Assembly: GCA_021772015.1 (NCBI GenBank) | Contig: JAETNS010000015.1 | Span: 1 to 59,125, forward strand | Length of the DNA: 59,125 bases | From: Prevotellaceae bacterium | GTDB taxonomy: Bacteria > Bacteroidota > Bacteroidia > Bacteroidales > Muribaculaceae | Direction of reading: 5' to 3' | Part shown: positions 1-59,125 of the stretch, in pieces | Layout: each line of letters begins with the position of its first letter | Position numbering within the stretch: the stretch's first letter is position 1 | The notes under the pieces: generated by a model | Told to the model about the DNA's origin: nothing | The model's database searches: none | What the model saw: the letters and a program-made list of their open reading frames with translations, nothing else | Position numbers and translations under genes: made by a program

Positions 1-986
1 GTCTGCAAATATGGATTACGGCGTATCATTGCTTGCAGTACGGCTTGGTCAGGCTCGATTTTCAGGAGGTAATCCGCTATATCAAGCCCTGCTGTCCACT
101 CATCATTACTTGCTGATTCTTCAAGGAAGTTGAAGATGTTTGCCTCTATGCCGAGTGATTTCAACATCGGCAGTTTGTCACGCCATTGCTGTGTCGCTCC
201 GATGTCGGGGAACAGCATTACCAGCCTGCCACAAAGAATACGCAGAGCCTCGGCATTGAAACATCCGTGTTTACCGCCTGTCGCCAGCCACACATATTCC
301 GGCAGATAATATGATGCCACGATTGCGGTCTTTTCGCTCTCGACTATGGCAACCGGCTTGCCTCGGTCCATCGGCAAAAGGTGTTCACCGAAAAAACACT
401 GTCGCAAATTGTAGCCGGGCAACTTCAGCAACGAGTGAACCCATGTGACATGGTTGAACGGCTGCTTTACCCGCTTGCCTGTTTCCGCATCATAGAGCAT
501 GACTTTCCCGGTGCGGACATTACCGCATATGTCGGTCTGCCAAAATACGCATGACCCCGGCCAGTGTTTCGATGTGCCTACTCGGTAAGTTTTCATCAGT
601 CTCTCCGCTTCCTCGGTACCGAACTTGGAGCAGAGGAAAAGGTAGAGATTGTTCAGATGATAGCCGTGCAAAGTCTGTGAAACAGTCTTTGGCTCTATCA
701 GTGATGGCTTGCGATGCTCGGTTGGCTCGGCTCGTCGTGTCATCGGAGCGGTGCAATCGGAGTGCATGGGCTTCGCCACTGGATTTCTCTCAAAATATTC
801 CTTTGGCGTAAGGTGGTAGCTGCAACTCTGCTCATGGTCGCATCTGCCGACGTCATCAGGGAACGAGATTTGTTTCTCGGTGTCGATATATCTGCTGAAA
901 CATCTTTTCTTATGGCACGCAGGGCAAGTGTGTCGGGTCGCCACTCCCTTATAGGGCTGGAGTATGAATCTGTGGGTGCTGTTCAT
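1..986 (-). CDS. DUF6371 (PG0870-type) primase-like protein of mobile element, 3' end cut by window edge
   Basis: Reading the minus strand from the ATG at 984-986 gives an open frame of 328 codons that runs off the window, so the C-terminus is missing. The N-terminus (FILQPYKG.. then C21, C24, C49, C55) is a zinc ribbon like that of DNA primases. Further on, VAIVESEKTA followed by a glycine-rich stretch (ATGGKHG) and LFPDIGA resembles the TOPRIM glutamate and acidic motifs. DUF6371/PG0870-type proteins are common in Bacteroidota mobilizable elements, usually beside a DUF3987 protein, and that is the case here: the gene follows the DUF3987 gene by about 90 bases on the same strand. A role in priming replication of the excised element is inferred from domains only. 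Confidence 0.8.
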   Translation of the reverse strand, partial: MNSTHRFILQPYKGVATRHTCPACHKKRCFSRYIDTEKQISFPDDVGRCDHEQSCSYHLTPKEYFERNPVAKPMHSDCTAPMTRRAEPTEHRKPSLIEPKTVSQTLHGYHLNNLYLFLCSKFGTEEAERLMKTYRVGTSKHWPGSCVFWQTDICGNVRTGKVMLYDAETGKRVKQPFNHVTWVHSLLKLPGYNLRQCFFGEHLLPMDRGKPVAIVESEKTAIVASYYLPEYVWLATGGKHGCFNAEALRILCGRLVMLFPDIGATQQWRDKLPMLKSLGIEANIFNFLEESASNDEWTAGLDIADYLLKIEPDQAVLQAMIRRNPYLQ

Positions 987-1076
987 AGATTCCCGAATAT
1001 TATGCTTGCACTATTCGCATTTTCTGCATTTTGGGAGGTCGAAAATGTAGAAAGTGCAGAAAATGCAGGTGTGCGA

Positions 1077-2600
1077 TTAAATTTTACCATAAACTCCATG
1101 ACGGATTTTCTGAAAGTGAATCCCGGTGAAACGCCTGATGAAATCCTTGAAGGTGCGCTCCGGCATTGAGTTATCGGCGGCAATCTCAACTCCCTGTTCG
1201 GTGGTGAACTCGTCAGGCAGAGCCGACATCACGGCACGTTGCTGTTCCGACAGTGACAAATCCCGGATAATGCCCTGTACCCTTGTGGCGGTGGCTTTGA
1301 AATAATCCACAAGCGATATGGCATTTTCTACTGATACAAGATCTATTTCCGATTTGTCAGACTCTCCACACGCCCACCGCACCATTTGCAGGATAAGGCA
1401 AAAGCGTATGGCATGGAAATCGAATTTATTATATACGCCTTTCAGCGCGTCACATTCCTCCCGGTTACATTCCTCGGTGTTCATGCGCTGCCATTCATAT
1501 AGCCGAACCTTTGCCTCCGGCGCAAACGGCAGGATATTAGCGACAATATTCCCGTCTGTGTCGGTTTCGTATGGCATCGCCACCAATTTACCGATGATGT
1601 CAGCCCATGCCGCCTCGATGTCAAATGACGGTTCCTTGTCGCTCCACGGCTGTTTGTCCTGATTGTCGGGCATAACGAACAGCAGACGGTCGATGAATCC
1701 GTTTGATGTACGGCTCCCTTGTGCCAGTTCATTCAGTATGCCGTTCTGGATTGTTCCTACCACCGAGATAAAAGGGCGGCTGATATATACCGAGTTTTTC
1801 ACGCCCTTGCGGTCGGAGAACGACGGGTTGGCGTTGAACAGTTTTAGCCAGTATTCCTCATCAGAGCCTTTGTTGTAACGGTTGAAATTCTTGAACCACC
1901 CGGCAAGCTCATCGTTCCACATCAGTATGCCCCGCAGGTTCTGCGAGTGGATAAGCAGCATGGCTTCGGGTGTAGCGTCAGAGATAAGGAAGCGTTTGCA
2001 TATTGGCGCGACAGTGTGAGGCTCGCTGCGCTCTTTCATCGGCAGTTCGCGCTGACGCTCATATTCCTCGCAGGCCTTGACATAAGCGCGTGTCGCCTTA
2101 CCGTCCAACTCGGTGAATGGTCGGATTGCGAAATTCAACGGATGCGACTTGCACGCTCCGGGTCTGCCCACAAGAGCCATGAACAGAATCGCGCTCTCAT
2201 CCCATTTACCTTTGAGCCTTGCGAAATGGGTGTTGCCGATGCCAAGCCCGACAGCCACAAGCATAGCCCCGGCGAGATAATCCACCGGATAGCCGTAGCA
2301 GTCGTTGGCCTCGCGTACAATCCTCTGCATCTTCATCGGCAACGCTCCCTTTTCCCCGGGCACTTTATATGCCGGAATCTTGCCCTCTCGCGCAAGATCA
2401 TAGACAGTCGATTTAGCCTTGCCAAGAATCTGACAGGCTTCGGCAATCCCGATAAACTGTGTTGCCGACTTTGGGATAGTTCTCTCCGGAGTGAGCATCT
2501 TGCGAAGCTCGCCCACTTCTTTGACCAACTCCCTGACGAGAGCGGTCAGCGATGACACTGCGCCCGGCAGCTCATCGAATGTTATTGAATTTTGTAACAT
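1077..2600 (-). CDS. DUF3987 protein with N-terminal helix-turn-helix (element replication helicase-like)
   Basis: The reading frame opens at 2639, but the ATG at 2598-2600 (MLQNSITFDELPG) is the better start because the extra codons lie in an inverted repeat. Residues 1-45 are probably coiled coil. Residues about 50-80 form an excisionase-like helix-turn-helix (IGIAEACQILGKAKSTVYDL). The rest is DUF3987, with a P-loop-like VGRPGACKSHP. In relatives I know, the HTH protein and the DUF3987 protein are usually separate adjacent genes. Here the HTH lacks its usual C-terminal strand and runs straight into the DUF3987 start (PMKMQRIVREA), which suggests an in-frame fusion by deletion. It follows the TM-protein gene and precedes the DUF6371 gene. 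The replication or mobilisation role is inferred. Confidence 0.85.
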   Translation of the reverse strand: MLQNSITFDELPGAVSSLTALVRELVKEVGELRKMLTPERTIPKSATQFIGIAEACQILGKAKSTVYDLAREGKIPAYKVPGEKGALPMKMQRIVREANDCYGYPVDYLAGAMLVAVGLGIGNTHFARLKGKWDESAILFMALVGRPGACKSHPLNFAIRPFTELDGKATRAYVKACEEYERQRELPMKERSEPHTVAPICKRFLISDATPEAMLLIHSQNLRGILMWNDELAGWFKNFNRYNKGSDEEYWLKLFNANPSFSDRKGVKNSVYISRPFISVVGTIQNGILNELAQGSRTSNGFIDRLLFVMPDNQDKQPWSDKEPSFDIEAAWADIIGKLVAMPYETDTDGNIVANILPFAPEAKVRLYEWQRMNTEECNREECDALKGVYNKFDFHAIRFCLILQMVRWACGESDKSEIDLVSVENAISLVDYFKATATRVQGIIRDLSLSEQQRAVMSALPDEFTTEQGVEIAADNSMPERTFKDFIRRFTGIHFQKIRHGVYGKI

Positions 2601-2604
2601 AAAA

Positions 2605-2636
2605 CTGGCGAACCCACTTTTGTATGGATTCGCCAG
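2605..2636. repeat. Inverted repeat upstream of the DUF3987 gene
   Basis: CTGGCGAA at 2605-2612 and TTCGCCAG at 2629-2636 form a perfect 8-bp stem with a 16-base loop, directly ahead of the preferred start at 2600. It would sit in the 5' leader of the transcript. A hairpin here could influence translation or be an operator; no function is established. Confidence 0.55.
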
Positions 2637-2646
2637 CAAAGTACGG

Positions 2647-2667
2647 AAGTGTTCAAATGGTGGAATC
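2647..2667. repeat. 21-bp direct repeat, copy 1 (upstream of DUF3987 gene)
   Basis: A 21-bp stretch beginning AAGTGTTCAAATGG is identical to 5056-5076, upstream of the integrase. Both copies carry GGTGGAA, and both are followed within about 30 bases by an inverted TCCACC. Same position and orientation relative to two genes of one element suggests a shared operator or recombination-protein site. Confidence 0.65.
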
Positions 2668-2709
2668 AGACACCGGGATTCAGACTATATCCACCGGTAT
2701 CCCACCGTA

Positions 2710-3774
2710 TCACCACCCGGCATAACCGTATTCGTCAGATTCTTCTAATACGTTGTCTCCAAGATTATAAGGTTCAAGTTCCATATCTGCCATTGCTTGT
2801 GCCATTGCGTCATTTGCAGATTTGGAACGTTTGGAAATTTTTGTAGATTTTTTCGGCTTTGGGGTGGTGTTTTTTGTGGTGGCTGCAACGGTGGGCGTTT
2901 CCACCTCTATATCCTCAACGGGTACTTCAAAGCGGTCAACATTTTTGTTGATTTTTATTTTGCCCTGTGTGCCGTTGCATGTCAGTTTACGTTCTATGGT
3001 GCATACCTCTACCTCTCTGAAGGTATAGGGGAACACTTGTTTTAGGAAATGTGCTGTGTGAAGATTCAGTTTCTTGAACGGCTTTGCTATATTCCAGCCG
3101 AAGTGCATCATGTCGGATGTCGTAAACTCATAGGGCAACTGTATCGCCATATCTTCGGAAAAATCCGGCACATCCTTACTATGTATGAATTCAGTTACAG
3201 CATCTATGATTTTTTCAACTACATCCTTATCGACGAATGGCGACATGGTGTAACCGATATATAGAACAACGTGTTCCTCTTTCTCATAGGCTCTGTCCTC
3301 CTGACGCTTCTTCGCTTGCTCACGTCTTCCCTCATAGTCAATGACTATCTTCTTCGGGGTAGGAGTTTCGATTTTGACTATTCCGGCAGAGGATTCATTA
3401 TGAATCTGGGCGATTTCTTGCTGTTGTGGCGTAGGCTGTAATGTTGATTCTTCCGAGGCTATTAATTCTGATTTTGGCTCGGCATCTAACTCATTGTTGT
3501 CAAGCGATTGCCGTTCTTTGAATCCAAGCCATTTGAAAAATTCCTCAAAGCATTTGACAAGAGCTGTTCCAATAGTTCGTGAAAGAAAATCTTGAAAGGC
3601 AAAGTACAGCAAAGCGAATACGGCAAAAACACCGATGAATATCAGATTGGCATTAAAGCCACTCATTTCTTTGATGTCTATTGCGTATTGGCGGGCAGCT
3701 GCGGCGAGAATCAGGGCAGCGAGGCTTATCCAAAGCCATATCTGCCAATGGTCGGGGAGTTGTCCGTTTTTCAT
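2710..3774 (-). CDS. Two-TM membrane-anchored protein of the mobile element, unknown function
   Basis: A 354-residue protein I do not recognise as a named family. Two hydrophobic segments (about residues 12-28 and 42-62) anchor the N-terminus. A charged linker follows (about 85-150), then a probably soluble domain with VVLYIGYTMSPF, a stretch rich in aromatic residues (HFGWNIAKPF, VFPYTFREVEV) and a lysine/serine-rich tail (about 290-320). The gene sits between the integrase and the DUF3987 gene on the same strand, so it belongs to the element. A role in conjugative mobilisation, surface exclusion or regulation cannot be decided from sequence. Confidence 0.7.
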   Translation of the reverse strand: MKNGQLPDHWQIWLWISLAALILAAAARQYAIDIKEMSGFNANLIFIGVFAVFALLYFAFQDFLSRTIGTALVKCFEEFFKWLGFKERQSLDNNELDAEPKSELIASEESTLQPTPQQQEIAQIHNESSAGIVKIETPTPKKIVIDYEGRREQAKKRQEDRAYEKEEHVVLYIGYTMSPFVDKDVVEKIIDAVTEFIHSKDVPDFSEDMAIQLPYEFTTSDMMHFGWNIAKPFKKLNLHTAHFLKQVFPYTFREVEVCTIERKLTCNGTQGKIKINKNVDRFEVPVEDIEVETPTVAATTKNTTPKPKKSTKISKRSKSANDAMAQAMADMELEPYNLGDNVLEESDEYGYAGW

Positions 3775-3912
3775 TGTTTAATTATTGTAAAAATTTCATC
3801 AGTTTTTATAACACAATCCTCCCCGATGATGTTCAGTGAAAAGAGAATGCCACCCTGTATTTTGGCAAGATGGCATAATATCGATGTTTCTATTTTACTT
3901 GGACTATGAAAA

Positions 3913-5019
3913 TTATTTCAGGGAGATAACATTGGCAGCTGCTCTTTTGCGTTCATCAACGACCTCCGCGTATATTTGTGTGTTCTTGACGCTTTTATGT
4001 GTTAACATCTTGCTGATTGTCAGAATGTCAACGCCATTTGCGGCTAACAGGGTCGCAAAACTGTGGCGCATAGAATGGAACGAGATTCTGCGTGTGATAC
4101 CGGCAGATTTCAGCCATTCTTTGAGCGGATGATTCACCATATGTCGTTTCAATCCCTTGAACACAAGACCTTCGGAGCGTTCACCGCATAGGGCGAGTGT
4201 TTCATCACTGATAGGCAGGTTTGCTTCCTCATCAGTTTTCTCGGTGCATTTGCGGATTACATAGCCTCCGTCTTGCCCCATTTCAATATGCTCCCATGAG
4301 AGTTGAAGAATATCGCTGATTCTCAATCCCGTCATGCAGCTGAACAAGGTAGCGTATTTCAGTACGGGGATTTTGCATGGCGTAGCCATAAGCCGTTTCA
4401 CCTCTTCAAGTGTCAGAAACTCTTTCTTGACCTCGCGCCACTCGATTTTATCAAGGAAGTCGTTGATGTTTTCTCTGAGATATTTCTCCTTGTATGCGAT
4501 TTTGAGCAACGCCCGGAATGTTGACCAATATCCGGCGGCAGAGTTTTGTGTAATCGGGCCTTTGCCATTGTTGCGTTGACGCTGTGCCGAAAGTAGATAT
4601 GTTCGGAACCCGTCGCAGAAATCGGTTGTCAAATCACCGAAACGGCATTTCCCACCGCAATAGATGGAGAAATGGCGATAGACGCAATCCCATTTCTGAT
4701 ATTTCTGGCGACACTTGCTCTTGAAGTAGGCAAGGAAATCCATGCGCTGCTTCTCCTTGTCGAGAAAATCAAATTTCTCGTTGAGCAACTGCTCGAAGCG
4801 GCGACAACGGATAGCCTCTGCCTTTTCTTCCATAGAAGCATTGAACTGGCGTTCACGCTCATTCTTGGGGGAGGCATAGATGTAGATGCCGAGAGTTTCA
4901 CGACGGCTCATGCGGTTTGTATGCGGATTGCGAATCGCAGGGTAGAAATCGAGATAGAGCGAGATACGTCCACCCGATATAGCCTTCTTACGAAGGAAAA
5001 CTTTTGTGCATGTATTCAT
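3913..5019 (-). CDS. Tyrosine recombinase (integrase) of the element
   Basis: A 368-residue phage-type integrase of the Bacteroidota kind. It has an Arm/SAM-like N-terminal part (about 1-110), a core-binding domain (about 110-195) and a catalytic domain. Catalytic residues are visible: R233 in TGLRISDI, H315-x-x-R318 in HSMRHSF, H341 in LTHKS and the nucleophile Y350 in NTQIYAEV, so the enzyme looks intact. It would integrate and excise the element whose edge lies against mnmE. A 21-bp repeat shared with the DUF3987 promoter region lies 37 bases upstream. Downstream (3860-3895 region) is an imperfect ATGCCA..TGGCAT hairpin that may terminate its transcript. Confidence 0.93.
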   Translation of the reverse strand: MNTCTKVFLRKKAISGGRISLYLDFYPAIRNPHTNRMSRRETLGIYIYASPKNERERQFNASMEEKAEAIRCRRFEQLLNEKFDFLDKEKQRMDFLAYFKSKCRQKYQKWDCVYRHFSIYCGGKCRFGDLTTDFCDGFRTYLLSAQRQRNNGKGPITQNSAAGYWSTFRALLKIAYKEKYLRENINDFLDKIEWREVKKEFLTLEEVKRLMATPCKIPVLKYATLFSCMTGLRISDILQLSWEHIEMGQDGGYVIRKCTEKTDEEANLPISDETLALCGERSEGLVFKGLKRHMVNHPLKEWLKSAGITRRISFHSMRHSFATLLAANGVDILTISKMLTHKSVKNTQIYAEVVDERKRAAANVISLK

Positions 5020-5055
5020 GTGCGTTTGTTTTTAATTGTTTGCTGCAAAGGTCGT

Positions 5056-5106
5056 AAGTGTTCAAATGGTGGAATCGTTAACCGGATTTAAGGCAAGTTC
5101 CACCAT
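5056..5106. repeat. 21-bp direct repeat, copy 2, plus inverted repeat upstream of integrase
   Basis: 5056-5076 is identical to 2647-2667. Overlapping it, ATGGTGGAA (5066-5074) pairs perfectly with TTCCACCAT (5098-5106). The dyad lies between the four-HTH gene and the integrase, 47-87 bases ahead of the integrase start. It is a candidate operator for the neighbouring multi-HTH protein or an accessory recombination site. Confidence 0.6.
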
Positions 5107-5118
5107 GCTCCCACCGCC

Positions 5119-6021
5119 TTATATCGTGGGTGGAGCAAATAGATTATCAAGTTCTTGCTTGGATATTTTGATGATTCTCCCGACTTTCACTTTCGTTATG
5201 CCGTGTGTCTTGATGTAGTGATATAGTTGGTCGCGCGTCATGTTGAAATGCTCCATAGCTTCCGGCATGGTATAATATTCCGGTTCTTTCGGCTCGGCTA
5301 CGCCTTTGGCAATATCAAAATGACGCTTTGAGTATCGGGCTTCGCAACCGACTTTCTTTTTCGGGATGCCTTCCTTTGACACGAGATTATAGATTGCCGA
5401 TAGCGTCATACCGAACCGCTCCTGAATCTCTGCCACGGTGTACCACTCGGTTATATCCTCTTGCGGTTTCTTCTTGGCAAAGAAACGGTCAATGTGGCTT
5501 TTGCTCCAGAGCGTCTTTCCTCGTTGGATAGTCTTTGGAAAGTTGTTTTCTTTCGCTGCCTTGAAAAGCCACGAATTACTGATGCCGAATTTCTCCAGCA
5601 CCTCTTTGGTGGTGTAAAATTCGGTGATTGGCTGTTTCTTTATTGTCGCAGTTATTCTCTGTTGTTCGGAGATTTCAGTGAATAACGCATCTAAGTCTTT
5701 TCTTCGGATAAGAGTTTTTCGGCATAGACGCCAAACCTTGATAGAGCCATTAGAAATATAGTTGTAAATAGACTTAGTGCATAGCCCCATAAGTTTAGCC
5801 GCTTGTGTCGGTGTCAGAAACTCCTGTTTCTCCAACTCGACTTTACCGGATTCTTGGTATTCGTACTCTCGTTGGTACTCTCCCAAACGCTTTTGGCGTT
5901 TTCTCTCTTTATAGGCGAGGTTGGAGCATCGGTGACTGCAATACTCCGTGGTCGTCTTTCGTGCTGTGAACTCGTTGCCACACCACTTACAGATTTTCTT
6001 GATTTCGATGTTGCTGCTCAT
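5119..6021 (-). CDS. Zinc-finger protein with four tandem helix-turn-helix domains
   Basis: The start chosen is the ATG at 6019-6021 (MSSNIEIKKICKWCG), giving 300 residues; upstream in-frame codons fall inside a tandem repeat. C11, C14, C28 and C32 form a small zinc finger, followed by a basic linker. Then come four excisionase/MerR-like winged HTH units of about 47 residues each, at about 68-114 (FLTPTQAAKLMG), 135-181 (FYTTKEVLEKFG), 192-238 (WYTVAEIQERFG) and 248-294 (YYTMPEAMEHFN). Each starts with the same x-Y/L-T-x-x-E/Q-A/V/I pattern. It lies between the integrase and the mnmE end, the usual place for an excisionase or directionality factor. DNA binding is near certain; the role in excision or autoregulation is inferred. 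Confidence 0.85.
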   Translation of the reverse strand: MSSNIEIKKICKWCGNEFTARKTTTEYCSHRCSNLAYKERKRQKRLGEYQREYEYQESGKVELEKQEFLTPTQAAKLMGLCTKSIYNYISNGSIKVWRLCRKTLIRRKDLDALFTEISEQQRITATIKKQPITEFYTTKEVLEKFGISNSWLFKAAKENNFPKTIQRGKTLWSKSHIDRFFAKKKPQEDITEWYTVAEIQERFGMTLSAIYNLVSKEGIPKKKVGCEARYSKRHFDIAKGVAEPKEPEYYTMPEAMEHFNMTRDQLYHYIKTHGITKVKVGRIIKISKQELDNLFAPPTI

Positions 6022-6050
6022 GTTTATTTCGCTTGTTATTTCGCCAAAAG

Positions 6051-6090
6051 TGTGTATCGGCGTGTATTGGCGTGTATGGGTGTGTAAATC
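6051..6090. repeat. Four tandem 10-bp direct repeats (iteron-like) upstream of the four-HTH gene
   Basis: Reading + strand, TGTGTATCGG, CGTGTATTGG, CGTGTATGGG and TGTGTAAATC follow each other without gaps (6051-6060, 6061-6070, 6071-6080, 6081-6090). The 10-bp period puts each copy on nearly the same face of the helix. The array ends 30 bases before the four-HTH start codon. Confidence 0.75.
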
Positions 6091-6130
6091 CTCCACAATT
6101 TCTCTGCCTCTCTTGGCTGATTATTGGGTT

Positions 6131-6150
6131 GAGATACAACCGAGATACAA
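6131..6150. repeat. Paired 9-bp direct repeat near the element end
   Basis: GAGATACAA occurs at 6131-6139 and 6142-6150, start-to-start spacing 11 bp. It lies between the HTH gene and the mnmE junction, where arm-type integrase sites are normally found. A short hairpin (ATGGCAC 6206-6212 with GTGCCAT 6223-6229) lies between these repeats and mnmE. Confidence 0.5.
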
Positions 6151-6272
6151 AAATGGGCGTAAAATCGAGCAGAAACCGTCAAAACCGGTTAATGCGGCAA
6201 CAAAAATGGCACCCCGTAAAGAGTGCCATACTAACAGATTATGCTGTTTTGTGCTGGATTGTGACGATTAGG

Positions 6273-6290
6273 TCATTTACCGACGCAGAA
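6273..6290. other. Candidate attachment site at the 3' end of mnmE
   Basis: The last codons of mnmE (FCVGK, stop TGA at 6273-6275) mark the junction between core genome and the element. The 3' end of mnmE/trmE/thdF is a known target of tyrosine recombinases (for example the SGI1 family), because its FCxGK coding sequence is conserved. The mnmE frame is intact, as expected when the element regenerates the gene end. The second att copy would lie left of the window, so it cannot be seen. Confidence 0.5.
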
Positions 6291-7778
6291 ACGGGAGAAG
6301 ATGGAGGCGAGGATGTCTGGAGTGGTGAGGGTGCCGGTGATGGAGGAAAGATGGTGGAGGGTGGTGCGGAGATCTTGGGCGATGAGGTCGCCGGGGATGT
6401 TGGCGCGCAGGCCGTCCAGAATGGCGGCCGTTGAGATGGCAGCTTCCTTAAGGGCTTTGGCATGACGCAGATTGGTGACAAGAATCGAGTCCTCATCTGT
6501 AGAACCTTGGAGCTTGAGGGCTATGGATGTCAGAGTTGCGAGAAGCTGTTGATTGCCTTCGCCTGTTTTTGTTGAAAAAGGTATTATGGAGTAAGGCGAG
6601 ACAGCTGCCATGTTATCTGGGAATACGTTGGCCGGGAGTATTTTGGGCAGGTCGGAGGGGGATGGATCTTCCAAGAGATCTGTCTTGTTCAGAAGTAATA
6701 TGAGAGGGGAGGAAGGCGCAACCGAGGCGGTTTCTGCCTCGGGTACACGCTGCTCCTCTTTTGATGTCATATTACAAGCATTTTCCTCTGCGGAGGTTCG
6801 TTTATGTGATGGCATTGTGGTCGCGTCTATGACAGAAATCACGATCGATGCCCGGGAGATTGCCTGGCGTGAACGTTCGATTCCAAGTGTCTCGATCGGA
6901 TCGGAAGTCTCTCGCAGGCCGGCGGTGTCGATGAAACGGAAAAGGAAGTCTCCGATCTCAAGGGTGTCTTCGATCGTGTCACGGGTGGTGCCGTGGATGT
7001 CGGAGACAATAGCCCGGTCTTCACCGAGCAGCAAATTCAGGAGTGATGATTTGCCGGCGTTCGTGGGGCCGACGATAGCCACCGGTATGCCATCCTTTAT
7101 TGCCGCTCCGGAAGCAAAAGATTCTCCGAGCCTTGTAACCTCCTTATGGATTTCACAGGCGATATCACGTAGCCTGGCGCGGGAGGCAAACTCCACATCT
7201 TCCTCCGAAAAATCCAGCTCAAGTTCCAATAGCGACGCGAGGTCAAGCAGTTTTCCGCGCAGTTCCTCCAGCCGACGGGAAAAAGTCCCCTTCATCTGCA
7301 AAGTCGCCAATCTGTGGGCTGCCCGTGAATTCGAGGCTATTACATCAGCCACCCCTTCCGCCTGCGCCAGATCCATCTTTCCGTTTGCGAAAGCTCGCCG
7401 TGTGAATTCTCCCGCTTCCGCCAGGCGCGCTCCAAGGCTCATGAGAATTTCAATCAAACGTCGCTGTACATATCTGGATCCATGGACGGAGATTTCTACG
7501 ACATCTTCTCCTGTGAAAGATGCCGGGGCGCGGAATACCGTGGCTACAGCTTCGTCGAGCATCTCACCGTCACGCATAGGGTCGGTGATCCATCCCACAC
7601 GCGCCGTATAGCCCGGTGTTGAAGACAACTGTTTACCATGCCATATTTTGTCGACGATCGTTATAGCCTCAGGTCCGCTGACGCGTATGACAGCGATTCC
7701 CCCTGTCCCAGGGGCGGTCGATATGGCGCAGATTGTCTCTGTTGAATCTGAAATATAGGTCTGATTGTAGCCTTTCAT
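6273..7778 (-). CDS. mnmE: tRNA uridine-5-carboxymethylaminomethyl modification GTPase MnmE
   Basis: MnmE, with MnmG, modifies U34 of tRNAs reading two-fold degenerate codons. The start at 7776-7778 (MKGYNQTYISDS) matches the family's SDTICAIATAP-type start; the frame is open further upstream but would cross the promoter. The N-terminal formyl-THF binding domain and helical domain are followed by the G domain: G1 GPTNAGKSS, G2 TTRD, G3 DTAG, G4 NKTD. The C-terminus is FCVGK with the conserved cysteine. Odd: about 35 residues rich in S, E and A (TTMPSHKRTSAEEN.. to ..ASVAPSS) are inserted between G3 and G4. The gene is divergent from the MATE exporter and borders the mobile element downstream. 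Confidence 0.96.
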   Translation of the reverse strand: MKGYNQTYISDSTETICAISTAPGTGGIAVIRVSGPEAITIVDKIWHGKQLSSTPGYTARVGWITDPMRDGEMLDEAVATVFRAPASFTGEDVVEISVHGSRYVQRRLIEILMSLGARLAEAGEFTRRAFANGKMDLAQAEGVADVIASNSRAAHRLATLQMKGTFSRRLEELRGKLLDLASLLELELDFSEEDVEFASRARLRDIACEIHKEVTRLGESFASGAAIKDGIPVAIVGPTNAGKSSLLNLLLGEDRAIVSDIHGTTRDTIEDTLEIGDFLFRFIDTAGLRETSDPIETLGIERSRQAISRASIVISVIDATTMPSHKRTSAEENACNMTSKEEQRVPEAETASVAPSSPLILLLNKTDLLEDPSPSDLPKILPANVFPDNMAAVSPYSIIPFSTKTGEGNQQLLATLTSIALKLQGSTDEDSILVTNLRHAKALKEAAISTAAILDGLRANIPGDLIAQDLRTTLHHLSSITGTLTTPDILASIFSRFCVGK

Positions 7779-7782
7779 GTCG

Positions 7783-7822
7783 GCAAAGTTACTGAATTCC
7801 CCGAAAACTTGCGTAACTTTGC
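7783..7822. promoter_or_regulatory. Divergent promoter region whose two -7 boxes form a perfect inverted repeat
   Basis: GCAAAGTTAC (7783-7792) and GTAACTTTGC (7813-7822) are perfect inverted copies; each is a Bacteroidota -7 box (TAACTTTGC) for mnmE (minus) and the MATE gene (plus). Only four bases separate the mnmE box from its ATG, so transcription would start at or near the start codon. No clear -33 TTTG is seen for either direction. Confidence 0.65.
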
Positions 7823-7895
7823 AGTTGAAAAAAGGATCTTTACCGGCCGACAACATATGCCGTCTACCTTGTTTCCCATCTCAATTACAACATCC

Positions 7896-9284
7896 ATGTC
7901 ACTTACACCCGGAACTGCCGAGGATACCCGCAAATTACGTGAACTTGCCGAGATGTCGGTAGGCCGTCTTCTTTGGAAATATTCCCTCCCGTCAGTGGTC
8001 GGGATGATGGTCATGCAGCTTTACAATGTCATTGACCGAATAGTGATAGGGCAGGTCGTGGGGCCGAAAGCCATCGCCGGACTGGCCATAACCTTCCCGG
8101 TGATGAATATCGCTACCGCCCTCGGGGTGCTGATCGGTGCCGGTGCCACCGCCCGTATGAGCCTTTTCCTCGGAGCCGGGGATGTCAACGGAGCACGACG
8201 TATTCTTGGAAACTCGCTTGTGTTGACCCTTACCATAGGGATAATCTACATCGGCTTGTTCGCGTTGTTCATGTCACCCGTGCTGCGCCTGTTCGGAGCC
8301 GACGAACAGACCCTCCCATACGCCCGTGACTTCATGATGTTCATCCTGCCCGGGCTGTTGATGACAAACCTGACCTTCACCTTCAACAACATGATGCGTG
8401 CCACAGGATATCCCACCCGGGCCATGATCACTATGTTTATCGGCTTCGGACTCAACATCCTTCTCGCTCCGACATTCGTCTATCTACTCGACCTTGGGAT
8501 CAAAGGCGCGGCCATCGCCACAGACATCTCCATGACCGTCTCCATGATATTCGTCATGCGCCATTTCTGCCGGAAAAAGAATGGCCCCGTAATCTTCACC
8601 CCCGGCACATACCGCATATCATGGCCTTTGGTCTGGGGGATCATCGGTATCGGCGCGGCTCCCTCGATCATAAATGTCGCCTCCTGCCTGATCAATATCT
8701 TCATCAACAACGCCCTCAAACATTACGGTGGCTATGAGGCGATTGCCGCCTCCGGCATATTCGTGACATACACCTCAATGCTGTGTTGCGTCGTCCTGGG
8801 GATATGCCAGGGCTTCCAGCCTATCGCCGGATACAATTATGGTCATGGCAAGCCTCGGCGTGTTGTCCGTGTCTTCTGGCTGGCTACCGCCGCGGCCACA
8901 GTCATCACCCTGCTGGGATGGGCCTTCGGACTGACAATTCCACGCCTTATAGCCCGCGCATTTGTCAGCGACCCGTCACTTGTCGATTTTACCGGACACG
9001 CCCTCTCGACTGCCATGACCTGCTTCTGGGTGGTAGGCTTCCAGATCATCGCCACCACCTATTTCCAGTCGATCGGCAAGGTCGGCACATCAATTTTCCT
9101 CAGCCTTGTCCGTCAAGTGATCTTCCTGCTTCCGCTTCTGATCATACTCCCCCGTTTCTTCGGGCTTGACGGGATATGGTACACATTCCCTGTCTCCGAC
9201 ACCTTGGCCACCATAGTCTCCGCCGCCCTCATAACACGGTCATTGCGATCCTTGCGGAATGATACTATTTTGGCAGATGGTTGA
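7896..9284 (+). CDS. MATE family multidrug/metabolite exporter
   Basis: An inner-membrane antiporter-like protein with about 12 hydrophobic segments. The typical MATE start SVGRLLWKYSLPSVVGMMVM lies at about residues 20-40 and is followed by LYNVIDRIVIG. The frame is open from 7809, but that part contains the -7 box at 7814-7822, so the start must be the ATG at 7857 or at 7896 (MSLTPGTAEDTRKL); 7896 is preferred because homologous sequence begins only after it. The substrate cannot be told; drug or toxic-metabolite export coupled to Na+ or H+ is the family role. The gene is monocistronic, since a new promoter lies before the next gene. Confidence 0.9.
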   Translation: MSLTPGTAEDTRKLRELAEMSVGRLLWKYSLPSVVGMMVMQLYNVIDRIVIGQVVGPKAIAGLAITFPVMNIATALGVLIGAGATARMSLFLGAGDVNGARRILGNSLVLTLTIGIIYIGLFALFMSPVLRLFGADEQTLPYARDFMMFILPGLLMTNLTFTFNNMMRATGYPTRAMITMFIGFGLNILLAPTFVYLLDLGIKGAAIATDISMTVSMIFVMRHFCRKKNGPVIFTPGTYRISWPLVWGIIGIGAAPSIINVASCLINIFINNALKHYGGYEAIAASGIFVTYTSMLCCVVLGICQGFQPIAGYNYGHGKPRRVVRVFWLATAAATVITLLGWAFGLTIPRLIARAFVSDPSLVDFTGHALSTAMTCFWVVGFQIIATTYFQSIGKVGTSIFLSLVRQVIFLLPLLIILPRFFGLDGIWYTFPVSDTLATIVSAALITRSLRSLRNDTILADG

Positions 9285-9323
9285 CCTTTCATGACAATAC
9301 GGTGATCTTACAGTCAAAATTCA

Positions 9324-9332
9324 TAACTTTGC
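9324..9332 (+). promoter_or_regulatory. -7 box for cellobiose phosphorylase gene
   Basis: TAACTTTGC 32 bases ahead of the ATG at 9364; identical to the -7 boxes of mnmE, MATE, fabD and tadA. A -33 element is not obvious. Confidence 0.55.
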
Positions 9333-9363
9333 GGTGTACAGACAATATAACAACGACACCGAC

Positions 9364-11802
9364 ATGAAATACGGCCATTTCGATGACATCGCCCGCGAAT
9401 ATGTGATCACTAATCCCCGGACTCCCTGGCCCTGGATAAACTATCTTGGCAACGAAGCGTTTTTCTCCCTGATTTCCAACTCCGCCGGGGGGTATTCATT
9501 CTATCGCGACGCGAAATTCCGTCGACTCACCCGATATCGTTACAACGGTGTCCCCATGGATGCCGGAGGCCGTTATTTTTATATAAAAGAGGGAGACATT
9601 GTCTGGAATCCGGGCTGGAAACCCTGCAAGACCCCTTTGGATTTCTATGAATGCCGGCATGGCTTGAATTACACGATAATAACCGGACGCAAAAACGGTT
9701 TGGAGGCGAAAGCTCTGTTTTTTGTGCCGGTCGGAGTCGACGCGGAATTGACAAAACTGACGCTTGCCAACCTGTCTGACAAGCCGAAAAGTTTCAGCCT
9801 CTTCTCATTTCAGGAATGGTGTCTGTGGAACGCCGCCGCAGACATGGAAAATTTCCAACGCAACTTCTCCACAGGAGAGGTCGAGGTCGACGGGTCTGCC
9901 ATATATCACAAGACCGAATACAAGGAACGCCGCAATCATTATGCTTTCTACTGGGTCAACGTCCCCGTAAGCGGATTCGACACAGACCGCGAGTCGTTTC
10001 TCGGGCTGTATAACGGATTCGACGAGCCGCAAGCAGTGATGGAGGGCCGTTCACGCGACTCCATCGCCCACGGTTGGTCGCCAATAGCCTCACATAATAT
10101 CGAGATCACTTTGCAGCCCGGCGAAAGCCGCGAGCTGGTGTTCATGCTGGGTTATGTCGAGAATCCGGCCGACAAAAAATGGGAGTCGAAAGGTGTTATA
10201 GACAAGACCCGCGCCCGCGAGATGATGGCCATGTTCGACAGCCCGGAAAAAGTTGACCGGGCATTCGACAACTTGCGCCGTCAATGGGACGACCTGCTCG
10301 GCAATTTCACACTTTCCTCCGGGGATAGCTGCCTTGACCGGATGGTCAACATCTGGAATCAATATCAGTGCATGGTGACATTCTGCTTCTCCCGTTCCGC
10401 CTCATTCTTCGAAAGCGGGATAGGCCGCGGGATGGGGTTCCGCGACTCCAACCAGGATCTTGTTGGCTTCGTCCATCAGATACCGGCCCGTGCCCGTGAG
10501 CGAATCCTCGACATAGCCGCCACGCAGTTCCCCGACGGCGGATGCTATCACCAATATCAGCCCTTGACCAAACGGGGCAACAACGATATCGGTGGCGGTT
10601 TCAATGACGACCCCATGTGGCTTGTCTTCGGCACGACAGCTTATATAAAAGAGACCGGTGACTTCTCGATACTTGAGGAGCCGGTCCCCTTTGACAACGA
10701 GCCAGGTACAGAAGTGCCCCTTATGGAGCATCTCAGAGTCTCGTTCGATCACGTCATCAATAACCTCGGTCCCCACGGCCTTCCGCTGATAGGTCGTGCT
10801 GACTGGAATGACTGTCTGAATCTCAATTGTTTCTCCAACGATCCCAACGAGTCGTTCCAGACCACCGAGAACCGGTCGGAGGGCTCCAAAGCTGAGTCCC
10901 TGATGATCGCCGGGCAGTTCGTGATCTACGGACGGGAATATGCCGCCCTGTGCCGCCATTCAGGAATGGGGGAGGAGTCAGAGCGGGCCATGCGTCATGT
11001 TTATGAAATGGAGAAAGCCGTCAAGTCACATGGCTGGGACGGCGAATGGTATCTGCGGGCCTATGATTATTTTGGCCGCAAGGTGGGGTCCTCAGAGAAC
11101 AAGGAGGGTAAGATTTTCGTCGAATCACAAGGATGGTGTACTATGGCCGGGATCGGTCTTGAAGAAGGATTGGTCGAGAAATCGCTCGATTCCGTGAAAA
11201 AATATCTCGATTGCGAACATGGCATAGTACTCAACAACCCCGCCTTCACCGAATATGTCGTTGATTATGGTGAAATTTCCACCTATCCGGCCGGCTACAA
11301 GGAAAACGCCGGGATCTTCGCCCATAACAATCCCTGGATTGTCATCGGCGAGACCGTCCTGGGGCGTGGCGACCGTGCCTGGGAATATTATCGTAAGATA
11401 TGTCCCGCATATGTCGAGGAACACAGCGACCTCCACAAAGTCGAGCCATATGTGTATTGCCAGATGACTGCCGGAAAAGATGCCGCCCGTCCCGGAGAGG
11501 CCAAGAACTCATGGCTGACCGGAACAGCCGCCTGGAACTGGTATGCCGTCACCCAGTTTATCCTTGGGATACGTCCCGATTATGACGGGCTGCGGATAGA
11601 TCCCTGCATCCCGGCTTCATGGGAAGGTTTCCATGTGACCCGGCGTTTCCGAGGAGCGACCTATGACATAAAATTCAACAAACCCTCGCATGTCTGCCGG
11701 GGAATAAAGTCAATCACTCTTAACGGGGTTCCTCTTGAAACCAACTGCCTGCCGATCTGTCCTGAAGGATCGGTCAATACCGTCGAAGTTGTCATGGGCT
11801 GA
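9364..11802 (+). CDS. GH94 cellobiose phosphorylase
   Basis: Phosphorolysis of cellobiose to alpha-glucose-1-phosphate and glucose, saving ATP in cellodextrin use; cytoplasmic (no signal peptide). The ATG at 9364 ([16 protein letters not shown]) matches the family start. The protein is 812 residues, the usual length. Close agreement with characterised cellobiose phosphorylases is recalled along the whole chain ([56 protein letters not shown]). The ADWNDC motif at 479-484 carries the family's catalytic acid. No transporter or cellulase neighbours are present, so cellobiose must be supplied from elsewhere in the genome. Specificity is inferred from overall resemblance rather than neighbours. 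Confidence 0.92.
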
Positions 11803-11813
11803 GCCGCTGCCCG

Positions 11814-12203
11814 TCAATCCTCCCTTGCGAGATCCCTTATTATATCCTCGTCGGCCGGAAGCCAGCGTAGAGTCGGAAGGCTTTTCGCCGGAAGCCAGCG
11901 CGCAGCCTTGTGTTCGATCAACTTAGGATCCGCCCCGGCGGGCAACCCGCAAAGGAAACAATGCAATACAAGATGGAACGAAGGATAGTCGAACTCTCTG
12001 ACACGGAACAGCTCTCCCACGACTATCTCCACGTCAAGTTCCTCTCTGATTTCCCTTCTCAAAGCATCCGCCGGCATCTCTCCCGGTTCTATCTTCCCTC
12101 CGGGAAACTCCCACATCCCTGCGAATTCCCCATAGCTCCTCTGCGTGACGAAATAAAGTCCCTCACGCCTTATTATAGCCGCCACAACCTCAATTGTCTT
12201 CAT
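11814..12203 (-). CDS. Nudix hydrolase (MutT/8-oxo-dGTP or CTP-type pyrophosphohydrolase)
   Basis: 129 residues from the ATG at 12201-12203 (MKTIEVVAAIIRRE); upstream codons of the open frame overlap the previous gene. The Nudix box is complete at residues 36-58 (G-x5-E-x7-REI-x-EE-x-D-V). WEFPGGKIEPGE and the C-terminal WLPADEDII are typical of MutT-like enzymes that sanitise nucleotide pools. It is the last gene of an operon and overlaps the end of the DUF4276 gene by 14 bases, so the two are translated together. That link to an ATPase/DUF4276 pair is unusual for a housekeeping MutT; the exact substrate is unknown. Confidence 0.88.
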   Translation of the reverse strand: MKTIEVVAAIIRREGLYFVTQRSYGEFAGMWEFPGGKIEPGEMPADALRREIREELDVEIVVGELFRVREFDYPSFHLVLHCFLCGLPAGADPKLIEHKAARWLPAKSLPTLRWLPADEDIIRDLARED

Positions 12204-12864
12204 CTGTTTCCTTCCCAATACTCGACAATCGATTATACCATTCAGAGAATAACGGACATTTGTCAAGGATTTTCTTTAATCCGATATCATGTGCCAGGCA
12301 AGCGCCATAGATTACCTTGTTGTACCCGCTTATGGCTTTGAGAAGCCGTTTTGAGGGGGCAAGGTCGGGCCGGCAGTTTATTTCTTCCGGATTCGGGAAA
12401 TCCGTTACAGCAGCTTCGAGCAGATACATCGTGGCCTCATTGTCATCAAAGTTTTGTGAGATTACATTGATATCGCTGAAAATCAGACTTTCGAACTCGT
12501 GTAGCTGGATATATGGAATGAAGCGCTCACGGATATCCGGAGGCATCTCATCTTCCATTTTCCTGAAGAGGAAATGCATGCGGGACCTTTTGTCGGGGAT
12601 CGCTTTGCTCTCCTCCCATCCCGGAAAGCCGAAACTGTCTTTTATCCCGTAATAATCTATAAGCAATGTGACGTAAGCGTCAGACTCATGGAGATGCATC
12701 ATGAGTTGCCGTTTTATAGGGTCCCATGCGACTATTCCGCCCTGCGATCTTTTGATCAAAGGAGCCTCGACACATATGTCTGACCTATAGAGAGCCGGTG
12801 CTATCACATCCATGCAGAATTCATGTTCGGTCGGTCCCTCGCATACTATTATCAGACGGGTCAT
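12190..12864 (-). CDS. DUF4276 protein (TOPRIM-like partner of AAA ATPase)
   Basis: 224 residues from the ATG at 12862-12864, which overlaps the ATPase stop codon in an ATGA arrangement, showing tight translational coupling. The start LIIVCEGPTEHEF carries the EGxTE motif (E9), then VTLLIDYYGIKDSFG (D70) and YIQLHEFESLIFSD, all DUF4276 hallmarks that resemble the acidic residues of TOPRIM nucleases. DUF4276 proteins are typically paired with an AAA ATPase; analogous ATPase plus TOPRIM pairs (OLD, Gabija, PARIS) abort phage infection. Nuclease or RNase activity and a defence role are inference, not shown by sequence alone. Confidence 0.85.
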   Translation of the reverse strand: MTRLIIVCEGPTEHEFCMDVIAPALYRSDICVEAPLIKRSQGGIVAWDPIKRQLMMHLHESDAYVTLLIDYYGIKDSFGFPGWEESKAIPDKRSRMHFLFRKMEDEMPPDIRERFIPYIQLHEFESLIFSDINVISQNFDDNEATMYLLEAAVTDFPNPEEINCRPDLAPSKRLLKAISGYNKVIYGACLAHDIGLKKILDKCPLFSEWYNRLSSIGKETDEDN

Positions 12865-13940
12865 CCCGGTTGCCCTCCCTTCACTATCTTTTGTTTCCAT
12901 AAATCCCCGATGGTATATTCCTCCAGCCACTTTTCAAGTGACGTTCCATCAAGACGTTTGATAGTCGTGTGCCCTTCACGTTGGTCGACCGTCAATATAT
13001 CCTCCGGCGAAAAATTGCTTATCAGTTCTGCGCTCTGTGTGGCGGCGATTATCTGTGCGCCACGGTCGGCTGCCAGTTTGATCAATCCGGCCAGTTTCTC
13101 TATGGCCACAGGATGCAGCCCCAATTCCGGCTCGTCAATTATGATGATCTTAGGCAATCTCGGCTGCAGGAACAAGACAGCTAACGCGATAAAACGTATC
13201 GTCCCGTCTGAAAGATCTGTAGGCCCATATATCATGTCACTGAACTTGTCCTGCCATTGCAGCCTGATTTTGCCGGCTTCGGTAGGTTCGAGATAGAAAT
13301 CGTTGAAAAACGGCGCGACGCTGTTGATCACCCTTACGATCCGTTTATATGCCATCGGGTGTTCTTCCCGAATTCTGTATAGGATGGCTGCCAGGTTATC
13401 GCCATTGGCATACATACGGTAAGAATCGTTGCGTATGTCAGAGTCGCTTGTGAAAGGCGATTTCCGTCCCGTGTCATGGAAATGAAACTTGCGTATCTGC
13501 GAGATGTAATCCCTGATGTAATCTCCACGTCTCATCCCTGAATATGATTTCAGGGAGGTTTCAGGTGAAAATTCGCTGATGGTGGTGAATGACCAGTTCA
13601 AATGATATCTGGGATTGTAATTGTAGCCGAGTCTTTCATTTTCGACCACAAGTTTGCCGTCTGACTCTATTAACGACAAAACATATGAGTTCTTCCCTTC
13701 GACCACGCAAATTTCAATCCGCTCGGTCTCTTTCCTGCCCTGATGAAGCAACTTGTCGACACCTCCAGCCTGAACTACGCTCTGGGCCAACCGCCCGTCG
13801 TATATGTTTCCCAACAGTTCAAACAATGAGAGAAAGTTGCTTTTGCCCGACCCGTTGGATCCTATCAGCAGGTTTATTTTTCTTAGATATACTTTCTGTT
13901 CTTTGAACGACTTGTATCCCTGTATCTTTATGTAGTCCAT
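12861..13940 (-). CDS. AAA ATPase (AAA_21/OLD-like) of ATPase-DUF4276 pair
   Basis: 359 residues with an ABC/SMC-like ATPase fold: Walker A GSNGSGKSN (27-35), signature LSDGT (243-247), Walker B IIIIDEPELGLHP (265-277) and ATQS switch region (300-303). The start MDYIKIQGYKSFKEQKVYLRK is typical of RecF/OLD-like ATPases found in defence systems. It is the first gene of the ATPase-DUF4276-Nudix operon, just downstream of tRNA-Leu in the same direction. CAGGGT (13974-13979) and ACCCTG (13987-13992) form a small dyad before the gene that could be an operator. Likely a sensor or motor for the DUF4276 effector. Confidence 0.9.
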   Translation of the reverse strand: MDYIKIQGYKSFKEQKVYLRKINLLIGSNGSGKSNFLSLFELLGNIYDGRLAQSVVQAGGVDKLLHQGRKETERIEICVVEGKNSYVLSLIESDGKLVVENERLGYNYNPRYHLNWSFTTISEFSPETSLKSYSGMRRGDYIRDYISQIRKFHFHDTGRKSPFTSDSDIRNDSYRMYANGDNLAAILYRIREEHPMAYKRIVRVINSVAPFFNDFYLEPTEAGKIRLQWQDKFSDMIYGPTDLSDGTIRFIALAVLFLQPRLPKIIIIDEPELGLHPVAIEKLAGLIKLAADRGAQIIAATQSAELISNFSPEDILTVDQREGHTTIKRLDGTSLEKWLEEYTIGDLWKQKIVKGGQPG

Positions 13941-14008
13941 GAGGATGGCGGTGTTTCAGGGTTGGTGACAAATCAGGGTTCATGCTACCCTGGCTATTTA
14001 GAAGGGGG

Positions 14009-14021
14009 ATTAAACACCCTC
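14009..14021. repeat. 13-bp sequence matching the end of the MITE-like element at 23652-23851
   Basis: ATTAAACACCCTC is identical to the right terminal 13 bases of that element and is followed by TTG instead of TTA. It may be a decayed element end or part of a weak terminator for tRNA-Leu (AGAGGG..CCCTTCT on the minus strand). The rest of 13941-14075 holds no gene. Confidence 0.4.
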
Positions 14022-14075
14022 TTGCTTATAATGATAACGGCTGATAATCATCTTGATTGTCAGCCGTCATTCCAG

Positions 14076-14157
14076 TACCCGGACCCGGGCTCGAACCGGG
14101 ATGGATTGCTCCAACGGTGTTTGAGACCGTCGCGTCTACCGATTCCGCCATCCGGGC
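14076..14157 (-). tRNA. tRNA-Leu (anticodon CAA)
   Basis: On the minus strand GCCCGGA (14157-14151) pairs with TCCGGGT ahead of the discriminator A at 14076. The D arm contains GGCGGAAT..GGTAGAC, the anticodon loop is CTCAAAC (CAA, reads UUG), there is a long class II variable arm (TGGAGCAATCCA) and the T loop is GGTTCGAGCC. CCA is not encoded. Length 82 bases. Confidence 0.95.
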
Positions 14158-14194
14158 AAGGTGGTCTGCCCCGGCAGATGGGGCTTTTTGCGAT

Positions 14195-14226
14195 GCAAAG
14201 GTAATAAGTTTTTGGTTATCGCGCAA
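14195..14226 (-). promoter_or_regulatory. Promoter of tRNA-Leu
   Basis: Minus strand: TTG (14226-14224), 20-base spacer, TACCTTTGC (14203-14195), a well-spaced Bacteroidota promoter 37 bases ahead of the tRNA 5' end. The leader holds a CCCC..GGGG hairpin. Confidence 0.7.
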
Positions 14227-14241
14227 CTTTTTTCAGTGAAA

Positions 14242-14832
14242 TCATCGTGTGAGGACGATGTTCTTGTCAGTGGCGATGCGGCGCATGTTGAGGATGGCAT
14301 AGCGCATGCGGCCCAGGGCGGTGTTGATCGAGACCCCGGTTGCTTCGGCTATCTCCTTGAATGACATGTTGCGGTAAAAACGCATGTCAAGCACCTCGCG
14401 CTGAGAGTCTGGCAGGGATTCCATTATCCTTCTTACGTCGGTGTGGATCTGAGATGTCACCAGCAGATCCTCCACATTTTCCTCCGAGAGGTCACGACGG
14501 TTGAGCACATCGGCGTCCTCCTGGTCGGCGGAGATGGTGTTCTCGCTTTTGGTCTGGCGGAAGTAATCGATTATGAGGTTGTGGGCGATACGTGTTATCC
14601 ACGCCGAGAATTTGCCGGAGTCGGTGTAGCGACCCTGCTTGATGGTGGATATCGCCTTGACAAAAGTCTCCTGAAAGATGTCGTCAGCGATATCTTTATT
14701 CTTGACAATGTTGTAAATGTAGTTGAACACTCGGTTTTCGTGCCTGCGCAGAAGGGTGTCGAAAGCCTCGTTGTTCCCGTCGGCATAGGCTGCGACCAGC
14801 ATTTCGTCGGCAAGCCGGTTGAGTTTTTGCAT
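14242..14832 (-). CDS. ECF-type RNA polymerase sigma factor
   Basis: 196 residues. Region 2 (about 25-95) has DTLLRRHENRVFNYIYNIV, DIADDIFQETFVKA and the -10 recognition helix ITRIAHNLIIDYFRQ. Region 4 (about 130-180) has LPDSQREVLDMRFYRNMSF followed by the HTH FKEIAEATGVSINTALGRM. No anti-sigma gene is next to it, so it probably belongs to the orphan SigW-like group of Bacteroidota that regulates envelope or growth genes. It is transcribed from its own promoter with a leader of about 135 bases. Confidence 0.93.
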   Translation of the reverse strand: MQKLNRLADEMLVAAYADGNNEAFDTLLRRHENRVFNYIYNIVKNKDIADDIFQETFVKAISTIKQGRYTDSGKFSAWITRIAHNLIIDYFRQTKSENTISADQEDADVLNRRDLSEENVEDLLVTSQIHTDVRRIMESLPDSQREVLDMRFYRNMSFKEIAEATGVSINTALGRMRYAILNMRRIATDKNIVLTR

Positions 14833-14973
14833 TTCAGTAAGTGTTGTTTGGTTAAGTAGAGATCCGGTCTATAGGCATTCTGTTTTGAGTTTGTTGATCT
14901 TTAGGTTTTGATTTAGAGTCATTGGCTCTGATTGCTTATGGCGTGGTGATTGTCCATTGCGCTGTATATCTAT

Positions 14974-15005
14974 GCAAAATTAGAAAAAAAAGATGTGATG
15001 GCAAA
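14974..15005 (-). promoter_or_regulatory. Promoter of the ECF sigma gene
   Basis: Minus strand: TTTG (15005-15002), 19-base spacer, TAATTTTGC (14982-14974); textbook Bacteroidota promoter. 15006-15261 upstream shows no convincing gene. Confidence 0.7.
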
Positions 15006-15261
15006 ATTTTGGGGTGTGAAATTTAGTTGATTTAAGATTATTTTGCACGCGTCGGGCAATAACATGCCTCTGACGGCGTTTGCGCGACACGATGGTGTGG
15101 GTGTCCTTGTCAATTTGAATCTGAGGCTCGGGAAAATCGATCGGTGTGACATACTAAACGGCTGTTTCGGGCGTTATAATAATGTGGCCATTCTTCACAG
15201 TTGCTTCCATGCGTTTTAGTCGTGGATGCCTCCCTTGAATCCTCAATTTTGTAGCCTGCCT

Positions 15262-15441
15262 ATGAAAAATGATTTTACCCCCTTGTTTCCCACAGAAATG
15301 AAATCCGCGAACAATCGCCACCGCCGCTCGCAGGGGCTTTCTCCCCGGCGTTCGACCATCATATTGCTGCGCCAGTTTGCCCGTGCCTATAGCTGCGCTC
15401 CGTCGTTGCCCCCCTCCCTGGGTGCTTTTGTGGCCAATTGA
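15262..15441 (+). CDS. Possible small basic protein with conserved-looking C-terminus
   Basis: A 59-residue frame from ATG 15262 (a second ATG at 15298 would give 47 residues). It is basic and ends RQFARAYSCAPSLPPSLG.. with a final FVAN. The pattern LSPRR..T..(L/F)RQFARAY....LP.SLG.FV.N reminds me of very short Bacteroidales hypothetical proteins, from memory only. It lies alone in an 870-base gap between the sigma factor and the protease gene. No promoter was recognised directly upstream. It could equally be a chance frame over a non-coding RNA. Confidence 0.4.
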   Translation: MKNDFTPLFPTEMKSANNRHRRSQGLSPRRSTIILLRQFARAYSCAPSLPPSLGAFVAN

Positions 15442-15568
15442 GGGCTTTTCCTGTGTGCCTGCGTGTAGGCGTGCTGCGTTTTGTGTGAAAAATATGGCAT
15501 TTTGTCGCCTGATTATCCTGTTCTTTTTTCAAAATGCGCGACAATTCTCAACTTTTAGCCTCCGGGTA

Positions 15569-15601
15569 TTGCATATTCGGGGGATTTTTTTGTAAATTTG
15601 C
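15569..15601 (+). promoter_or_regulatory. Promoter of the M6-type protease gene
   Basis: TTG (15569-15571), 21-base spacer, TAAATTTGC (15593-15601). The leader of about 95 bases carries a hairpin, ATGGATT (15652-15658) with AATCCAT (15673-15679). Region 15442-15568 shows nothing recognisable. Confidence 0.65.
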
Positions 15602-15702
15602 GCATCACATCAAATAATCACTCTCTAAAGTGCCTGGACCCAGATGCCACTATGGATTACGGCTGACGGGGAAATCCATGCTTGTTATAATATTAAGTGG
15701 AT

Positions 15703-18285
15703 ATGAAGAGAAAGCTAATGACGCTTGCTGTGGCTGCGCTGACTGCGGCTTCGGCCTATGCGGTTCCCGCAAGACATCTGACCAAAACCGTTTCTCAGCC
15801 GGACGGATCAACTGTGACAGTGACCCTTGTTGGTGACGAATGGTTTCATTCCTATATCACATCTGATGGTCTGGTTGTGGATTTCACCCCGGAGGGTTAC
15901 GCGGTCTACCGTGATTCTGAAGGCCGCAGCGATATGCTGGTTCATGAACTGGCCGAGCGGCCTGCCGCCGAGCAATCCTTCATCGCGTCCCGCTCCACGT
16001 CGCTGACCTACGCCGCCCAGCGTGCCCAGGCCCCGAAAGTGCTTGCGCGCGAGGCTCAGATGTCGTCGTCAAAGGCCCCGTTGCGCCGTTCGCCCCAAGG
16101 CAAGATCAGCGTCGAGCAAGAGGATTCCCAGGTACCCCATAAAGGAGTCGCCCATATACCCATCCTTCTGGTGGAATATACAGACGTGAAGTTCAAGGAT
16201 GGAGAGGGCGCGAACGCCGTTTTCAACGACTTCTTCGCCGGAGATGGAAAAAGCGCGAAGAAATATTTCACCGACGCATCGATGGGGAAATATGATCCGC
16301 AATTCCATGTCTACGGCCCGTACACAGTTTCCAAGAACCGCGCTTACTATGGCGGTTACAGCTATAACGGAAATGATGAGAAGCCCGGCCATATGGTCAA
16401 GGAGGCGATACAGCTCGCCGATCCCGAGGTGGATTTCTCGATCTTCGACAATGACGGCGACGGTGTGTGTGACGTTGTGATAGTCCTTTACGCGGGGGTG
16501 GGGCAAGCATCTTCAGGTGTTGCCCAGGCCGTCTGGCCCTGCCAGTGGGATCTCGCCTCGTCAGGAGCCGGTACCGTGACCTGTGATGGCGTGAAGATGA
16601 CAAAATTCGCTGTCTTCAACGAGCTTAACGGCACATACCAGACCCGGATTGACGGTGTCGGGACATTCTGCCACGAGTTTTCCCATTGCCTCGGTCTCCC
16701 CGATTTCTACGAGACGACATATTACAACGGATATTTCGGAATGGGGCCCTGGTCTCTCATGGACAGTGGCTGTTATAACGACGACGGTTATACTCCGATA
16801 GGTTATTCCGCATATGAGAAGGCTTACATGGGGTGGATCGACCTCGTCGACGGGAAGAAGAACAATCAATACTCTCTCCCGGTGCTGAACGACAACTCTG
16901 ATCCCCAGACGCTTGCCGTCGTGCTGACCAACCAGAAAGACAAGGATGAGTATTTCATCTTCGAGAACCGAGCCTGTCAGGACTGGGATGAGTTTATCCC
17001 TGACGAAGGTATGCTTATAACCCATGTGACTTACAGCGCGTCGGCATGGAACAACAATACGGTCAACAACTACTCCCTCCAGCGCATGACGGTCGTTCCG
17101 GCTGACAACAAGCTTTCCGAAGCCTCTGTCAGCGCCGATCTCTGGCCGAAAAGCTACGCCACGGAGTTTACAAACACCTCAACCCCGGCCGCCCGCACCA
17201 ATACCGGCTCTTTCCTCTCGCAGCCTGTCACGGAGATCGTCCGCGATTCCCAGACACGTCAGGTGTCTTTCTGGGTCGACCGTCAGCCTATTCCTGATCT
17301 CCCGACTCCCGAGCCTGAAGAGCCTGTAAGCGAAGAGCCGGGCAGCTTCACCGCCTTCTGGGCACCTGTGACGATTGAGGGCACTGATGTGAGCTACACC
17401 CTCCAGGTTTGGCCGGCTTCTGCCGGCATTCCCGCCCCGTCGGTATGGACAGATTTCTCTGACGGTCTCGCTGACTGGACATGCGGTGGCGAGTACAAGA
17501 TCCTCTCCTCGTCAATGTATCTTGGCTCGGCCTACAGTGACGGATCGATTACCTCAAATGACCGTCTCGCGCCAGATAACGGCGTGATAACCGTTGTCGT
17601 TAATGCCAAACGTTACGGCACCGACTCCGACCCCGTGGTTCTTCTTTCTCTGATTGATGAGAACGGAGAGCAGGCAGCTGTGGAGGAGATATACGTCCAG
17701 AAGGCAGCCACCTACCACTCCGTGGCGTTTTCCGGCCTTGACAGCTCCAAGGAATACGCTGTCAAAGTCGCAAACCGGGGCCGTTCGAAGCGCGTGACCC
17801 TCTATTCCGCGATGGCCTTCTCCGGCGACTATGCCGACTCCGACGACCTTGATTATAAGAATGCCCTCGATGAGGCGCTTGCCTCAGGGTCTAAAGCCCC
17901 CGCGCGGGTGGAGGAATCGGTTTCCGGCAACAGGACAACGATCACAGGAATCACCGACACCTATTATAAACTTACGGGTCTCGACAATGTGGCTTATCGG
18001 TTCCGTGTGAAAGCAGTGCCTGTAGATCCTGAAAAGGGGAATGAAAGCTATTGGTCCGCGACAAAGGAGATTGACCTTTCCACATCCGGAATCTCCGATG
18101 TCATCAACGACAAGGCCTCTGCCTTTATGATCATCGACGGCGAGATTATCGCGACACCGGGTGCACGCCTCTATTCAGTGTCAGGCATCGAGGTCAATCC
18201 CGTCGCTCCGGGCCGCTTCGCTCCTGTCCCGGGTGCTTATGTATTGGTGACTCCCGGCCTGCGTCCGGCCAAGATCGTCCTCTGA
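15703..18285 (+). CDS. Secreted M6-family-like metalloprotease with C-terminal sorting-type tail
   Basis: 860 residues from the ATG at 15703 (MKRKLMTLAVAALTAASAYA, signal peptide); a GTG six bases earlier is less likely. The zinc site HEFSHCLGLPD (H324, E325, H328, with D334) matches M6/immune-inhibitor-A-like proteases, and GPWSLMDSG is the Met-turn region. After about residue 520 come beta-rich domains, including a jelly-roll-like part and an Fn3-like part. The C-terminal 60 residues (GARLYSVSGIEV.. PGAYVLV.. AKIVL) resemble type IX secretion sorting domains. The protein is probably exported to the surface, where it degrades host or dietary protein or processes other surface proteins; this role is inferred from family. 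Confidence 0.9.
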   Translation: MKRKLMTLAVAALTAASAYAVPARHLTKTVSQPDGSTVTVTLVGDEWFHSYITSDGLVVDFTPEGYAVYRDSEGRSDMLVHELAERPAAEQSFIASRSTSLTYAAQRAQAPKVLAREAQMSSSKAPLRRSPQGKISVEQEDSQVPHKGVAHIPILLVEYTDVKFKDGEGANAVFNDFFAGDGKSAKKYFTDASMGKYDPQFHVYGPYTVSKNRAYYGGYSYNGNDEKPGHMVKEAIQLADPEVDFSIFDNDGDGVCDVVIVLYAGVGQASSGVAQAVWPCQWDLASSGAGTVTCDGVKMTKFAVFNELNGTYQTRIDGVGTFCHEFSHCLGLPDFYETTYYNGYFGMGPWSLMDSGCYNDDGYTPIGYSAYEKAYMGWIDLVDGKKNNQYSLPVLNDNSDPQTLAVVLTNQKDKDEYFIFENRACQDWDEFIPDEGMLITHVTYSASAWNNNTVNNYSLQRMTVVPADNKLSEASVSADLWPKSYATEFTNTSTPAARTNTGSFLSQPVTEIVRDSQTRQVSFWVDRQPIPDLPTPEPEEPVSEEPGSFTAFWAPVTIEGTDVSYTLQVWPASAGIPAPSVWTDFSDGLADWTCGGEYKILSSSMYLGSAYSDGSITSNDRLAPDNGVITVVVNAKRYGTDSDPVVLLSLIDENGEQAAVEEIYVQKAATYHSVAFSGLDSSKEYAVKVANRGRSKRVTLYSAMAFSGDYADSDDLDYKNALDEALASGSKAPARVEESVSGNRTTITGITDTYYKLTGLDNVAYRFRVKAVPVDPEKGNESYWSATKEIDLSTSGISDVINDKASAFMIIDGEIIATPGARLYSVSGIEVNPVAPGRFAPVPGAYVLVTPGLRPAKIVL

Positions 18286-18362
18286 TCAGTCACTGGCAGA
18301 TCGTCGGGAGTGTCCCGCCACAGATCTGATACCGGATGAGAAGCATCTCTCCGGCTCCATAT

Positions 18363-18401
18363 AAAAAGTCGTGTCATGTTTTTTTCATGGCGCGACTTTT
18401 T
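18363..18401 (+). terminator. Strong hairpin terminator after the protease gene
   Basis: AAAAAGTCGTGTCATG (18363-18378) pairs with CATGGCGCGACTTTTT (18386-18401), 16 base pairs with two G-T wobbles, ending in a T-run. The A and T arms make it work in both directions. Confidence 0.8.
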
Positions 18402-18617
18402 ATTTCTTATCCAGAATATGTAAGGTTGGTTATGATTATAAAGCCCTGCTGCCAGGCATCATGCGGCGCATAAGGACGCAATATCTTGATTTGTAGGGGT
18501 GTGTTTAGAAGGTATGGCATTTTGATAAGGTTTGTCTGTATGATGGATGTTAATTTATATTGGCGGAGAAGTGACGTTTTTTTTTGTTGCGATAATTTTG
18601 CAAAAATTACGAAAATA

Positions 18618-18650
18618 TTTGCAAAATAAAAATTATTATCCTAAATTTGC
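18618..18650 (+). promoter_or_regulatory. Promoter of the first giant secreted protein gene
   Basis: TTTG (18618-18621), exactly 20 bases, then TAAATTTGC (18642-18650). The start would be near 18656, giving a leader of about 320 bases. 18404-18617 holds no gene. Confidence 0.75.
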
Positions 18651-18811
18651 CGATGGAAACATGAGGCTGTTCAAAATGCTGTTGTTTTTGACGCGGAGGC
18701 GGCAAAATGTCGCGGATAGTGTCAGGCGCCCCAAAGGCGGCGTTCATGGGTTCAATAAGCAATTGGTCAAAAATTTTTCTTTCATTGATGACCAGAAATG
18801 TCAAACCAAAA

Positions 18812-18895
18812 AATCAGTAAAGATCTACAAATCAGAAAACAATCAGACAAACGTCCCAATCAGACAGAAAGACTTCAAAAACAATCATAAATCAG
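18812..18895 (+). repeat. Cluster of AATCAG hexamers in a long A-rich 5' leader
   Basis: AATCAG occurs at 18812, 18830, 18841, 18858 and 18890, plus AATCAT at 18883, inside the untranslated leader of the gene at 18979. The stretch is G-poor and unlikely to fold, so proteins or RNAs could bind the repeated motif. An 80-codon frame over this region (from 18661) is not credible as protein. Confidence 0.45.
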
Positions 18896-18978
18896 TTTTG
18901 TAAGGGAAAAAGGATAAATTAAAGGATTCATTTGTCCGATCCCGTAGGTTTATTCACACAGAATCCATTTTCAACATT

Positions 18979-21900
18979 ATGAGAAAATCGCTATCTCTGA
19001 TGCTTTCAGCAGCGCTGACCTTCGGGTCGGTTTTCTCCGCTTCCGCCGCTCCTCTGGCCAAAAAGGCCGCCGGTGTATCCAAGGCGGAATGCCCGGTTGC
19101 GGCGCAGGCAAAGGCTGCTAAGAAATTGCAAGGTGTTTCTTTGACGAAAGCCCTTGCGGCGGCTTCAAATGACGGGAAATTCCAGAAAATCCAGTCTAAG
19201 ATCAAAGCGACTAACAAACGTGCTCTCCGTTCGGCTACAGCCGCCTCCCACGCTGTGGCCGCCAATGTGGATCTTAGAGGTACACTTGCCTGGGCGAATG
19301 CCTGGCAGACGTCCGGAACTCCCACATATGGCATGTTTAAAGTTCCTACTACAACAGGAGGTGCTTTTGAACTGCTGGTTCCTCATGAGAAGGCCTATCT
19401 GTCAGGCTATGATAATGGTGATGGCATATATTATGGGTATAACGTCACCAGTGTCAGGGGAATTTTCAATATGTATTCTATCGACACGGTTGATGCAGAG
19501 ACCGGTGAAGTGTTGAATACTTACGACGATGACCAGAGTTTCCAGGCTTCTGACATAGCAGTGGATCCCACTACCGGCGATGCATATGCTTGTCTGTTTG
19601 ACATGTCAGGAGACGGGTTCTGGTGGTCAAAGGTCGACTTTTCTGTGCCTTCGCGTCAGGATATCGGTAAGCTTAGTGTACATCTGCTCGGTATCGGTGT
19701 GACATCATCGGGCCAATTCTATGGTGTCGGCGGTGATGGCAATTTCTATAAGATCGACAAGTCTAACGGAGCTCTTGAGGAGATCGGCGATGGCGTAGGC
19801 GTGGAAATGGAGTATCTCACCGGCGGATGTGTCAATAACCAGAACAATACATTCCTGATGGCTTGGAACAATGATTCAAGCGACCCTGCCGGTCTGCTTG
19901 AGATAGATCTTGCCACCGGGGCTGTGACAGTTCTTGCCCAGTTCTCTGACGGTGAAGAAGTGACCGGCCTTTATATAGCCAAACCCGCCGCTGAAGACAA
20001 GGCTCCCGCCGCTCCCGTGCTGGCTGTAGATTGCCCCGACGGAGCAATGGATGTCAATGTTAAACTTACGATGCCTGACAAGCTTTTCGACGGTACACCC
20101 GCAACCGGTCAGACATTCTCCTACAAGGTTATTGCAGGTGACCAGACGGTGCTTGAAGGGTCTGCTGCGGCAGGCTCCGAAATAAACCAGAGCGTTACAC
20201 TCACTGTTTCTGGTATGACCACATTCGTCGCTACTGTATCCAACTCGGTTGGCGATTCGCCCAAGGCCAAGGCTTCCTGCTATGTGGGCAAAGGCACTCC
20301 CGCCGCTCCTGCGAATGTTGTCCTGGCATTGAACGAGGACGGGGCCGGCACCCTTTCATGGGATGCTGTGACCACATCGTCTGATGGCGGATACCTCAAT
20401 CCTGCCGATGTGACCTACACGGTACTCGATAGCGAGGGCGGTGTCCTGAACAGCGATCTGAAAGCGACCCAAGTCGCAGTGAGCGTTAACGTGCCTGCGT
20501 CATACACCCTGTTCTCTTTCAGCGTAAGAGCAAATTACGACGGCAAATCCTCAGCAGATGTCGAGTCTAACAAGGTTGGCTTGGGCGAACTGGCCGCACC
20601 GCTGACCATGGATATGACAAACCCCGACAACTTCGGCTTGCACACTGTCCTCGATGTCAACGGTGACGGAAAGACCTGGAATTACAATGAGTCCAAGGGC
20701 TGCACCGTTTATCTTTACTCAACCTCTTCTGATGCCGACGATTGGCTGTTCTCTCCCGGTATCAAACTCGAAGGAGGCAAGGCTTACAAGATCAAAGTCA
20801 TGGCTGCTTCCAACAGCGCCAATTACCCCGAACGTATTGAGGTGAAGGCCGGAACCACCCCCTCTGTCGCCGGAATGACCTATGACCTTATTGCGCCGAC
20901 TGTGCTGAGCAGCAAGGATCCCGTCGAACTGGCAGGCTTCATCATCGTGCCCACTACAGGCCAGTACCATTTGGGCTTCCACGCCATCTCTGATGCCGAC
21001 CAATTCTATCTCTATCTCCACTCTTATGAGATTTCGTCTCCTATAGACGGAACGCTTCCTACTGCGGTTACTGATGTTAATATCGAACCTGATATGAATG
21101 GTGCTCTGAAAGCCGCCATTTCCTTCAAGGCTCCCGTCAAAGATATCTCCGGTGGGACTCTTGCAGGATCCATGAAAGTCAAAGTGACACGTAACGGTCA
21201 GGAAGTTAAGACTGTCGATTGTCAGGCAGGAGCTGCTGTTTCGCTCGAAGACACTTCTGTACCTGAAATGGGTGACTATGAGTATAGTTTCATATCTATG
21301 AATGCCAATGGCGAAGAAGGATTGTCGACATCCAAGACTGTTTACGTCGGACCGAAGACTCCCGCTGACATTGACACCAACACTATCACTCTCGAGCAGA
21401 CTGCGCCCGGCACCTTTGTCCTGAAATGGGGTGCTGTCACTACAGCTGCCGATGGTTCGCCGATCCTTCCCGAAAACATCGAATACCGTGTCATGACTAT
21501 TGTTCCCAATGCAATGGGCTCCCTTTCTGTGGGTGAAGTGCTCGGTACCACCACTGACCTTGAATACACCTATGTCACTGAGCCTGCCGTTGATCAGGAT
21601 ATATTCCGACTTGGTGTGCAGGCCGTCAACCTCGGTGTCGGATCGGAATATATCGGCTTGGGATCAATCCTTGTCGGTGAGCCTTATGAGATGCCTGTTG
21701 TGTACACCGGCGAATCGACAACTTACTTCACATCTTCACTGGGATCTGTCTCTTTGGGTTCTTCCAAGAATGGCATTCCGGCCCAGGATGGTGATGACTC
21801 GTTCTATATGATGAAAGGCGCGGCCATAGATGGCGAGAACTCCTTGCAGACAGGTTTGATCTCCATCGATGGGGATGCACCTGTGGTTGACTTCTGGGTT

Positions 21901-23532
21901 TACAGTTTGTCCGGAGCCGGCGAGGAAGGCGGCGAGGACCTCAACCAGACAAAGGTTTCTGTCCTTTGCGACGGTCAGCTGACCCAAATCGGAAGCTTTG
22001 CTCATAATGAGGAAGGTATGGAAGGCGAGGCTTGGAATCACAAGAAGTTCAGCCTCTCGCAGTTCAAGGGTAAGATTGTCCAGGTACGTATCACAGGTGT
22101 TTGCAAGAGCTATATATATAACATTTATGACAATATCCGCATCCGCCTTGATCTGAACTATGATCTGGCCGCTGAAATCTCTGCTCCCGCCAAGGCAACG
22201 ACCGGCAGCGAGTTCGATGTGACCGTCAATGTTAAGAATGATGGCAGCGAGGATGCTGACGCATATGCTGTTGAGTTGTATCGTGACGGCAAACTCGTCG
22301 AGACAAAGAATATGTCTGCTCTTGCCTCCGACAATACCGCCGCCGTCACATTCAAACAGACCCTCGGCCTGTATGACGGAGACGCAGTGGAATATATGGC
22401 CAAAGTCGTTTACGAGGCTGATGAGAACCTTGAAAACAATGAGACTGAAACCGTTTCTGTAGCCCGTGTCAAGAACACGTTCCCCGTAGTGACCGGTCTC
22501 GAAGGTGAGAAGACCGAGCAGGGCAACTCCCTGACTTGGGATCCTGTCGTCATCGGCGAGAAAGTGCCCACAGAAGTCACCGAAGACTTCGAGGAAGGTG
22601 AGTCTTTCGCTCATGAGTTTGCAGACTGGACATTTGTCGATGTTGACCAGCTGATTGTCGGCGGTTTCCAAGGAGTTGATCTCCCCGGAATCACACCTGG
22701 GGAAAGCATGGCATCCTTCTTTGTCTTCGACAACAGCCTGCCGCAGTTCAATCCGAGCTATGTTACCAGGAGTGGTTCAAAATTCCTCGCCACACTCTTC
22801 CAGTACCAGGATCAGCAGATCGATGACTGGGCAATCTCTCCGCTGCTTACCGGTGATGCTCAGACTATCTCATTCTTCGCCCGCAGCTACTCCAACGAGT
22901 ATCCAGAGAAGATAGAGGTATGGTATACAACCTCCAGCTCTGTGGATCCCGCTGACTTCGTCAAAGTTGAGGCATTCGGCTCGCAGGTTGTTCCGGGCCC
23001 GATCAGCAATGAAGACCGACCCTTCACAGAATATTCCGCAGATCTTCCCGCCGGAGCAATGCGCTTCGCGATCCGTTCCTGCGCCGCCGGCTCCTTCATG
23101 CTGATGGTTGACGACGTGACCTATACCAAACTCGATGGATTCGAGGGAGAGCTCAAGGGTTACAATGTATACCGCGACGGCGTGAAACTCAACGAGGCTC
23201 CTGTGGCAGAGGCAAGCTTCCTCGACACCGAGGCTGACGATGCCGCCCACACCTACCATGTGACTGCCGTTTACGACAAGGGTGAGTCTGAACTCTCCGA
23301 ACCTGTCGTTATCGACCAGTCTGGTATCGACTCCATCCTCGCCGGTGGCGTGAAGGTTTCCGTTGAGGGCCGTGACATCGTTGTCGCCGGAGCCGCAGGC
23401 AAGCTCGTTGTCATCAACTCCGTTGACGGCAAGACCCTCTACAGCGCCCAGGGTGATGCCCGCGTGGCCGTGACCTCCGCTGTCTATCTCGTCACCGTAG
23501 ACCGCAAGACCGTCAAGGTCGTTGTCCGCTGA
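18979..23532 (+). CDS. Giant secreted choice-of-anchor-J/adhesin-like protein, paralogue 1
   Basis: 1517 residues with a signal peptide (MRKSLSLMLSAALTFGSVFS..) and a propeptide-like part up to about residue 90 (LRSATAAS). A predicted beta-propeller-like region follows (about 110-330; repeated motifs SGQFYGV.GDGNFYKID, ATGAV). Next come Fn3-like repeats, a cleaved-adhesin/jelly-roll domain (about 540-680, DDWLFSPGIKLEGGKAY), further Fn3, a CARDB-like domain (about 1055-1160) and a second choice-of-anchor-J domain (about 1185-1380, DDWAISPLLTGDAQT). The tail (VYRDGVKLNEAP.., then YLVTVDRKTVKVVVR) resembles T9SS sorting domains. It shares the same architecture and tail with the gene at 29497. 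Likely a surface adhesin or glycan/protein binder; ligand unknown. Confidence 0.88.
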   Translation: MRKSLSLMLSAALTFGSVFSASAAPLAKKAAGVSKAECPVAAQAKAAKKLQGVSLTKALAAASNDGKFQKIQSKIKATNKRALRSATAASHAVAANVDLRGTLAWANAWQTSGTPTYGMFKVPTTTGGAFELLVPHEKAYLSGYDNGDGIYYGYNVTSVRGIFNMYSIDTVDAETGEVLNTYDDDQSFQASDIAVDPTTGDAYACLFDMSGDGFWWSKVDFSVPSRQDIGKLSVHLLGIGVTSSGQFYGVGGDGNFYKIDKSNGALEEIGDGVGVEMEYLTGGCVNNQNNTFLMAWNNDSSDPAGLLEIDLATGAVTVLAQFSDGEEVTGLYIAKPAAEDKAPAAPVLAVDCPDGAMDVNVKLTMPDKLFDGTPATGQTFSYKVIAGDQTVLEGSAAAGSEINQSVTLTVSGMTTFVATVSNSVGDSPKAKASCYVGKGTPAAPANVVLALNEDGAGTLSWDAVTTSSDGGYLNPADVTYTVLDSEGGVLNSDLKATQVAVSVNVPASYTLFSFSVRANYDGKSSADVESNKVGLGELAAPLTMDMTNPDNFGLHTVLDVNGDGKTWNYNESKGCTVYLYSTSSDADDWLFSPGIKLEGGKAYKIKVMAASNSANYPERIEVKAGTTPSVAGMTYDLIAPTVLSSKDPVELAGFIIVPTTGQYHLGFHAISDADQFYLYLHSYEISSPIDGTLPTAVTDVNIEPDMNGALKAAISFKAPVKDISGGTLAGSMKVKVTRNGQEVKTVDCQAGAAVSLEDTSVPEMGDYEYSFISMNANGEEGLSTSKTVYVGPKTPADIDTNTITLEQTAPGTFVLKWGAVTTAADGSPILPENIEYRVMTIVPNAMGSLSVGEVLGTTTDLEYTYVTEPAVDQDIFRLGVQAVNLGVGSEYIGLGSILVGEPYEMPVVYTGESTTYFTSSLGSVSLGSSKNGIPAQDGDDSFYMMKGAAIDGENSLQTGLISIDGDAPVVDFWVYSLSGAGEEGGEDLNQTKVSVLCDGQLTQIGSFAHNEEGMEGEAWNHKKFSLSQFKGKIVQVRITGVCKSYIYNIYDNIRIRLDLNYDLAAEISAPAKATTGSEFDVTVNVKNDGSEDADAYAVELYRDGKLVETKNMSALASDNTAAVTFKQTLGLYDGDAVEYMAKVVYEADENLENNETETVSVARVKNTFPVVTGLEGEKTEQGNSLTWDPVVIGEKVPTEVTEDFEEGESFAHEFADWTFVDVDQLIVGGFQGVDLPGITPGESMASFFVFDNSLPQFNPSYVTRSGSKFLATLFQYQDQQIDDWAISPLLTGDAQTISFFARSYSNEYPEKIEVWYTTSSSVDPADFVKVEAFGSQVVPGPISNEDRPFTEYSADLPAGAMRFAIRSCAAGSFMLMVDDVTYTKLDGFEGELKGYNVYRDGVKLNEAPVAEASFLDTEADDAAHTYHVTAVYDKGESELSEPVVIDQSGIDSILAGGVKVSVEGRDIVVAGAAGKLVVINSVDGKTLYSAQGDARVAVTSAVYLVTVDRKTVKVVVR

Positions 23533-23612
23533 TAATCCCATCTGGTCTCGCCGGGTAGATCCGTCCGGTTCTGTCCGGCAGACACAGATTCCTTTACACC
23601 TCTATTAATTCG

Positions 23613-23652
23613 CCGCCCCGGCAATCCGTTCAGGATAGTCGGGGCGGTTCTT
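23613..23652 (+). terminator. GC-rich terminator after the giant secreted protein gene
   Basis: CCGCCCCG (23613-23620) pairs with CGGGGCGG (23640-23647), followed by TTCTTT. The T-run touches the left edge of the MITE-like element. Confidence 0.75.
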
Positions 23653-23851
23653 TAGAGGGTGTTTAATAACAGATGTTAAATTCTAACGAGCATATTTTGA
23701 GTCAGTTTAGTCTTTTGAGGAGGAAGTGATGCGGGCATCACGACGATCGAAAAAGGCAAAACTGGCCAAAATATGCGATAAGTTTAACTCTGATTTCATT
23801 ATTCACCCTTGAACGGTTAGAATTTAACAGATGTTATTAAACACCCTCTTA
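23652..23851. mobile_element. MITE-like element with 33-bp terminal inverted repeats and TTA target duplications
   Basis: Inverted repeats at 23655-23687 and 23816-23848 match at 31 of 33 positions; each end begins GAGGGTGTTTAATAAC. TTA flanks both sides (23652-23654, 23849-23851), as expected for a 3-bp duplication of the kind made by several IS5-family transposases. The 128-base centre has no credible gene. The insertion sits in the intergenic gap right behind a terminator. The last 13 bases recur at 14009-14021. Confidence 0.7.
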
Positions 23852-23885
23852 CATTTAAGGCGGGACTAATGTGAGAGGGTAGGGG

Positions 23886-24689
23886 TTATTCGGTCTGCGC
23901 GGCAAGGTGTGATGTAGGAAGAAGTCTGGCCGAAAGCTCCCATAAAAGATAGAGGGGGAGGAAGACCGCCGCGAGAGTGAAAGGATCGGATGTCGGGGTG
24001 ATTACTGCGGCAGCTATTACAAGGAGGACGATGGCGTGGCGGCGGTAGCGCGTGAAGAAACTGCGGTTGAGAATCCCAAGGCGTCCCAATGCCCATGTCA
24101 GCAAGGGGATCTCGAAAGTCACCCCCATTACCAGAAGAATAGACATGAAGTTATCCATGTATGAGTCAAGGGTGATGGTGTTGGGTATTTCAGCCGACAG
24201 CTGATATCCGGCCAGAAACCGTAGTGTCAGCGGGAAAACGAGGTAGTAGGCGGTCGCCATCCCGAGATAAAACAGTATGTTGCCCCAGAAAAACGCAGCC
24301 CCGGCGTTTCGTCGCTCATTGGGATAAAGGGCCGGAGATACGAACGTCCACAGGAGATAAACCAGCAGAGGGAAGGTGACAATCAGTGCAAGCTGAAATG
24401 ACAGAGACATGTGTATGAAAAACTGCGAGGCAAGCTGTGTGTTGATCAGATTGACTGAAAAGTCTGTTCCTGACGTGGCGGTGTCCTCCCCCGCAAGAGC
24501 CGAAAGGCGGTCAAAGAGACTGTAAAGGGGGAAAGATCCGTGGCAAGGAGCGAGGATGACGGAGTCGAATATTCGTGGCATCAGGCAGAAAAGGGCCACG
24601 GCGGCTGTTGCCACAACAGCCGCCATGCGGAACAACACCCCGCGCAACGCGTCGAGGTGGTCCCAGAATGTCATCTCTTGGGATTCCAA
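23886..24689 (-). CDS. tatC: Twin-arginine translocase subunit TatC
   Basis: 267 residues with about six hydrophobic segments. The conserved N-terminus MTFWDHLDALRGVLFR and the PLLVYLLWTFVSPALYPNERR loop are TatC signatures, as is ATAYYLVFPLTLRFL. TatC is the receptor for twin-arginine signal peptides of folded proteins in the inner membrane. It lies 42 bases downstream of tatA in the same direction, forming a tatAC operon. No tatB gene is present, as usual in Bacteroidota. The short residue count between helices 1 and 2 carries an extra loop (about residues 60-85). Confidence 0.95.
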   Translation of the reverse strand: MESQEMTFWDHLDALRGVLFRMAAVVATAAVALFCLMPRIFDSVILAPCHGSFPLYSLFDRLSALAGEDTATSGTDFSVNLINTQLASQFFIHMSLSFQLALIVTFPLLVYLLWTFVSPALYPNERRNAGAAFFWGNILFYLGMATAYYLVFPLTLRFLAGYQLSAEIPNTITLDSYMDNFMSILLVMGVTFEIPLLTWALGRLGILNRSFFTRYRRHAIVLLVIAAAVITPTSDPFTLAAVFLPLYLLWELSARLLPTSHLAAQTE

Positions 24690-24731
24690 AATGGATGTGG
24701 ATCAGGGAGGAGATTGAAAGCGGTATTCGGG

Positions 24732-24959
24732 TCAGGACTGCTTCTTGGTGGAGTCGTCGACAGCGTCAGCCGCGTCTTTGACTTCCCGGGTTGCGTCGTT
24801 GAGGCCATCCTTGAAGGAACGGACCCCTTTTCCGAGACCTTTCATCAGTTCGGGTATCTTCTTGCCGCCGAAAAGCAGCAGGACAACCAGAGCTATGATT
24901 ATCCATTCAGAGCCGCCGGGCAGACTTAGTAAAGGTATGAGGCAAAGTGTGGTATGCAT
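24732..24959 (-). CDS. tatA: Twin-arginine translocase subunit TatA/TatE
   Basis: 75 residues: a single TM helix with the hallmark [20 protein letters not shown] hinge and amphipathic helix, then an acidic and lysine-rich tail. It would form the pore-forming oligomer recruited by TatC. First gene of the tatAC operon, divergent from fabD; its -7 box lies at 25014-25022. Confidence 0.94.
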
Positions 24960-25013
24960 GGTGATAACGGTTGAGTTGTATTGATTGCGGGCCGATATCA
25001 GACCGCATGGATA

Positions 25014-25074
25014 GCAAAGTTACGGCTTTTGGCTTGAATTTCATCGCCGTGTGGGAATTTTTTTGTAACTTTGC
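25014..25074. promoter_or_regulatory. Divergent promoters of tatA and fabD
   Basis: GCAAAGTTA (25014-25022) is the minus-strand -7 box for tatA, and TAACTTTGC (25066-25074) the plus-strand box for fabD. As in the mnmE/MATE region, two identical boxes face away from each other. -33 elements are not clear. Confidence 0.6.
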
Positions 25075-25106
25075 GCCCGGATTTGAAATAATTAACAGAC
25101 TGACAT

Positions 25107-25985
25107 ATGAAAGCATTCGTGTTTCCCGGCCAGGGCGCGCAGTTTGTAGGTATGGGCAAAGACCTGTACGAGCAGAGCGCCGAAGCCAAGGAGCTGTTTG
25201 AGAAAGCCAATGATATCCTGGGCTTCCGTATCACAGATCTCATGTTTGACGGCACTGAAGAGGATCTCAAGCAGACTAAGGTGACCCAGCCCGCCGTGTT
25301 CCTCCATTCGGTCATCCTTTCAAAAGTGATCGGTGATGAGTTCAAGCCCGAAATGGTTGCCGGGCATTCGCTTGGCGAGTTCTCTGCGCTTACCGCCGCC
25401 GGCGCGCTCAGCTTCGAGGATGGCCTTAAGCTGGTCAGCGCCCGTGCGAAAGCGATGCAGAAAGCCTGCGAGGCAAAACCCTCCACAATGGCTGCCATAA
25501 TCGCTTTGTCCGACGAGAAAGTCGAGGAAATCTGTCAGGGAATCGACGGAGTTGTTGTTGCCGCCAATTACAACTGCCCCGGGCAAATCGTTATCTCCGG
25601 TGAGATTGAGGCCGTAAACGCCGCCTGCGAGGCTGCCAAAGCTGCAGGTGCCAAACGCGCGCTCCCCCTGAAGGTCGGTGGTGCTTTCCACTCCCCGTTG
25701 ATGGAGCCTGCCCGCCAGGAGCTTGCCGAGGCTATTGCCGCCACGGAGTTCCACACTCCGATATGTCCTGTCTACCAGAATGTTGACGCGTCGGCTCATA
25801 CTGATGCCGCCGAGATCAAGGAAAACCTCATAGCTCAGCTGACCGCTCCCGTGCGCTGGACTCAGACTGTGGCAAACATGATTGCCGACGGAGCCACTGA
25901 ATTTGTAGAGCTTGGTCCCGGCAAAGTGCTGCAAGGTCTTGTCAGCAAAGTCAGCCGCGATGTAGCCGTGTCAGGCCGCCAGTAA
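25107..25985 (+). CDS. fabD: Malonyl-CoA:ACP transacylase
   Basis: 292 residues, full family length. FVFPGQGAQ at the start, nucleophile S88 in GHSLGEFSAL and H195 in GGAFHSPLM form the catalytic pair. It loads malonate onto acyl carrier protein for fatty acid synthesis. Here it is not clustered with acpP-fabF, which lie 24.5 kb away. Single-gene transcript: own promoter upstream and a strong terminator 36 bases downstream. Confidence 0.97.
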   Translation: MKAFVFPGQGAQFVGMGKDLYEQSAEAKELFEKANDILGFRITDLMFDGTEEDLKQTKVTQPAVFLHSVILSKVIGDEFKPEMVAGHSLGEFSALTAAGALSFEDGLKLVSARAKAMQKACEAKPSTMAAIIALSDEKVEEICQGIDGVVVAANYNCPGQIVISGEIEAVNAACEAAKAAGAKRALPLKVGGAFHSPLMEPARQELAEAIAATEFHTPICPVYQNVDASAHTDAAEIKENLIAQLTAPVRWTQTVANMIADGATEFVELGPGKVLQGLVSKVSRDVAVSGRQ

Positions 25986-26009
25986 TCCGACATAGCCTAA
26001 CACATACCA

Positions 26010-26066
26010 TAACTTTGCGATAAAAATCCCGGAGAGCCGTGTGAAAAACGGTTTTTCGGGATTTTT
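26010..26066 (+). terminator. fabD terminator, preceded by a -7-like box
   Basis: AAAAATCCCG (26022-26031) pairs with CGGGATTTTT (26057-26066), with an inner CCGT/ACGG stem. A perfect TAACTTTGC lies at 26010-26018 just ahead of it, without a -33 element. 26067-26150 holds two copies of GAGTGATGG (26101-26118) and no gene. Confidence 0.75.
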
Positions 26067-26150
26067 GATAATGGGAGGAGCGGAGTTACGGGAAGACCGG
26101 GAGTGATGGGAGTGATGGGAGTTTGGGGAATTGTGGAGTAAGAGGGACGA

Positions 26151-26381
26151 TCAGTCGCAATGGGAGGAAAGCAACGTCCGGGCGCGGGCGGCGTATGCCT
26201 GAGGCACAACCAGCCGGAGAGGAGTCCAGGTGTCAGTCATCGGAAGTACCGACGCTATTGTCTGGTTTGTGACTTCACATGGGATACCGTTGTTGCGCAG
26301 CATTCCCGCTGCAATCTCGGCGGCTTGTATTGTCGGGAAATCTCCTACGACAGTTGTCTGGGAATCTCTGTAACTGTTCAT
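26151..26381 (-). CDS. DUF2007-type small protein
   Basis: 76 residues from the ATG at 26379-26381 (MNSYRDSQTTVVGDFPTIQ); the open frame extends further upstream but only this part has the family pattern: a ferredoxin-like fold with TIQAAEIAAGMLRNNGIPCEV and LRLVVPQAYAARARTLL. DUF2007 proteins are often called putative signal-transducing proteins and may bind small ligands or nucleotides; the function is unknown. It is divergent from lptD and has its own -7 box. Confidence 0.8.
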   Translation of the reverse strand: MNSYRDSQTTVVGDFPTIQAAEIAAGMLRNNGIPCEVTNQTIASVLPMTDTWTPLRLVVPQAYAARARTLLSSHCD

Positions 26382-26397
26382 GGCAATTTTTTTAGTT

Positions 26398-26406
26398 GCA
26401 AATATA
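26398..26406 (-). promoter_or_regulatory. -7 box of the DUF2007 gene
   Basis: Minus strand TATATTTGC, 16 bases ahead of the ATG. Confidence 0.5.
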
Positions 26407-26491
26407 CTCCAATAAACACTAATGAGAGGCGGTTTTGCGTCAGAATATGAAAAAAAACGTTTACGGGATATCCCAATTAGAGGGAAAATAG

Positions 26492-26499
26492 TAACTTTG
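26492..26499 (+). promoter_or_regulatory. -7 box of lptD
   Basis: TAACTTTG about 42 bases ahead of the TTG start at 26541. This places the transcript start near 26505 and rules out starts upstream of it. Confidence 0.5.
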
Positions 26500-26540
26500 T
26501 GGTGCCATAATGCATTGTCACTTGTCTCTGGCACCCCAAA

Positions 26541-29462
26541 TTGAAACGATTTCAATTCTATATAATCTTCCTTTTGATGGCGTTCTTCGTCGCGGCCAAT
26601 CTGCTTTCCCGCGACGGGGAGGGTTCGCTGCGTGCCGTCAGCCGGCATCCTGACAGAGATTCCGTCGTGTCATCGCCGGCTCAGGAGGATGAATTAGTGG
26701 CCGGAACCGCCGGCGAGATGGGAATTGTCGGTGACAGCGCGAGGATGCTCCTTGCCGACAGTTTGTCGGAGGCGATGCCCGACAGTCTGCTGACGATGTC
26801 GGCCGACTCCTTGGGAGTCAGGGGTGATACCGTCGCGCGGAAAAGATCCTCATTCGGCGTGGACTCGACATTCTTCACTGTCCGTGACTCAGTTAAAGGA
26901 TCCCGCATCAGGCGTAACAAGGCCGATCTCGACAACCAGGTGGTGTTCTCCTCGAAAGACTCCATGATAATGGTCGGGCGCGAGATGACCTACATGTATG
27001 GCGACGGTCAGATCGACTACGGCGACCTGAAGCTGACAGCCGAGGATATCGAGCTTGACATGGGCAAATCGGAGGTCTACGCCGTAGGTGTGGAGGACTC
27101 GTTGGGTGAGGTGATAGGTTCTCCTGTGTTCGAGGAGGCAGGCACCTCCTATGAGTCGGCCACGATGAGATACAATTTCAAGAGCAAGCGCGGGTATATC
27201 ACCAATGTGATCACCCAGCAGGGAGAAGGTTTCCTGACCGGAGGAACGACCAAGAAGACCGACGGAGAGGATTTCTATGTCGAGAACGGACGTTACACCA
27301 CCTGCGACGACCATGAATGCCCCCACTTCTACCTCCAGCTGACCCGCGCCAAAGTGCGCCCGAAGAAAAACATCGTGACCGGCCCTGCCTATATGGTGCT
27401 TGCCGGATTGCCATTGCCGTTGGCTGTCCCGTTCGGTTATTTCCCGTTCAGCGACAAGTACGCTTCAGGTGTCATCGTCCCGACTTTCGGCGACGACTAC
27501 AATCGTGGATTCTATCTGAGCGACGGCGGCTATTACTTTGCCATCAATGATTACATAGATCTTGCGTTGACCGGCGAAATCTACACCAAAGGCTCCTGGG
27601 GGCTTTCCGCCCAGTCGACTTACGCCAAACGTTACAAGTTCAACGGACGTTTCAATGTCAATTACCTCAAGACGATCAACGGAGAGAAAGGTGATCCCGA
27701 CTATTCCACCGGAACCAACTTCCAGGTGTTGTGGAGCCATTCCCAGGATGCCAAAGCCAATCCCAACATGACATTGTCAGCCTCGGTCAACTTCACCACT
27801 TCCGGTTACTCGCGAAGCAGCGTCAACTCTTATTACTCCAACGCTTTCACCGAGAACACCAAAAGCTCGACGGTAAACATGACCTACCGCTTCCCCAACT
27901 CGAAGTGGCAGCTGTCGACATCGCTTAATGTCTCCCAGCGAACCCAGGACTCCACCCTGGCTATCTCTTTTCCCAACATAAATGTATCCATGTCGCAGAT
28001 GTATCCTTTTAAACGCAAGAAGGCTGTCGGCGACGAAAAGTGGTATGAGAAGATACGCATTTCTTATTCCGGGCAGCTCCAGAACTCCCTTACTGCCAAA
28101 CAGGATGAGTTCTTCAAGAAGTCGCTGATAAAGGACTGGCGTAACGGCATGAAGCACAATGTGCCGATTTCCGCCACTTTCAATCTCTTCAAGTATTTCA
28201 ACCTCACCCCGTCGATCAACGTGACCGACAGGATGTACACCTCCAAGATACGCCGCGACTGGGATCCCGCCAAGTCTGCCGAGATAACAGACACGACTTA
28301 CAGTTTCTACAATGTCTGGGATTTCACCTCCTCCGTGTCGCTCGACACCAAGATATACGGCTTCTTCCAGCCCCTTCCGTTCCTCGGCGACAAGATAAAG
28401 ATGATCCGCCATGTCCTGACCCCGACCATATCTTTCTCTTATGCCCCCGACTTCTCTTCACCTTGGTTCGGATATTACGGACAGTATTCCTACATCGATC
28501 CCAACGGTCAGCAGCAGAGCCGCAAATACTCGCTGTTTCCCAACTCCCTCTATGGTGTTCCCGGACAGGGAGAGACAGGCTCGGTGTCGGTCTCGCTGTC
28601 AAACAACCTGGAGATGAAGGTCAAGACCAACGACTCTATCGGGGAGAAGAAGGTGTCGCTGATCGAGAATTTCACCATCTCACAAAGTTACAACTTCGCC
28701 GCCGACTCCCTGAACTGGAGCAACTTAAACACCTCCATACTGCTGCGCCTTACCAAGCAGTTCAATCTCAACCTGAACGCCACTTGGGATGTCTATACCT
28801 ACGCCCTCAACTCGGCCGGAAATCCTGTCAGGGTCAATATCCCGCGCTGGAAAGCGGGGAAAGGCTGGGGAAGGCTTTCATCGACAGGTACATCATTCTC
28901 GTACACCTTCAACAACGACACATTCAAGCGTGGTGACAAGAAGGATCCCTCGAAAGCAGGAGGGAACAGCAATGGAGGCACTGACGACAACGGCGACTCC
29001 TCGTTTGACAACGTCGGCACCGATGGCGGGCGACCACGAAGCCCCCGCGAGGGATCCGGCGATGACGGCCTCGAACTCGACGAGGACGGCTATGTACCGT
29101 GGAGTGTCCCCTGGAGCCTCACACTGAATTATTCCATCAATTACTCGTATGGGGATTTCAATTACGAGAAGATGGAATACAATGGAAAAATAACACAGAA
29201 TCTAAGTCTCTCGGGCAATATACGTCCGACCAAAAACTGGGAAATCTCGGCAACAGCTTCGTATGATTTTCAGCAGCACAAGCTCGCCTACATGAACCTC
29301 AATGTGGCGCGTGACCTGCATTGTTTTACAATGAGGGCCTCCATAATACCAGTTGGCCCTTACAAGAGCTATAACTTCCATATCTCCGTGAAGTCGTCAT
29401 TGCTCTCTGACCTCAAGTATGATAAACGATCCTCTCAATCCAATGGTGTCCGTTGGTATTGA
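26541..29462 (+). CDS. lptD: LPS-assembly outer membrane protein LptD
   Basis: 973 residues. The start is TTG at 26541, because it supplies the signal peptide (KRFQFYIIFLLMAFFVA); the upstream ATG at 26510 is out of frame and the next in-frame ATG would cut the signal. An OstA/LptA-like N-domain (about 130-240, MTYMYGDGQIDYGDLKLTAEDIELD pattern) precedes a large beta-barrel with alternating aromatic strands. LPLPLAVPFGYFPFSDKYASG is typical of Bacteroidota LptD. A Gly/Asp-rich loop (about 805-855) is probably surface-exposed. It inserts lipopolysaccharide into the outer leaflet with LptE. Rare TTG start may limit its amount. The next gene begins 34 bases downstream. Confidence 0.93.
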   Translation: MKRFQFYIIFLLMAFFVAANLLSRDGEGSLRAVSRHPDRDSVVSSPAQEDELVAGTAGEMGIVGDSARMLLADSLSEAMPDSLLTMSADSLGVRGDTVARKRSSFGVDSTFFTVRDSVKGSRIRRNKADLDNQVVFSSKDSMIMVGREMTYMYGDGQIDYGDLKLTAEDIELDMGKSEVYAVGVEDSLGEVIGSPVFEEAGTSYESATMRYNFKSKRGYITNVITQQGEGFLTGGTTKKTDGEDFYVENGRYTTCDDHECPHFYLQLTRAKVRPKKNIVTGPAYMVLAGLPLPLAVPFGYFPFSDKYASGVIVPTFGDDYNRGFYLSDGGYYFAINDYIDLALTGEIYTKGSWGLSAQSTYAKRYKFNGRFNVNYLKTINGEKGDPDYSTGTNFQVLWSHSQDAKANPNMTLSASVNFTTSGYSRSSVNSYYSNAFTENTKSSTVNMTYRFPNSKWQLSTSLNVSQRTQDSTLAISFPNINVSMSQMYPFKRKKAVGDEKWYEKIRISYSGQLQNSLTAKQDEFFKKSLIKDWRNGMKHNVPISATFNLFKYFNLTPSINVTDRMYTSKIRRDWDPAKSAEITDTTYSFYNVWDFTSSVSLDTKIYGFFQPLPFLGDKIKMIRHVLTPTISFSYAPDFSSPWFGYYGQYSYIDPNGQQQSRKYSLFPNSLYGVPGQGETGSVSVSLSNNLEMKVKTNDSIGEKKVSLIENFTISQSYNFAADSLNWSNLNTSILLRLTKQFNLNLNATWDVYTYALNSAGNPVRVNIPRWKAGKGWGRLSSTGTSFSYTFNNDTFKRGDKKDPSKAGGNSNGGTDDNGDSSFDNVGTDGGRPRSPREGSGDDGLELDEDGYVPWSVPWSLTLNYSINYSYGDFNYEKMEYNGKITQNLSLSGNIRPTKNWEISATASYDFQQHKLAYMNLNVARDLHCFTMRASIIPVGPYKSYNFHISVKSSLLSDLKYDKRSSQSNGVRWY

Positions 29463-29496
29463 TAACACTAATCATTTTTCAAAACAATAACAACAG

Positions 29497-32400
29497 ATGA
29501 AGAAAAGTAATTCGCTGCTACTGGCTGCGTTGCTTGCAGCCACGACTGCTCTCTCCTCAACCGGAGCACCGTTGTCGCGCGTGCAATCCCGGCTGTTGGC
29601 CGGCTCTGCGTATGAGCCGGTACAACCGGCGACCGGGAAGACTTCCGTTCTTCCGAAGATGAAGACCGCCTCGACATTGCCCGTCACGGGCATAAGGCGG
29701 GTCCTCTCACCAACTGATCTTAAACGAAACCTCGCTTTGCGTTCGGCCACGTCCGCTTCCCGATCGATTGCCGAGGATGTCGATCTGCGCGGTTGCGTGC
29801 TTTATCCTAACTCCATGCTGGGATTCTATACTCTCCCCAAGACCGATGGGGGAGAATTCATCCCTTATGGCACCACTGACCTTGTGGCTGTGATAAACGG
29901 AGGAGGGTATGACGACGGAGAGGGGTTGTATCATGGTGTTTTCTATCAGACATCTTCGTCGGGAAACATCGCTGTGGCCACCGTATACCATCTTGATTCC
30001 CGTTCACTCGACATTGTAAGCACAACCGACCTGGCTGACGGCTCGCTGATTGCCGATGATGTGGCGATGGATCCTGTTACCGGCGAGGTCTATGGTTGTT
30101 ATCTCACTGAAGAGGGGCGTTGCTGGGGAAAAGGGGATTATCAGGCCGGTACCCGCAGGGAGATACGCCAACTCCAGCAGCATGAGTGGCTTGCCGGCGT
30201 AGGCTGTGATGACAAAGGACAGTTTTATGGCGTTACCATAATGGGTGATTTTGTCAGGATCGACAAACAGACCGGAGAATACCAGACGGTATCCCAGGCC
30301 GGTGTGCCTTATGAATATATGGCCGGAGGCTGTGTTGACACAACCCACGGCAAATTTCTGGTGTCGTATAACACTTCCGCCGCTGGAGGCGGCATATACG
30401 AGATCGATCTCTCCACAGGAACTGCTTCCCGTGCCGTTGACTTCCAGAAGGATGTCGTTGCGGTAGGTCTATATGTCGGGGCTGCTCCGGTTGACGAGAA
30501 GACTCCGGCTGCTCCCTCTCTGACAGTCTCAGCTCCGCAGGGATCGATGAATGTGAGCTACTCGATAGAGATGCCCGCCACATTGCGTGACGGTACTCCG
30601 GTCAAGGGTTCTCTTGATTATGCTCTATGGGTAGACGGCGAGGTGAAGGCCGAAGGCTCTGCTGATGCCGGGACTACCGTGTCTGGAGAACTTCCCCTCT
30701 CTAAGGCCGGCATGACAGACTTTGTGGCTCAGGTGTCGAATGCCGCCGGCAAGTCGCCACGCGCCCATCAGTCTTTGTTTGTCGGGAATGGACTACCCTC
30801 GATGCCTCAGAATGTGGTGGCTTCCTGGGCCGATGGCCGGATGAAGATCACATGGGACGCAGTGACCGGCTCGGCGGATGGAGGATATATAGACCCGGCC
30901 GCTGTGACATACTCTGTATTCAACGGTTCGACACTTGTCGCCCGGAATATTTCCGCCACAGAATATCAGTTTGCATTCCCGACTCCAGAGGAGCGCAGCT
31001 CATATACGTTCTTCGTTTCAGCAAGTTATGACGGCAAGGTTTCCGGAATGGGCACATCCAATGTAATATGGGTGGGAGCTTATCCGGTGCCTTTCGAGAC
31101 AGTCTTCAATTCAAAGACAATATTCAACGATCTCGGCTACACGATCCTTGATGGAAATGGAGACGGTCATCAATGGACTATCCGCGGTCTTAACAACGGG
31201 GCGATGCTGTCAAGCGGGGAGACTACTCCTTGTGATGACTGGATGATAACCCCCTCGCTGAAGTTCGAGGCCGGTAAGGTATATCCTTTCTCGATGATTG
31301 TCCATGCCGAGAGCGACAGGTATGTCGAACGTGTGGAGGTCAAGGCAGGCCAGGGCCTGACTGCCGCCGATATGTCCCAGACAGTCATTCCTCCGACAGA
31401 GGTGACAGCCTTGGTTGACGCTCCTGCCACTCTCTCCGGATTTATCGTACCATCGGCTACCGGCGAATGGAATGTCGGTGTGCATGGAATTTCAGATCCG
31501 ATGACTTTCTGGCTGACAGTCGTGTCTCTCGAGATCAGCGAAGGGGTGGATGCCTCCGCCCCGGATGCCGTGACAGAGTTGAGACTTGTCCCTGATCCGT
31601 CAGGGCTCCCGGCTTTGTCGGGCAGCTTCAGGCTCCCGACACTCGATGTGGCCGGGCGGCAGCTTTCTGGCACAGTATCCGTCGAGGTGAAATGTGGTGA
31701 TCGGATTGTCGGAAATCTTTCCGGAGCTGTGGGATCGGTAGTGAATTTCGCAGACAATCTCCCCGGCAAAGGCACTTACAAATACACTGTGACCACCTCA
31801 GTCGGACAGACCCGTGGTGTGCCTGTTTCGTCATCCGTGTTCGTTGGCCCTTATCCGGCTGCCGCCCCCGTTTCCGCGTCTGTGTGTGAGAGTAATGAGG
31901 ATGGCCGCGTGACTGTCTCATGGGAGCCCGTGGCAGCTGATGTCAACGGCAATCCGATTGATCCGGCCAATGTGTCATATATGGTCTACACCATCGAGGT
32001 GGATGAGAACCTGTTCAAGCATCTTACCCCGATAGCGGATGAGAACTTCACTGGAGAGTTTGCTTCTTTCATGGCATTGGAGGATGTGTCCAAACAGAGC
32101 TTAGTCCAGTATGCCGTAAAGGCCTTCAACCGCGACGCGGAGTCTGAAGAGTTCGCCACAACCAACATGATACCGGTCGGGAAAGGTTATGATATGCCGA
32201 TCGTTTATTCAGGAAGCGCCGAGATTAAATACCAGCTCTTGTCGATGAGTTCCCAGGGCCGTGGCTTCTGGGACATCTACAGCCCCGAAAATCTTGAGGA
32301 CGCGCCCGAGCCTGTCGCCTCGTTTGACTATTTCGGATGCTATGCCGGATCTGCCGAGGCTTATGGCGATCTTTCCACCGGAAAAATAGATCTGACTTCT

Positions 32401-34029
32401 GCTCTCCATCCCGAACTGTCTTATTACACCTATTGTCTGAATGACGGGGACAAGAACTTTGTCGAAGCGTTTGTCATTGCGGATGGCGAGACAACCCGTC
32501 TGGGACGCGCGTTGCATGAGGAGATGAAAGTCGGCAAGTGGACCAAGGTCCGTTATGACCTGTCGGCATACCGGGGAAAGAATATCCAGGTGATGATCCG
32601 TGCCGTCGCCAAGACCCAGGCATATACATTTGTCGACGAGATAACAGTCAAGGAGACCCCCGACAAGGATCTCGCGGCTGTCGGAATCTCTGCGCCCGCC
32701 GAGGTCAAGACCGGTGAGAAATTCAACATATCGGTAACCGTGGCCAACTATGGTTACGAGAATGCCGGGGCTTTTGATGTCAACCTCTACCGTGACGGCG
32801 ATATCGTCGCCACCCGCAATGTCGCTTCACTTGATGTCGATGCGGAGATATCAGTCGACTTCGAGGAGGTGTTGTCATTGTTTGATGCCGGCAATGAAGC
32901 GTCTTATTCCGCGGAAGTGCTCCTCGATGGCGACAAGGACTCCTCGAATGACGCGACCGTTGAGATTACTGTCAGTCGTCCTGTGTCGGCATTGCCTGCC
33001 GTGAAGGACCTCTCCGGGGAGAGAACCGCCGGAGGAAACAAGCTGACATGGACCCCCTATGGGCCGGAAGAACTTGAGGGTGTGGAGATGACCGAAGACT
33101 TTGAGAACGCGACTCCCTGGACCGGTGGTTTCGGTGGATGGACATTCCTCGATGTAGATCAGAAGCCCGTCAGCACAGCCGGCATATTCTCGATCAAGTT
33201 CCCCAACATCGTGTCGGGTGTGACCACCTCCTCATTCTTCGTGTACAACCGTCAGGAGTCAGCTCCCGGCAACAATTCCATGGCCGGCAACAGCGGGGAG
33301 CAATATCTCGTGGCCCTCTACAATGCCGACCGTCAGACCAACGACGATTGGGCGATCTCACCACGCCTGACCGGCAATGCTCAGACCATTTCTTTCTATG
33401 CCAAGAGCTTCCGGGCTTCATCCCCCGAGTCGATCGAAGTGCTCTACACTACCGAGGATTCCCTTGATCCCGATGACTACGAAATGATTGACAGCGAAGA
33501 GGCCATCCCCGACGAATGGACCCGTTATGAGGTCGAGCTTCCTGCGGGAGCCCTCCATTTCGCCATACGTTATGTCTCGACCGACACATACTTTGTGATG
33601 ATCGATGACGTTACCTTCACCCCCGATCCTTACCTCTCGCTTCCGACCCTGATCGGCTACGACGTGTATAGAGACGGCGTGAAGATAAACGAGGCTCCTG
33701 TCACAACCGGCGAATATCTCGACACGGATGCCGACGGTTCGGCCCATACCTATCATGTGGTGGCCAAGTTTGCCGAAGGAGAATCCGAGGCATCCAATGC
33801 CGTCGTGATCAGCCAGTCGGGAATTGACGCTGTGTCAGTCGCAAACCTTAAGATCGCTGTCGACGGACACGATATCGTTGTCACCGGAGCTGCTGACGCT
33901 ATGGTTTCCATCGTGGCAGTCGATGGCAGAGTGCTTCACCGTGCCTGCGGCGATCTGCGCCTTACTGTCACTCCTGCCGTCTACATTATCTCTGTCGCCA
34001 ACCGCGCCGTCAAGGTGATCGTGAAGTAA
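29497..34029 (+). CDS. Giant secreted choice-of-anchor-J/adhesin-like protein, paralogue 2
   Basis: 1510 residues, same plan as the protein at 18979: a signal peptide (MKKSNSLLLAALLAATTALS), a propeptide with LRSATSAS, and a propeller-like part (KGQFYGVTIMGDFVRIDKQTG pattern). Then follow Fn3-like repeats, a first jelly-roll domain (about 540-680, DDWMITPSLKFEAGKVY), a CARDB-like domain (about 1060-1160, DLAAVGISAPAEVKTG), a second jelly-roll (about 1190-1380, DDWAISPRLTGNAQT) and a sorting-type tail (YDVYRDGVKINEAP.. AVKVIVK). It starts only 34 bases after lptD with no visible promoter or terminator between, so it may be co-transcribed with lptD. Surface adhesin or binding role is inferred. 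Confidence 0.88.
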   Translation: MKKSNSLLLAALLAATTALSSTGAPLSRVQSRLLAGSAYEPVQPATGKTSVLPKMKTASTLPVTGIRRVLSPTDLKRNLALRSATSASRSIAEDVDLRGCVLYPNSMLGFYTLPKTDGGEFIPYGTTDLVAVINGGGYDDGEGLYHGVFYQTSSSGNIAVATVYHLDSRSLDIVSTTDLADGSLIADDVAMDPVTGEVYGCYLTEEGRCWGKGDYQAGTRREIRQLQQHEWLAGVGCDDKGQFYGVTIMGDFVRIDKQTGEYQTVSQAGVPYEYMAGGCVDTTHGKFLVSYNTSAAGGGIYEIDLSTGTASRAVDFQKDVVAVGLYVGAAPVDEKTPAAPSLTVSAPQGSMNVSYSIEMPATLRDGTPVKGSLDYALWVDGEVKAEGSADAGTTVSGELPLSKAGMTDFVAQVSNAAGKSPRAHQSLFVGNGLPSMPQNVVASWADGRMKITWDAVTGSADGGYIDPAAVTYSVFNGSTLVARNISATEYQFAFPTPEERSSYTFFVSASYDGKVSGMGTSNVIWVGAYPVPFETVFNSKTIFNDLGYTILDGNGDGHQWTIRGLNNGAMLSSGETTPCDDWMITPSLKFEAGKVYPFSMIVHAESDRYVERVEVKAGQGLTAADMSQTVIPPTEVTALVDAPATLSGFIVPSATGEWNVGVHGISDPMTFWLTVVSLEISEGVDASAPDAVTELRLVPDPSGLPALSGSFRLPTLDVAGRQLSGTVSVEVKCGDRIVGNLSGAVGSVVNFADNLPGKGTYKYTVTTSVGQTRGVPVSSSVFVGPYPAAAPVSASVCESNEDGRVTVSWEPVAADVNGNPIDPANVSYMVYTIEVDENLFKHLTPIADENFTGEFASFMALEDVSKQSLVQYAVKAFNRDAESEEFATTNMIPVGKGYDMPIVYSGSAEIKYQLLSMSSQGRGFWDIYSPENLEDAPEPVASFDYFGCYAGSAEAYGDLSTGKIDLTSALHPELSYYTYCLNDGDKNFVEAFVIADGETTRLGRALHEEMKVGKWTKVRYDLSAYRGKNIQVMIRAVAKTQAYTFVDEITVKETPDKDLAAVGISAPAEVKTGEKFNISVTVANYGYENAGAFDVNLYRDGDIVATRNVASLDVDAEISVDFEEVLSLFDAGNEASYSAEVLLDGDKDSSNDATVEITVSRPVSALPAVKDLSGERTAGGNKLTWTPYGPEELEGVEMTEDFENATPWTGGFGGWTFLDVDQKPVSTAGIFSIKFPNIVSGVTTSSFFVYNRQESAPGNNSMAGNSGEQYLVALYNADRQTNDDWAISPRLTGNAQTISFYAKSFRASSPESIEVLYTTEDSLDPDDYEMIDSEEAIPDEWTRYEVELPAGALHFAIRYVSTDTYFVMIDDVTFTPDPYLSLPTLIGYDVYRDGVKINEAPVTTGEYLDTDADGSAHTYHVVAKFAEGESEASNAVVISQSGIDAVSVANLKIAVDGHDIVVTGAADAMVSIVAVDGRVLHRACGDLRLTVTPAVYIISVANRAVKVIVK

Positions 34030-34094
34030 TCCCTTGACGTTGTGTGATTGAAAGGCTGAAATTTTAATTAGTCGCGACAGCATATATCATTTAT

Positions 34095-34140
34095 AATTCC
34101 GGCAAAAATCGGATCTCTTCCGCCGATTTTTGCCGGAATT
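34095..34140 (+). terminator. Perfect 18-bp stem terminator
   Basis: AATTCCGGCAAAAATCGG (34095-34112) pairs without mismatch with 34123-34140. It ends the lptD/secreted-protein transcript. Confidence 0.8.
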
Positions 34141-34177
34141 TATGTTGTTAACATGATTTAACCATTTGAAAGCCATG

Positions 34178-34232
34178 AATTAAACATGGATGTTTAATTT
34201 TGCAAAACAAATCAAATAATTGTTTAAACAAT
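34178..34232. promoter_or_regulatory. Promoter with two palindromes (candidate operators)
   Basis: The -7 box TAATTTTGC (34195-34203) overlaps a perfect dyad AATTAAACAT-GG-ATGTTTAATT (34178-34199). A second perfect palindrome ATTGTTTAAACAAT lies at 34219-34232, in the leader. Both contain TTTAA half-sites. It precedes the small secreted protein gene at 34315. Confidence 0.6.
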
Positions 34233-34314
34233 AGCTGGTCAATTAAATTCGCATCTTTTGCGAGGTAATGATTGATGTCTCGCCATATTGGCAGCGACAA
34301 TGTTTTGTACAGGT

Positions 34315-35262
34315 ATGAATAGTATTAATGTTAGTATTTTGTGTTGGTGTAAGGCCGCGATTATTGCCGTTGCTGCTTTGCTGTGTGTTCCGGGTATTTC
34401 GGCTGAAAAACGGATAATTTCTGCGGTCGATGAGGATGGTGTCACATATCAGATTGGCTATAATTCAGAAGGCCTGGTCTCTAATATACTTCTTGGAGGC
34501 CGAGGAAGCGGCATGATTTCTTATGATTGGAGTGGGGTTGCTAACGGCAATCTGACCATCACCGTAAGTACACCGTATGATGAATATCATGCGTATTGTG
34601 GTATAGATGACAATGGATGTATTGTATCTTATGAGGACGATGGCGATGATCATGATTCGTACAGCTTTGAGTACGATCCATCAGGCTACGTGACAAAAAT
34701 CACTTGCTACGATGGCTCCTATAATTCATTGAATTGGGTGGACGGAGATTTGTCAGATGCAAGATTTTATAGCTCGTCTGGTAAAATGATGGAGCATTCC
34801 AACGGCTCATATACATCCGAGAGGATTTCCGTCCCGATTTTGAACAAAGGTGTCGGAGTGACCGCCGGCCGCCTTTTGTCAAGCTATTGCTTTGGGTTGG
34901 ATGTCCCTTCTGAAGCTTGGATCTCAGGCGTTTGCGGTAAGGAACCGAAGCACTTGCTGGCTTACACGAAATTTACATATGAAGGATCTCATGATGGCTA
35001 TGACGAATACAGCCTCATATGGGAGCTTGATAATGAAGGATATCCTACAAGCTGTACTGTCGACAATGAAACGGACCATGCACATTGGACGTTTGTATGG
35101 GAGGAAGCGCCTGCCGGTGTGGACATGACAGTTGTAGACAGTGATGCCGATGAGATAGAGGCGGTGTATGGCGCTGATGGGATGCAACGAGTCGTGCTTC
35201 AGCTTGGACTGAATATTGTTAGATACAAGTCCGGAAGATGCGAGAAGACTGTCGTACGTTAA
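34315..35262 (+). CDS. Small secreted protein with repeat-rich beta structure and sorting-type tail
   Basis: 315 residues from the ATG at 34315 (MNSINVSILCWCKAAIIAVAALLC, signal peptide cut near GISA). The body has YD/RHS-like or DUF4595-like strand repeats (DEDGVTYQIGYNSEGLVSNI, YSFEYDPSGYVTKITCYDG, YSLIWELDNEGYPTSC). The tail GLNIVRYKSGRCEKTVVR resembles the C-termini of the giant secreted proteins here. Base use is more AT-rich than in neighbours, and the promoter holds two palindromes, so it may be separately regulated or acquired. No firm family; surface or extracellular location inferred. Confidence 0.75.
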   Translation: MNSINVSILCWCKAAIIAVAALLCVPGISAEKRIISAVDEDGVTYQIGYNSEGLVSNILLGGRGSGMISYDWSGVANGNLTITVSTPYDEYHAYCGIDDNGCIVSYEDDGDDHDSYSFEYDPSGYVTKITCYDGSYNSLNWVDGDLSDARFYSSSGKMMEHSNGSYTSERISVPILNKGVGVTAGRLLSSYCFGLDVPSEAWISGVCGKEPKHLLAYTKFTYEGSHDGYDEYSLIWELDNEGYPTSCTVDNETDHAHWTFVWEEAPAGVDMTVVDSDADEIEAVYGADGMQRVVLQLGLNIVRYKSGRCEKTVVR

Positions 35263-35344
35263 TTTACAAAATTTATCAATAATTTGTTCATTACATTTGG
35301 ACTACATATTATAGTTCGCTATTGAACACTGTATAAAAAGCCAT

Positions 35345-35390
35345 GGCGCTGTGTCAAAATTCAATATTTTGACACAGCGTCTTATTTTTT
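35345..35390 (+). terminator. Terminator with GTCAAAAT-type apical stem
   Basis: GGCGCTGTGTCAAAAT (35345-35360) pairs with ATTTTGACACAGCGTC (35366-35381), followed by TTATTTTTT. One of four terminators in the window sharing the GTCAAAAT/ATTTTGAC top. Confidence 0.8.
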
Positions 35391-35401
35391 GTCCGGATGG
35401 C

Positions 35402-35528
35402 GAGGGTGTTGTCAGAATGGTTCAGATGGTAGGAGCCTGGGGGTGAGGGTGAAGGGAGTTGACTAAGGTCAATGACCGAACCCGAATCCCCAGGCGACGA
35501 CCCAGATGAGCCATTATGACACGCCCTC
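35402..35528. repeat. 127-bp giant imperfect palindrome (possible MITE or palindromic repeat)
   Basis: Left arm starts GAGGGTGTTGTCAGAATGG; the right arm ends GCCATTATGACACGCCCTC, its approximate reverse complement. The arms also share TCAGATGG/CCAGATGA and GCCTGGGG/CCCCAGGC, and the centre has TTGAC..GTCAA. It contains no gene and lies between convergent genes. The outer GAGGGTGT resembles the ends of the element at 23652 but the interior differs; no target duplication was seen. Confidence 0.55.
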
Positions 35529-35589
35529 ATGACTTTTTATACAGCAGAGGTTAAATCCCCTGATTGGTTTTGATAGGATGGGATTGGGA

Positions 35590-36501
35590 TCAGTGGGAAT
35601 TCTGGAAAGCGGTGGGGGAGAGGCCGGTGAGGTTTTTGAAGTATTTGCCGAAAGAGGATTGGTTGGAGAAGTTCAGCTCATAGGCGATCTGCTGGACATT
35701 CTTGCCTGAATATCTCAGCAGGTTCTTTGCTTCCTGGATTACATACTGGTCGATCCATTCTCCGGCTGATTTGCCTGTCGCCTCCTTTATGACGAGTGAG
35801 AGATATTTGGGGGAGATGTACATCTTTTCGGCGTAGAAGCTTATGGCGCGCTGGGAGCGGTGGTATTCGCGGACGAGCCGCAGGAATTTCTGGACGTAGG
35901 TAAGCTTGCGGGAATGGGCCTGACGGCTTGTGTCGCGCTCGGCGGCTTCCTCCCCGAAAGCCATGATCTGGTATCCGGCGGCAGAGACGAGGGCGCGGGC
36001 TATATAGCGGTTGTAGTTGTTCTGGTCCTGGGCGTTGAGATGGAGCAGATCGAAGTAGCGCAGCAGAAGGGCCACTTTCTCCGGATCCAGCTCCAAGACC
36101 GGAGATGAGGGGGTGAATACGGAAGTATTGATGGCACTTAGGTCAATGTTGATGTCGAGGGCGAACTTGTTTGACAGGAACAACAGGTAGGCCTCAAGTT
36201 CCTCTCCATGCCAGTCAAGTGGCTTGAACACTGTTTCAGGAGGGATGAAAAGAAGGGAATTTGGGGAGACATCGATCTCATCGAGGTTGATGATTATCTT
36301 CAGATGACCTTTCACGCAGATACACATGGTCATCCCGTCAAACCGGCGCGCCACGGGTGCCTCGAACTTGTCGTTGGAGCTTGTGACACGGGTCAGTATG
36401 TAGTCTTCGCCAAGGTGTATGTAGTTGTCAGATACTTTCTCCAATACAGACAGTTGGGAGAATCTGATTGGAGTCTCGCGGAATTTCGGAGTATGCTTCA
36501 T
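35590..36501 (-). CDS. AraC-family transcriptional regulator
   Basis: 303 residues. The N-terminal half is a cupin-like sensing domain (about 30-150; FKPLDWHGEELEAYLLFLSN). The C-terminal 100 residues hold two HTH motifs: FYAEKMYISPKYLSLVIKEA and VQQIAYELNFSNQSSFGKYF, ending LTGLSPTAFQ. The ligand and target are unknown; the nearest candidate target is the flippase-like gene upstream on the same strand. Many Bacteroidales AraC proteins of this shape control exporters or stress genes. Confidence 0.93.
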   Translation of the reverse strand: MKHTPKFRETPIRFSQLSVLEKVSDNYIHLGEDYILTRVTSSNDKFEAPVARRFDGMTMCICVKGHLKIIINLDEIDVSPNSLLFIPPETVFKPLDWHGEELEAYLLFLSNKFALDINIDLSAINTSVFTPSSPVLELDPEKVALLLRYFDLLHLNAQDQNNYNRYIARALVSAAGYQIMAFGEEAAERDTSRQAHSRKLTYVQKFLRLVREYHRSQRAISFYAEKMYISPKYLSLVIKEATGKSAGEWIDQYVIQEAKNLLRYSGKNVQQIAYELNFSNQSSFGKYFKNLTGLSPTAFQNSH

Positions 36502-36573
36502 AAGGCAATGAATGATGGCTCTTGGTTGATGGTCTCATACCGGAAGGGATAATCAATCCCCTCTGATTCCGCT

Positions 36574-36606
36574 GCAAATTTAAAGGTTTATTCCGAAAAA
36601 TACCAA
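36574..36606 (-). promoter_or_regulatory. Promoter of the AraC-family gene
   Basis: Minus strand: TTG (36606-36604), 21-base spacer, TAAATTTGC (36582-36574), about 72 bases ahead of the start codon. Confidence 0.65.
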
Positions 36607-36615
36607 TAAATTTGT

Positions 36616-37725
36616 TTAAATAGTCATAAAAGAGCTGCCCTTGCCTGATTCGTTCCGGCGGCGGTCTGCGGCGATCAGGATGAAGACTATTATGCCTCCG
36701 AGTATGAAAGTCAGTGTCTGCGCCGCGATGACAGTGTTGCCGAAAGCTGCGCCGGCGGTTATGAACGCCTTATGGGCGGCGGGGTTGACCGCTGCGGATA
36801 CTGTGGCCGGCGCAAAGAGCTGAAGCCCGAATATTATCGCGGTCTGATATGGTCCGATACCCCCGTTTGAGGGTATCCCCATAGCGATGGTGGTAAGCAT
36901 GTAACATATGAAAGCCACGATGATGCCGTTGGTCTCAAGCATCTGGCGTGTCATCGGGAAGGCGTAGAAAGCTACATAGAGCTGCAGGAAGTAGCAGCTC
37001 CACAGGACAGCGGTCAACAGGAGCCATTTCCCCTTGCCGTTCATCCGGCCTATGGCAGCGAATCCGTCCCAAATCCCTTTGAAGAAATTCCTGACTCTGG
37101 CCAGCAGTTTCCCTTTTCCGAATTTCATCAGTGCCCAGAATCCTGCGATTGCCGCCGCCATGCCTCCCCAGAGCCACGGGGAGGTCAGCAATGCTCCGAT
37201 CTTGTCATACGCGTCAGGATAGGTGTGCATGAATTTGATGAAAGGGGCTGACGCGAACGCGAAAGTGACGAGAGTCAGCAATGCGACGACGACAGTGTCG
37301 GCAAGCCGGTCGGCGATCATTGAGCCGAAGACCTCCGAGAACGGGGCTTTCTGACGGTAGGCTATATACCCCGAACGCCAGACTTCCCCTAAGCGAGGGA
37401 AGATGATGTTGAAAGCGTATGTCCCGAAAATCGAGTAGAAAAGAATGCGGAAGGGAGGCACTACGTTGATCGCCCGTAGTTGTATTCCCCACCGGGCGGC
37501 TCTCACGATGATGGGAATAAGACCGATCAGCAGGTTGAGGCCGATAAACCAGAAGTTGCACTCCTCGCGTATAATGCGCATCATCTCCTTGAAGTCGATA
37601 TCGCGGAAAAGAGCCACACATAAGCCGACGCTTATGGCCAACGGTATGCCGAATTTGAGAAGCTTGCCCGGCAGGCCCCCTTTTTTTAATTCATTGTCAC
37701 GTTCGATGGTGTCGTTGGTTTTCAT
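36616..37725 (-). CDS. Flippase-like integral membrane protein (LPG synthase TM/UPF0104 family)
   Basis: 369 residues with about eight TM helices. NFWFIGLNLLIGLIPIIVRAARWGIQL, then FPRLGEVWRSGYIAYRQKAPFSEVFGSMIADRLADT, is the conserved core of AglD/MprF-N-type proteins. This domain moves or synthesises aminoacyl-phospholipids or dolichol-like lipids; without a C-terminal synthase domain only transport is likely. It starts 15 bases after the tadA stop, so tadA and this gene form an operon. Substrate unknown. Confidence 0.88.
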   Translation of the reverse strand: MKTNDTIERDNELKKGGLPGKLLKFGIPLAISVGLCVALFRDIDFKEMMRIIREECNFWFIGLNLLIGLIPIIVRAARWGIQLRAINVVPPFRILFYSIFGTYAFNIIFPRLGEVWRSGYIAYRQKAPFSEVFGSMIADRLADTVVVALLTLVTFAFASAPFIKFMHTYPDAYDKIGALLTSPWLWGGMAAAIAGFWALMKFGKGKLLARVRNFFKGIWDGFAAIGRMNGKGKWLLLTAVLWSCYFLQLYVAFYAFPMTRQMLETNGIIVAFICYMLTTIAMGIPSNGGIGPYQTAIIFGLQLFAPATVSAAVNPAAHKAFITAGAAFGNTVIAAQTLTFILGGIIVFILIAADRRRNESGKGSSFMTI

Positions 37726-37740
37726 CCTCCAGTCTTTTGT

Positions 37741-38187
37741 TTATCGCCGTCCGGCAAAGAAATTCTTCATCAACGCCCCGCATTCATCGGCCAGTACTCC
37801 GCGTGTCACGGTGGCCTTGGGGTGGAAGGGTCCTCGCGGGGCATGTGATGTCATGACCGAGTATCCACGTTTGGGGTCGTCGGCTCCGTAGACTATACGG
37901 CCGACTTGCGCCCATCCGATGGCTCCGGCACACATCAGGCATGGTTCCACTGTGACATACAGGGTCGCTTCCGGCAGGTATTTTCCCCCAAGTGTCTGGG
38001 CCGCCGCCGTCAGGGCGAGCATCTCGGCATGGGCCGTAACGTCTGTCAGCTGCTCGGTCAGGTTATGGCCCCGGCCGATTATGCGTCCTCCGGCTACGAC
38101 AACTGCTCCCACCGGGATTTCCCCGGCGGCGAATGCCTCCCTGGCCTCGGCAAGGGCTGCCAGCATGAACTTCTCGTCATCAGTCAT
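37741..38187 (-). CDS. tadA: tRNA adenosine(34) deaminase TadA
   Basis: 148 residues, family length. The zinc-dependent deaminase site is complete: H53-A-E55 (THAEMLAL region) and PCLMC (C83, C86). It makes inosine at position 34 of tRNA-Arg(ACG). IPVGAVVV and the C-terminal FF motif (MKNFFAGRR) fit TadA rather than guanine deaminase. Its -7 box lies at 38219-38227. First gene of a two-gene operon with the flippase-like protein. Confidence 0.94.
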   Translation of the reverse strand: MTDDEKFMLAALAEAREAFAAGEIPVGAVVVAGGRIIGRGHNLTEQLTDVTAHAEMLALTAAAQTLGGKYLPEATLYVTVEPCLMCAGAIGWAQVGRIVYGADDPKRGYSVMTSHAPRGPFHPKATVTRGVLADECGALMKNFFAGRR

Positions 38188-38218
38188 CGTTTTCCGGTCT
38201 GTATTCCCTTTTTATGAC

Positions 38219-38299
38219 GCAAAGTTACGAAATAAGTTGGGAATGGTGTGAAATTTTCGGGGATATGCTTGTTGAATTAGAAGAATTTATTTAATTTTG
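38219..38299. promoter_or_regulatory. Divergent promoters of tadA and the branching enzyme gene
   Basis: Minus: -7 box TAACTTTGC (38227-38219) for tadA. Plus: TTG (38269-38271), 20-base spacer, TAATTTTG (38292-38299) for glgB. Confidence 0.65.
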
Positions 38300-38335
38300 G
38301 CTTCACAATGCCTTACCAGTTTTAGACAATCTCTT

Positions 38336-40366
38336 ATGAAAAAAAAATTAGCAATCTACAAGAATGACCCTTGGCTTGAACCATACGCCCCTGCTATCGA
38401 CGGGCGACATGAAGATGTGCTGCGCAAACAGGCGGAGCTGACCCAGGCCAGCGGTACGCTTAATGATTTTGCGAATGCCCATAAATATTTCGGCCTTCAC
38501 CGGGTCAGCCCCCGAGGAGGCTGGGTTTTTCGTGAATGGGCTCCAAACGCAACCTCGATATGGCTTGTCGGAGATTTCTCTAACTGGGAAGAGCATCCTG
38601 AATACAGACTCAATTCTGTCGGCAACGGTGTCTGGGAGCTTAAGCTTCCCGCCAAAGCCTTGAAGAACGGCCAACTTTACAAGATGCGCGTCCATTGGCC
38701 CGGAGGTGAAGGTGACAGGATCCCGGCTTATGCCAACCGGGTCGTCCAGGATGACCAGACCAAGATTTTCTCTGCCCAGGTATGGGCTCCGTCCGCTTAT
38801 GAGTGGAAAATCAACGAGTTTGTGCCTGACACGCGTCCGCTGTTGATCTATGAGTGTCATATCGGCATGGCCCAGCAGGAGGAGAAGGTCGGAAGCTATG
38901 TGGAGTTCCGCGACAAGATCCTGCCCCGCATCGCCGCCGACGGCTACAATGCCATTCAGGTGATGGCCATACAGGAGCATCCATACTATGGGTCGTTTGG
39001 CTATCATGTATCGTCGTTCTTCGCCCCCTCCTCGCGTTTCGGCACCCCGGAGGAGCTTAAGAGCCTGATTGACCGGGCGCATGAGCTTGGCATCGCCGTG
39101 ATAATGGATATCGTTCATTCCCATGCGGTCAAGAACGAGAATGAGGGGCTTGGCCGTCTTGACGGCACCCGTAGCCTCTATTTCTATCCTGACCAGAGAG
39201 GTGAGCATCCGGCATGGGATTCCCTCTGTTTCGATTACGGTAAAAACGAGGTGTTGCATTTCCTCCTCTCCAACTGCAAGTACTGGCTGGAGGAATTCAA
39301 GTTTGACGGATTCCGTTTCGACGGTGTGACCTCGATGCTCTATTATGATCATGGATTGGGGAAAGCGTTCGGCTCATACGCCGACTATTACGATGGCGGT
39401 CAGGATACCAACGCGATAACATATCTCACTCTTGCCAACCTTTTGATCCATACCGTGAATCCCCACGCCATCACGATAGCCGAGGAGATGAGCGGCATGC
39501 CTGGCCTGGCCATCAAATTCAAGGATGGCGGTATCGGTTTCGATTACCGTATGGCTATGGGTATCCCCGACTATTGGATCAAGACACTCAAGGAGAAGAA
39601 AGATGAGGACTGGCATCCGACATCGATATTCTGGGAGCTGACCAACCGCCGTTACGAGGAGAAGACCATCTCATATGTCGAGAGCCACGACCAGGCGCTC
39701 GTCGGAGACAAGACTGTCATCTTCCGCTTGATTGACAAAGAGATGTACTGGCATATGATGGTGGGCGACGAGAACATGATGGTGACCCGTGGTATCGCTC
39801 TCCACAAGATGATCCGTCTGGTTACGATCGCCACTATCAATGGCGGCTACCTCAATTTCATGGGTAACGAGTTCGGTCATCCCGAATGGATCGACTTCCC
39901 CCGCGAAGGAAACGGCTGGAGCTACAAGTATGCCCGTCGCCAGTGGGATCTCGTCGACCGGGAGGACCTTCAATACAAGTTCCTGAACGCGTTTGACAAT
40001 GCAATGGTAGAACTTGTGTCGGGGGTCAACAATTTCCAGGCTCTTCCTATAGAAAAACTGTGGGAGAAGGATGACGACCAGGTACTGGCCTTCCGTCGCG
40101 GGAATCTTGTCTTCGTGTTCAACTTCTCTCCTTACAAGTCGTTCAACGACTATGGAATACTTGCTCCTGCCGGCAAATACAAAGTCGTGCTTTCCTCCGA
40201 CTCCCCCCGTTTCGGCGGCTTCGGCAACATCGACGAGAAGGTCGAGCATCTGACAATCAATGATCCGCTCTACCAGCCGATAGGCAAGGAGTGGCTTAAG
40301 CTATATCTGCCGGCCCGCTCGGCCCAGGTGCTTCGTCTGGTTCGTTCGCCACGTAAGAAATCCTGA
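38336..40366 (+). CDS. glgB: 1,4-alpha-glucan (glycogen) branching enzyme, eukaryote-like GH13 type
   Basis: 676 residues from the ATG at 38336 (MKKKLAIYKNDPWLEPYA); an earlier ATG at 38297 lies on the -7 box. N-terminal CBM48 (about 50-140, HKYFGLHRV..WAPNATSIWLVGDFSNW), GH13 barrel, then C-terminal all-beta domain. Catalytic residues: D329 (DGFRFDGVTSM), E383 (AEEMSGMP), D452 (SHDQALVGD). The N-terminus and YYDGGQDTNAITYL resemble plant/animal GBE1 more than E. coli GlgB, a known trait in Bacteroidota. Makes alpha-1,6 branches in storage glycogen. Confidence 0.95.
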   Translation: MKKKLAIYKNDPWLEPYAPAIDGRHEDVLRKQAELTQASGTLNDFANAHKYFGLHRVSPRGGWVFREWAPNATSIWLVGDFSNWEEHPEYRLNSVGNGVWELKLPAKALKNGQLYKMRVHWPGGEGDRIPAYANRVVQDDQTKIFSAQVWAPSAYEWKINEFVPDTRPLLIYECHIGMAQQEEKVGSYVEFRDKILPRIAADGYNAIQVMAIQEHPYYGSFGYHVSSFFAPSSRFGTPEELKSLIDRAHELGIAVIMDIVHSHAVKNENEGLGRLDGTRSLYFYPDQRGEHPAWDSLCFDYGKNEVLHFLLSNCKYWLEEFKFDGFRFDGVTSMLYYDHGLGKAFGSYADYYDGGQDTNAITYLTLANLLIHTVNPHAITIAEEMSGMPGLAIKFKDGGIGFDYRMAMGIPDYWIKTLKEKKDEDWHPTSIFWELTNRRYEEKTISYVESHDQALVGDKTVIFRLIDKEMYWHMMVGDENMMVTRGIALHKMIRLVTIATINGGYLNFMGNEFGHPEWIDFPREGNGWSYKYARRQWDLVDREDLQYKFLNAFDNAMVELVSGVNNFQALPIEKLWEKDDDQVLAFRRGNLVFVFNFSPYKSFNDYGILAPAGKYKVVLSSDSPRFGGFGNIDEKVEHLTINDPLYQPIGKEWLKLYLPARSAQVLRLVRSPRKKS

Positions 40367-40403
40367 TCATCGTCTTAGTAAACATAATAGATAATGTACA
40401 AAT

Positions 40404-40441
40404 CGCCGCCGGACACCTCCATTCTGCCCGGTGGCGGTTGT
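40404..40441 (+). terminator. Terminator after the branching enzyme gene
   Basis: CGCCGCCGG (40404-40412) pairs with CCGGTGGCG (40428-40436), one wobble, then GTTGTTTTC. Confidence 0.7.
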
Positions 40442-40460
40442 TTTCAAATGAAATTACCAT

Positions 40461-41294
40461 ATGTCGGACCACAAGGAATTTGAGGGCAGTGAGGATGAGT
40501 TGAAGGAATTGCTTGACAGGGAGGCATTGCGTTTCAATGCTCCGGAATTCATAGATGCCGATCCTGTCCAGTTTCCGAGAAAATTCGAGTCTCTCCCTGA
40601 CATAGAGATTGTATCGTTGCTTGCCTCGACGGTGGCGTGGGGAAACCGGAAAATGATATGCGCCAACATCAATAAGATGTTGGCTTTGATGGACTGGTCT
40701 CCGGCGGCTTATCTTCTTGACAAGGGATATGAGGAACTGCCTGACATGAACATCCACCGCACATTCTTCGCCCGTGATCTTAGGGCGTTCCTGCGCGGGC
40801 TTTATCCGATTTACCGGGAGCATGGCTCATTGCAGGAGTTTGCCCGCGCCAAGGGGGTAGGGGAGTCGGAATTTCCCGCATGGGCGTTGGCTGCGGCTAT
40901 AAATTCCTCATTGGAGCAGGAGAACCGTGGCCATGACGATGTGAACCTGTCGCGGTGTCTCCCGCAAAATCTGAAGACAACCGCCTTGAAACGTCTTAAC
41001 ATGGCTCTCCGTTGGCTCGTCCGCGACGATGGGATCGTCGATATGGGGGTCTGGGATGTGATTAAGCCGTCACAGCTTTTCATCCCTCTTGATGTGCATG
41101 TGGGCGACACCTCCAGAGAGCTTGGGCTGCTCTCACGAAATGCCAATGACCGTCGTTCTGTCGAGGAGCTGACGGCGAAGTTGCGCCGCTTCAACCCGGG
41201 GGATCCGGTCATCTACGACTATGCCCTATTCTCCCTCGGCCTCGTCGGAAGCAAGCAGGTTGGCGCGGATGATTGTGGAAGAGACCGCGTATGA
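40461..41294 (+). CDS. TIGR02757 (DUF2400) family protein
   Basis: 277 residues matching TIGR02757: LLDREALRFNAPEFIDADPVQ, then DIEIVSLLASTVAWGNRKMI near the start, KPSQLFIPLDVHVGDTSRELG and FNPGDPVIYDYALFSLG near the end. The function is unknown; the HhH/endonuclease III-like pattern of residues suggests a possible DNA-repair glycosylase relative. It runs 69 bases into the oppositely directed sulfatase gene, so its last 23 codons overlap antisense; related proteins normally end soon after the ALFxLG motif, so about 13 residues are extra. Confidence 0.88.
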   Translation: MSDHKEFEGSEDELKELLDREALRFNAPEFIDADPVQFPRKFESLPDIEIVSLLASTVAWGNRKMICANINKMLALMDWSPAAYLLDKGYEELPDMNIHRTFFARDLRAFLRGLYPIYREHGSLQEFARAKGVGESEFPAWALAAAINSSLEQENRGHDDVNLSRCLPQNLKTTALKRLNMALRWLVRDDGIVDMGVWDVIKPSQLFIPLDVHVGDTSRELGLLSRNANDRRSVEELTAKLRRFNPGDPVIYDYALFSLGLVGSKQVGADDCGRDRV

Positions 41295-43109
41295 CGACTT
41301 GACAAGATCAAACAGTGCCGGATCTGTTCCTGTCGTGTCCCCTGAGACATGACCGTTAAGATCGATTGCAAAGCCGGGTAAGGAGGAGATCCCGGAGAAT
41401 CCCATGCCGGGGAAGATGTCTGCTGAAGCTCCTGACATTGGACGGCCCGACGGGATCAGTCCGGCGATGTCGAGGATGGTAGTGTAGACATCGACCTGCC
41501 CCATAACCGCATCACGTCTGCCTGCGACAGGGGAGTTCAGTACGATCATCGGAACGAACGATTCCGGATCGACAAGCGACATCATTGACGGGGATGTCGC
41601 GCGTATCGGCTCGCGCCATGAGGCAAGAGCTTCATGGTCGCCCACGATCACTATCATTGTCCGGGATGCGTCAGGCCTTGACTGCAGGTAATCGATAAAT
41701 TCCCCCAATGCGTGGTCGGTGTAATTGATGGCTGTGATGTAATCCCCCAGTGGCGCAGGGTATTCTGCTGAAAGGTTTATCCGGCGGTGTTCCTGTGGAA
41801 TAGTGAAAGGGAAATGACTGGAATATGTGATTACCTCCACAAAAGCGTTCTCCCCTTCCGGCCATATTTCCCCCGTTTTCATCTTCCCGGCTACTTGTCG
41901 CAGGAAACTCCTGTCGGAGGGATTGCGTGGATGGCCGAACGATTCCGATGCGTCCCAGCTGTCGCGGAATCTGACTTCGTCGATGCCGAAAGATTTGGCC
42001 ACTGCTCCCTGGTTCCAGGTTGTGGCGCGGTCTCCGCTAAGCAGGTAGCTCTTCATGCCCCGGTCTGCGCGGAAAACTTGTGCAAGATGGGGATATGTGT
42101 GGTCGGGAAATTTCATCGAATAGACGAAATCAGCCATCGGGAGCAGTCCGGCAGTCATCAGGAGTTGTCCGTCTATGCTGCGCCCGGGTCCAACTTGTGA
42201 AAGGACATGTGGGGCGAACCATGTGTTGGCTGTGTCTTTCATAAGCCGGTTTAGGTTGGGGGTGATTTCCTGTCTTTCGACGGATTTGCCCAGCGGCCAT
42301 GCCTCGAGTGACTCGACGATGATCATTACGATGTTGTCCGGCTTATAAGCCGGATTCAGAGCGGAGTCGCTCTGAATCATCGATTGCTCCCTGATAGTCT
42401 CTTTCTTATTCATCCATGAGCGGGCAGTGGCTATCTCCTCCTTGCTGACCGGGCGGTTGCTCTCAAGCATGTCGGCCAATATGCTGACCGGGAGAGTGTA
42501 GATGACCGGTGGGGTCGCCCGGTAATAACACTCCTCTTTCAGATGCTCTATATGACCGAGCAATCCTCCGTAACAGGCCGCGCATATCGCGCAGGCGCAG
42601 ACTTCGATGCCGAATGTCACCAACCATGGCTTTATTCCGGGTCTCCGAGAATAAGCCTTACGGGATAATGCTTTTCCCATCATGGCCAGCGTCACTACCG
42701 TTATTATCGGAAACGCCAGGTCTGCAAGTCTTAGAGAATGACGTATCGCGTCGCCGAATTCCGCGACATTGCCTGCCATAAGGTAGCTCGCGGGTGGAAT
42801 AGGGCCGAAATATGTCCGGCAATACATCAGATTGGCCATCGCGAGAAGGTCGGCGATGACAAGGACAGCAGCGGTGGGCCATCTCCTGCGCCATACAGCC
42901 GCCGGGAGAGCCATCAGCGTGGCGAGCGTCGCGGCGAAGATGTATGTCGCAGGGAAACTCAACGCTCTGAAAGAGGTCGCCATGCTCCACAGCAGGTCGA
43001 ACGCGAGGATGGTCGCGAGACATCCTGACCATGCGATAGTGAAACGCCGGGTCCACAGACTTTTGGGGAACAGTCTGTATGACCAGCCGGTCTTATTGCT
43101 TCTGTTCAT
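41226..43109 (-). CDS. LTA-synthase-like membrane sulfatase/phosphoglycerol transferase
   Basis: 627 residues: five N-terminal TM helices (about 20-200), then a periplasmic alkaline-phosphatase-like domain. DNIVMIIVESLEAW carries the first metal-binding glutamate; GPGRSIDGQLLM has serine at the nucleophile place where LtaS has threonine (GKTSD); GDRATTW and VGDHEAL supply other metal ligands. Gram-negative members transfer phosphoglycerol or phosphoethanolamine to glycans or lipid A. Substrate unknown. It overlaps the convergent TIGR02757 gene by 69 bases and has a long hairpin terminator of the upstream operon before its start. Confidence 0.85.
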   Translation of the reverse strand: MNRSNKTGWSYRLFPKSLWTRRFTIAWSGCLATILAFDLLWSMATSFRALSFPATYIFAATLATLMALPAAVWRRRWPTAAVLVIADLLAMANLMYCRTYFGPIPPASYLMAGNVAEFGDAIRHSLRLADLAFPIITVVTLAMMGKALSRKAYSRRPGIKPWLVTFGIEVCACAICAACYGGLLGHIEHLKEECYYRATPPVIYTLPVSILADMLESNRPVSKEEIATARSWMNKKETIREQSMIQSDSALNPAYKPDNIVMIIVESLEAWPLGKSVERQEITPNLNRLMKDTANTWFAPHVLSQVGPGRSIDGQLLMTAGLLPMADFVYSMKFPDHTYPHLAQVFRADRGMKSYLLSGDRATTWNQGAVAKSFGIDEVRFRDSWDASESFGHPRNPSDRSFLRQVAGKMKTGEIWPEGENAFVEVITYSSHFPFTIPQEHRRINLSAEYPAPLGDYITAINYTDHALGEFIDYLQSRPDASRTMIVIVGDHEALASWREPIRATSPSMMSLVDPESFVPMIVLNSPVAGRRDAVMGQVDVYTTILDIAGLIPSGRPMSGASADIFPGMGFSGISSLPGFAIDLNGHVSGDTTGTDPALFDLVKSSYAVSSTIIRANLLASDEAEGE

Positions 43110-43142
43110 TTATTTCGGACTTCTTTAGCACAAAATTACAAA

Positions 43143-43189
43143 AACCTCAGGGATGTGTCAAAATTAAAATCTGACACATCCCTGAGGTT
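43143..43189 (-). terminator. Terminator after the CoA-transferase operon
   Basis: AACCTCAGGGATGTGTCA (43143-43160) pairs perfectly with 43172-43189; the apical sequence is TGTCAAAAT.. TGACA. 18-bp stem. It ends the ior operon ahead of the sulfatase gene. Confidence 0.8.
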
Positions 43190-43236
43190 CTGTGTACCGG
43201 GATGGAATGGCAAGCCTTTATTTGAGGCTCGCGCGG

Positions 43237-44538
43237 TTATCGTAGCCGTAGATAGGAATAGCCGAAACGCTCGGCGGCTGCGCGGTCAAGCTCATCGCGG
43301 AATGCGGGATCGGCGATGGAGATCAACAGCTTGGCGCGTTCGGGCAATGATTTGCCCCGTAGGTTCACAGCCCCGTGTTCGGTGACTATATAGTTTGTCT
43401 GGAAACGGGTAGTCACTACTCCCGCGCCGGGTGTCAGTACCGGCTTGATTTTCGAGATCCCTTTGGTAGAGGATGTCATGGCCAGGAAGGAGAGTCCTCC
43501 CTCGCTGCGCGATGCGCCATAGACGAAGTCATGCTGTCCGCCGACCCCCGAGAAAAGACGTTGGCCGATCGAGTCGGCGCAGATCTGCCCGGTGAGGTCG
43601 ATCTCCAGGCATGAGTTGATTGACATCACCTTGGGGTTCTGGGATATGATAAACGGGTCGTTGGTCCATGCCACATCCTTGAAGATCATATCCTCGTTAT
43701 AGTCCATGAGGTCATACAGGCGGCGCGATCCGAGCGCGAGGCAGGCGACGGATTTCCCCGGATAGACTTTCTTCATGGAGTTGTCAATTATCCCTTTCTC
43801 GATCAGGGGCAACACCCCGTCGGTCATGGCTTCTGTGTGAAGGCCGAGATGTTTATGGTCGGCGAGAGCCCTGATGACGGCGTTGGGGATGCCTCCGACA
43901 CCGATCTGCAACGTGGCTCCGTCAGGGATGATTTCGGCGATGGCATTGCCTATCGCGGTCTCTTTCTCCCCTGGAATGGCTGTAGGAACCTCCACCAACG
44001 GGTCATCGACTTCGACGGCCGCGTCGATCCGGGAGACATGTATCACCGGGTCGCCGTAAGAGAAGGGCATGTGGGGATTGATCTGGGCGATCACGACGCG
44101 GGCGCATTCAGTGGCGGAAGTGGCAAGGTCTGCCGAAACGCCGTAGCTGACATATCCCTCTTCATTGGGGCGCGAACAGTTGAGCAGCACCACATCGACC
44201 GGCCATGTGCCGTCACGGAAAAGTGCGGGCACTTGACCGAGAAACCGGGGAGTTGTCGCACCGTATCCGTCGTTGATCCATTTGCGGACATTGTTGGAAA
44301 CAAAGCAGGTGTCGACCAGAAAGGAGTCCTTGTATTCCGGTTTACAGTATGGAGCTTCCCGGTCTGCGACTGAGAATCCGGAATATAACACCACCCCGCG
44401 CAATTCATTTCCCCTCCGGGTCATCGCCGCCACCAATGTCTCCGGGATCGAAGTAGACCCCTGTATATAAATATGGTCGCCGCTCTTTATCAGCTTCACC
44501 GCTTCCTCTGCAGAACGCAGTTTCAATTCATAATTCAT
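43237..44538 (-). CDS. Acetyl-CoA hydrolase/transferase family (class I CoA-transferase, 4-hydroxybutyrate CoA-transferase-like)
   Basis: 433 residues in two Rossmann-like CoA-transferase domains. The catalytic glutamate is E236 in LHTEAMTDG, equivalent to that of 4-hydroxybutyrate CoA-transferase; IGVGGIPNAV binds CoA. It exchanges CoA between an acyl-CoA and acetate. As the last gene after iorA-iorB-aminotransferase, aryl-acetyl-CoA is the likely donor, producing aryl-acetate plus acetyl-CoA. The first five codons (MNYEL) are formed by an ATGAATT heptamer repeat, so the present start codon comes from an inserted repeat. Confidence 0.88.
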   Translation of the reverse strand: MNYELKLRSAEEAVKLIKSGDHIYIQGSTSIPETLVAAMTRRGNELRGVVLYSGFSVADREAPYCKPEYKDSFLVDTCFVSNNVRKWINDGYGATTPRFLGQVPALFRDGTWPVDVVLLNCSRPNEEGYVSYGVSADLATSATECARVVIAQINPHMPFSYGDPVIHVSRIDAAVEVDDPLVEVPTAIPGEKETAIGNAIAEIIPDGATLQIGVGGIPNAVIRALADHKHLGLHTEAMTDGVLPLIEKGIIDNSMKKVYPGKSVACLALGSRRLYDLMDYNEDMIFKDVAWTNDPFIISQNPKVMSINSCLEIDLTGQICADSIGQRLFSGVGGQHDFVYGASRSEGGLSFLAMTSSTKGISKIKPVLTPGAGVVTTRFQTNYIVTEHGAVNLRGKSLPERAKLLISIADPAFRDELDRAAAERFGYSYLRLR

Positions 44539-44557
44539 AATTCATAATTCATAATTA
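44525..44557. repeat. Left heptamer repeat array of the four-helix-bundle cassette
   Basis: Four tandem AATTCAT copies (44525, 44532, 44539, 44546) followed by AATTA. In the minus direction they read ATGAATT and supply the start codon of the CoA-transferase at 44536-44538. The inverted counterpart lies at 45005-45022. Confidence 0.75.
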
Positions 44558-44620
44558 CCTGCGGAATAAAACAATCCGTCAAATCAGGCAATTTAACACT
44601 GATGGAAACCAAATCTCTGG

Positions 44621-44989
44621 TTAGTTTTTGGGATCTGTATTTTGTCTCAATGTTTTAATAATACTAATCAGTAGTTTTATGAGTTCACGGACATCGTCTA
44701 ACAGAGACTCTGCCTGTTTGGGTGTTAGAAATTCTGTATCCTGCAATAACATGATCCAATATTCTGTCTCGGAGGCTTCTTTTAGCGAAATCGAAAGCTT
44801 AGCCGCAAAATCAGCTCTGGAATAAGCCCTTATGGCTTCGTGTATATTGGCTCCAATGCTTGTGCCACATCTTAATAACTGTTTTGAGATTACGAATTCT
44901 CGTTTAGTGTTGATAAGATGTTTGTAAACATTCACGATTCTTACAGCGAAAGCGTAGCTTTTCTCCTTGATCTGATTCTCCGATTTCAT
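44621..44989 (-). CDS. Four-helix-bundle protein (S23/IVP family)
   Basis: 122 residues, entirely helical. Pattern YAFAVRIVNVYKHLINTKREFVISKQLLR, then CGTSIGANIHEAIRAYSRADF, then ISLKEASETEYWIMLL is the S23 family first seen in 23S rRNA intervening sequences. It interrupts the ior/CoA-transferase operon and is flanked by inverted AATTCAT/ATGAATT repeats, so it looks like an inserted cassette. Its base use is much more AT-rich than its neighbours. Family function is unknown; a nucleic-acid-binding scaffold is possible. Confidence 0.88.
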   Translation of the reverse strand: MKSENQIKEKSYAFAVRIVNVYKHLINTKREFVISKQLLRCGTSIGANIHEAIRAYSRADFAAKLSISLKEASETEYWIMLLQDTEFLTPKQAESLLDDVRELIKLLISIIKTLRQNTDPKN

Positions 44990-45004
44990 TTAATCCACAT
45001 AAAT

Positions 45005-45022
45005 AATTATGAATTATGAATT
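45005..45022. repeat. Right heptamer repeat array of the four-helix-bundle cassette
   Basis: AATTATG, AATTATG, AATT: inverted copies of the left array. The aminotransferase stop codon (TAA, 45014-45016 minus) lies within it. Confidence 0.7.
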
Positions 45023-46330
45023 GACAGGGTGATCGTGGTGGAAAAGGGCGAGACGTTGGCCGAGGCGGTCGAGGATTTCTTGGGAGTTGAGCAGGGAGAC
45101 GCACACGCGGACTCCTTGCTGGCGGCTGCCGGTAGACGGCAGGGAGATGGTGGAGACTCCGTAGCGCAACAGCTCGCTTTGCAACTCCGCGCCTGTCAGG
45201 CCGGGATACCCGACAGTGAAGAAGAATCCGTCTGATATCGGCTCCTCCCCGTCAAGGGCATAGACCATGTGGAATCCGTTGTCGAGGAACAGCTTCTTCG
45301 CCAGTCCGGCGCGTCGGCCGTATTCGCGGGTCTCGGCCACGAAGTCGATCTCTCCGTTGACCGCTTTACGGAGCATCTCGGCATAGGCATGCTGCGCGGA
45401 ATGGGCCGTGCCGGAGGATGCGCAATACAAGACTCCATAGACATATGCGTCAAACAATGTTGGCATCTCATAGAATTTCTCGAAGAACTCGTAGCGACGG
45501 TCTGCCACGGCGGGAGACATGCATACGATTGATATGCGCTGCCCGGCATAAGAGAAAATCTTCGAAGCTGATACCAGCAGTATGCATCTGTCGGAATATC
45601 TGGCTACAGTCGGGATAAACGGGGCTTTGTAGGGAATGCCGTACCGGCGGCGGAAGTCCATGCCGAGATAGGCGTTGTCCTCGATCAGGATGATGTCATG
45701 CTTCTCGGCCATACGCGCGAGGATCTTGAACTCCGTGTCGGTAAGATTGGTCCATGCCGGGTTGTTGGGATTGCTGTATATTATCGCCGAGACTTTCCCG
45801 TCGGCCATTGCTTCTTCGAGACGCTGTTCAAGCAGTTCGCCCCGACAATCATAAATGTCTACCGAGCGTTGCTCCAGCCCGAGGAGCTTGACCTGATTAT
45901 GCTGGGCGGGGAATCCGGGATCGAGAAACAGGATTGTGTCTCTCCCTTTGAGGCGTTGCCCCATAAGGAGGAAAAGGGTGAATGTCGCCTGCATGGAGCC
46001 TACTGTCGGCACCACACATCGCGCGGGGATGTCGATGTCGAAGAATGCTTTGAGGAAATCGCTGCCGGCATCCTTCAATGCCTTGATTCCGGCGATGTTG
46101 GGGTAGAGGTTGGCGACCCCGCGGGCCAATGCCTCGCGTTCCGCCTCTATCCCGGCCTGTGTGGCCGGCAGCCCCGGATTGCCCATCTCGAGATGGACAA
46201 ACTCCTCGCCGAGATGCTCTTGAAGGTGTGAGGCGAGGGCTGCAATCTGGCGGATAGTGGCAGAGGCGATATTGGGGATGTTCATCAGGTTAAGAGTGTC
46301 CTGGAACGTGTCTGTTGAAACGGGTATCAT
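45014..46330 (-). CDS. PLP-dependent aminotransferase (class I/II fold), probably aromatic
   Basis: 438 residues. Fold-type I signatures: N190 in SNPNNP, D218 in IEDNAYLG and the PLP-binding lysine K257 in LVSASKIFSYAGQR. It follows iorB by 57 bases and precedes the CoA-transferase, so it most likely makes the 2-oxo acids (indolepyruvate, phenylpyruvate) used by IorAB. A second start at 46285 (MNIPNIASATI) would shorten it by 15 residues. Its last two codons and stop come from the flanking heptamer repeat, so the native C-terminus may be changed slightly. Confidence 0.88.
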   Translation of the reverse strand: MIPVSTDTFQDTLNLMNIPNIASATIRQIAALASHLQEHLGEEFVHLEMGNPGLPATQAGIEAEREALARGVANLYPNIAGIKALKDAGSDFLKAFFDIDIPARCVVPTVGSMQATFTLFLLMGQRLKGRDTILFLDPGFPAQHNQVKLLGLEQRSVDIYDCRGELLEQRLEEAMADGKVSAIIYSNPNNPAWTNLTDTEFKILARMAEKHDIILIEDNAYLGMDFRRRYGIPYKAPFIPTVARYSDRCILLVSASKIFSYAGQRISIVCMSPAVADRRYEFFEKFYEMPTLFDAYVYGVLYCASSGTAHSAQHAYAEMLRKAVNGEIDFVAETREYGRRAGLAKKLFLDNGFHMVYALDGEEPISDGFFFTVGYPGLTGAELQSELLRYGVSTISLPSTGSRQQGVRVCVSLLNSQEILDRLGQRLALFHHDHPVNS

Positions 46331-46387
46331 AAGTGTCTGGGGTAAAAACGCTTGTGATGTTTGAATGAATTTCGTGGAATCCCGGCC

Positions 46388-46969
46388 TTATTGTAAGGAC
46401 AAGGCTATCTCTCTTCCGGCGCGGAAAGCGGCTATGTTGGTCTGGACCATCTTTTCCCCCTTGGGCGAGAAGATAGTCTCGATTCCGGCCTCGATTTTTT
46501 CAGGGGAGAGATCGATGTATGGGGCGGCGGCTCCCAACAGCACCATGTTTGAGGCGCGCAATGTCGCTTTAGCCTTGGCGACCTCCTCCATGTCGAAGGC
46601 GGTCACGTTTGGCAGTCTGGAAAGAAGTCCTAAGATCTTCTCCCGGTCGGGATAGTTCGGAATGTTGACAAACGGCACAGTGGAGGTCACGACGCGGCCT
46701 TGCGGTGACAGCCAGCCGATATGGCGCAGAGCTTCCATCGGCTCAAGAGCGACGATCAGGTCTGCTTTGCCTGTCGGGATCAGGTCAGAGGCTATCGGCG
46801 AGGATGAGAGACGCAGGCATGACATCACGTCCCCCCCGCGTTGGCTCATACCGTGTACCTCGGCCTGTTTCAGGTGGAGATTGTCGCGCAGGGCGGCCGC
46901 TCCGAGTATTGTGGCTATCGATAGGATTCCCTGGCCGCCGACTCCCGCCAGGATTATATCGCATTTCAT
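46388..46969 (-). CDS. iorB: Indolepyruvate oxidoreductase subunit beta
   Basis: 193 residues, pyruvate-ferredoxin oxidoreductase gamma-like domain: MKCDIILAGVGGQGILSIATILG, then EVHGMSQRGGDVMSCLRLS, both typical of IorB. With IorA it oxidises aryl-pyruvates to aryl-acetyl-CoA using ferredoxin. It lies 69 bases behind iorA and 57 bases ahead of the aminotransferase in one operon. Confidence 0.94.
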   Translation of the reverse strand: MKCDIILAGVGGQGILSIATILGAAALRDNLHLKQAEVHGMSQRGGDVMSCLRLSSSPIASDLIPTGKADLIVALEPMEALRHIGWLSPQGRVVTSTVPFVNIPNYPDREKILGLLSRLPNVTAFDMEEVAKAKATLRASNMVLLGAAAPYIDLSPEKIEAGIETIFSPKGEKMVQTNIAAFRAGREIALSLQ

Positions 46970-47038
46970 ATAAGTTTCTGGTTTAGATTTGTTAAGTAAT
47001 CGCTCAAAAGCATTTCAGCATGCCTGTCAAGCATATCC

Positions 47039-48718
47039 TCATCCCTTCTTCGCATGGCGACGCGCGGTCTGGATGCATTCGCGACGCGCCACGATGACCG
47101 ACAGCCCTTTGTGGTCAAACTCTTTCAGGAAAAGGGCTTTCATCTCCTCGAAAGTCTTAGGCAGAGAGTCGATGGTGTTGACATGTGACGGATCCGCGCC
47201 CAGACCGAGGCATATCTGTTCCAGTTTGCCGGTCCCTTGCGAATCCTGGCCTCCTGTCATGCCTGTGGTCAGGTTGTCGGAGATTATGACTGTCATCGGG
47301 GTGTCTTCGTTGATCGCGTCGAGCAGTCCGGTCATGCCGGAATGGGTGAAAGTGGAGTCGCCGATTATCGCTACGGATGGGTGCTGTCCGGCATCCGCCG
47401 CGCCCTTTGCCATGGTGATGGACGCTCCCATGTCAAGGCATGTGTCTATGGCATTGAACGGCGAGAGCCATCCAAGGGTGTAACAGCCGATGTCGCCGAA
47501 CACCTTGGGGTTGGAGTAGTTCTCGAGGGCGGCGTTGAGGGCGGCGTAAACATCGCGGTGGCCGCAACCTTGGCATAGGGCCGGCGGACGGGCTACAACC
47601 AGCTCTTTCAGCTCTTCGCGCATGGATGCGATGGCGTTATCCACCTTTTCCTCTATATCGGTCTTCAGTGATGGCATAGCTTTTACAAGCGCCTCCATCA
47701 CGGAGTCCGGGGTTAGCTCGCCGGTACGTGGGAGGTATCCGTCAAGCTTGCCGAGGATGGGGCGAGAGGGGGTGTCGAGCAGCCCGCGTAGCATCTCCTC
47801 GATCACGGGTTGTCCTTCCTCTGCGATGAGAACCCGGTCTATCTTAGCGAACAATTCTGATATGAGCCGTTTGGGCAATGGATATTGTGAGATTTTCAAG
47901 ACAGGGAACGGGCATCCCTCAGGGAAGCATTCCATGACATAATTGTATGCTATGCCAGACGCGATGATTCCCAGCGAACTGTTTTCTCCGCCGGTCAACC
48001 GGTTGAACGGGGAATTGGCTGATTCCTCCTCCATCTTTGCCTGGTCGGCGATAAGTTCGCGGTAGCGTACGCGTGAGTTGCCGGGCATCAGTACCCACTG
48101 GCGGGGATTGGCGGGATATGTCAGATCGTTTTCAGGGGCAGCGATGTTTTCTGTGGCGACCTGCGCGCGGGAATGGCTCAGGCGTGTGACGAGTCTGACC
48201 ATCACCGGGATGCGCAGCCGCTCCGAGAGGCCGAAGCCGTAGGCCGCCATGTCATATGCCTCCTGCTGGCTGGATGGCTCCAGACATGGTGTCATCGCGA
48301 AACGGGCATAGAAACGTGAGTCCTGCTCATTCTGCGAGGAGTGCATCGACGGGTCGTCAGCGGAGATCACGAGCATACCTCCGTTGGCTCCGGTCATCGC
48401 GGAGTTGACAAACGCGTCGGCGGCGACGTTAAGCCCGACATGTTTCATCGAAACCATTGATCGTTTCCCGCAGAAACTCATCCCCAAGGCTTCCTCCACG
48501 GCTGTCTTCTCGTTGGATGACCAGTGGGAGTGTAATCCGCGCTCTCGCGCGGTCGGGTCTGCCTGCACAAATTCAAGGATTTCGGTTGAGGGGGTGCCGG
48601 GATAGGCGTATGCGCCTGAAAGGCCGGCGTTGATGGCTCCGAGGGCCAAGGCTTCATCGCCCAGGAGGAGCTTCATTACTTTTGAGGCACTGTGGTCGGT
48701 AGGCTTGTTCTCGTTCAT
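47039..48718 (-). CDS. iorA: Indolepyruvate ferredoxin oxidoreductase subunit alpha
   Basis: 559 residues. The N-terminal PFOR pyrimidine domain (LLLGDEALALGAINAGLSGAYAYPGTPSTEI) is followed by a TPP-binding domain: CQGCGHRDVY, GDIGCYTLGW and GDSTFTHSGMTGLLDAINE with ISDN. The chain ends at RRECIQTARRHAKKG; the C-terminal 4Fe-4S ferredoxin domain found in archaeal IorA is absent, so electrons must leave through another partner. First gene of the operon, with a hairpin at the extreme 5' end of its leader. Confidence 0.94.
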   Translation of the reverse strand: MNENKPTDHSASKVMKLLLGDEALALGAINAGLSGAYAYPGTPSTEILEFVQADPTARERGLHSHWSSNEKTAVEEALGMSFCGKRSMVSMKHVGLNVAADAFVNSAMTGANGGMLVISADDPSMHSSQNEQDSRFYARFAMTPCLEPSSQQEAYDMAAYGFGLSERLRIPVMVRLVTRLSHSRAQVATENIAAPENDLTYPANPRQWVLMPGNSRVRYRELIADQAKMEEESANSPFNRLTGGENSSLGIIASGIAYNYVMECFPEGCPFPVLKISQYPLPKRLISELFAKIDRVLIAEEGQPVIEEMLRGLLDTPSRPILGKLDGYLPRTGELTPDSVMEALVKAMPSLKTDIEEKVDNAIASMREELKELVVARPPALCQGCGHRDVYAALNAALENYSNPKVFGDIGCYTLGWLSPFNAIDTCLDMGASITMAKGAADAGQHPSVAIIGDSTFTHSGMTGLLDAINEDTPMTVIISDNLTTGMTGGQDSQGTGKLEQICLGLGADPSHVNTIDSLPKTFEEMKALFLKEFDHKGLSVIVARRECIQTARRHAKKG

Positions 48719-48733
48719 GCTGATGAAAATTTA

Positions 48734-48770
48734 TAGCGTCGGGAATATACTGCCCGACGCTACAAATTTA
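48734..48770 (-). promoter_or_regulatory. iorA -7 box with 5'-terminal leader hairpin
   Basis: Minus strand: TAAATTTG (48770-48763), then at the expected transcript start TAGCGTCGGG (48762-48753) pairing perfectly with CCCGACGCTA (48743-48734). The 10-bp stem is the first thing in the RNA and ends 15 bases before the ATG. It may stabilise the operon mRNA or control ribosome access. Confidence 0.6.
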
Positions 48771-48795
48771 CACAAATTTTAAGAACTTTTTCCAA

Positions 48796-48883
48796 AACCG
48801 CTTATGTTTAAAAACATAAAGCGGTTGTTATGGCAAGGCGTATAATAAGTGGCCGGTCGAAATGATTTTGACCGGTTACTTAT
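48796..48883 (-). terminator. Two hairpins after the DUF4919 gene
   Basis: Stem 1: 48845-48863 (ATAAGTGGCCGGTCGAAAT) with 48865-48883, apical GTCAAAAT type. Stem 2: AACCGCTTATGTTT (48796-48809) with AAACATAAAGCGGTT (48812-48826), one-base bulge. Both lie between the DUF4919 stop and the iorA promoter. Confidence 0.7.
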
Positions 48884-48890
48884 GGATTTT

Positions 48891-49616
48891 TTATTCACCT
48901 TCCGGGAATTTACGGTAATATTCCTCCAGGAGGTTTTTTATGTTGAAATAATAAGTCTCTTTTGAGACTTTCCCTTTGCTGTCTTTTTTCTCGACTTCGA
49001 TGAGGTCGAAATAAGGTTCCTGATAATGTTGCCCTTTGACCACAGCGTTCTGGAAGTTCACGATGTCGTATTCATGGCGAGGGTTGATCACATACCAGGC
49101 ATGGTCGGCATCCACTCCGGTGCCGGAGGATATGATCGCCTGTATGAGATGATTGAGCCGATATTGCCAGATGTTGGCCCGGTTGACTTTCCCGCGCGCC
49201 CTTAGGGCATAGATGAGAAAGTTCATCTGGGAAAGGTCAAACGGGTTGTCGTCGAGGGCGAGCTCGGCGTAGGAGATAATCGAGTCGAGTTCGGCACGGG
49301 TATGGGAGCTTTTGTAATACAGGCTTTCGTTTTTGGTGGATGCCTCGTTGTGACGGTAGGGGTTGAAGTCCTCCTGGAAGAGATAGCCATAATAGAGATG
49401 ACGGTAGTCGTTGATGTTCATCACTGTCTCGTTCTGCTGATAGCGTCCCATGAGTTTCGGATAATAGAACGGCGATGACGGATCTGTAACATCGCGGCGA
49501 ATCTGGTCAAGGTCTGGCACCTCTGTGGTGACGGTCTTTTTCTGGGTTGCCGGGGCGGCAAGGAGCGCGCCCGAAAGGAGGAGCAGCGCGGATATGAAAA
49601 ATATGAGCTTTCTCAT
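48891..49616 (-). CDS. DUF4919 secreted protein
   Basis: 241 residues with a signal peptide (MRKLIFFISALLLLSGALLA). DLDQIRRDVTDPSSPFYYPKLMGRYQQNETVMNINDYRHLYYGYLFQEDFNPY-type sequence is the DUF4919 hallmark; the following part is helical, TPR-like. Known only from Bacteroidota, function unknown. Periplasmic or lipid-free location is inferred. Single gene ended by a strong hairpin pair. Confidence 0.88.
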   Translation of the reverse strand: MRKLIFFISALLLLSGALLAAPATQKKTVTTEVPDLDQIRRDVTDPSSPFYYPKLMGRYQQNETVMNINDYRHLYYGYLFQEDFNPYRHNEASTKNESLYYKSSHTRAELDSIISYAELALDDNPFDLSQMNFLIYALRARGKVNRANIWQYRLNHLIQAIISSGTGVDADHAWYVINPRHEYDIVNFQNAVVKGQHYQEPYFDLIEVEKKDSKGKVSKETYYFNIKNLLEEYYRKFPEGE

Positions 49617-49695
49617 TGGTTGGCTTGTTAATTGGCAAAACAGACAGTCGTAAAGATCTTGTCTTCACTTCACTGCATAAGACGGGCTGCGCCTG

Positions 49696-50178
49696 TCAGA
49701 AACCGGTTGATTTGGCGATGATCCCCTCTATGCCTATGGCTATCAGTGTCATGGTGACAACCGCCGGCGCTCCGACGGCCAAGGCCCAGCGGCCGGCTAC
49801 GCGTGGATCGCGAAGGTTGCCAAGCCTCATGTAGGCTACGGCTCCGAGAAACACACCTGCGGTGGAGCATATTATCGCTCCGGCCTGGTGAAACACAAGG
49901 CCGGCCGCCATGCCTGCCAAGGCACCTCCGGCGATGAAACATCTCGCTTTTAGAGGGATTTCAAGCCTGACCCTTCTGGCGATCTCGATGCTGACTACGA
50001 TCATTACCGCGATGGCCCAGAACAAAAGCAGTCTTGAGCTGACAGGTGAGTAGCCGGAAGCCCGTAACGCCCAGAGACCGGCATAGGCCGCCACCGAGCT
50101 ACCCGCTGTGCCTCGGAACGACAGCACTATCGCCGCGCTCATCAGCAATGCTCCTGATATGAGGTAAAATTCAACCAT
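49696..50178 (-). CDS. Small integral membrane protein, unknown family
   Basis: 160 residues with about five hydrophobic helices (about 5-25, 48-66, 75-95, 98-115, 130-155). No charged catalytic motif or known signature was recognised. The GC content and codon use match neighbours. It precedes the DUF4919 gene on the same strand, with 79 bases between. Upstream 50179-50383 is AT-rich and holds a short hairpin (AGGGTT 50314-50319 with AACCCT 50329-50334) but no gene. Confidence 0.65.
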   Translation of the reverse strand: MVEFYLISGALLMSAAIVLSFRGTAGSSVAAYAGLWALRASGYSPVSSRLLLFWAIAVMIVVSIEIARRVRLEIPLKARCFIAGGALAGMAAGLVFHQAGAIICSTAGVFLGAVAYMRLGNLRDPRVAGRWALAVGAPAVVTMTLIAIGIEGIIAKSTGF

Positions 50179-50383
50179 CAGTGAAGTTTGACTACAAATT
50201 TAACAATTTCCGACCGATAACTTCCCCGTCAATTACTCCATTTACATAATTTTAAACTTTTTTTGCTCTATTTTTTAGCTTGCAAACCCATGAAAAAGGC
50301 CATTGTTTGTAACAGGGTTGTAATATATAACCCTTTCTAAACCCTAAAAAAGCCCTATTAAGGAATTTTTTCAGCATATTACA

Positions 50384-50414
50384 TTGCCATTTGGGCTACT
50401 TTTTGTAATTTTGC
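50384..50414 (+). promoter_or_regulatory. Promoter of acpP
   Basis: TTG (50384-50386), 19-base spacer, TAATTTTGC (50406-50414); leader of about 80 bases. Confidence 0.7.
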
Positions 50415-50499
50415 ATCCGAAAAGTAAGGCGACAAGGCTTTGTCACGGCCTCGCTTTTCCCCGCAAAACTGAACATTCAAAAATTTAACACCATTTATT

Positions 50500-50736
50500 A
50501 TGTCAGAAATCGCATCTCGCGTTAAAGCCATCATCGTCGACAAACTCGGCGTGGACGAAAACCAGGTAACCGAAACCGCCGCTTTCACCACTGACCTCGG
50601 CGCAGACAGCCTCGACACTGTTGAGCTCATCATGGAGTTCGAAAAGGAATTCGGCATCACCATCCCCGATGACAAGGCAGAGACCATCTCTACCGTAGGC
50701 GACGCCATCAATTACATCGAGGCAGCAAAGCAGTAA
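50500..50736 (+). CDS. acpP: Acyl carrier protein
   Basis: 78 residues, acidic. The 4'-phosphopantetheine is attached to S37 in [12 protein letters not shown]. It carries growing acyl chains for fatty acid, LPS and lipid synthesis. It is followed by fabF with a hairpin between, the usual acpP-fabF order. Confidence 0.98.
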
Positions 50737-50770
50737 GCGAGTTTCTGGCTTCGACAACCGAATACGATAC

Positions 50771-50796
50771 AATGCGCCTTAGGGCGCATTGCGTTT
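50771..50796 (+). terminator. Internal terminator between acpP and fabF
   Basis: AATGCGCC (50771-50778) pairs with GGCGCATT (50783-50790), followed by GCGTTTTTT. It lies 18 bases before the fabF start and would lower fabF relative to acpP. Confidence 0.75.
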
Positions 50797-50813
50797 TTTA
50801 CCCACATTATACA

Positions 50814-52079
50814 ATGGAACTTAAAAGAGTAGTAGTAACCGGCATGGGCGCCCTTACTCCCATCGGAAACGATGTTGAGACTTCCTGGCAAAACGCCATC
50901 GACGGCGTGTCCGGTGCCGGCCCAATTACCCATTTCGACGCTTCCCTTTTCAAGACGCAGTTTGCCTGTGAGGTTAAGGGCTTCAACGGTGCCGACCATA
51001 TCGACCGCAAGAAGCTGCGTCAGCTTGACCTTTACGCCCAGTATGCTCTGGTGGCCGCCCGTCAGGCTGTCGAGGACTCCGGCATAGAGAAGGATGAGAA
51101 CCTCAACAAGAACCGCGTGGGCGTTATCGTGGCTGCCGGAATCGGCGGTCTCCATACGTTCGAGGAGGAGGCCGGCTATTATGCGATGAACGCTGACAAG
51201 GGACCGAAGTACAACCCGTTCTTCATTCCCAAGATGATCGCAGACATCGCTTCGGGTCACATCTCTATGGATTATGGCTACCACGGTCCGAACTACGGAG
51301 TGGTTTCCGCTTGCGCGTCTTCCAACAACGCGATCATCGACGCTTTCAACCTTATCCGTCTGGGCAAGGCTGACGTGATGGTCACCGGTGGAGCAGAGGC
51401 TGCCGTATATCCCGCCGGTGTTGGAGGCTTCAATTCGATGCATGCCCTTTCGACCCGAAATGATTCCCCCGAGACCGCTTCGCGTCCTTTCTCCAAGAGC
51501 CGTGACGGATTTGTGATCGGAGAGGGATCGACAGTGCTGATCCTTGAGGAGCTTGAGCATGCCAAGGCACGTGGCGCTAAAATCTATGCCGAGGTAGCCG
51601 GAGGTGGTCTGTCGGCAGACGCTTACCATCTTACCGCCACTCATCCCGAGGGCCTGGGAGCAATCCTCGCCATGCAGAATGCGCTTGAGGATGCCGGCAT
51701 GAAGCCTGAAGACATCGACTATATCAACGTGCATGGCACTTCCACCCCAGTAGGTGATATTTCCGAGGTCAAGGCCATTGTCGAGGTGTTCGGCGAAAGT
51801 GCCCACAAGCTCAACATTTCCTCTACAAAGTCGATGACCGGCCACCTGCTTGGCGCGACCGGCGCGATGGAGGCGATGTTCAGTGTCCTCGCTTGTCAGA
51901 ACGATATCGTTCCCCCGACTATCAACCACGAGGAGGGAGACGAGGATGAGGAGATCGACTACTCCCTCAACTTCACTTTCAACAAGGCGCAGAAACGTAC
52001 AGTCCGCGCCGCTCTCTCAAACTCGTTCGGTTTCGGCGGCCACAATGCCACCGTGATCGTCAAGAAGTACGAGGAATAA
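50814..52079 (+). CDS. fabF: Beta-ketoacyl-ACP synthase II
   Basis: 421 residues from the ATG at 50814 (MELKRVVVTGMGALTPIG); the frame is open further upstream only through the terminator stem. Catalytic C168 (SACASSN), H307 (NVHGTSTP) and H344 (KSMTGHLLGATG, K339) are all present. Elongates acyl-ACP in fatty acid synthesis. Length and motifs are standard. Confidence 0.97.
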   Translation: MELKRVVVTGMGALTPIGNDVETSWQNAIDGVSGAGPITHFDASLFKTQFACEVKGFNGADHIDRKKLRQLDLYAQYALVAARQAVEDSGIEKDENLNKNRVGVIVAAGIGGLHTFEEEAGYYAMNADKGPKYNPFFIPKMIADIASGHISMDYGYHGPNYGVVSACASSNNAIIDAFNLIRLGKADVMVTGGAEAAVYPAGVGGFNSMHALSTRNDSPETASRPFSKSRDGFVIGEGSTVLILEELEHAKARGAKIYAEVAGGGLSADAYHLTATHPEGLGAILAMQNALEDAGMKPEDIDYINVHGTSTPVGDISEVKAIVEVFGESAHKLNISSTKSMTGHLLGATGAMEAMFSVLACQNDIVPPTINHEEGDEDEEIDYSLNFTFNKAQKRTVRAALSNSFGFGGHNATVIVKKYEE

Positions 52080-52140
52080 TACGGTTCTCGTTCAGGAGAT
52101 GTCATTCCGTGGCGATATGCCGGAATGTATGAAATAATCG

Positions 52141-52175
52141 GCAGGCCCGACGGTTGAATGTTCCGTCGGGCCTGC
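52141..52175. terminator. Bidirectional terminator between fabF and kup
   Basis: GCAGGCCCGACGG (52141-52153) pairs perfectly with CCGTCGGGCCTGC (52163-52175), between two convergent genes. Confidence 0.8.
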
Positions 52176-52178
52176 GTG

Positions 52179-54134
52179 CTAATCAATGCGCTGGATCACG
52201 CGATGGGGAGAGCCGGAGGTGAGTATGAGCGGCACATGCTCGATGGTGGTTGAGGAGGTGTCAAGCCCAAGAGCCGCGTCAGTGGTGATGCCGATCTTGC
52301 GGAGCCGCTCATATAGCGACATGATCCCACGCTCAAACGGGCGACAGCTGCTTGACGGGGAGAAGACGCGGTGGATGATCGTGAAATGGAAATCGCCCGG
52401 TATTCCTTCTTCCCTAAGAGAGGGATAGGTCGAGGTCAGATCCACCCTATTCTCTTTCACAAGATCGTTGATGATCTGGCGCAGATAAATGTTGATTTTC
52501 GGATCGATCCGGAAGCCCAGCTTCAGGCCGATGGAAAACACACGGCCCGGGATCAGTTCGTCTACGGTGTAATTGAGTGTGGACGGCTCATCGGTATATT
52601 CCACACGGATAAACCAGTAATGGTCGGCGCGCTTGGGTTGCTTGTTTATGATCGAATAGAGGATCTTTGTCTCTATGAGGTATGGATCGGCTGACTCGCT
52701 GATGTAGACCATGTTTGAGGCGGCTTTGGGTATCTCCTTGTCCTGGCTGATGCCCGCGATCAATCTGAGGCTTTTCCGTATGTCGGTGTATTGGAAATAA
52801 CGTCGTCTGATCCTGCTGGCGTTGTGCCACGAATATATGACGAATACAAGCATGGCTGCGAGAAGGATCGTGTACCATCCGCCGTGGAAGAACTTGAAGA
52901 GGTTGGCGCATAGAAAGACAATCTCTATAGTTGTGAATGCGACAAGGAATATCCATACCAGCCAGGACGGGGTTTTTCGCTGTCTCATCCAGAAGGCCAT
53001 AAGGATGGTTGTCATCAGCATGGTAATTGTGATCGCCAGTCCGTAGGCTCCCTCCATATGTGACGATGTGCCGAAAATCAGCACGGTCATCACACATCCC
53101 GCGAAAAGGCAAAGGTTGACCGACGGGATATAGAGCTGTCCTTTGACAGTAGAGGGATATTTGATTTTGAGTCTGGGCCAGAAATTCAGATTGATGGCTT
53201 CGGAAAATATTGTGAAGGAGCCGCTTATCAGTGCCTGTGATGCTATTATGGAAGCCCCGGCCGACATTATTATGCCGGGAAGCACGAACCATTGTGGCAT
53301 TATGGCATAAAACGGGTTTGTTGCGGGAGCGGCGGCAGCATCAGGATGGGCTATGATCCACGCCCCCTGACCCATATAATTGAGTACCAGCATTATTTTT
53401 ACAAACAGCCACGCAACCGAGATATTCCAGCGCCCGCAATGACCAAGATCGGAATACAACGCCTCCGCCCCGGTCGTGCAAAGAAAGACCGCGCCTAAAA
53501 CCAGAAACCATCCGGGATAATCAAGGAGGATTCTGACAGCATACCAGGGGTTCAATGCTTTGAGTATGGAGGGCGCGAGACCGATATTGCATACTCCCAG
53601 CACTCCTAACATCAGAAACCATCCGAGCATGAACGGGCCGAAAAAGCGGCCTATGGCCGAGGTCCCGAAACGTTGCGCCGCGAAAATCAATGTGATTATA
53701 AACAGACTTATGGGAACCACTGGTGGATCCGGCATAATTGCCGACAACCCTTCGACAGAGGTAGTCACGGTTATCGCCGGCGTTATGACTCCGTCGGCTA
53801 TCAATGTGGCTGCCCCCATGGCTGCCAGCAGATAGAGCCATTTCTTGCCCTTCGATCTCACCAGTGAGTATAGCGCGAGAATGCCTCCTTCCCCTTTGTT
53901 GTCGGCACGCAAGGCGATCAGTACATATTTCACAGTAGTCTGTAGGGTGAGGGTCCAGAATACAAGGGAGACAGCTCCAAGTATGTAATCCGGGTCAAAC
54001 GATGGATTGGCATGACAGATGGTTTTCATGACATAGAGCGGAGAGGTGCCTATGTCGCCGAAAACAATGCCAAGAGTGACCAGAAGGCCGAGGGCTGTGA
54101 CAGGGGGATGGTTGAAACGTTTTGTTATGGTCAT
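52179..54134 (-). CDS. kup: KUP/Trk-type potassium uptake protein
   Basis: 651 residues from the ATG at 54132-54134 (MTITKRFNHPPVTALGLLVTLGIVFGDIGTSPLYV); longer open frame is not homologous. About twelve TM helices, then a soluble C-terminal domain (about residues 460-650). GDIGTSPLYV, VFGTLTLQ-like VFWTLTLQTTVKYV and NKGEGGI are KUP signatures. Imports K+ with H+. The C-terminal part is somewhat longer than in minimal family members. Confidence 0.94.
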   Translation of the reverse strand: MTITKRFNHPPVTALGLLVTLGIVFGDIGTSPLYVMKTICHANPSFDPDYILGAVSLVFWTLTLQTTVKYVLIALRADNKGEGGILALYSLVRSKGKKWLYLLAAMGAATLIADGVITPAITVTTSVEGLSAIMPDPPVVPISLFIITLIFAAQRFGTSAIGRFFGPFMLGWFLMLGVLGVCNIGLAPSILKALNPWYAVRILLDYPGWFLVLGAVFLCTTGAEALYSDLGHCGRWNISVAWLFVKIMLVLNYMGQGAWIIAHPDAAAAPATNPFYAIMPQWFVLPGIIMSAGASIIASQALISGSFTIFSEAINLNFWPRLKIKYPSTVKGQLYIPSVNLCLFAGCVMTVLIFGTSSHMEGAYGLAITITMLMTTILMAFWMRQRKTPSWLVWIFLVAFTTIEIVFLCANLFKFFHGGWYTILLAAMLVFVIYSWHNASRIRRRYFQYTDIRKSLRLIAGISQDKEIPKAASNMVYISESADPYLIETKILYSIINKQPKRADHYWFIRVEYTDEPSTLNYTVDELIPGRVFSIGLKLGFRIDPKINIYLRQIINDLVKENRVDLTSTYPSLREEGIPGDFHFTIIHRVFSPSSSCRPFERGIMSLYERLRKIGITTDAALGLDTSSTTIEHVPLILTSGSPHRVIQRID

Positions 54135-54212
54135 ATCGGTTCTCTTCTCCGGATGGGATTTTGTTTTTACAAAACACCAATGCCGGGAAAAGTTCGCCGG
54201 ATTATAAAAAAG

Positions 54213-54244
54213 ATGCGGTGTGTCATGTTTCAGACACACCGCAT
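54213..54244 (-). terminator. Terminator of the SurA/PpiD-like gene
   Basis: ATGCGGTGTGTC (54213-54224) pairs perfectly with GACACACCGCAT (54233-54244); on the minus strand it is followed by CTTTTTTAT. Confidence 0.8.
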
Positions 54245-54267
54245 TTCTATGTGGGAATTGGATGTTA

Positions 54268-56331
54268 TTACTGACGGTCGGAATAGAATTTCTGGATGCG
54301 GTTCTTCACCTTCTTGTTGCCAAGGAGGATACCCGACATGGAGTTCTGAAGAGCGGCCGAGCCTTCACGCTGGGTAAACACCATAGCGTCGTTCTTGAAG
54401 TCGAACGGACGACCCTGGTTGTCTACATTGACAACTTCAAACACTACCACGGAGCCGTTGAGGGCGATCGGGCCTACGAGCTGGCCTTTCTTGGCAACTG
54501 CCACGTTGGCGTTGAGGGCTGACTCGAAGGGAGGGAAATTGCGAACCATAGGCTGGCCGAATGTCACCTGGGTTGTGTCTACGGTTGACTTCATCACGGA
54601 TGCGAATCCGGCTACGTTTGAGGCCTTACCTTTGAAGTCTGCTATGAGCTTGTCACCTTTCATACGGTTGCGGGCTTTGTCTTCGAGGTATGTGCGTACG
54701 CGGCTGTAGCTTGAGGGGATGAAGTCACCCTTGAACACCTCTTTGATGGCTACGGCCATCAGGCGGCTCTCGGTGTCGTCGGTGAACACGCCGGAAACAT
54801 CGCCTTTCTTATTGTCGATTGTCCATTTGGCGGCGTTACGGCTTTCGGGAAGATTGTTGACCGAAAGGGTGGAGGGAGTGACGAGGCCTTCCATCACATT
54901 GTAGCCTGCCTTGGCAGCCTCTGCCGAGAATTTCTCGGTGGTGTTGTTGGCTTCAAGGAATTTACGGAAGTCGCTATTGAGCTTGTTGACCGTGGCGGAG
55001 GAGGGGACAACGTCATAGGTGATCTCTGCGATCTCGTAAACGGCCACAGGGGCTTTGCGCGTGCGGATCTTCATGGCCACGCCCGGATTGTTCTTCGATG
55101 TGAAGTAGGTCCCGGTTTCCGCGTTGTTGATATCATCCTTGACCAGTGCGAGCTGGGGATCAACGAGCGAAACCCACACGCTGTCCTGGCTCTGGGCGAT
55201 GAGCTTCTCGCCGAGATCGGCGGGACGGCTGCCGGTGTTGAGGCGGTTGAGCACAGAGTCGGCTGCCGCGCCTTCAGCGAACACGGCCATGTCGAGCAAC
55301 ACGGAGTCGGTGTCCTGAGTGACCGAGAGAAGTTTGGCGAGGGTGTATTTGTTGTCAAAGAAGGAAACCTGAGCGACGGTGTCGGCTGTGATCTTGTCAA
55401 GGGCGCGGCTCAACGCGGGGGCAAGCTTGCTTTTGGGGGCGCTGACGCGGTTGACATAGAACTTTGAATTGCCGGCCAGAGCCTCGGTGCCTTCAGTCGC
55501 CTTGAGGTCGGCGAGGGCTTTGTTGACATCGGCGGCTGCCAGATCGAGGTCGCTCTTGGAGGGCACCACGTCGACAGTGATGTAGTCGATGACATATTGG
55601 GCCTCGTCGATGCGGAAGCGGTTTTTCTCTTCATTGTACACTGCCTCGATCTCTGCGTCGGAGGGTTTGAAATCCTCGTCGGAGAGGGTGGAGAAGTCCT
55701 TGCGGACGTATGCGATGGTCGAGGTGGCGGCGTTGTCGTCGTAATATGCTTTCGCGTCAAGCTTGTTGGCGGGAAGCGCACCGGAGAAGAGATTGGTGAA
55801 CTTCTGGCTCAGAAGCATTTTCTCTGTGTCCTGCTCGAGGGCCTGCCATGCCTGCTGGAGCTGTTGCGACTGGGCCGGCTCAAGTCCGTATTTCTGGGGA
55901 TTGTAAGCGTAGTCGTAAAGGACCTGTGCGGAGGGAAAGCCCCACTGCTGTACCATGCGGGCCACCATCGGGTGGGGAGTTTCGCCGAGCATTGCCTTTG
56001 AAAGCTCGTTGTCGGTGACAACCAGTCCGAGGGCTTCAAATTCCTCTTTGAGAAGCGTCTCGTTGACCATCTGCTGGAGCACCATGGTCTGGATGCGGGC
56101 GTTGTCGATGTTGGCGTAGCCCTGGTTGCGCATCTGCTCCGACTGCTGCTCGACGCGGCGTTGAAACTCCATGTAGTCGATTTTCTTGCCGCCTACTTCA
56201 GCGACGGTGTGGTTGTCGGAGAAGAGCTCTCCGGGGCGGTCAACCGCGGTGAGGATAAACAACAGAAGCGCAACTCCGAGTATGGAGATTATCAGTATCG
56301 GCCTCTGTCGAATTTGTTCGAGTGCTGACAT
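54268..56331 (-). CDS. SurA/PpiD-like membrane-anchored peptidyl-prolyl isomerase
   Basis: 687 residues: an N-terminal TM anchor (RPILIISILGVALLLFILTAVD), a SurA_N-type helical domain (MVLQQMVNETLLKEEFEALGLVVTDNELSKAML) and a long parvulin-like/chaperone part. Bacteroidota PpiD-like proteins assist periplasmic folding and outer membrane insertion. Parvulin active-site residues were not identified with certainty, so isomerase activity is not assured. Own promoter with -7 box TATCTTTG. Confidence 0.9.
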   Translation of the reverse strand: MSALEQIRQRPILIISILGVALLLFILTAVDRPGELFSDNHTVAEVGGKKIDYMEFQRRVEQQSEQMRNQGYANIDNARIQTMVLQQMVNETLLKEEFEALGLVVTDNELSKAMLGETPHPMVARMVQQWGFPSAQVLYDYAYNPQKYGLEPAQSQQLQQAWQALEQDTEKMLLSQKFTNLFSGALPANKLDAKAYYDDNAATSTIAYVRKDFSTLSDEDFKPSDAEIEAVYNEEKNRFRIDEAQYVIDYITVDVVPSKSDLDLAAADVNKALADLKATEGTEALAGNSKFYVNRVSAPKSKLAPALSRALDKITADTVAQVSFFDNKYTLAKLLSVTQDTDSVLLDMAVFAEGAAADSVLNRLNTGSRPADLGEKLIAQSQDSVWVSLVDPQLALVKDDINNAETGTYFTSKNNPGVAMKIRTRKAPVAVYEIAEITYDVVPSSATVNKLNSDFRKFLEANNTTEKFSAEAAKAGYNVMEGLVTPSTLSVNNLPESRNAAKWTIDNKKGDVSGVFTDDTESRLMAVAIKEVFKGDFIPSSYSRVRTYLEDKARNRMKGDKLIADFKGKASNVAGFASVMKSTVDTTQVTFGQPMVRNFPPFESALNANVAVAKKGQLVGPIALNGSVVVFEVVNVDNQGRPFDFKNDAMVFTQREGSAALQNSMSGILLGNKKVKNRIQKFYSDRQ

Positions 56332-56381
56332 TTAAAATTAAATGGTTTATGTTATTATTTTTCTTTTTCCAAACAATTGCA

Positions 56382-56471
56382 CAAAGATACGGCTTTTCCG
56401 TAAGTTACCCAAATAAATGACGCTTTTTGTTGGTTGATGGCGGGTTGAAAGAGATAAAAATAGTATCTTTG
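56382..56471. promoter_or_regulatory. Divergent -7 boxes of the PpiD-like gene and the MBOAT gene
   Basis: Minus: TATCTTTG (56389-56382). Plus: TATCTTTG (56464-56471). -33 elements are not clear. Confidence 0.55.
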
Positions 56472-56523
56472 CATCGGATTTCATATCCTGTTTTTCCCTT
56501 TCGACACAACCTTTGATTCCTAT

Positions 56524-57972
56524 ATGCTGTTCAATTCGATAGAGTTTGCTGTATTCCTGATTGTCGTTTTTCTGCTCTATTGGTTTGTGTTCAACCGTGG
56601 CCTGCGGCGGCGAAATCTGTTTGTCATCGCTGTCAGTTACCTGTTTTATGGCTGGTGGGACTGGCGTTTTCTGTTGCTGATCGCGTTCACATCGCTATGC
56701 AGCTATGGCAGCGGGATCGCCATCGGGAAGGCTCTCGACAAGGACGGTAGGGTAAGGGCGCGGTGGTTCTGCGGGCTTAATATCGGTGTCAACCTGGCGA
56801 TACTGTGTCTTTTCAAGTATTACAATTTCTTCATGACGGAGTTCGCCTCGCGGTTTATGGATGGAGATGCTTCCGGCTTGCTGGTGAAGCTGATTCTTCC
56901 GGTGGGTATATCTTTCTACACATTCCAGGCTCTCAGCTACTCTATTGACGTGTATCGCCGAAAGCTCGCGCCTGCCACCGACATCACATCTTTTTTCGCT
57001 TACATTGCGTTTTTCCCGCAGCTTGTAGCCGGTCCCATCGAGCGTGCGACAAACCTTTTGCCCCAGTTTTACCGGCTTCATAAGTTTGATTATGAAGGAG
57101 CTGTGGACGGGATGCGCCGGATTCTATGGGGATTGTTCAAAAAAGTGGTGGTCGCCGACAGTTGTGCTTGGATGGTCAATGTCATCTTCGCTGATTACGA
57201 GACGTTGCCCGGCAGCACATTGCTGATAGGCGCGCTGCTTTTCGCTTTCCAGATATATGGTGATTTTTCGGGGTATTCAGACATCGCCATAGGTACAGCC
57301 CGGCTTTTCGGCTTCCAACTGATGCAGAATTTCCGCAATCCCTATTTTTCCCGCGACATAGGGGAATTCTGGCGCAGATGGCACATATCCCTTAACACTT
57401 GGTTCCGGGATTATGTCTACATACCTCTGGGTGGCAGCCGTGTCGGCCGTCACAAGGTGATCAGGAATACATTCGTGATTTTTCTGCTCAGCGGATTGTG
57501 GCATGGTGCGAGCTGGACTTTCCTTGTCTGGGGCGGCTATCATGCCCTGTTGTTTGTACCGTTGATTGTCACCAAGCGAAACCGCCGCTATACTGACACT
57601 GTAGCCGCAGACCGCCGGTTTCCCTCTTTTCGGGAGATGAGGGGGATGGCGGTGACATTCTGTCTTGTGGTTGTCGGATGGATATTTTTCAGGGCAGAGA
57701 CGATCTCCGGCGCGTTGACTTATCTGCGGCGTATATTCAGCCTGTCGTTGTTTGACAAGCCTGTCGGATATGGACGTGAACATGATCTCTGGGTGACATT
57801 GGCGTGGATTGTGGTTATGCTGGCTGTCGAGTGGATCCAGCGCAGACGCGACCACGGGATGGCTATAGGCTTCATAAGGCAGGCGTGGCTGCGGTGGGCG
57901 GTCTATTATGCCATAATCATAAGTCTCTTCTTTGGTGAAGGGGTGGAGACATTCATTTATTTCCAGTTCTGA
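56524..57972 (+). CDS. MBOAT-family O-acyltransferase (AlgI-like)
   Basis: 482 residues with about ten TM helices. FFPQLVAGPIERATNLLPQF, then LSGLWHGASWTFLVWGGYHALL with the conserved H327 and H340, are AlgI/DltB-type features. AlgI moves acetyl groups across the inner membrane for O-acetylation of surface polysaccharides. The AlgJ-like gene follows with one base between stop and start, so the two make one acetylation machine. The polysaccharide target is unknown. Confidence 0.93.
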   Translation: MLFNSIEFAVFLIVVFLLYWFVFNRGLRRRNLFVIAVSYLFYGWWDWRFLLLIAFTSLCSYGSGIAIGKALDKDGRVRARWFCGLNIGVNLAILCLFKYYNFFMTEFASRFMDGDASGLLVKLILPVGISFYTFQALSYSIDVYRRKLAPATDITSFFAYIAFFPQLVAGPIERATNLLPQFYRLHKFDYEGAVDGMRRILWGLFKKVVVADSCAWMVNVIFADYETLPGSTLLIGALLFAFQIYGDFSGYSDIAIGTARLFGFQLMQNFRNPYFSRDIGEFWRRWHISLNTWFRDYVYIPLGGSRVGRHKVIRNTFVIFLLSGLWHGASWTFLVWGGYHALLFVPLIVTKRNRRYTDTVAADRRFPSFREMRGMAVTFCLVVVGWIFFRAETISGALTYLRRIFSLSLFDKPVGYGREHDLWVTLAWIVVMLAVEWIQRRRDHGMAIGFIRQAWLRWAVYYAIIISLFFGEGVETFIYFQF

Positions 57973-57973
57973 T

Positions 57974-59023
57974 ATGCGTGAAAATCAAGACAAACCTGGC
58001 ATGAAACGGTTTCTCCGGCGGATCATTATCGGCGGCATGCCATTGGTGGCGGTGGCTTTATGTGTGGCTTATTTCAGCTTGTTTGTTAAGCCATACATGG
58101 TCGGCGACCTCGGGGTGCTGGGTAAGATAGGATTTGACCGTGAGTATGAAAACAGTTTCCGGGCCAACCCTTTCCCGGAGTATCCGGTCATGCAATATCA
58201 GCCGGGCGACAGTCTGGCCGATGTGGTGACCGTTGGTGACTCTTTCAGCCAGCAAGGATATATCGGGTACCAGAACTTCCTCTCCCATAAAATCGGGAAG
58301 GTGAGCAATCTGCCGATTGACCGGGAGAAGATAACGTCAGCACAGGCGGCATTCAATTTGGTCAACTCCGGTTTCTTCGACAATTTCCCGAATGTCAGAT
58401 ATGTTGTGGTGGAGAGTGTGGAAAGGGAACTGGTCAGATTCTGGTCGCAGGTAGACAGGGCCGGAAAAGACACGGTGTTGCCGCTTTCCGCCGCCTTTGC
58501 GGAGAGTGGAAAGCCGGATGATCCCCGCAATGTCATGGGGAAATGCTTCCGCCAAGGAATAGACTGGCTCAAAATCACCATCGGAGCTGACGAGAATCCG
58601 GTAAAGAGGCTGCGGCTCGACCGTGAATGCTTCACAATTCCGGGAAAAGAGTCGATGTTGTATTTTTATCATGACGATCTTACGGATGTTGTTTACGATG
58701 ACTCGCAGGTGGAAGATGTGGCGGATAAGCTTGCTGATCTTCATGCACGGTATCAGGCCAAAGGGATAAAGATGCTGTTTCTTCTTGCGCCGGACAAGTA
58801 TGAGATTTATCAGCATTATGCTGTAGACAATCCGTTCCCGCCGAAAATGGTGGGTGCTCAGCTTGCCGGGCTTGATACTCTCGGTTTCGTGGTCAATCCT
58901 ATTCCTGAGATGCTTCGTCGTATTGATGATGGGGAAAAGGATATGTATATGGCTAATGACAGCCATTGGTCATACAAGAGTTCGCGGCTGGTGGCCGATC
59001 TGTTGTATGAAAAAATGAAATGA
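57974..59023 (+). CDS. AlgJ/AlgX-like SGNH acetyltransferase partner
   Basis: 349 residues from the ATG at 57974 (MRENQDKPGMKRF), one base after the MBOAT stop. One TM anchor (about 16-38) is followed by a periplasmic SGNH-like domain: S90 in TVGDSFSQQG, and D329/H331 in NDSHWSYKSS complete a Ser-His-Asp triad. It would transfer the acetyl group delivered by the MBOAT protein to a polysaccharide. Confidence 0.88.
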   Translation: MRENQDKPGMKRFLRRIIIGGMPLVAVALCVAYFSLFVKPYMVGDLGVLGKIGFDREYENSFRANPFPEYPVMQYQPGDSLADVVTVGDSFSQQGYIGYQNFLSHKIGKVSNLPIDREKITSAQAAFNLVNSGFFDNFPNVRYVVVESVERELVRFWSQVDRAGKDTVLPLSAAFAESGKPDDPRNVMGKCFRQGIDWLKITIGADENPVKRLRLDRECFTIPGKESMLYFYHDDLTDVVYDDSQVEDVADKLADLHARYQAKGIKMLFLLAPDKYEIYQHYAVDNPFPPKMVGAQLAGLDTLGFVVNPIPEMLRRIDDGEKDMYMANDSHWSYKSSRLVADLLYEKMK

Positions 59024-59062
59024 GGATCTGACATACATCCTTCTTATTCCGGGTAAAAATCA

Positions 59063-59098
59063 GACGCGGCGTCAAAATCTTGATTTTGACGCCGCGTC
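59063..59098 (+). terminator. Terminator of the acetylation operon
   Basis: GACGCGGCGTCAAAATC (59063-59079) pairs perfectly with GATTTTGACGCCGCGTC (59082-59098). It belongs to the GTCAAAAT-topped family. Confidence 0.8.
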
Positions 59099-59125
59099 GT
59101 GTTTATTGGTACGCTCCCCGGATGG

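Follow-up and report, generated by a model that had tools for sequence, protein, structure and literature searches.

We found that a protein carrying a zinc finger and four winged HTH (wHTH) domains, encoded beside a tyrosine integrase, is probably a recombination directionality factor (RDF) resembling Xis, Cox and Apl, whose first wHTH domain (HTH1) reads an array of 10-bp units near an attachment core in mnmE, HTH1 and the array together forming a specificity cassette that can be exchanged between elements. The case is made at the level of sequence, by the array itself, its covariation with HTH1, the out-of-sample prediction of its letters and its position relative to the core.

The window, by which we mean the whole stretch of 59,125 nucleotides analysed, starts where the contig starts, so that the far end of the element is missing from it. 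Going inwards from the mnmE stop on the minus strand, one meets the core, a terminator-like hairpin (6229-6206), a TTGTATC pair, the four array units, the multi-HTH gene, the integrase, an unknown protein and a DUF3987 protein (Table 1), and the best reading of this arrangement is a candidate integrative mobilizable element inserted in the 3' end of mnmE. The array units, TACACACCCA TACACGCCAA TACACGCCGA TACACACTTT, are contiguous from 6086 to 6047 on this strand and end 25 bases ahead of the ATG at 6021; an alternative GTG start at 6096 would place the array within the ORF. The first-pass annotation had correctly noticed an uninterrupted array of four 10-bp repeats ahead of the start codon, and had overstated the intervening gap as 30 bases. 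Tandem Repeats Finder reports period 10 over 6052-6086, and the array attains 23 of 30 possible matches at lag 10, whereas 5000 dinucleotide-shuffled versions of the 150-bp region never exceeded 19. No further occurrence of the three-unit pattern, with at most two mismatches, was detected in the 59-kb window. Elsewhere in the window, inspection by eye revealed an ATPase-like ORF followed by a 246-aa ORF (12190-13940), possibly an OLD-like two-gene pair, and there is a perfect 7-bp repeat, AATTCAT, in 4.6 copies (44525-44556).

Table 1. Positions in the window of the candidate element, its attachment site and the domains of the multi-HTH protein
Feature	Position	Strand	Basis
mnmE ORF	6273-7856	-	named by eye from translation
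Attachment core TGCGTCGGTAAATGA at 3' end of mnmE	6273..6287	-	tandem elements have the same core type
TTGTATC...TTGTATC pair (starts 6150 and 6139, 11 bp apart), candidate integrase arm sites	6133..6150	-	distances to the array and recurrence in homologues
Array of four 10-bp units xyzACRnnnn, xyz = TAC	6047..6086	-	repeat finding, shuffles, window scan
Candidate RDF P0001, zinc finger and four wHTHs, 300 aa	5119..6021 (including stop codon)	-	family matches, AlphaFold2, homologues
Cys4 zinc finger, C11/C14/C28/C32	5926..5991	-	invariant in 34 aligned proteins
HTH1, residues 67-115, candidate array-reading domain	5677..5823	-	covariation, prediction
HTH1 recognition helix, residues 82-90, specificity residues K83 and N87	5752..5778	-	AlphaFold2 helix; top covarying columns
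HTH2, residues 135-183, array correlation absent	5473..5619	-	AlphaFold2 and covariation
HTH3, residues 193-238, array correlation absent	5308..5445	-	AlphaFold2 and covariation
HTH4, residues 249-294, array correlation absent	5140..5277	-	AlphaFold2 and covariation
Tyrosine integrase: Arm-DNA-bind_5, SAM_5 and catalytic domains	3913..5019	-	domain search
Uncharacterised element protein, 354 aa	2710..3774	-	no significant family match
DUF3987 protein with HTH_17 domain, element gene	1077..2639	-	domain search

The domain architecture noticed earlier, four HTH units behind a zinc finger, holds: Pfam HTH_17 matches four stretches of the protein and NCBIfam 'excise' (TIGR01764) three, and the AlphaFold2 model (mean pLDDT 75) contains, besides the Cys4 finger, four E-H-H-E-E-H winged domains (~67-113, 135-183, 193-238 and 249-294) of ~48 residues each, spaced 55-70 apart. 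In HTH1 the model assigns residues 82-90 to the recognition helix and 96-99 to a wing strand. In Foldseek searches with the whole model the top rows were multi-wHTH proteins of ribosome-bound E3 ligases at very low TM, and only rows matching single domains are meaningful. By sequence, the nearest solved relative of HTH1 is the Xis of mycobacteriophage Pukovnik (Gp37, PDB 4j2n), which its profile matches with E 1.2e-11 and to which a single-domain fold match was also found (TMt 0.81, 33% identity).

Of 99 related genomes 34 contained matches, as did 109 of the 397 searched in the family and 73 of the 393 in the order, these sets being overlapping and searched with different E-value limits; searches of viral contigs yielded few relatives, two of them none. 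The 162 loci gave 157 rows after removal of the window itself (L031), a locus with a missing N-terminus (L104) and three for which a row was not formed (L037, L038, L039), and these reduce to 113 distinct combinations of upstream region and N-terminus, 101 of which, with an array score of at least 18 and a protein of at least 118 aa, make up the HTH1 table. Among lags of 6-20, self-similarity was best at 10 in 98 of the 113 distinct upstream regions and at 20 in 10, and the floor p of 0.005 was reached in 99; the array is therefore a conserved feature, and the helical-turn spacing proposed in the first-pass annotation extends to the homologues. The letters xyz vary from element to element and include TAC, TAG, TGC, TTT, GGT, CGG, GAG, GGG, GAC, TTG, TTC, TAT and AAT, among others. 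Across 36 diverged representatives, whose core-to-array DNA is less than 70% identical, the distance from array to ATG ranges from 35 to 122 bp, which argues that the array is kept as DNA and not as peptide. An integrase follows in 90 of the 101 distinct complete homologues, and nine of the remaining 11 have fewer than 140 bases left after the ORF. In one homologue (L133, genome G259) no array was found, and its upstream DNA carries CCTAAT-type short repeats; four others (L151, L162, L027, L137) have, as judged by eye, more than one array copy or part copy, as blocks of similar units with spacers. Conserved motifs, AGGTNGTGGA and GGCGAAATAAC, flank the arrays. A AGGTNGTGGA-like box (GTGGA in the window, within 6087-6110) lies ~10-11 bp before the first unit in the window and in homologues and accompanies differing array types, making it a possible site for HTH2-4. 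Motifs of the form GCGAAATAA or TTAACAGAA recur between array and start codon (6022-6046 in the window), often in two copies.

A core of the mnmE type lies upstream of 132 of 144 arrays, usually ~200 bp away. In the 36 representatives this distance is 199-203 bp in 17, 174-220 bp in 16 others, and 256, 257 and 336 bp in the remaining three; the distances are clustered, but a Rayleigh test does not single out 10.5 bp. The TTGTATC pair of the window stands 64 and 53 bp before the array, and a permissive search found TTGTAYC-like motifs at ~64 and ~53 bp in 16 of the 36 representatives, and one of the two in 11 more, and we take the pair as likely integrase arm sites. At the far ends of five tandem neighbours there is a TGTAC site ~46-49 bp from the core, with GGTACA at ~155 bp in three of them. 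The presumed arm sites stand between the core and the array, an arrangement that speaks against the RDF reading; in lambda, the Xis sites lie between arm and core. Three features expected of a wHTH RDF are present: a winged HTH related to excisionases, direct repeats at helical-turn spacing in the attachment region and a gene beside a tyrosine integrase. We favour an RDF because HTH1 is closest in sequence, among solved proteins, to an excisionase (4j2n; compare TIGR01764) and such RDFs bind tandem sites. The earlier suggestion of an excision complex or autoregulation at the element end survives, through the near-fixed distance between core and array and the grouping of HTH1 with phage Xis, once its single-polypeptide form is set aside.

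It is also conceivable, although we consider it unlikely, that HTH1 and the array are a transcriptional autorepressor and its operator only, excision being performed by something else and the proximity to the attachment site being incidental to the place of the operon. Such a pair would account for the array in the leader just ahead of the start codon and for the 53- and 64-bp spacings to TTTTTGTA-like motifs, which could be promoter spacings (a sigma-70-type promoter scan was uninformative), and BldC, the nearest DNA-bound structure, is a transcription regulator. However, the array keeps a tighter distance from the core (sd 10.1 over the 33 representatives at 165-225 bp) than from the ATG (sd 16.0 over all 36), the closest sequence relative is a phage Xis, and RDFs such as Apl can do both jobs (PMC7498355).

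When mutual information was computed without a prior on 69 four-HTH proteins, residue 87 came out top for x (0.79) and residue 83 for both z (0.77) and y (0.60), with wing residue 97 falling between them in the summed ranking; the summed score of residue 83 was 1.72, against 0.67 for the best integrase column (54 proteins with integrase). On an integrase tree of 74 taxa the triplet changed 43 times: 33 of these changes coincide with changes of residue 83 (p 1e-18), and 25 of 26 changes of residue 87 fall on triplet-change branches (p 1.4e-15). These residues are the two best of all columns, and nothing comparable was seen on that tree in the integrase (best column p 1.9e-3) or in HTH2-4 (best column 1.1e-3). 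Other columns of HTH1, the linker (E64, p 8e-14) and the zinc finger (E26, p 6e-7) correlate with the triplet too; part of the signal is therefore block exchange, as is expected of a block that moves as a module.

Such exchange can be followed in closely related proteins. Where HTH2-4 are at least 90% identical (196 pairs), all 133 pairs that differ at 83/87 also differ in triplet, and 57 of the 63 with equal residues have equal triplets. For pairs at 75-90% identity the corresponding numbers are 86 of 94 and 34 of 40, the exceptions being eight pairs that have a triplet in common despite different residues and six that differ in triplet despite equal ones. In a natural swap, three loci (L010, L012, L013) have integrases and HTH2-4 each 96-98% identical, while their HTH1 domains are 35-67% identical and their arrays are GGT, CGG and TTG, respectively. 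Likewise, L103 and L009 are 96% identical in the DNA before the array, nearly identical in the zinc-finger stretch that separates array and HTH1, and 86% identical behind HTH1, the array and HTH1 (57% in its block) being strongly diverged; almost the only array letters retained are ACGT, ACGT, ACGC and AC, one per 10 bp. The best reading of these comparisons is that HTH1 and array move jointly, as an exchangeable cassette, among elements whose integrase, core and HTH2-4 are nearly the same. Although integrase arm sites are often short direct repeats and this integrase has an arm-binding domain, the idea that the array is a set of arm-type sites retains very little probability and we discard it: the array does not follow the integrase arm domain, whose residues 1-90 are 99-100% identical in the three swapped loci despite wholly different arrays, no integrase column follows the triplet well, and a separate repeat pair (16 of 36, one copy in 11 more) occupies a fixed place, with TGTAC at the far end.

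The first-pass annotation had gone on to propose a matched n-domain/n-repeat code, a single polypeptide placing one HTH on each of the four repeats, and had suggested counting repeats upstream of homologues with 3, 4 or 5 HTH units. We made such a count, scoring a unit when four of the five letters of xyzAC match and setting HTH classes by length (Pfam counts were made for ten proteins, and some longer proteins give only one or two Pfam stretches). Four units accompany 75 of 85 proteins of the 4-HTH length class, and the window has four of both. The number of units is nevertheless not tied to the number of HTHs: the eleven complete 1-HTH proteins (116-122 aa; in seven other rows of this class the ORF is truncated by a contig end or an early stop) have 2, 3, 3, 3, 4, 5, 5, 5, 6, 6 and 7 units, four complete 2-HTH proteins have 3, 4, 5 and 5, complete proteins of 240-275 aa have 4-5 units in 12 of 20 cases, and three proteins of 515-548 aa, a class defined by length alone, have 4, 5 and 5. 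Moreover, HTH2-4 differ from HTH1, show no covariation with the array and stay conserved while all four units change together. These counts contradict the code, and we attach almost no likelihood to one domain per repeat within a polypeptide; judging from the sequences, every unit appears to be read by HTH1, probably with several copies of the protein in a row.

The relation between residues and letters can be put as a simple rule for the unit xyzACRnnnn: x is G if and only if residue 87 is Arg, and z is C if and only if residue 83 is Arg or Lys. A tally was made by unit in a set dereplicated at 80% HTH1 identity, so that each array enters four times and the counts are not independent. Of 124 units paired with Arg87, 106 have x=G; the four units with Asp87, all from one array, have C, and under other residues x is mostly T. 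At the third letter, z=C accompanies Arg83 in 62 of 76 units and Lys83 in 16 of 20, and z=T accompanies Met83 in 16 of 16; with Ala83, y is A in 36 of 36 and z is G in 30 of 36. In the 106 units that combine Arg87 with x=G, the preceding base is most often T (82), less often A (16) or C (6), and twice G. On the training loci, with L019 included, the x half of the rule is correct in 96 of 101 and the z half in 98 of 101 (47 of 50 each after dereplication). Given its K83 and N87, only half of the Arg/Lys code applies to the window protein.

The rule was recorded before the order-level data, and the loci used to validate it are mostly from other families: 72 were new, 67 from order-level genomes and five from viral contigs fetched just before the recording, and 62 of them were non-duplicate and usable. 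Of these, 38 reached a score of 18; among the 24 without an array at this cut-off, 13 are proteins of 181-192 aa and four have TTG-type arrays at score 17. With a blind register each half of the rule was correct in 34 of the 38 new arrays, in 22 of 24 dereplicated HTH1s less than 80% identical to the training set, and in 18 of 19 less than 70% identical to it (p 1.2e-4 and 1.3e-3). The finer clause that residues other than Arg87 go with T held in 17 of 19 cases, the exceptions, L203 and L231, having A. A predictor with hand-set weights of 3:1:3 for residues 83, 84 and 87, from whose training L019 was excluded, gave the exact triplet in 13 of 24 cases (shuffled mean 1.24, maximum 6 in 500).

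The failures in the blind register are L236, L240, L245 and L249 for the x half and L231, L236, L240 and L249 for the z half; L236, L240 and L249 would, post hoc, fit another register, and a few one-HTH arrays are off-rule in the blind register. A two-HTH subfamily of ~185 aa (L025, L030, L238, L245; class 181-192 aa) has 10-bp CTTATNNNNN-like CTTAT units and disobeys the rule; its units are perhaps read on the other strand. In L019, at a contig end of G013, a GAT/GGT array is paired against the rule with a TTG-type HTH1, and this locus may be a natural recombinant, a non-functional pair or an assembly chimera. Further afield, a weak comparison made post hoc with phages SWU1 (L256) and Jaan (L255) shows Lys and Asn in their Xis proteins where HTH1 has residues 83 and 87. 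Ahead of the integrase, TNC triplets, as the rule would predict for a Lys83/Asn87 Xis, recur at 10-bp steps: SWU1 has four against an expectation of 0.017, and Jaan three against 0.176. Strand and pattern were chosen after looking, and an earlier scan that demanded AC as well found nothing.

The covariation might in principle arise through hitch-hiking, the neighbouring array and HTH1 moving together by recombination without contact, and some swaps do replace one continuous tract from the array through HTH1 (L112/L109); zinc-finger, linker and other HTH1 columns are correlated as well. Yet the signal peaks at residues 83 and 87 on the tree, the SRATxYR helix recurs with GAG in unrelated backgrounds (L003, L058, L113, L137, L151), and the rule predicts new divergent HTH1s and matches the contacts of BldC. 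The recurrent helix letters, the swaps and the predictions speak against linkage as the sole cause, and we regard the hypothesis as highly improbable.

Returning to an RDF that reads the array through HTH1, its mode of action may be envisaged from what is known of its relatives, since wHTH RDFs are described as cooperative, head-to-tail binders of tandem sites spaced by one turn, which can regulate promoters too (PMC7498355; PMC11963761). Binding, oligomerisation into a filament, a role in excision and autoregulation are what we infer. HTH1 would read each 10-bp unit, an Arg at 87 reading x=G in a TpG step (other residues going mostly with T, and Asp with C in one cluster) and an Arg or Lys at 83 reading the G opposite z=C. 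The array, on which about four protomers would line up head to tail at one per helical turn, lies ~200 bp from the crossover core and is separated by 53-64 bp from the likely arm sites of the integrase. The resulting nucleoprotein might steer the integrase towards excision and would probably also regulate the rdf-int operon that starts just downstream of the array, with HTH2-4 and the zinc finger presumably serving a common task, be it other DNA contacts, contact with the integrase or assembly.

Several of these elements occur in tandem at mnmE, with joints that were judged from shared cores: those in G008, G259, G124 and G139 each have their own array, and G141 has a tandem with a degraded second copy. 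In five multi-element regions, a search for array-like copies of two triplets each returned none besides the known arrays. The complete neighbour element in G008 (L163-L164), with ~20.3 kb between its two cores, encodes an integrase, a MobA-type relaxase, a DUF3987 protein, a type III R-M system, a KAP NTPase, TatD and Fic. We suggest tentatively, at rather less than even confidence, that tandem mnmE elements with near-identical integrases and cores carry HTH1 and array as 'address cassettes', each element being excised and regulated only by its own RDF, and that the two-residue/base code predicts sites across the order and perhaps for actinobacterial Xis too. If each RDF acts on its own array only, this would explain how tandem elements with one integrase type and core come under separate control, which is plausible; equal triplets are not under-represented among co-resident elements, where 42 pairs include 4 such cases and 2.94 would be expected (P(<=obs) 0.84; 20 hand-listed genomes and loci with an array score of at least 18). 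Excisionases of the wHTH type have been described as low-specificity or motif-poor cooperative binders (PMC7498355; PMC11963761). With dozens of natural pairs of protein and array, and two residues that predict DNA letters, the question of specificity can be put to natural alleles, and the code would allow excision sites to be annotated from protein sequence alone.

The mode of binding is already known from Xis, Apl and BldC; what appears to be new is its natural and predictable diversification, on which, as on these elements, our literature search, covering the best-ranked matches in mostly open-access papers, found nothing. Pukovnik Xis is counted among the RDFs that bind tandem sites head to tail (PMC7498355), but is one small wHTH without a zinc finger or HTH2-4, and the search found no specificity code for it. 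Phage 186 Apl, lambda Xis and P2 Cox share with the present system direct-repeat sites one helix turn apart (10-11 bp for Apl) at attachment sites and promoters, and strong cooperativity. In the account of Apl, low sequence specificity of the monomer is stressed (PMC7498355); the triplets of the present arrays, by contrast, are strongly specified and diversified. Likewise an element-borne wHTH RDF encoded beside an integrase, RdfS of ICEMlSymR7A binds with one protomer per 10 bp and four per 40-bp attP site; a consensus motif was not found for it (PMC11963761), in contrast to the explicit motif of each element here. In a study of MerR-family sites, recognition-helix residues 1, 2 and 6 covary with site bases (PMC5045206); in helix 82-90, residues 83 and 87 occupy the second and sixth positions. 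That study deals with operators of dimeric metal regulators rather than tandem arrays of mobile-element RDFs.

A further comparison is with BldC of Streptomyces, a MerR-like wHTH of 68 residues that binds head to tail on direct repeats with major-groove contacts by Arg30 and Lys26 (PMC5859096). The profile match of HTH1 to BldC is weak (positions 4-34 to 15-45 of a 71-residue chain and 16-46 of a 72-residue chain, E 1.1 and 1.3), while the fold match is clear (PDB 6ama/6amk, TMt 0.72-0.79). The chain lengths imply tags of three and four residues, and by this inferred numbering 83 corresponds to Lys26 and 87 to Arg30, so that base-contacting Arg/Lys at recognition-helix positions 6 and 2, with matching bases, is common to both. 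Arg30 holds G2' and G11', each with a T on its 5' side, in a pyrimidine-G step, and Lys26 is near the guanines of base pairs 7, 8 and 17 in a contact called flexible (PMC5859096). On the Arg30 strand the crystal site reads T-GTC-CGAATT, in which the base held by Arg30 is x=G, and the partners of z=C are G8/G17, the guanines close to Lys26; crystal contacts and covariation thus point to the same two base pairs. BldC differs in being a single wHTH and a pleiotropic host regulator, with 9-bp repeats in the crystal and, as far as its published description goes, without a co-changing partner array; with its zinc finger and four wHTHs, the protein described here is therefore better said to work like a BldC than to be one.
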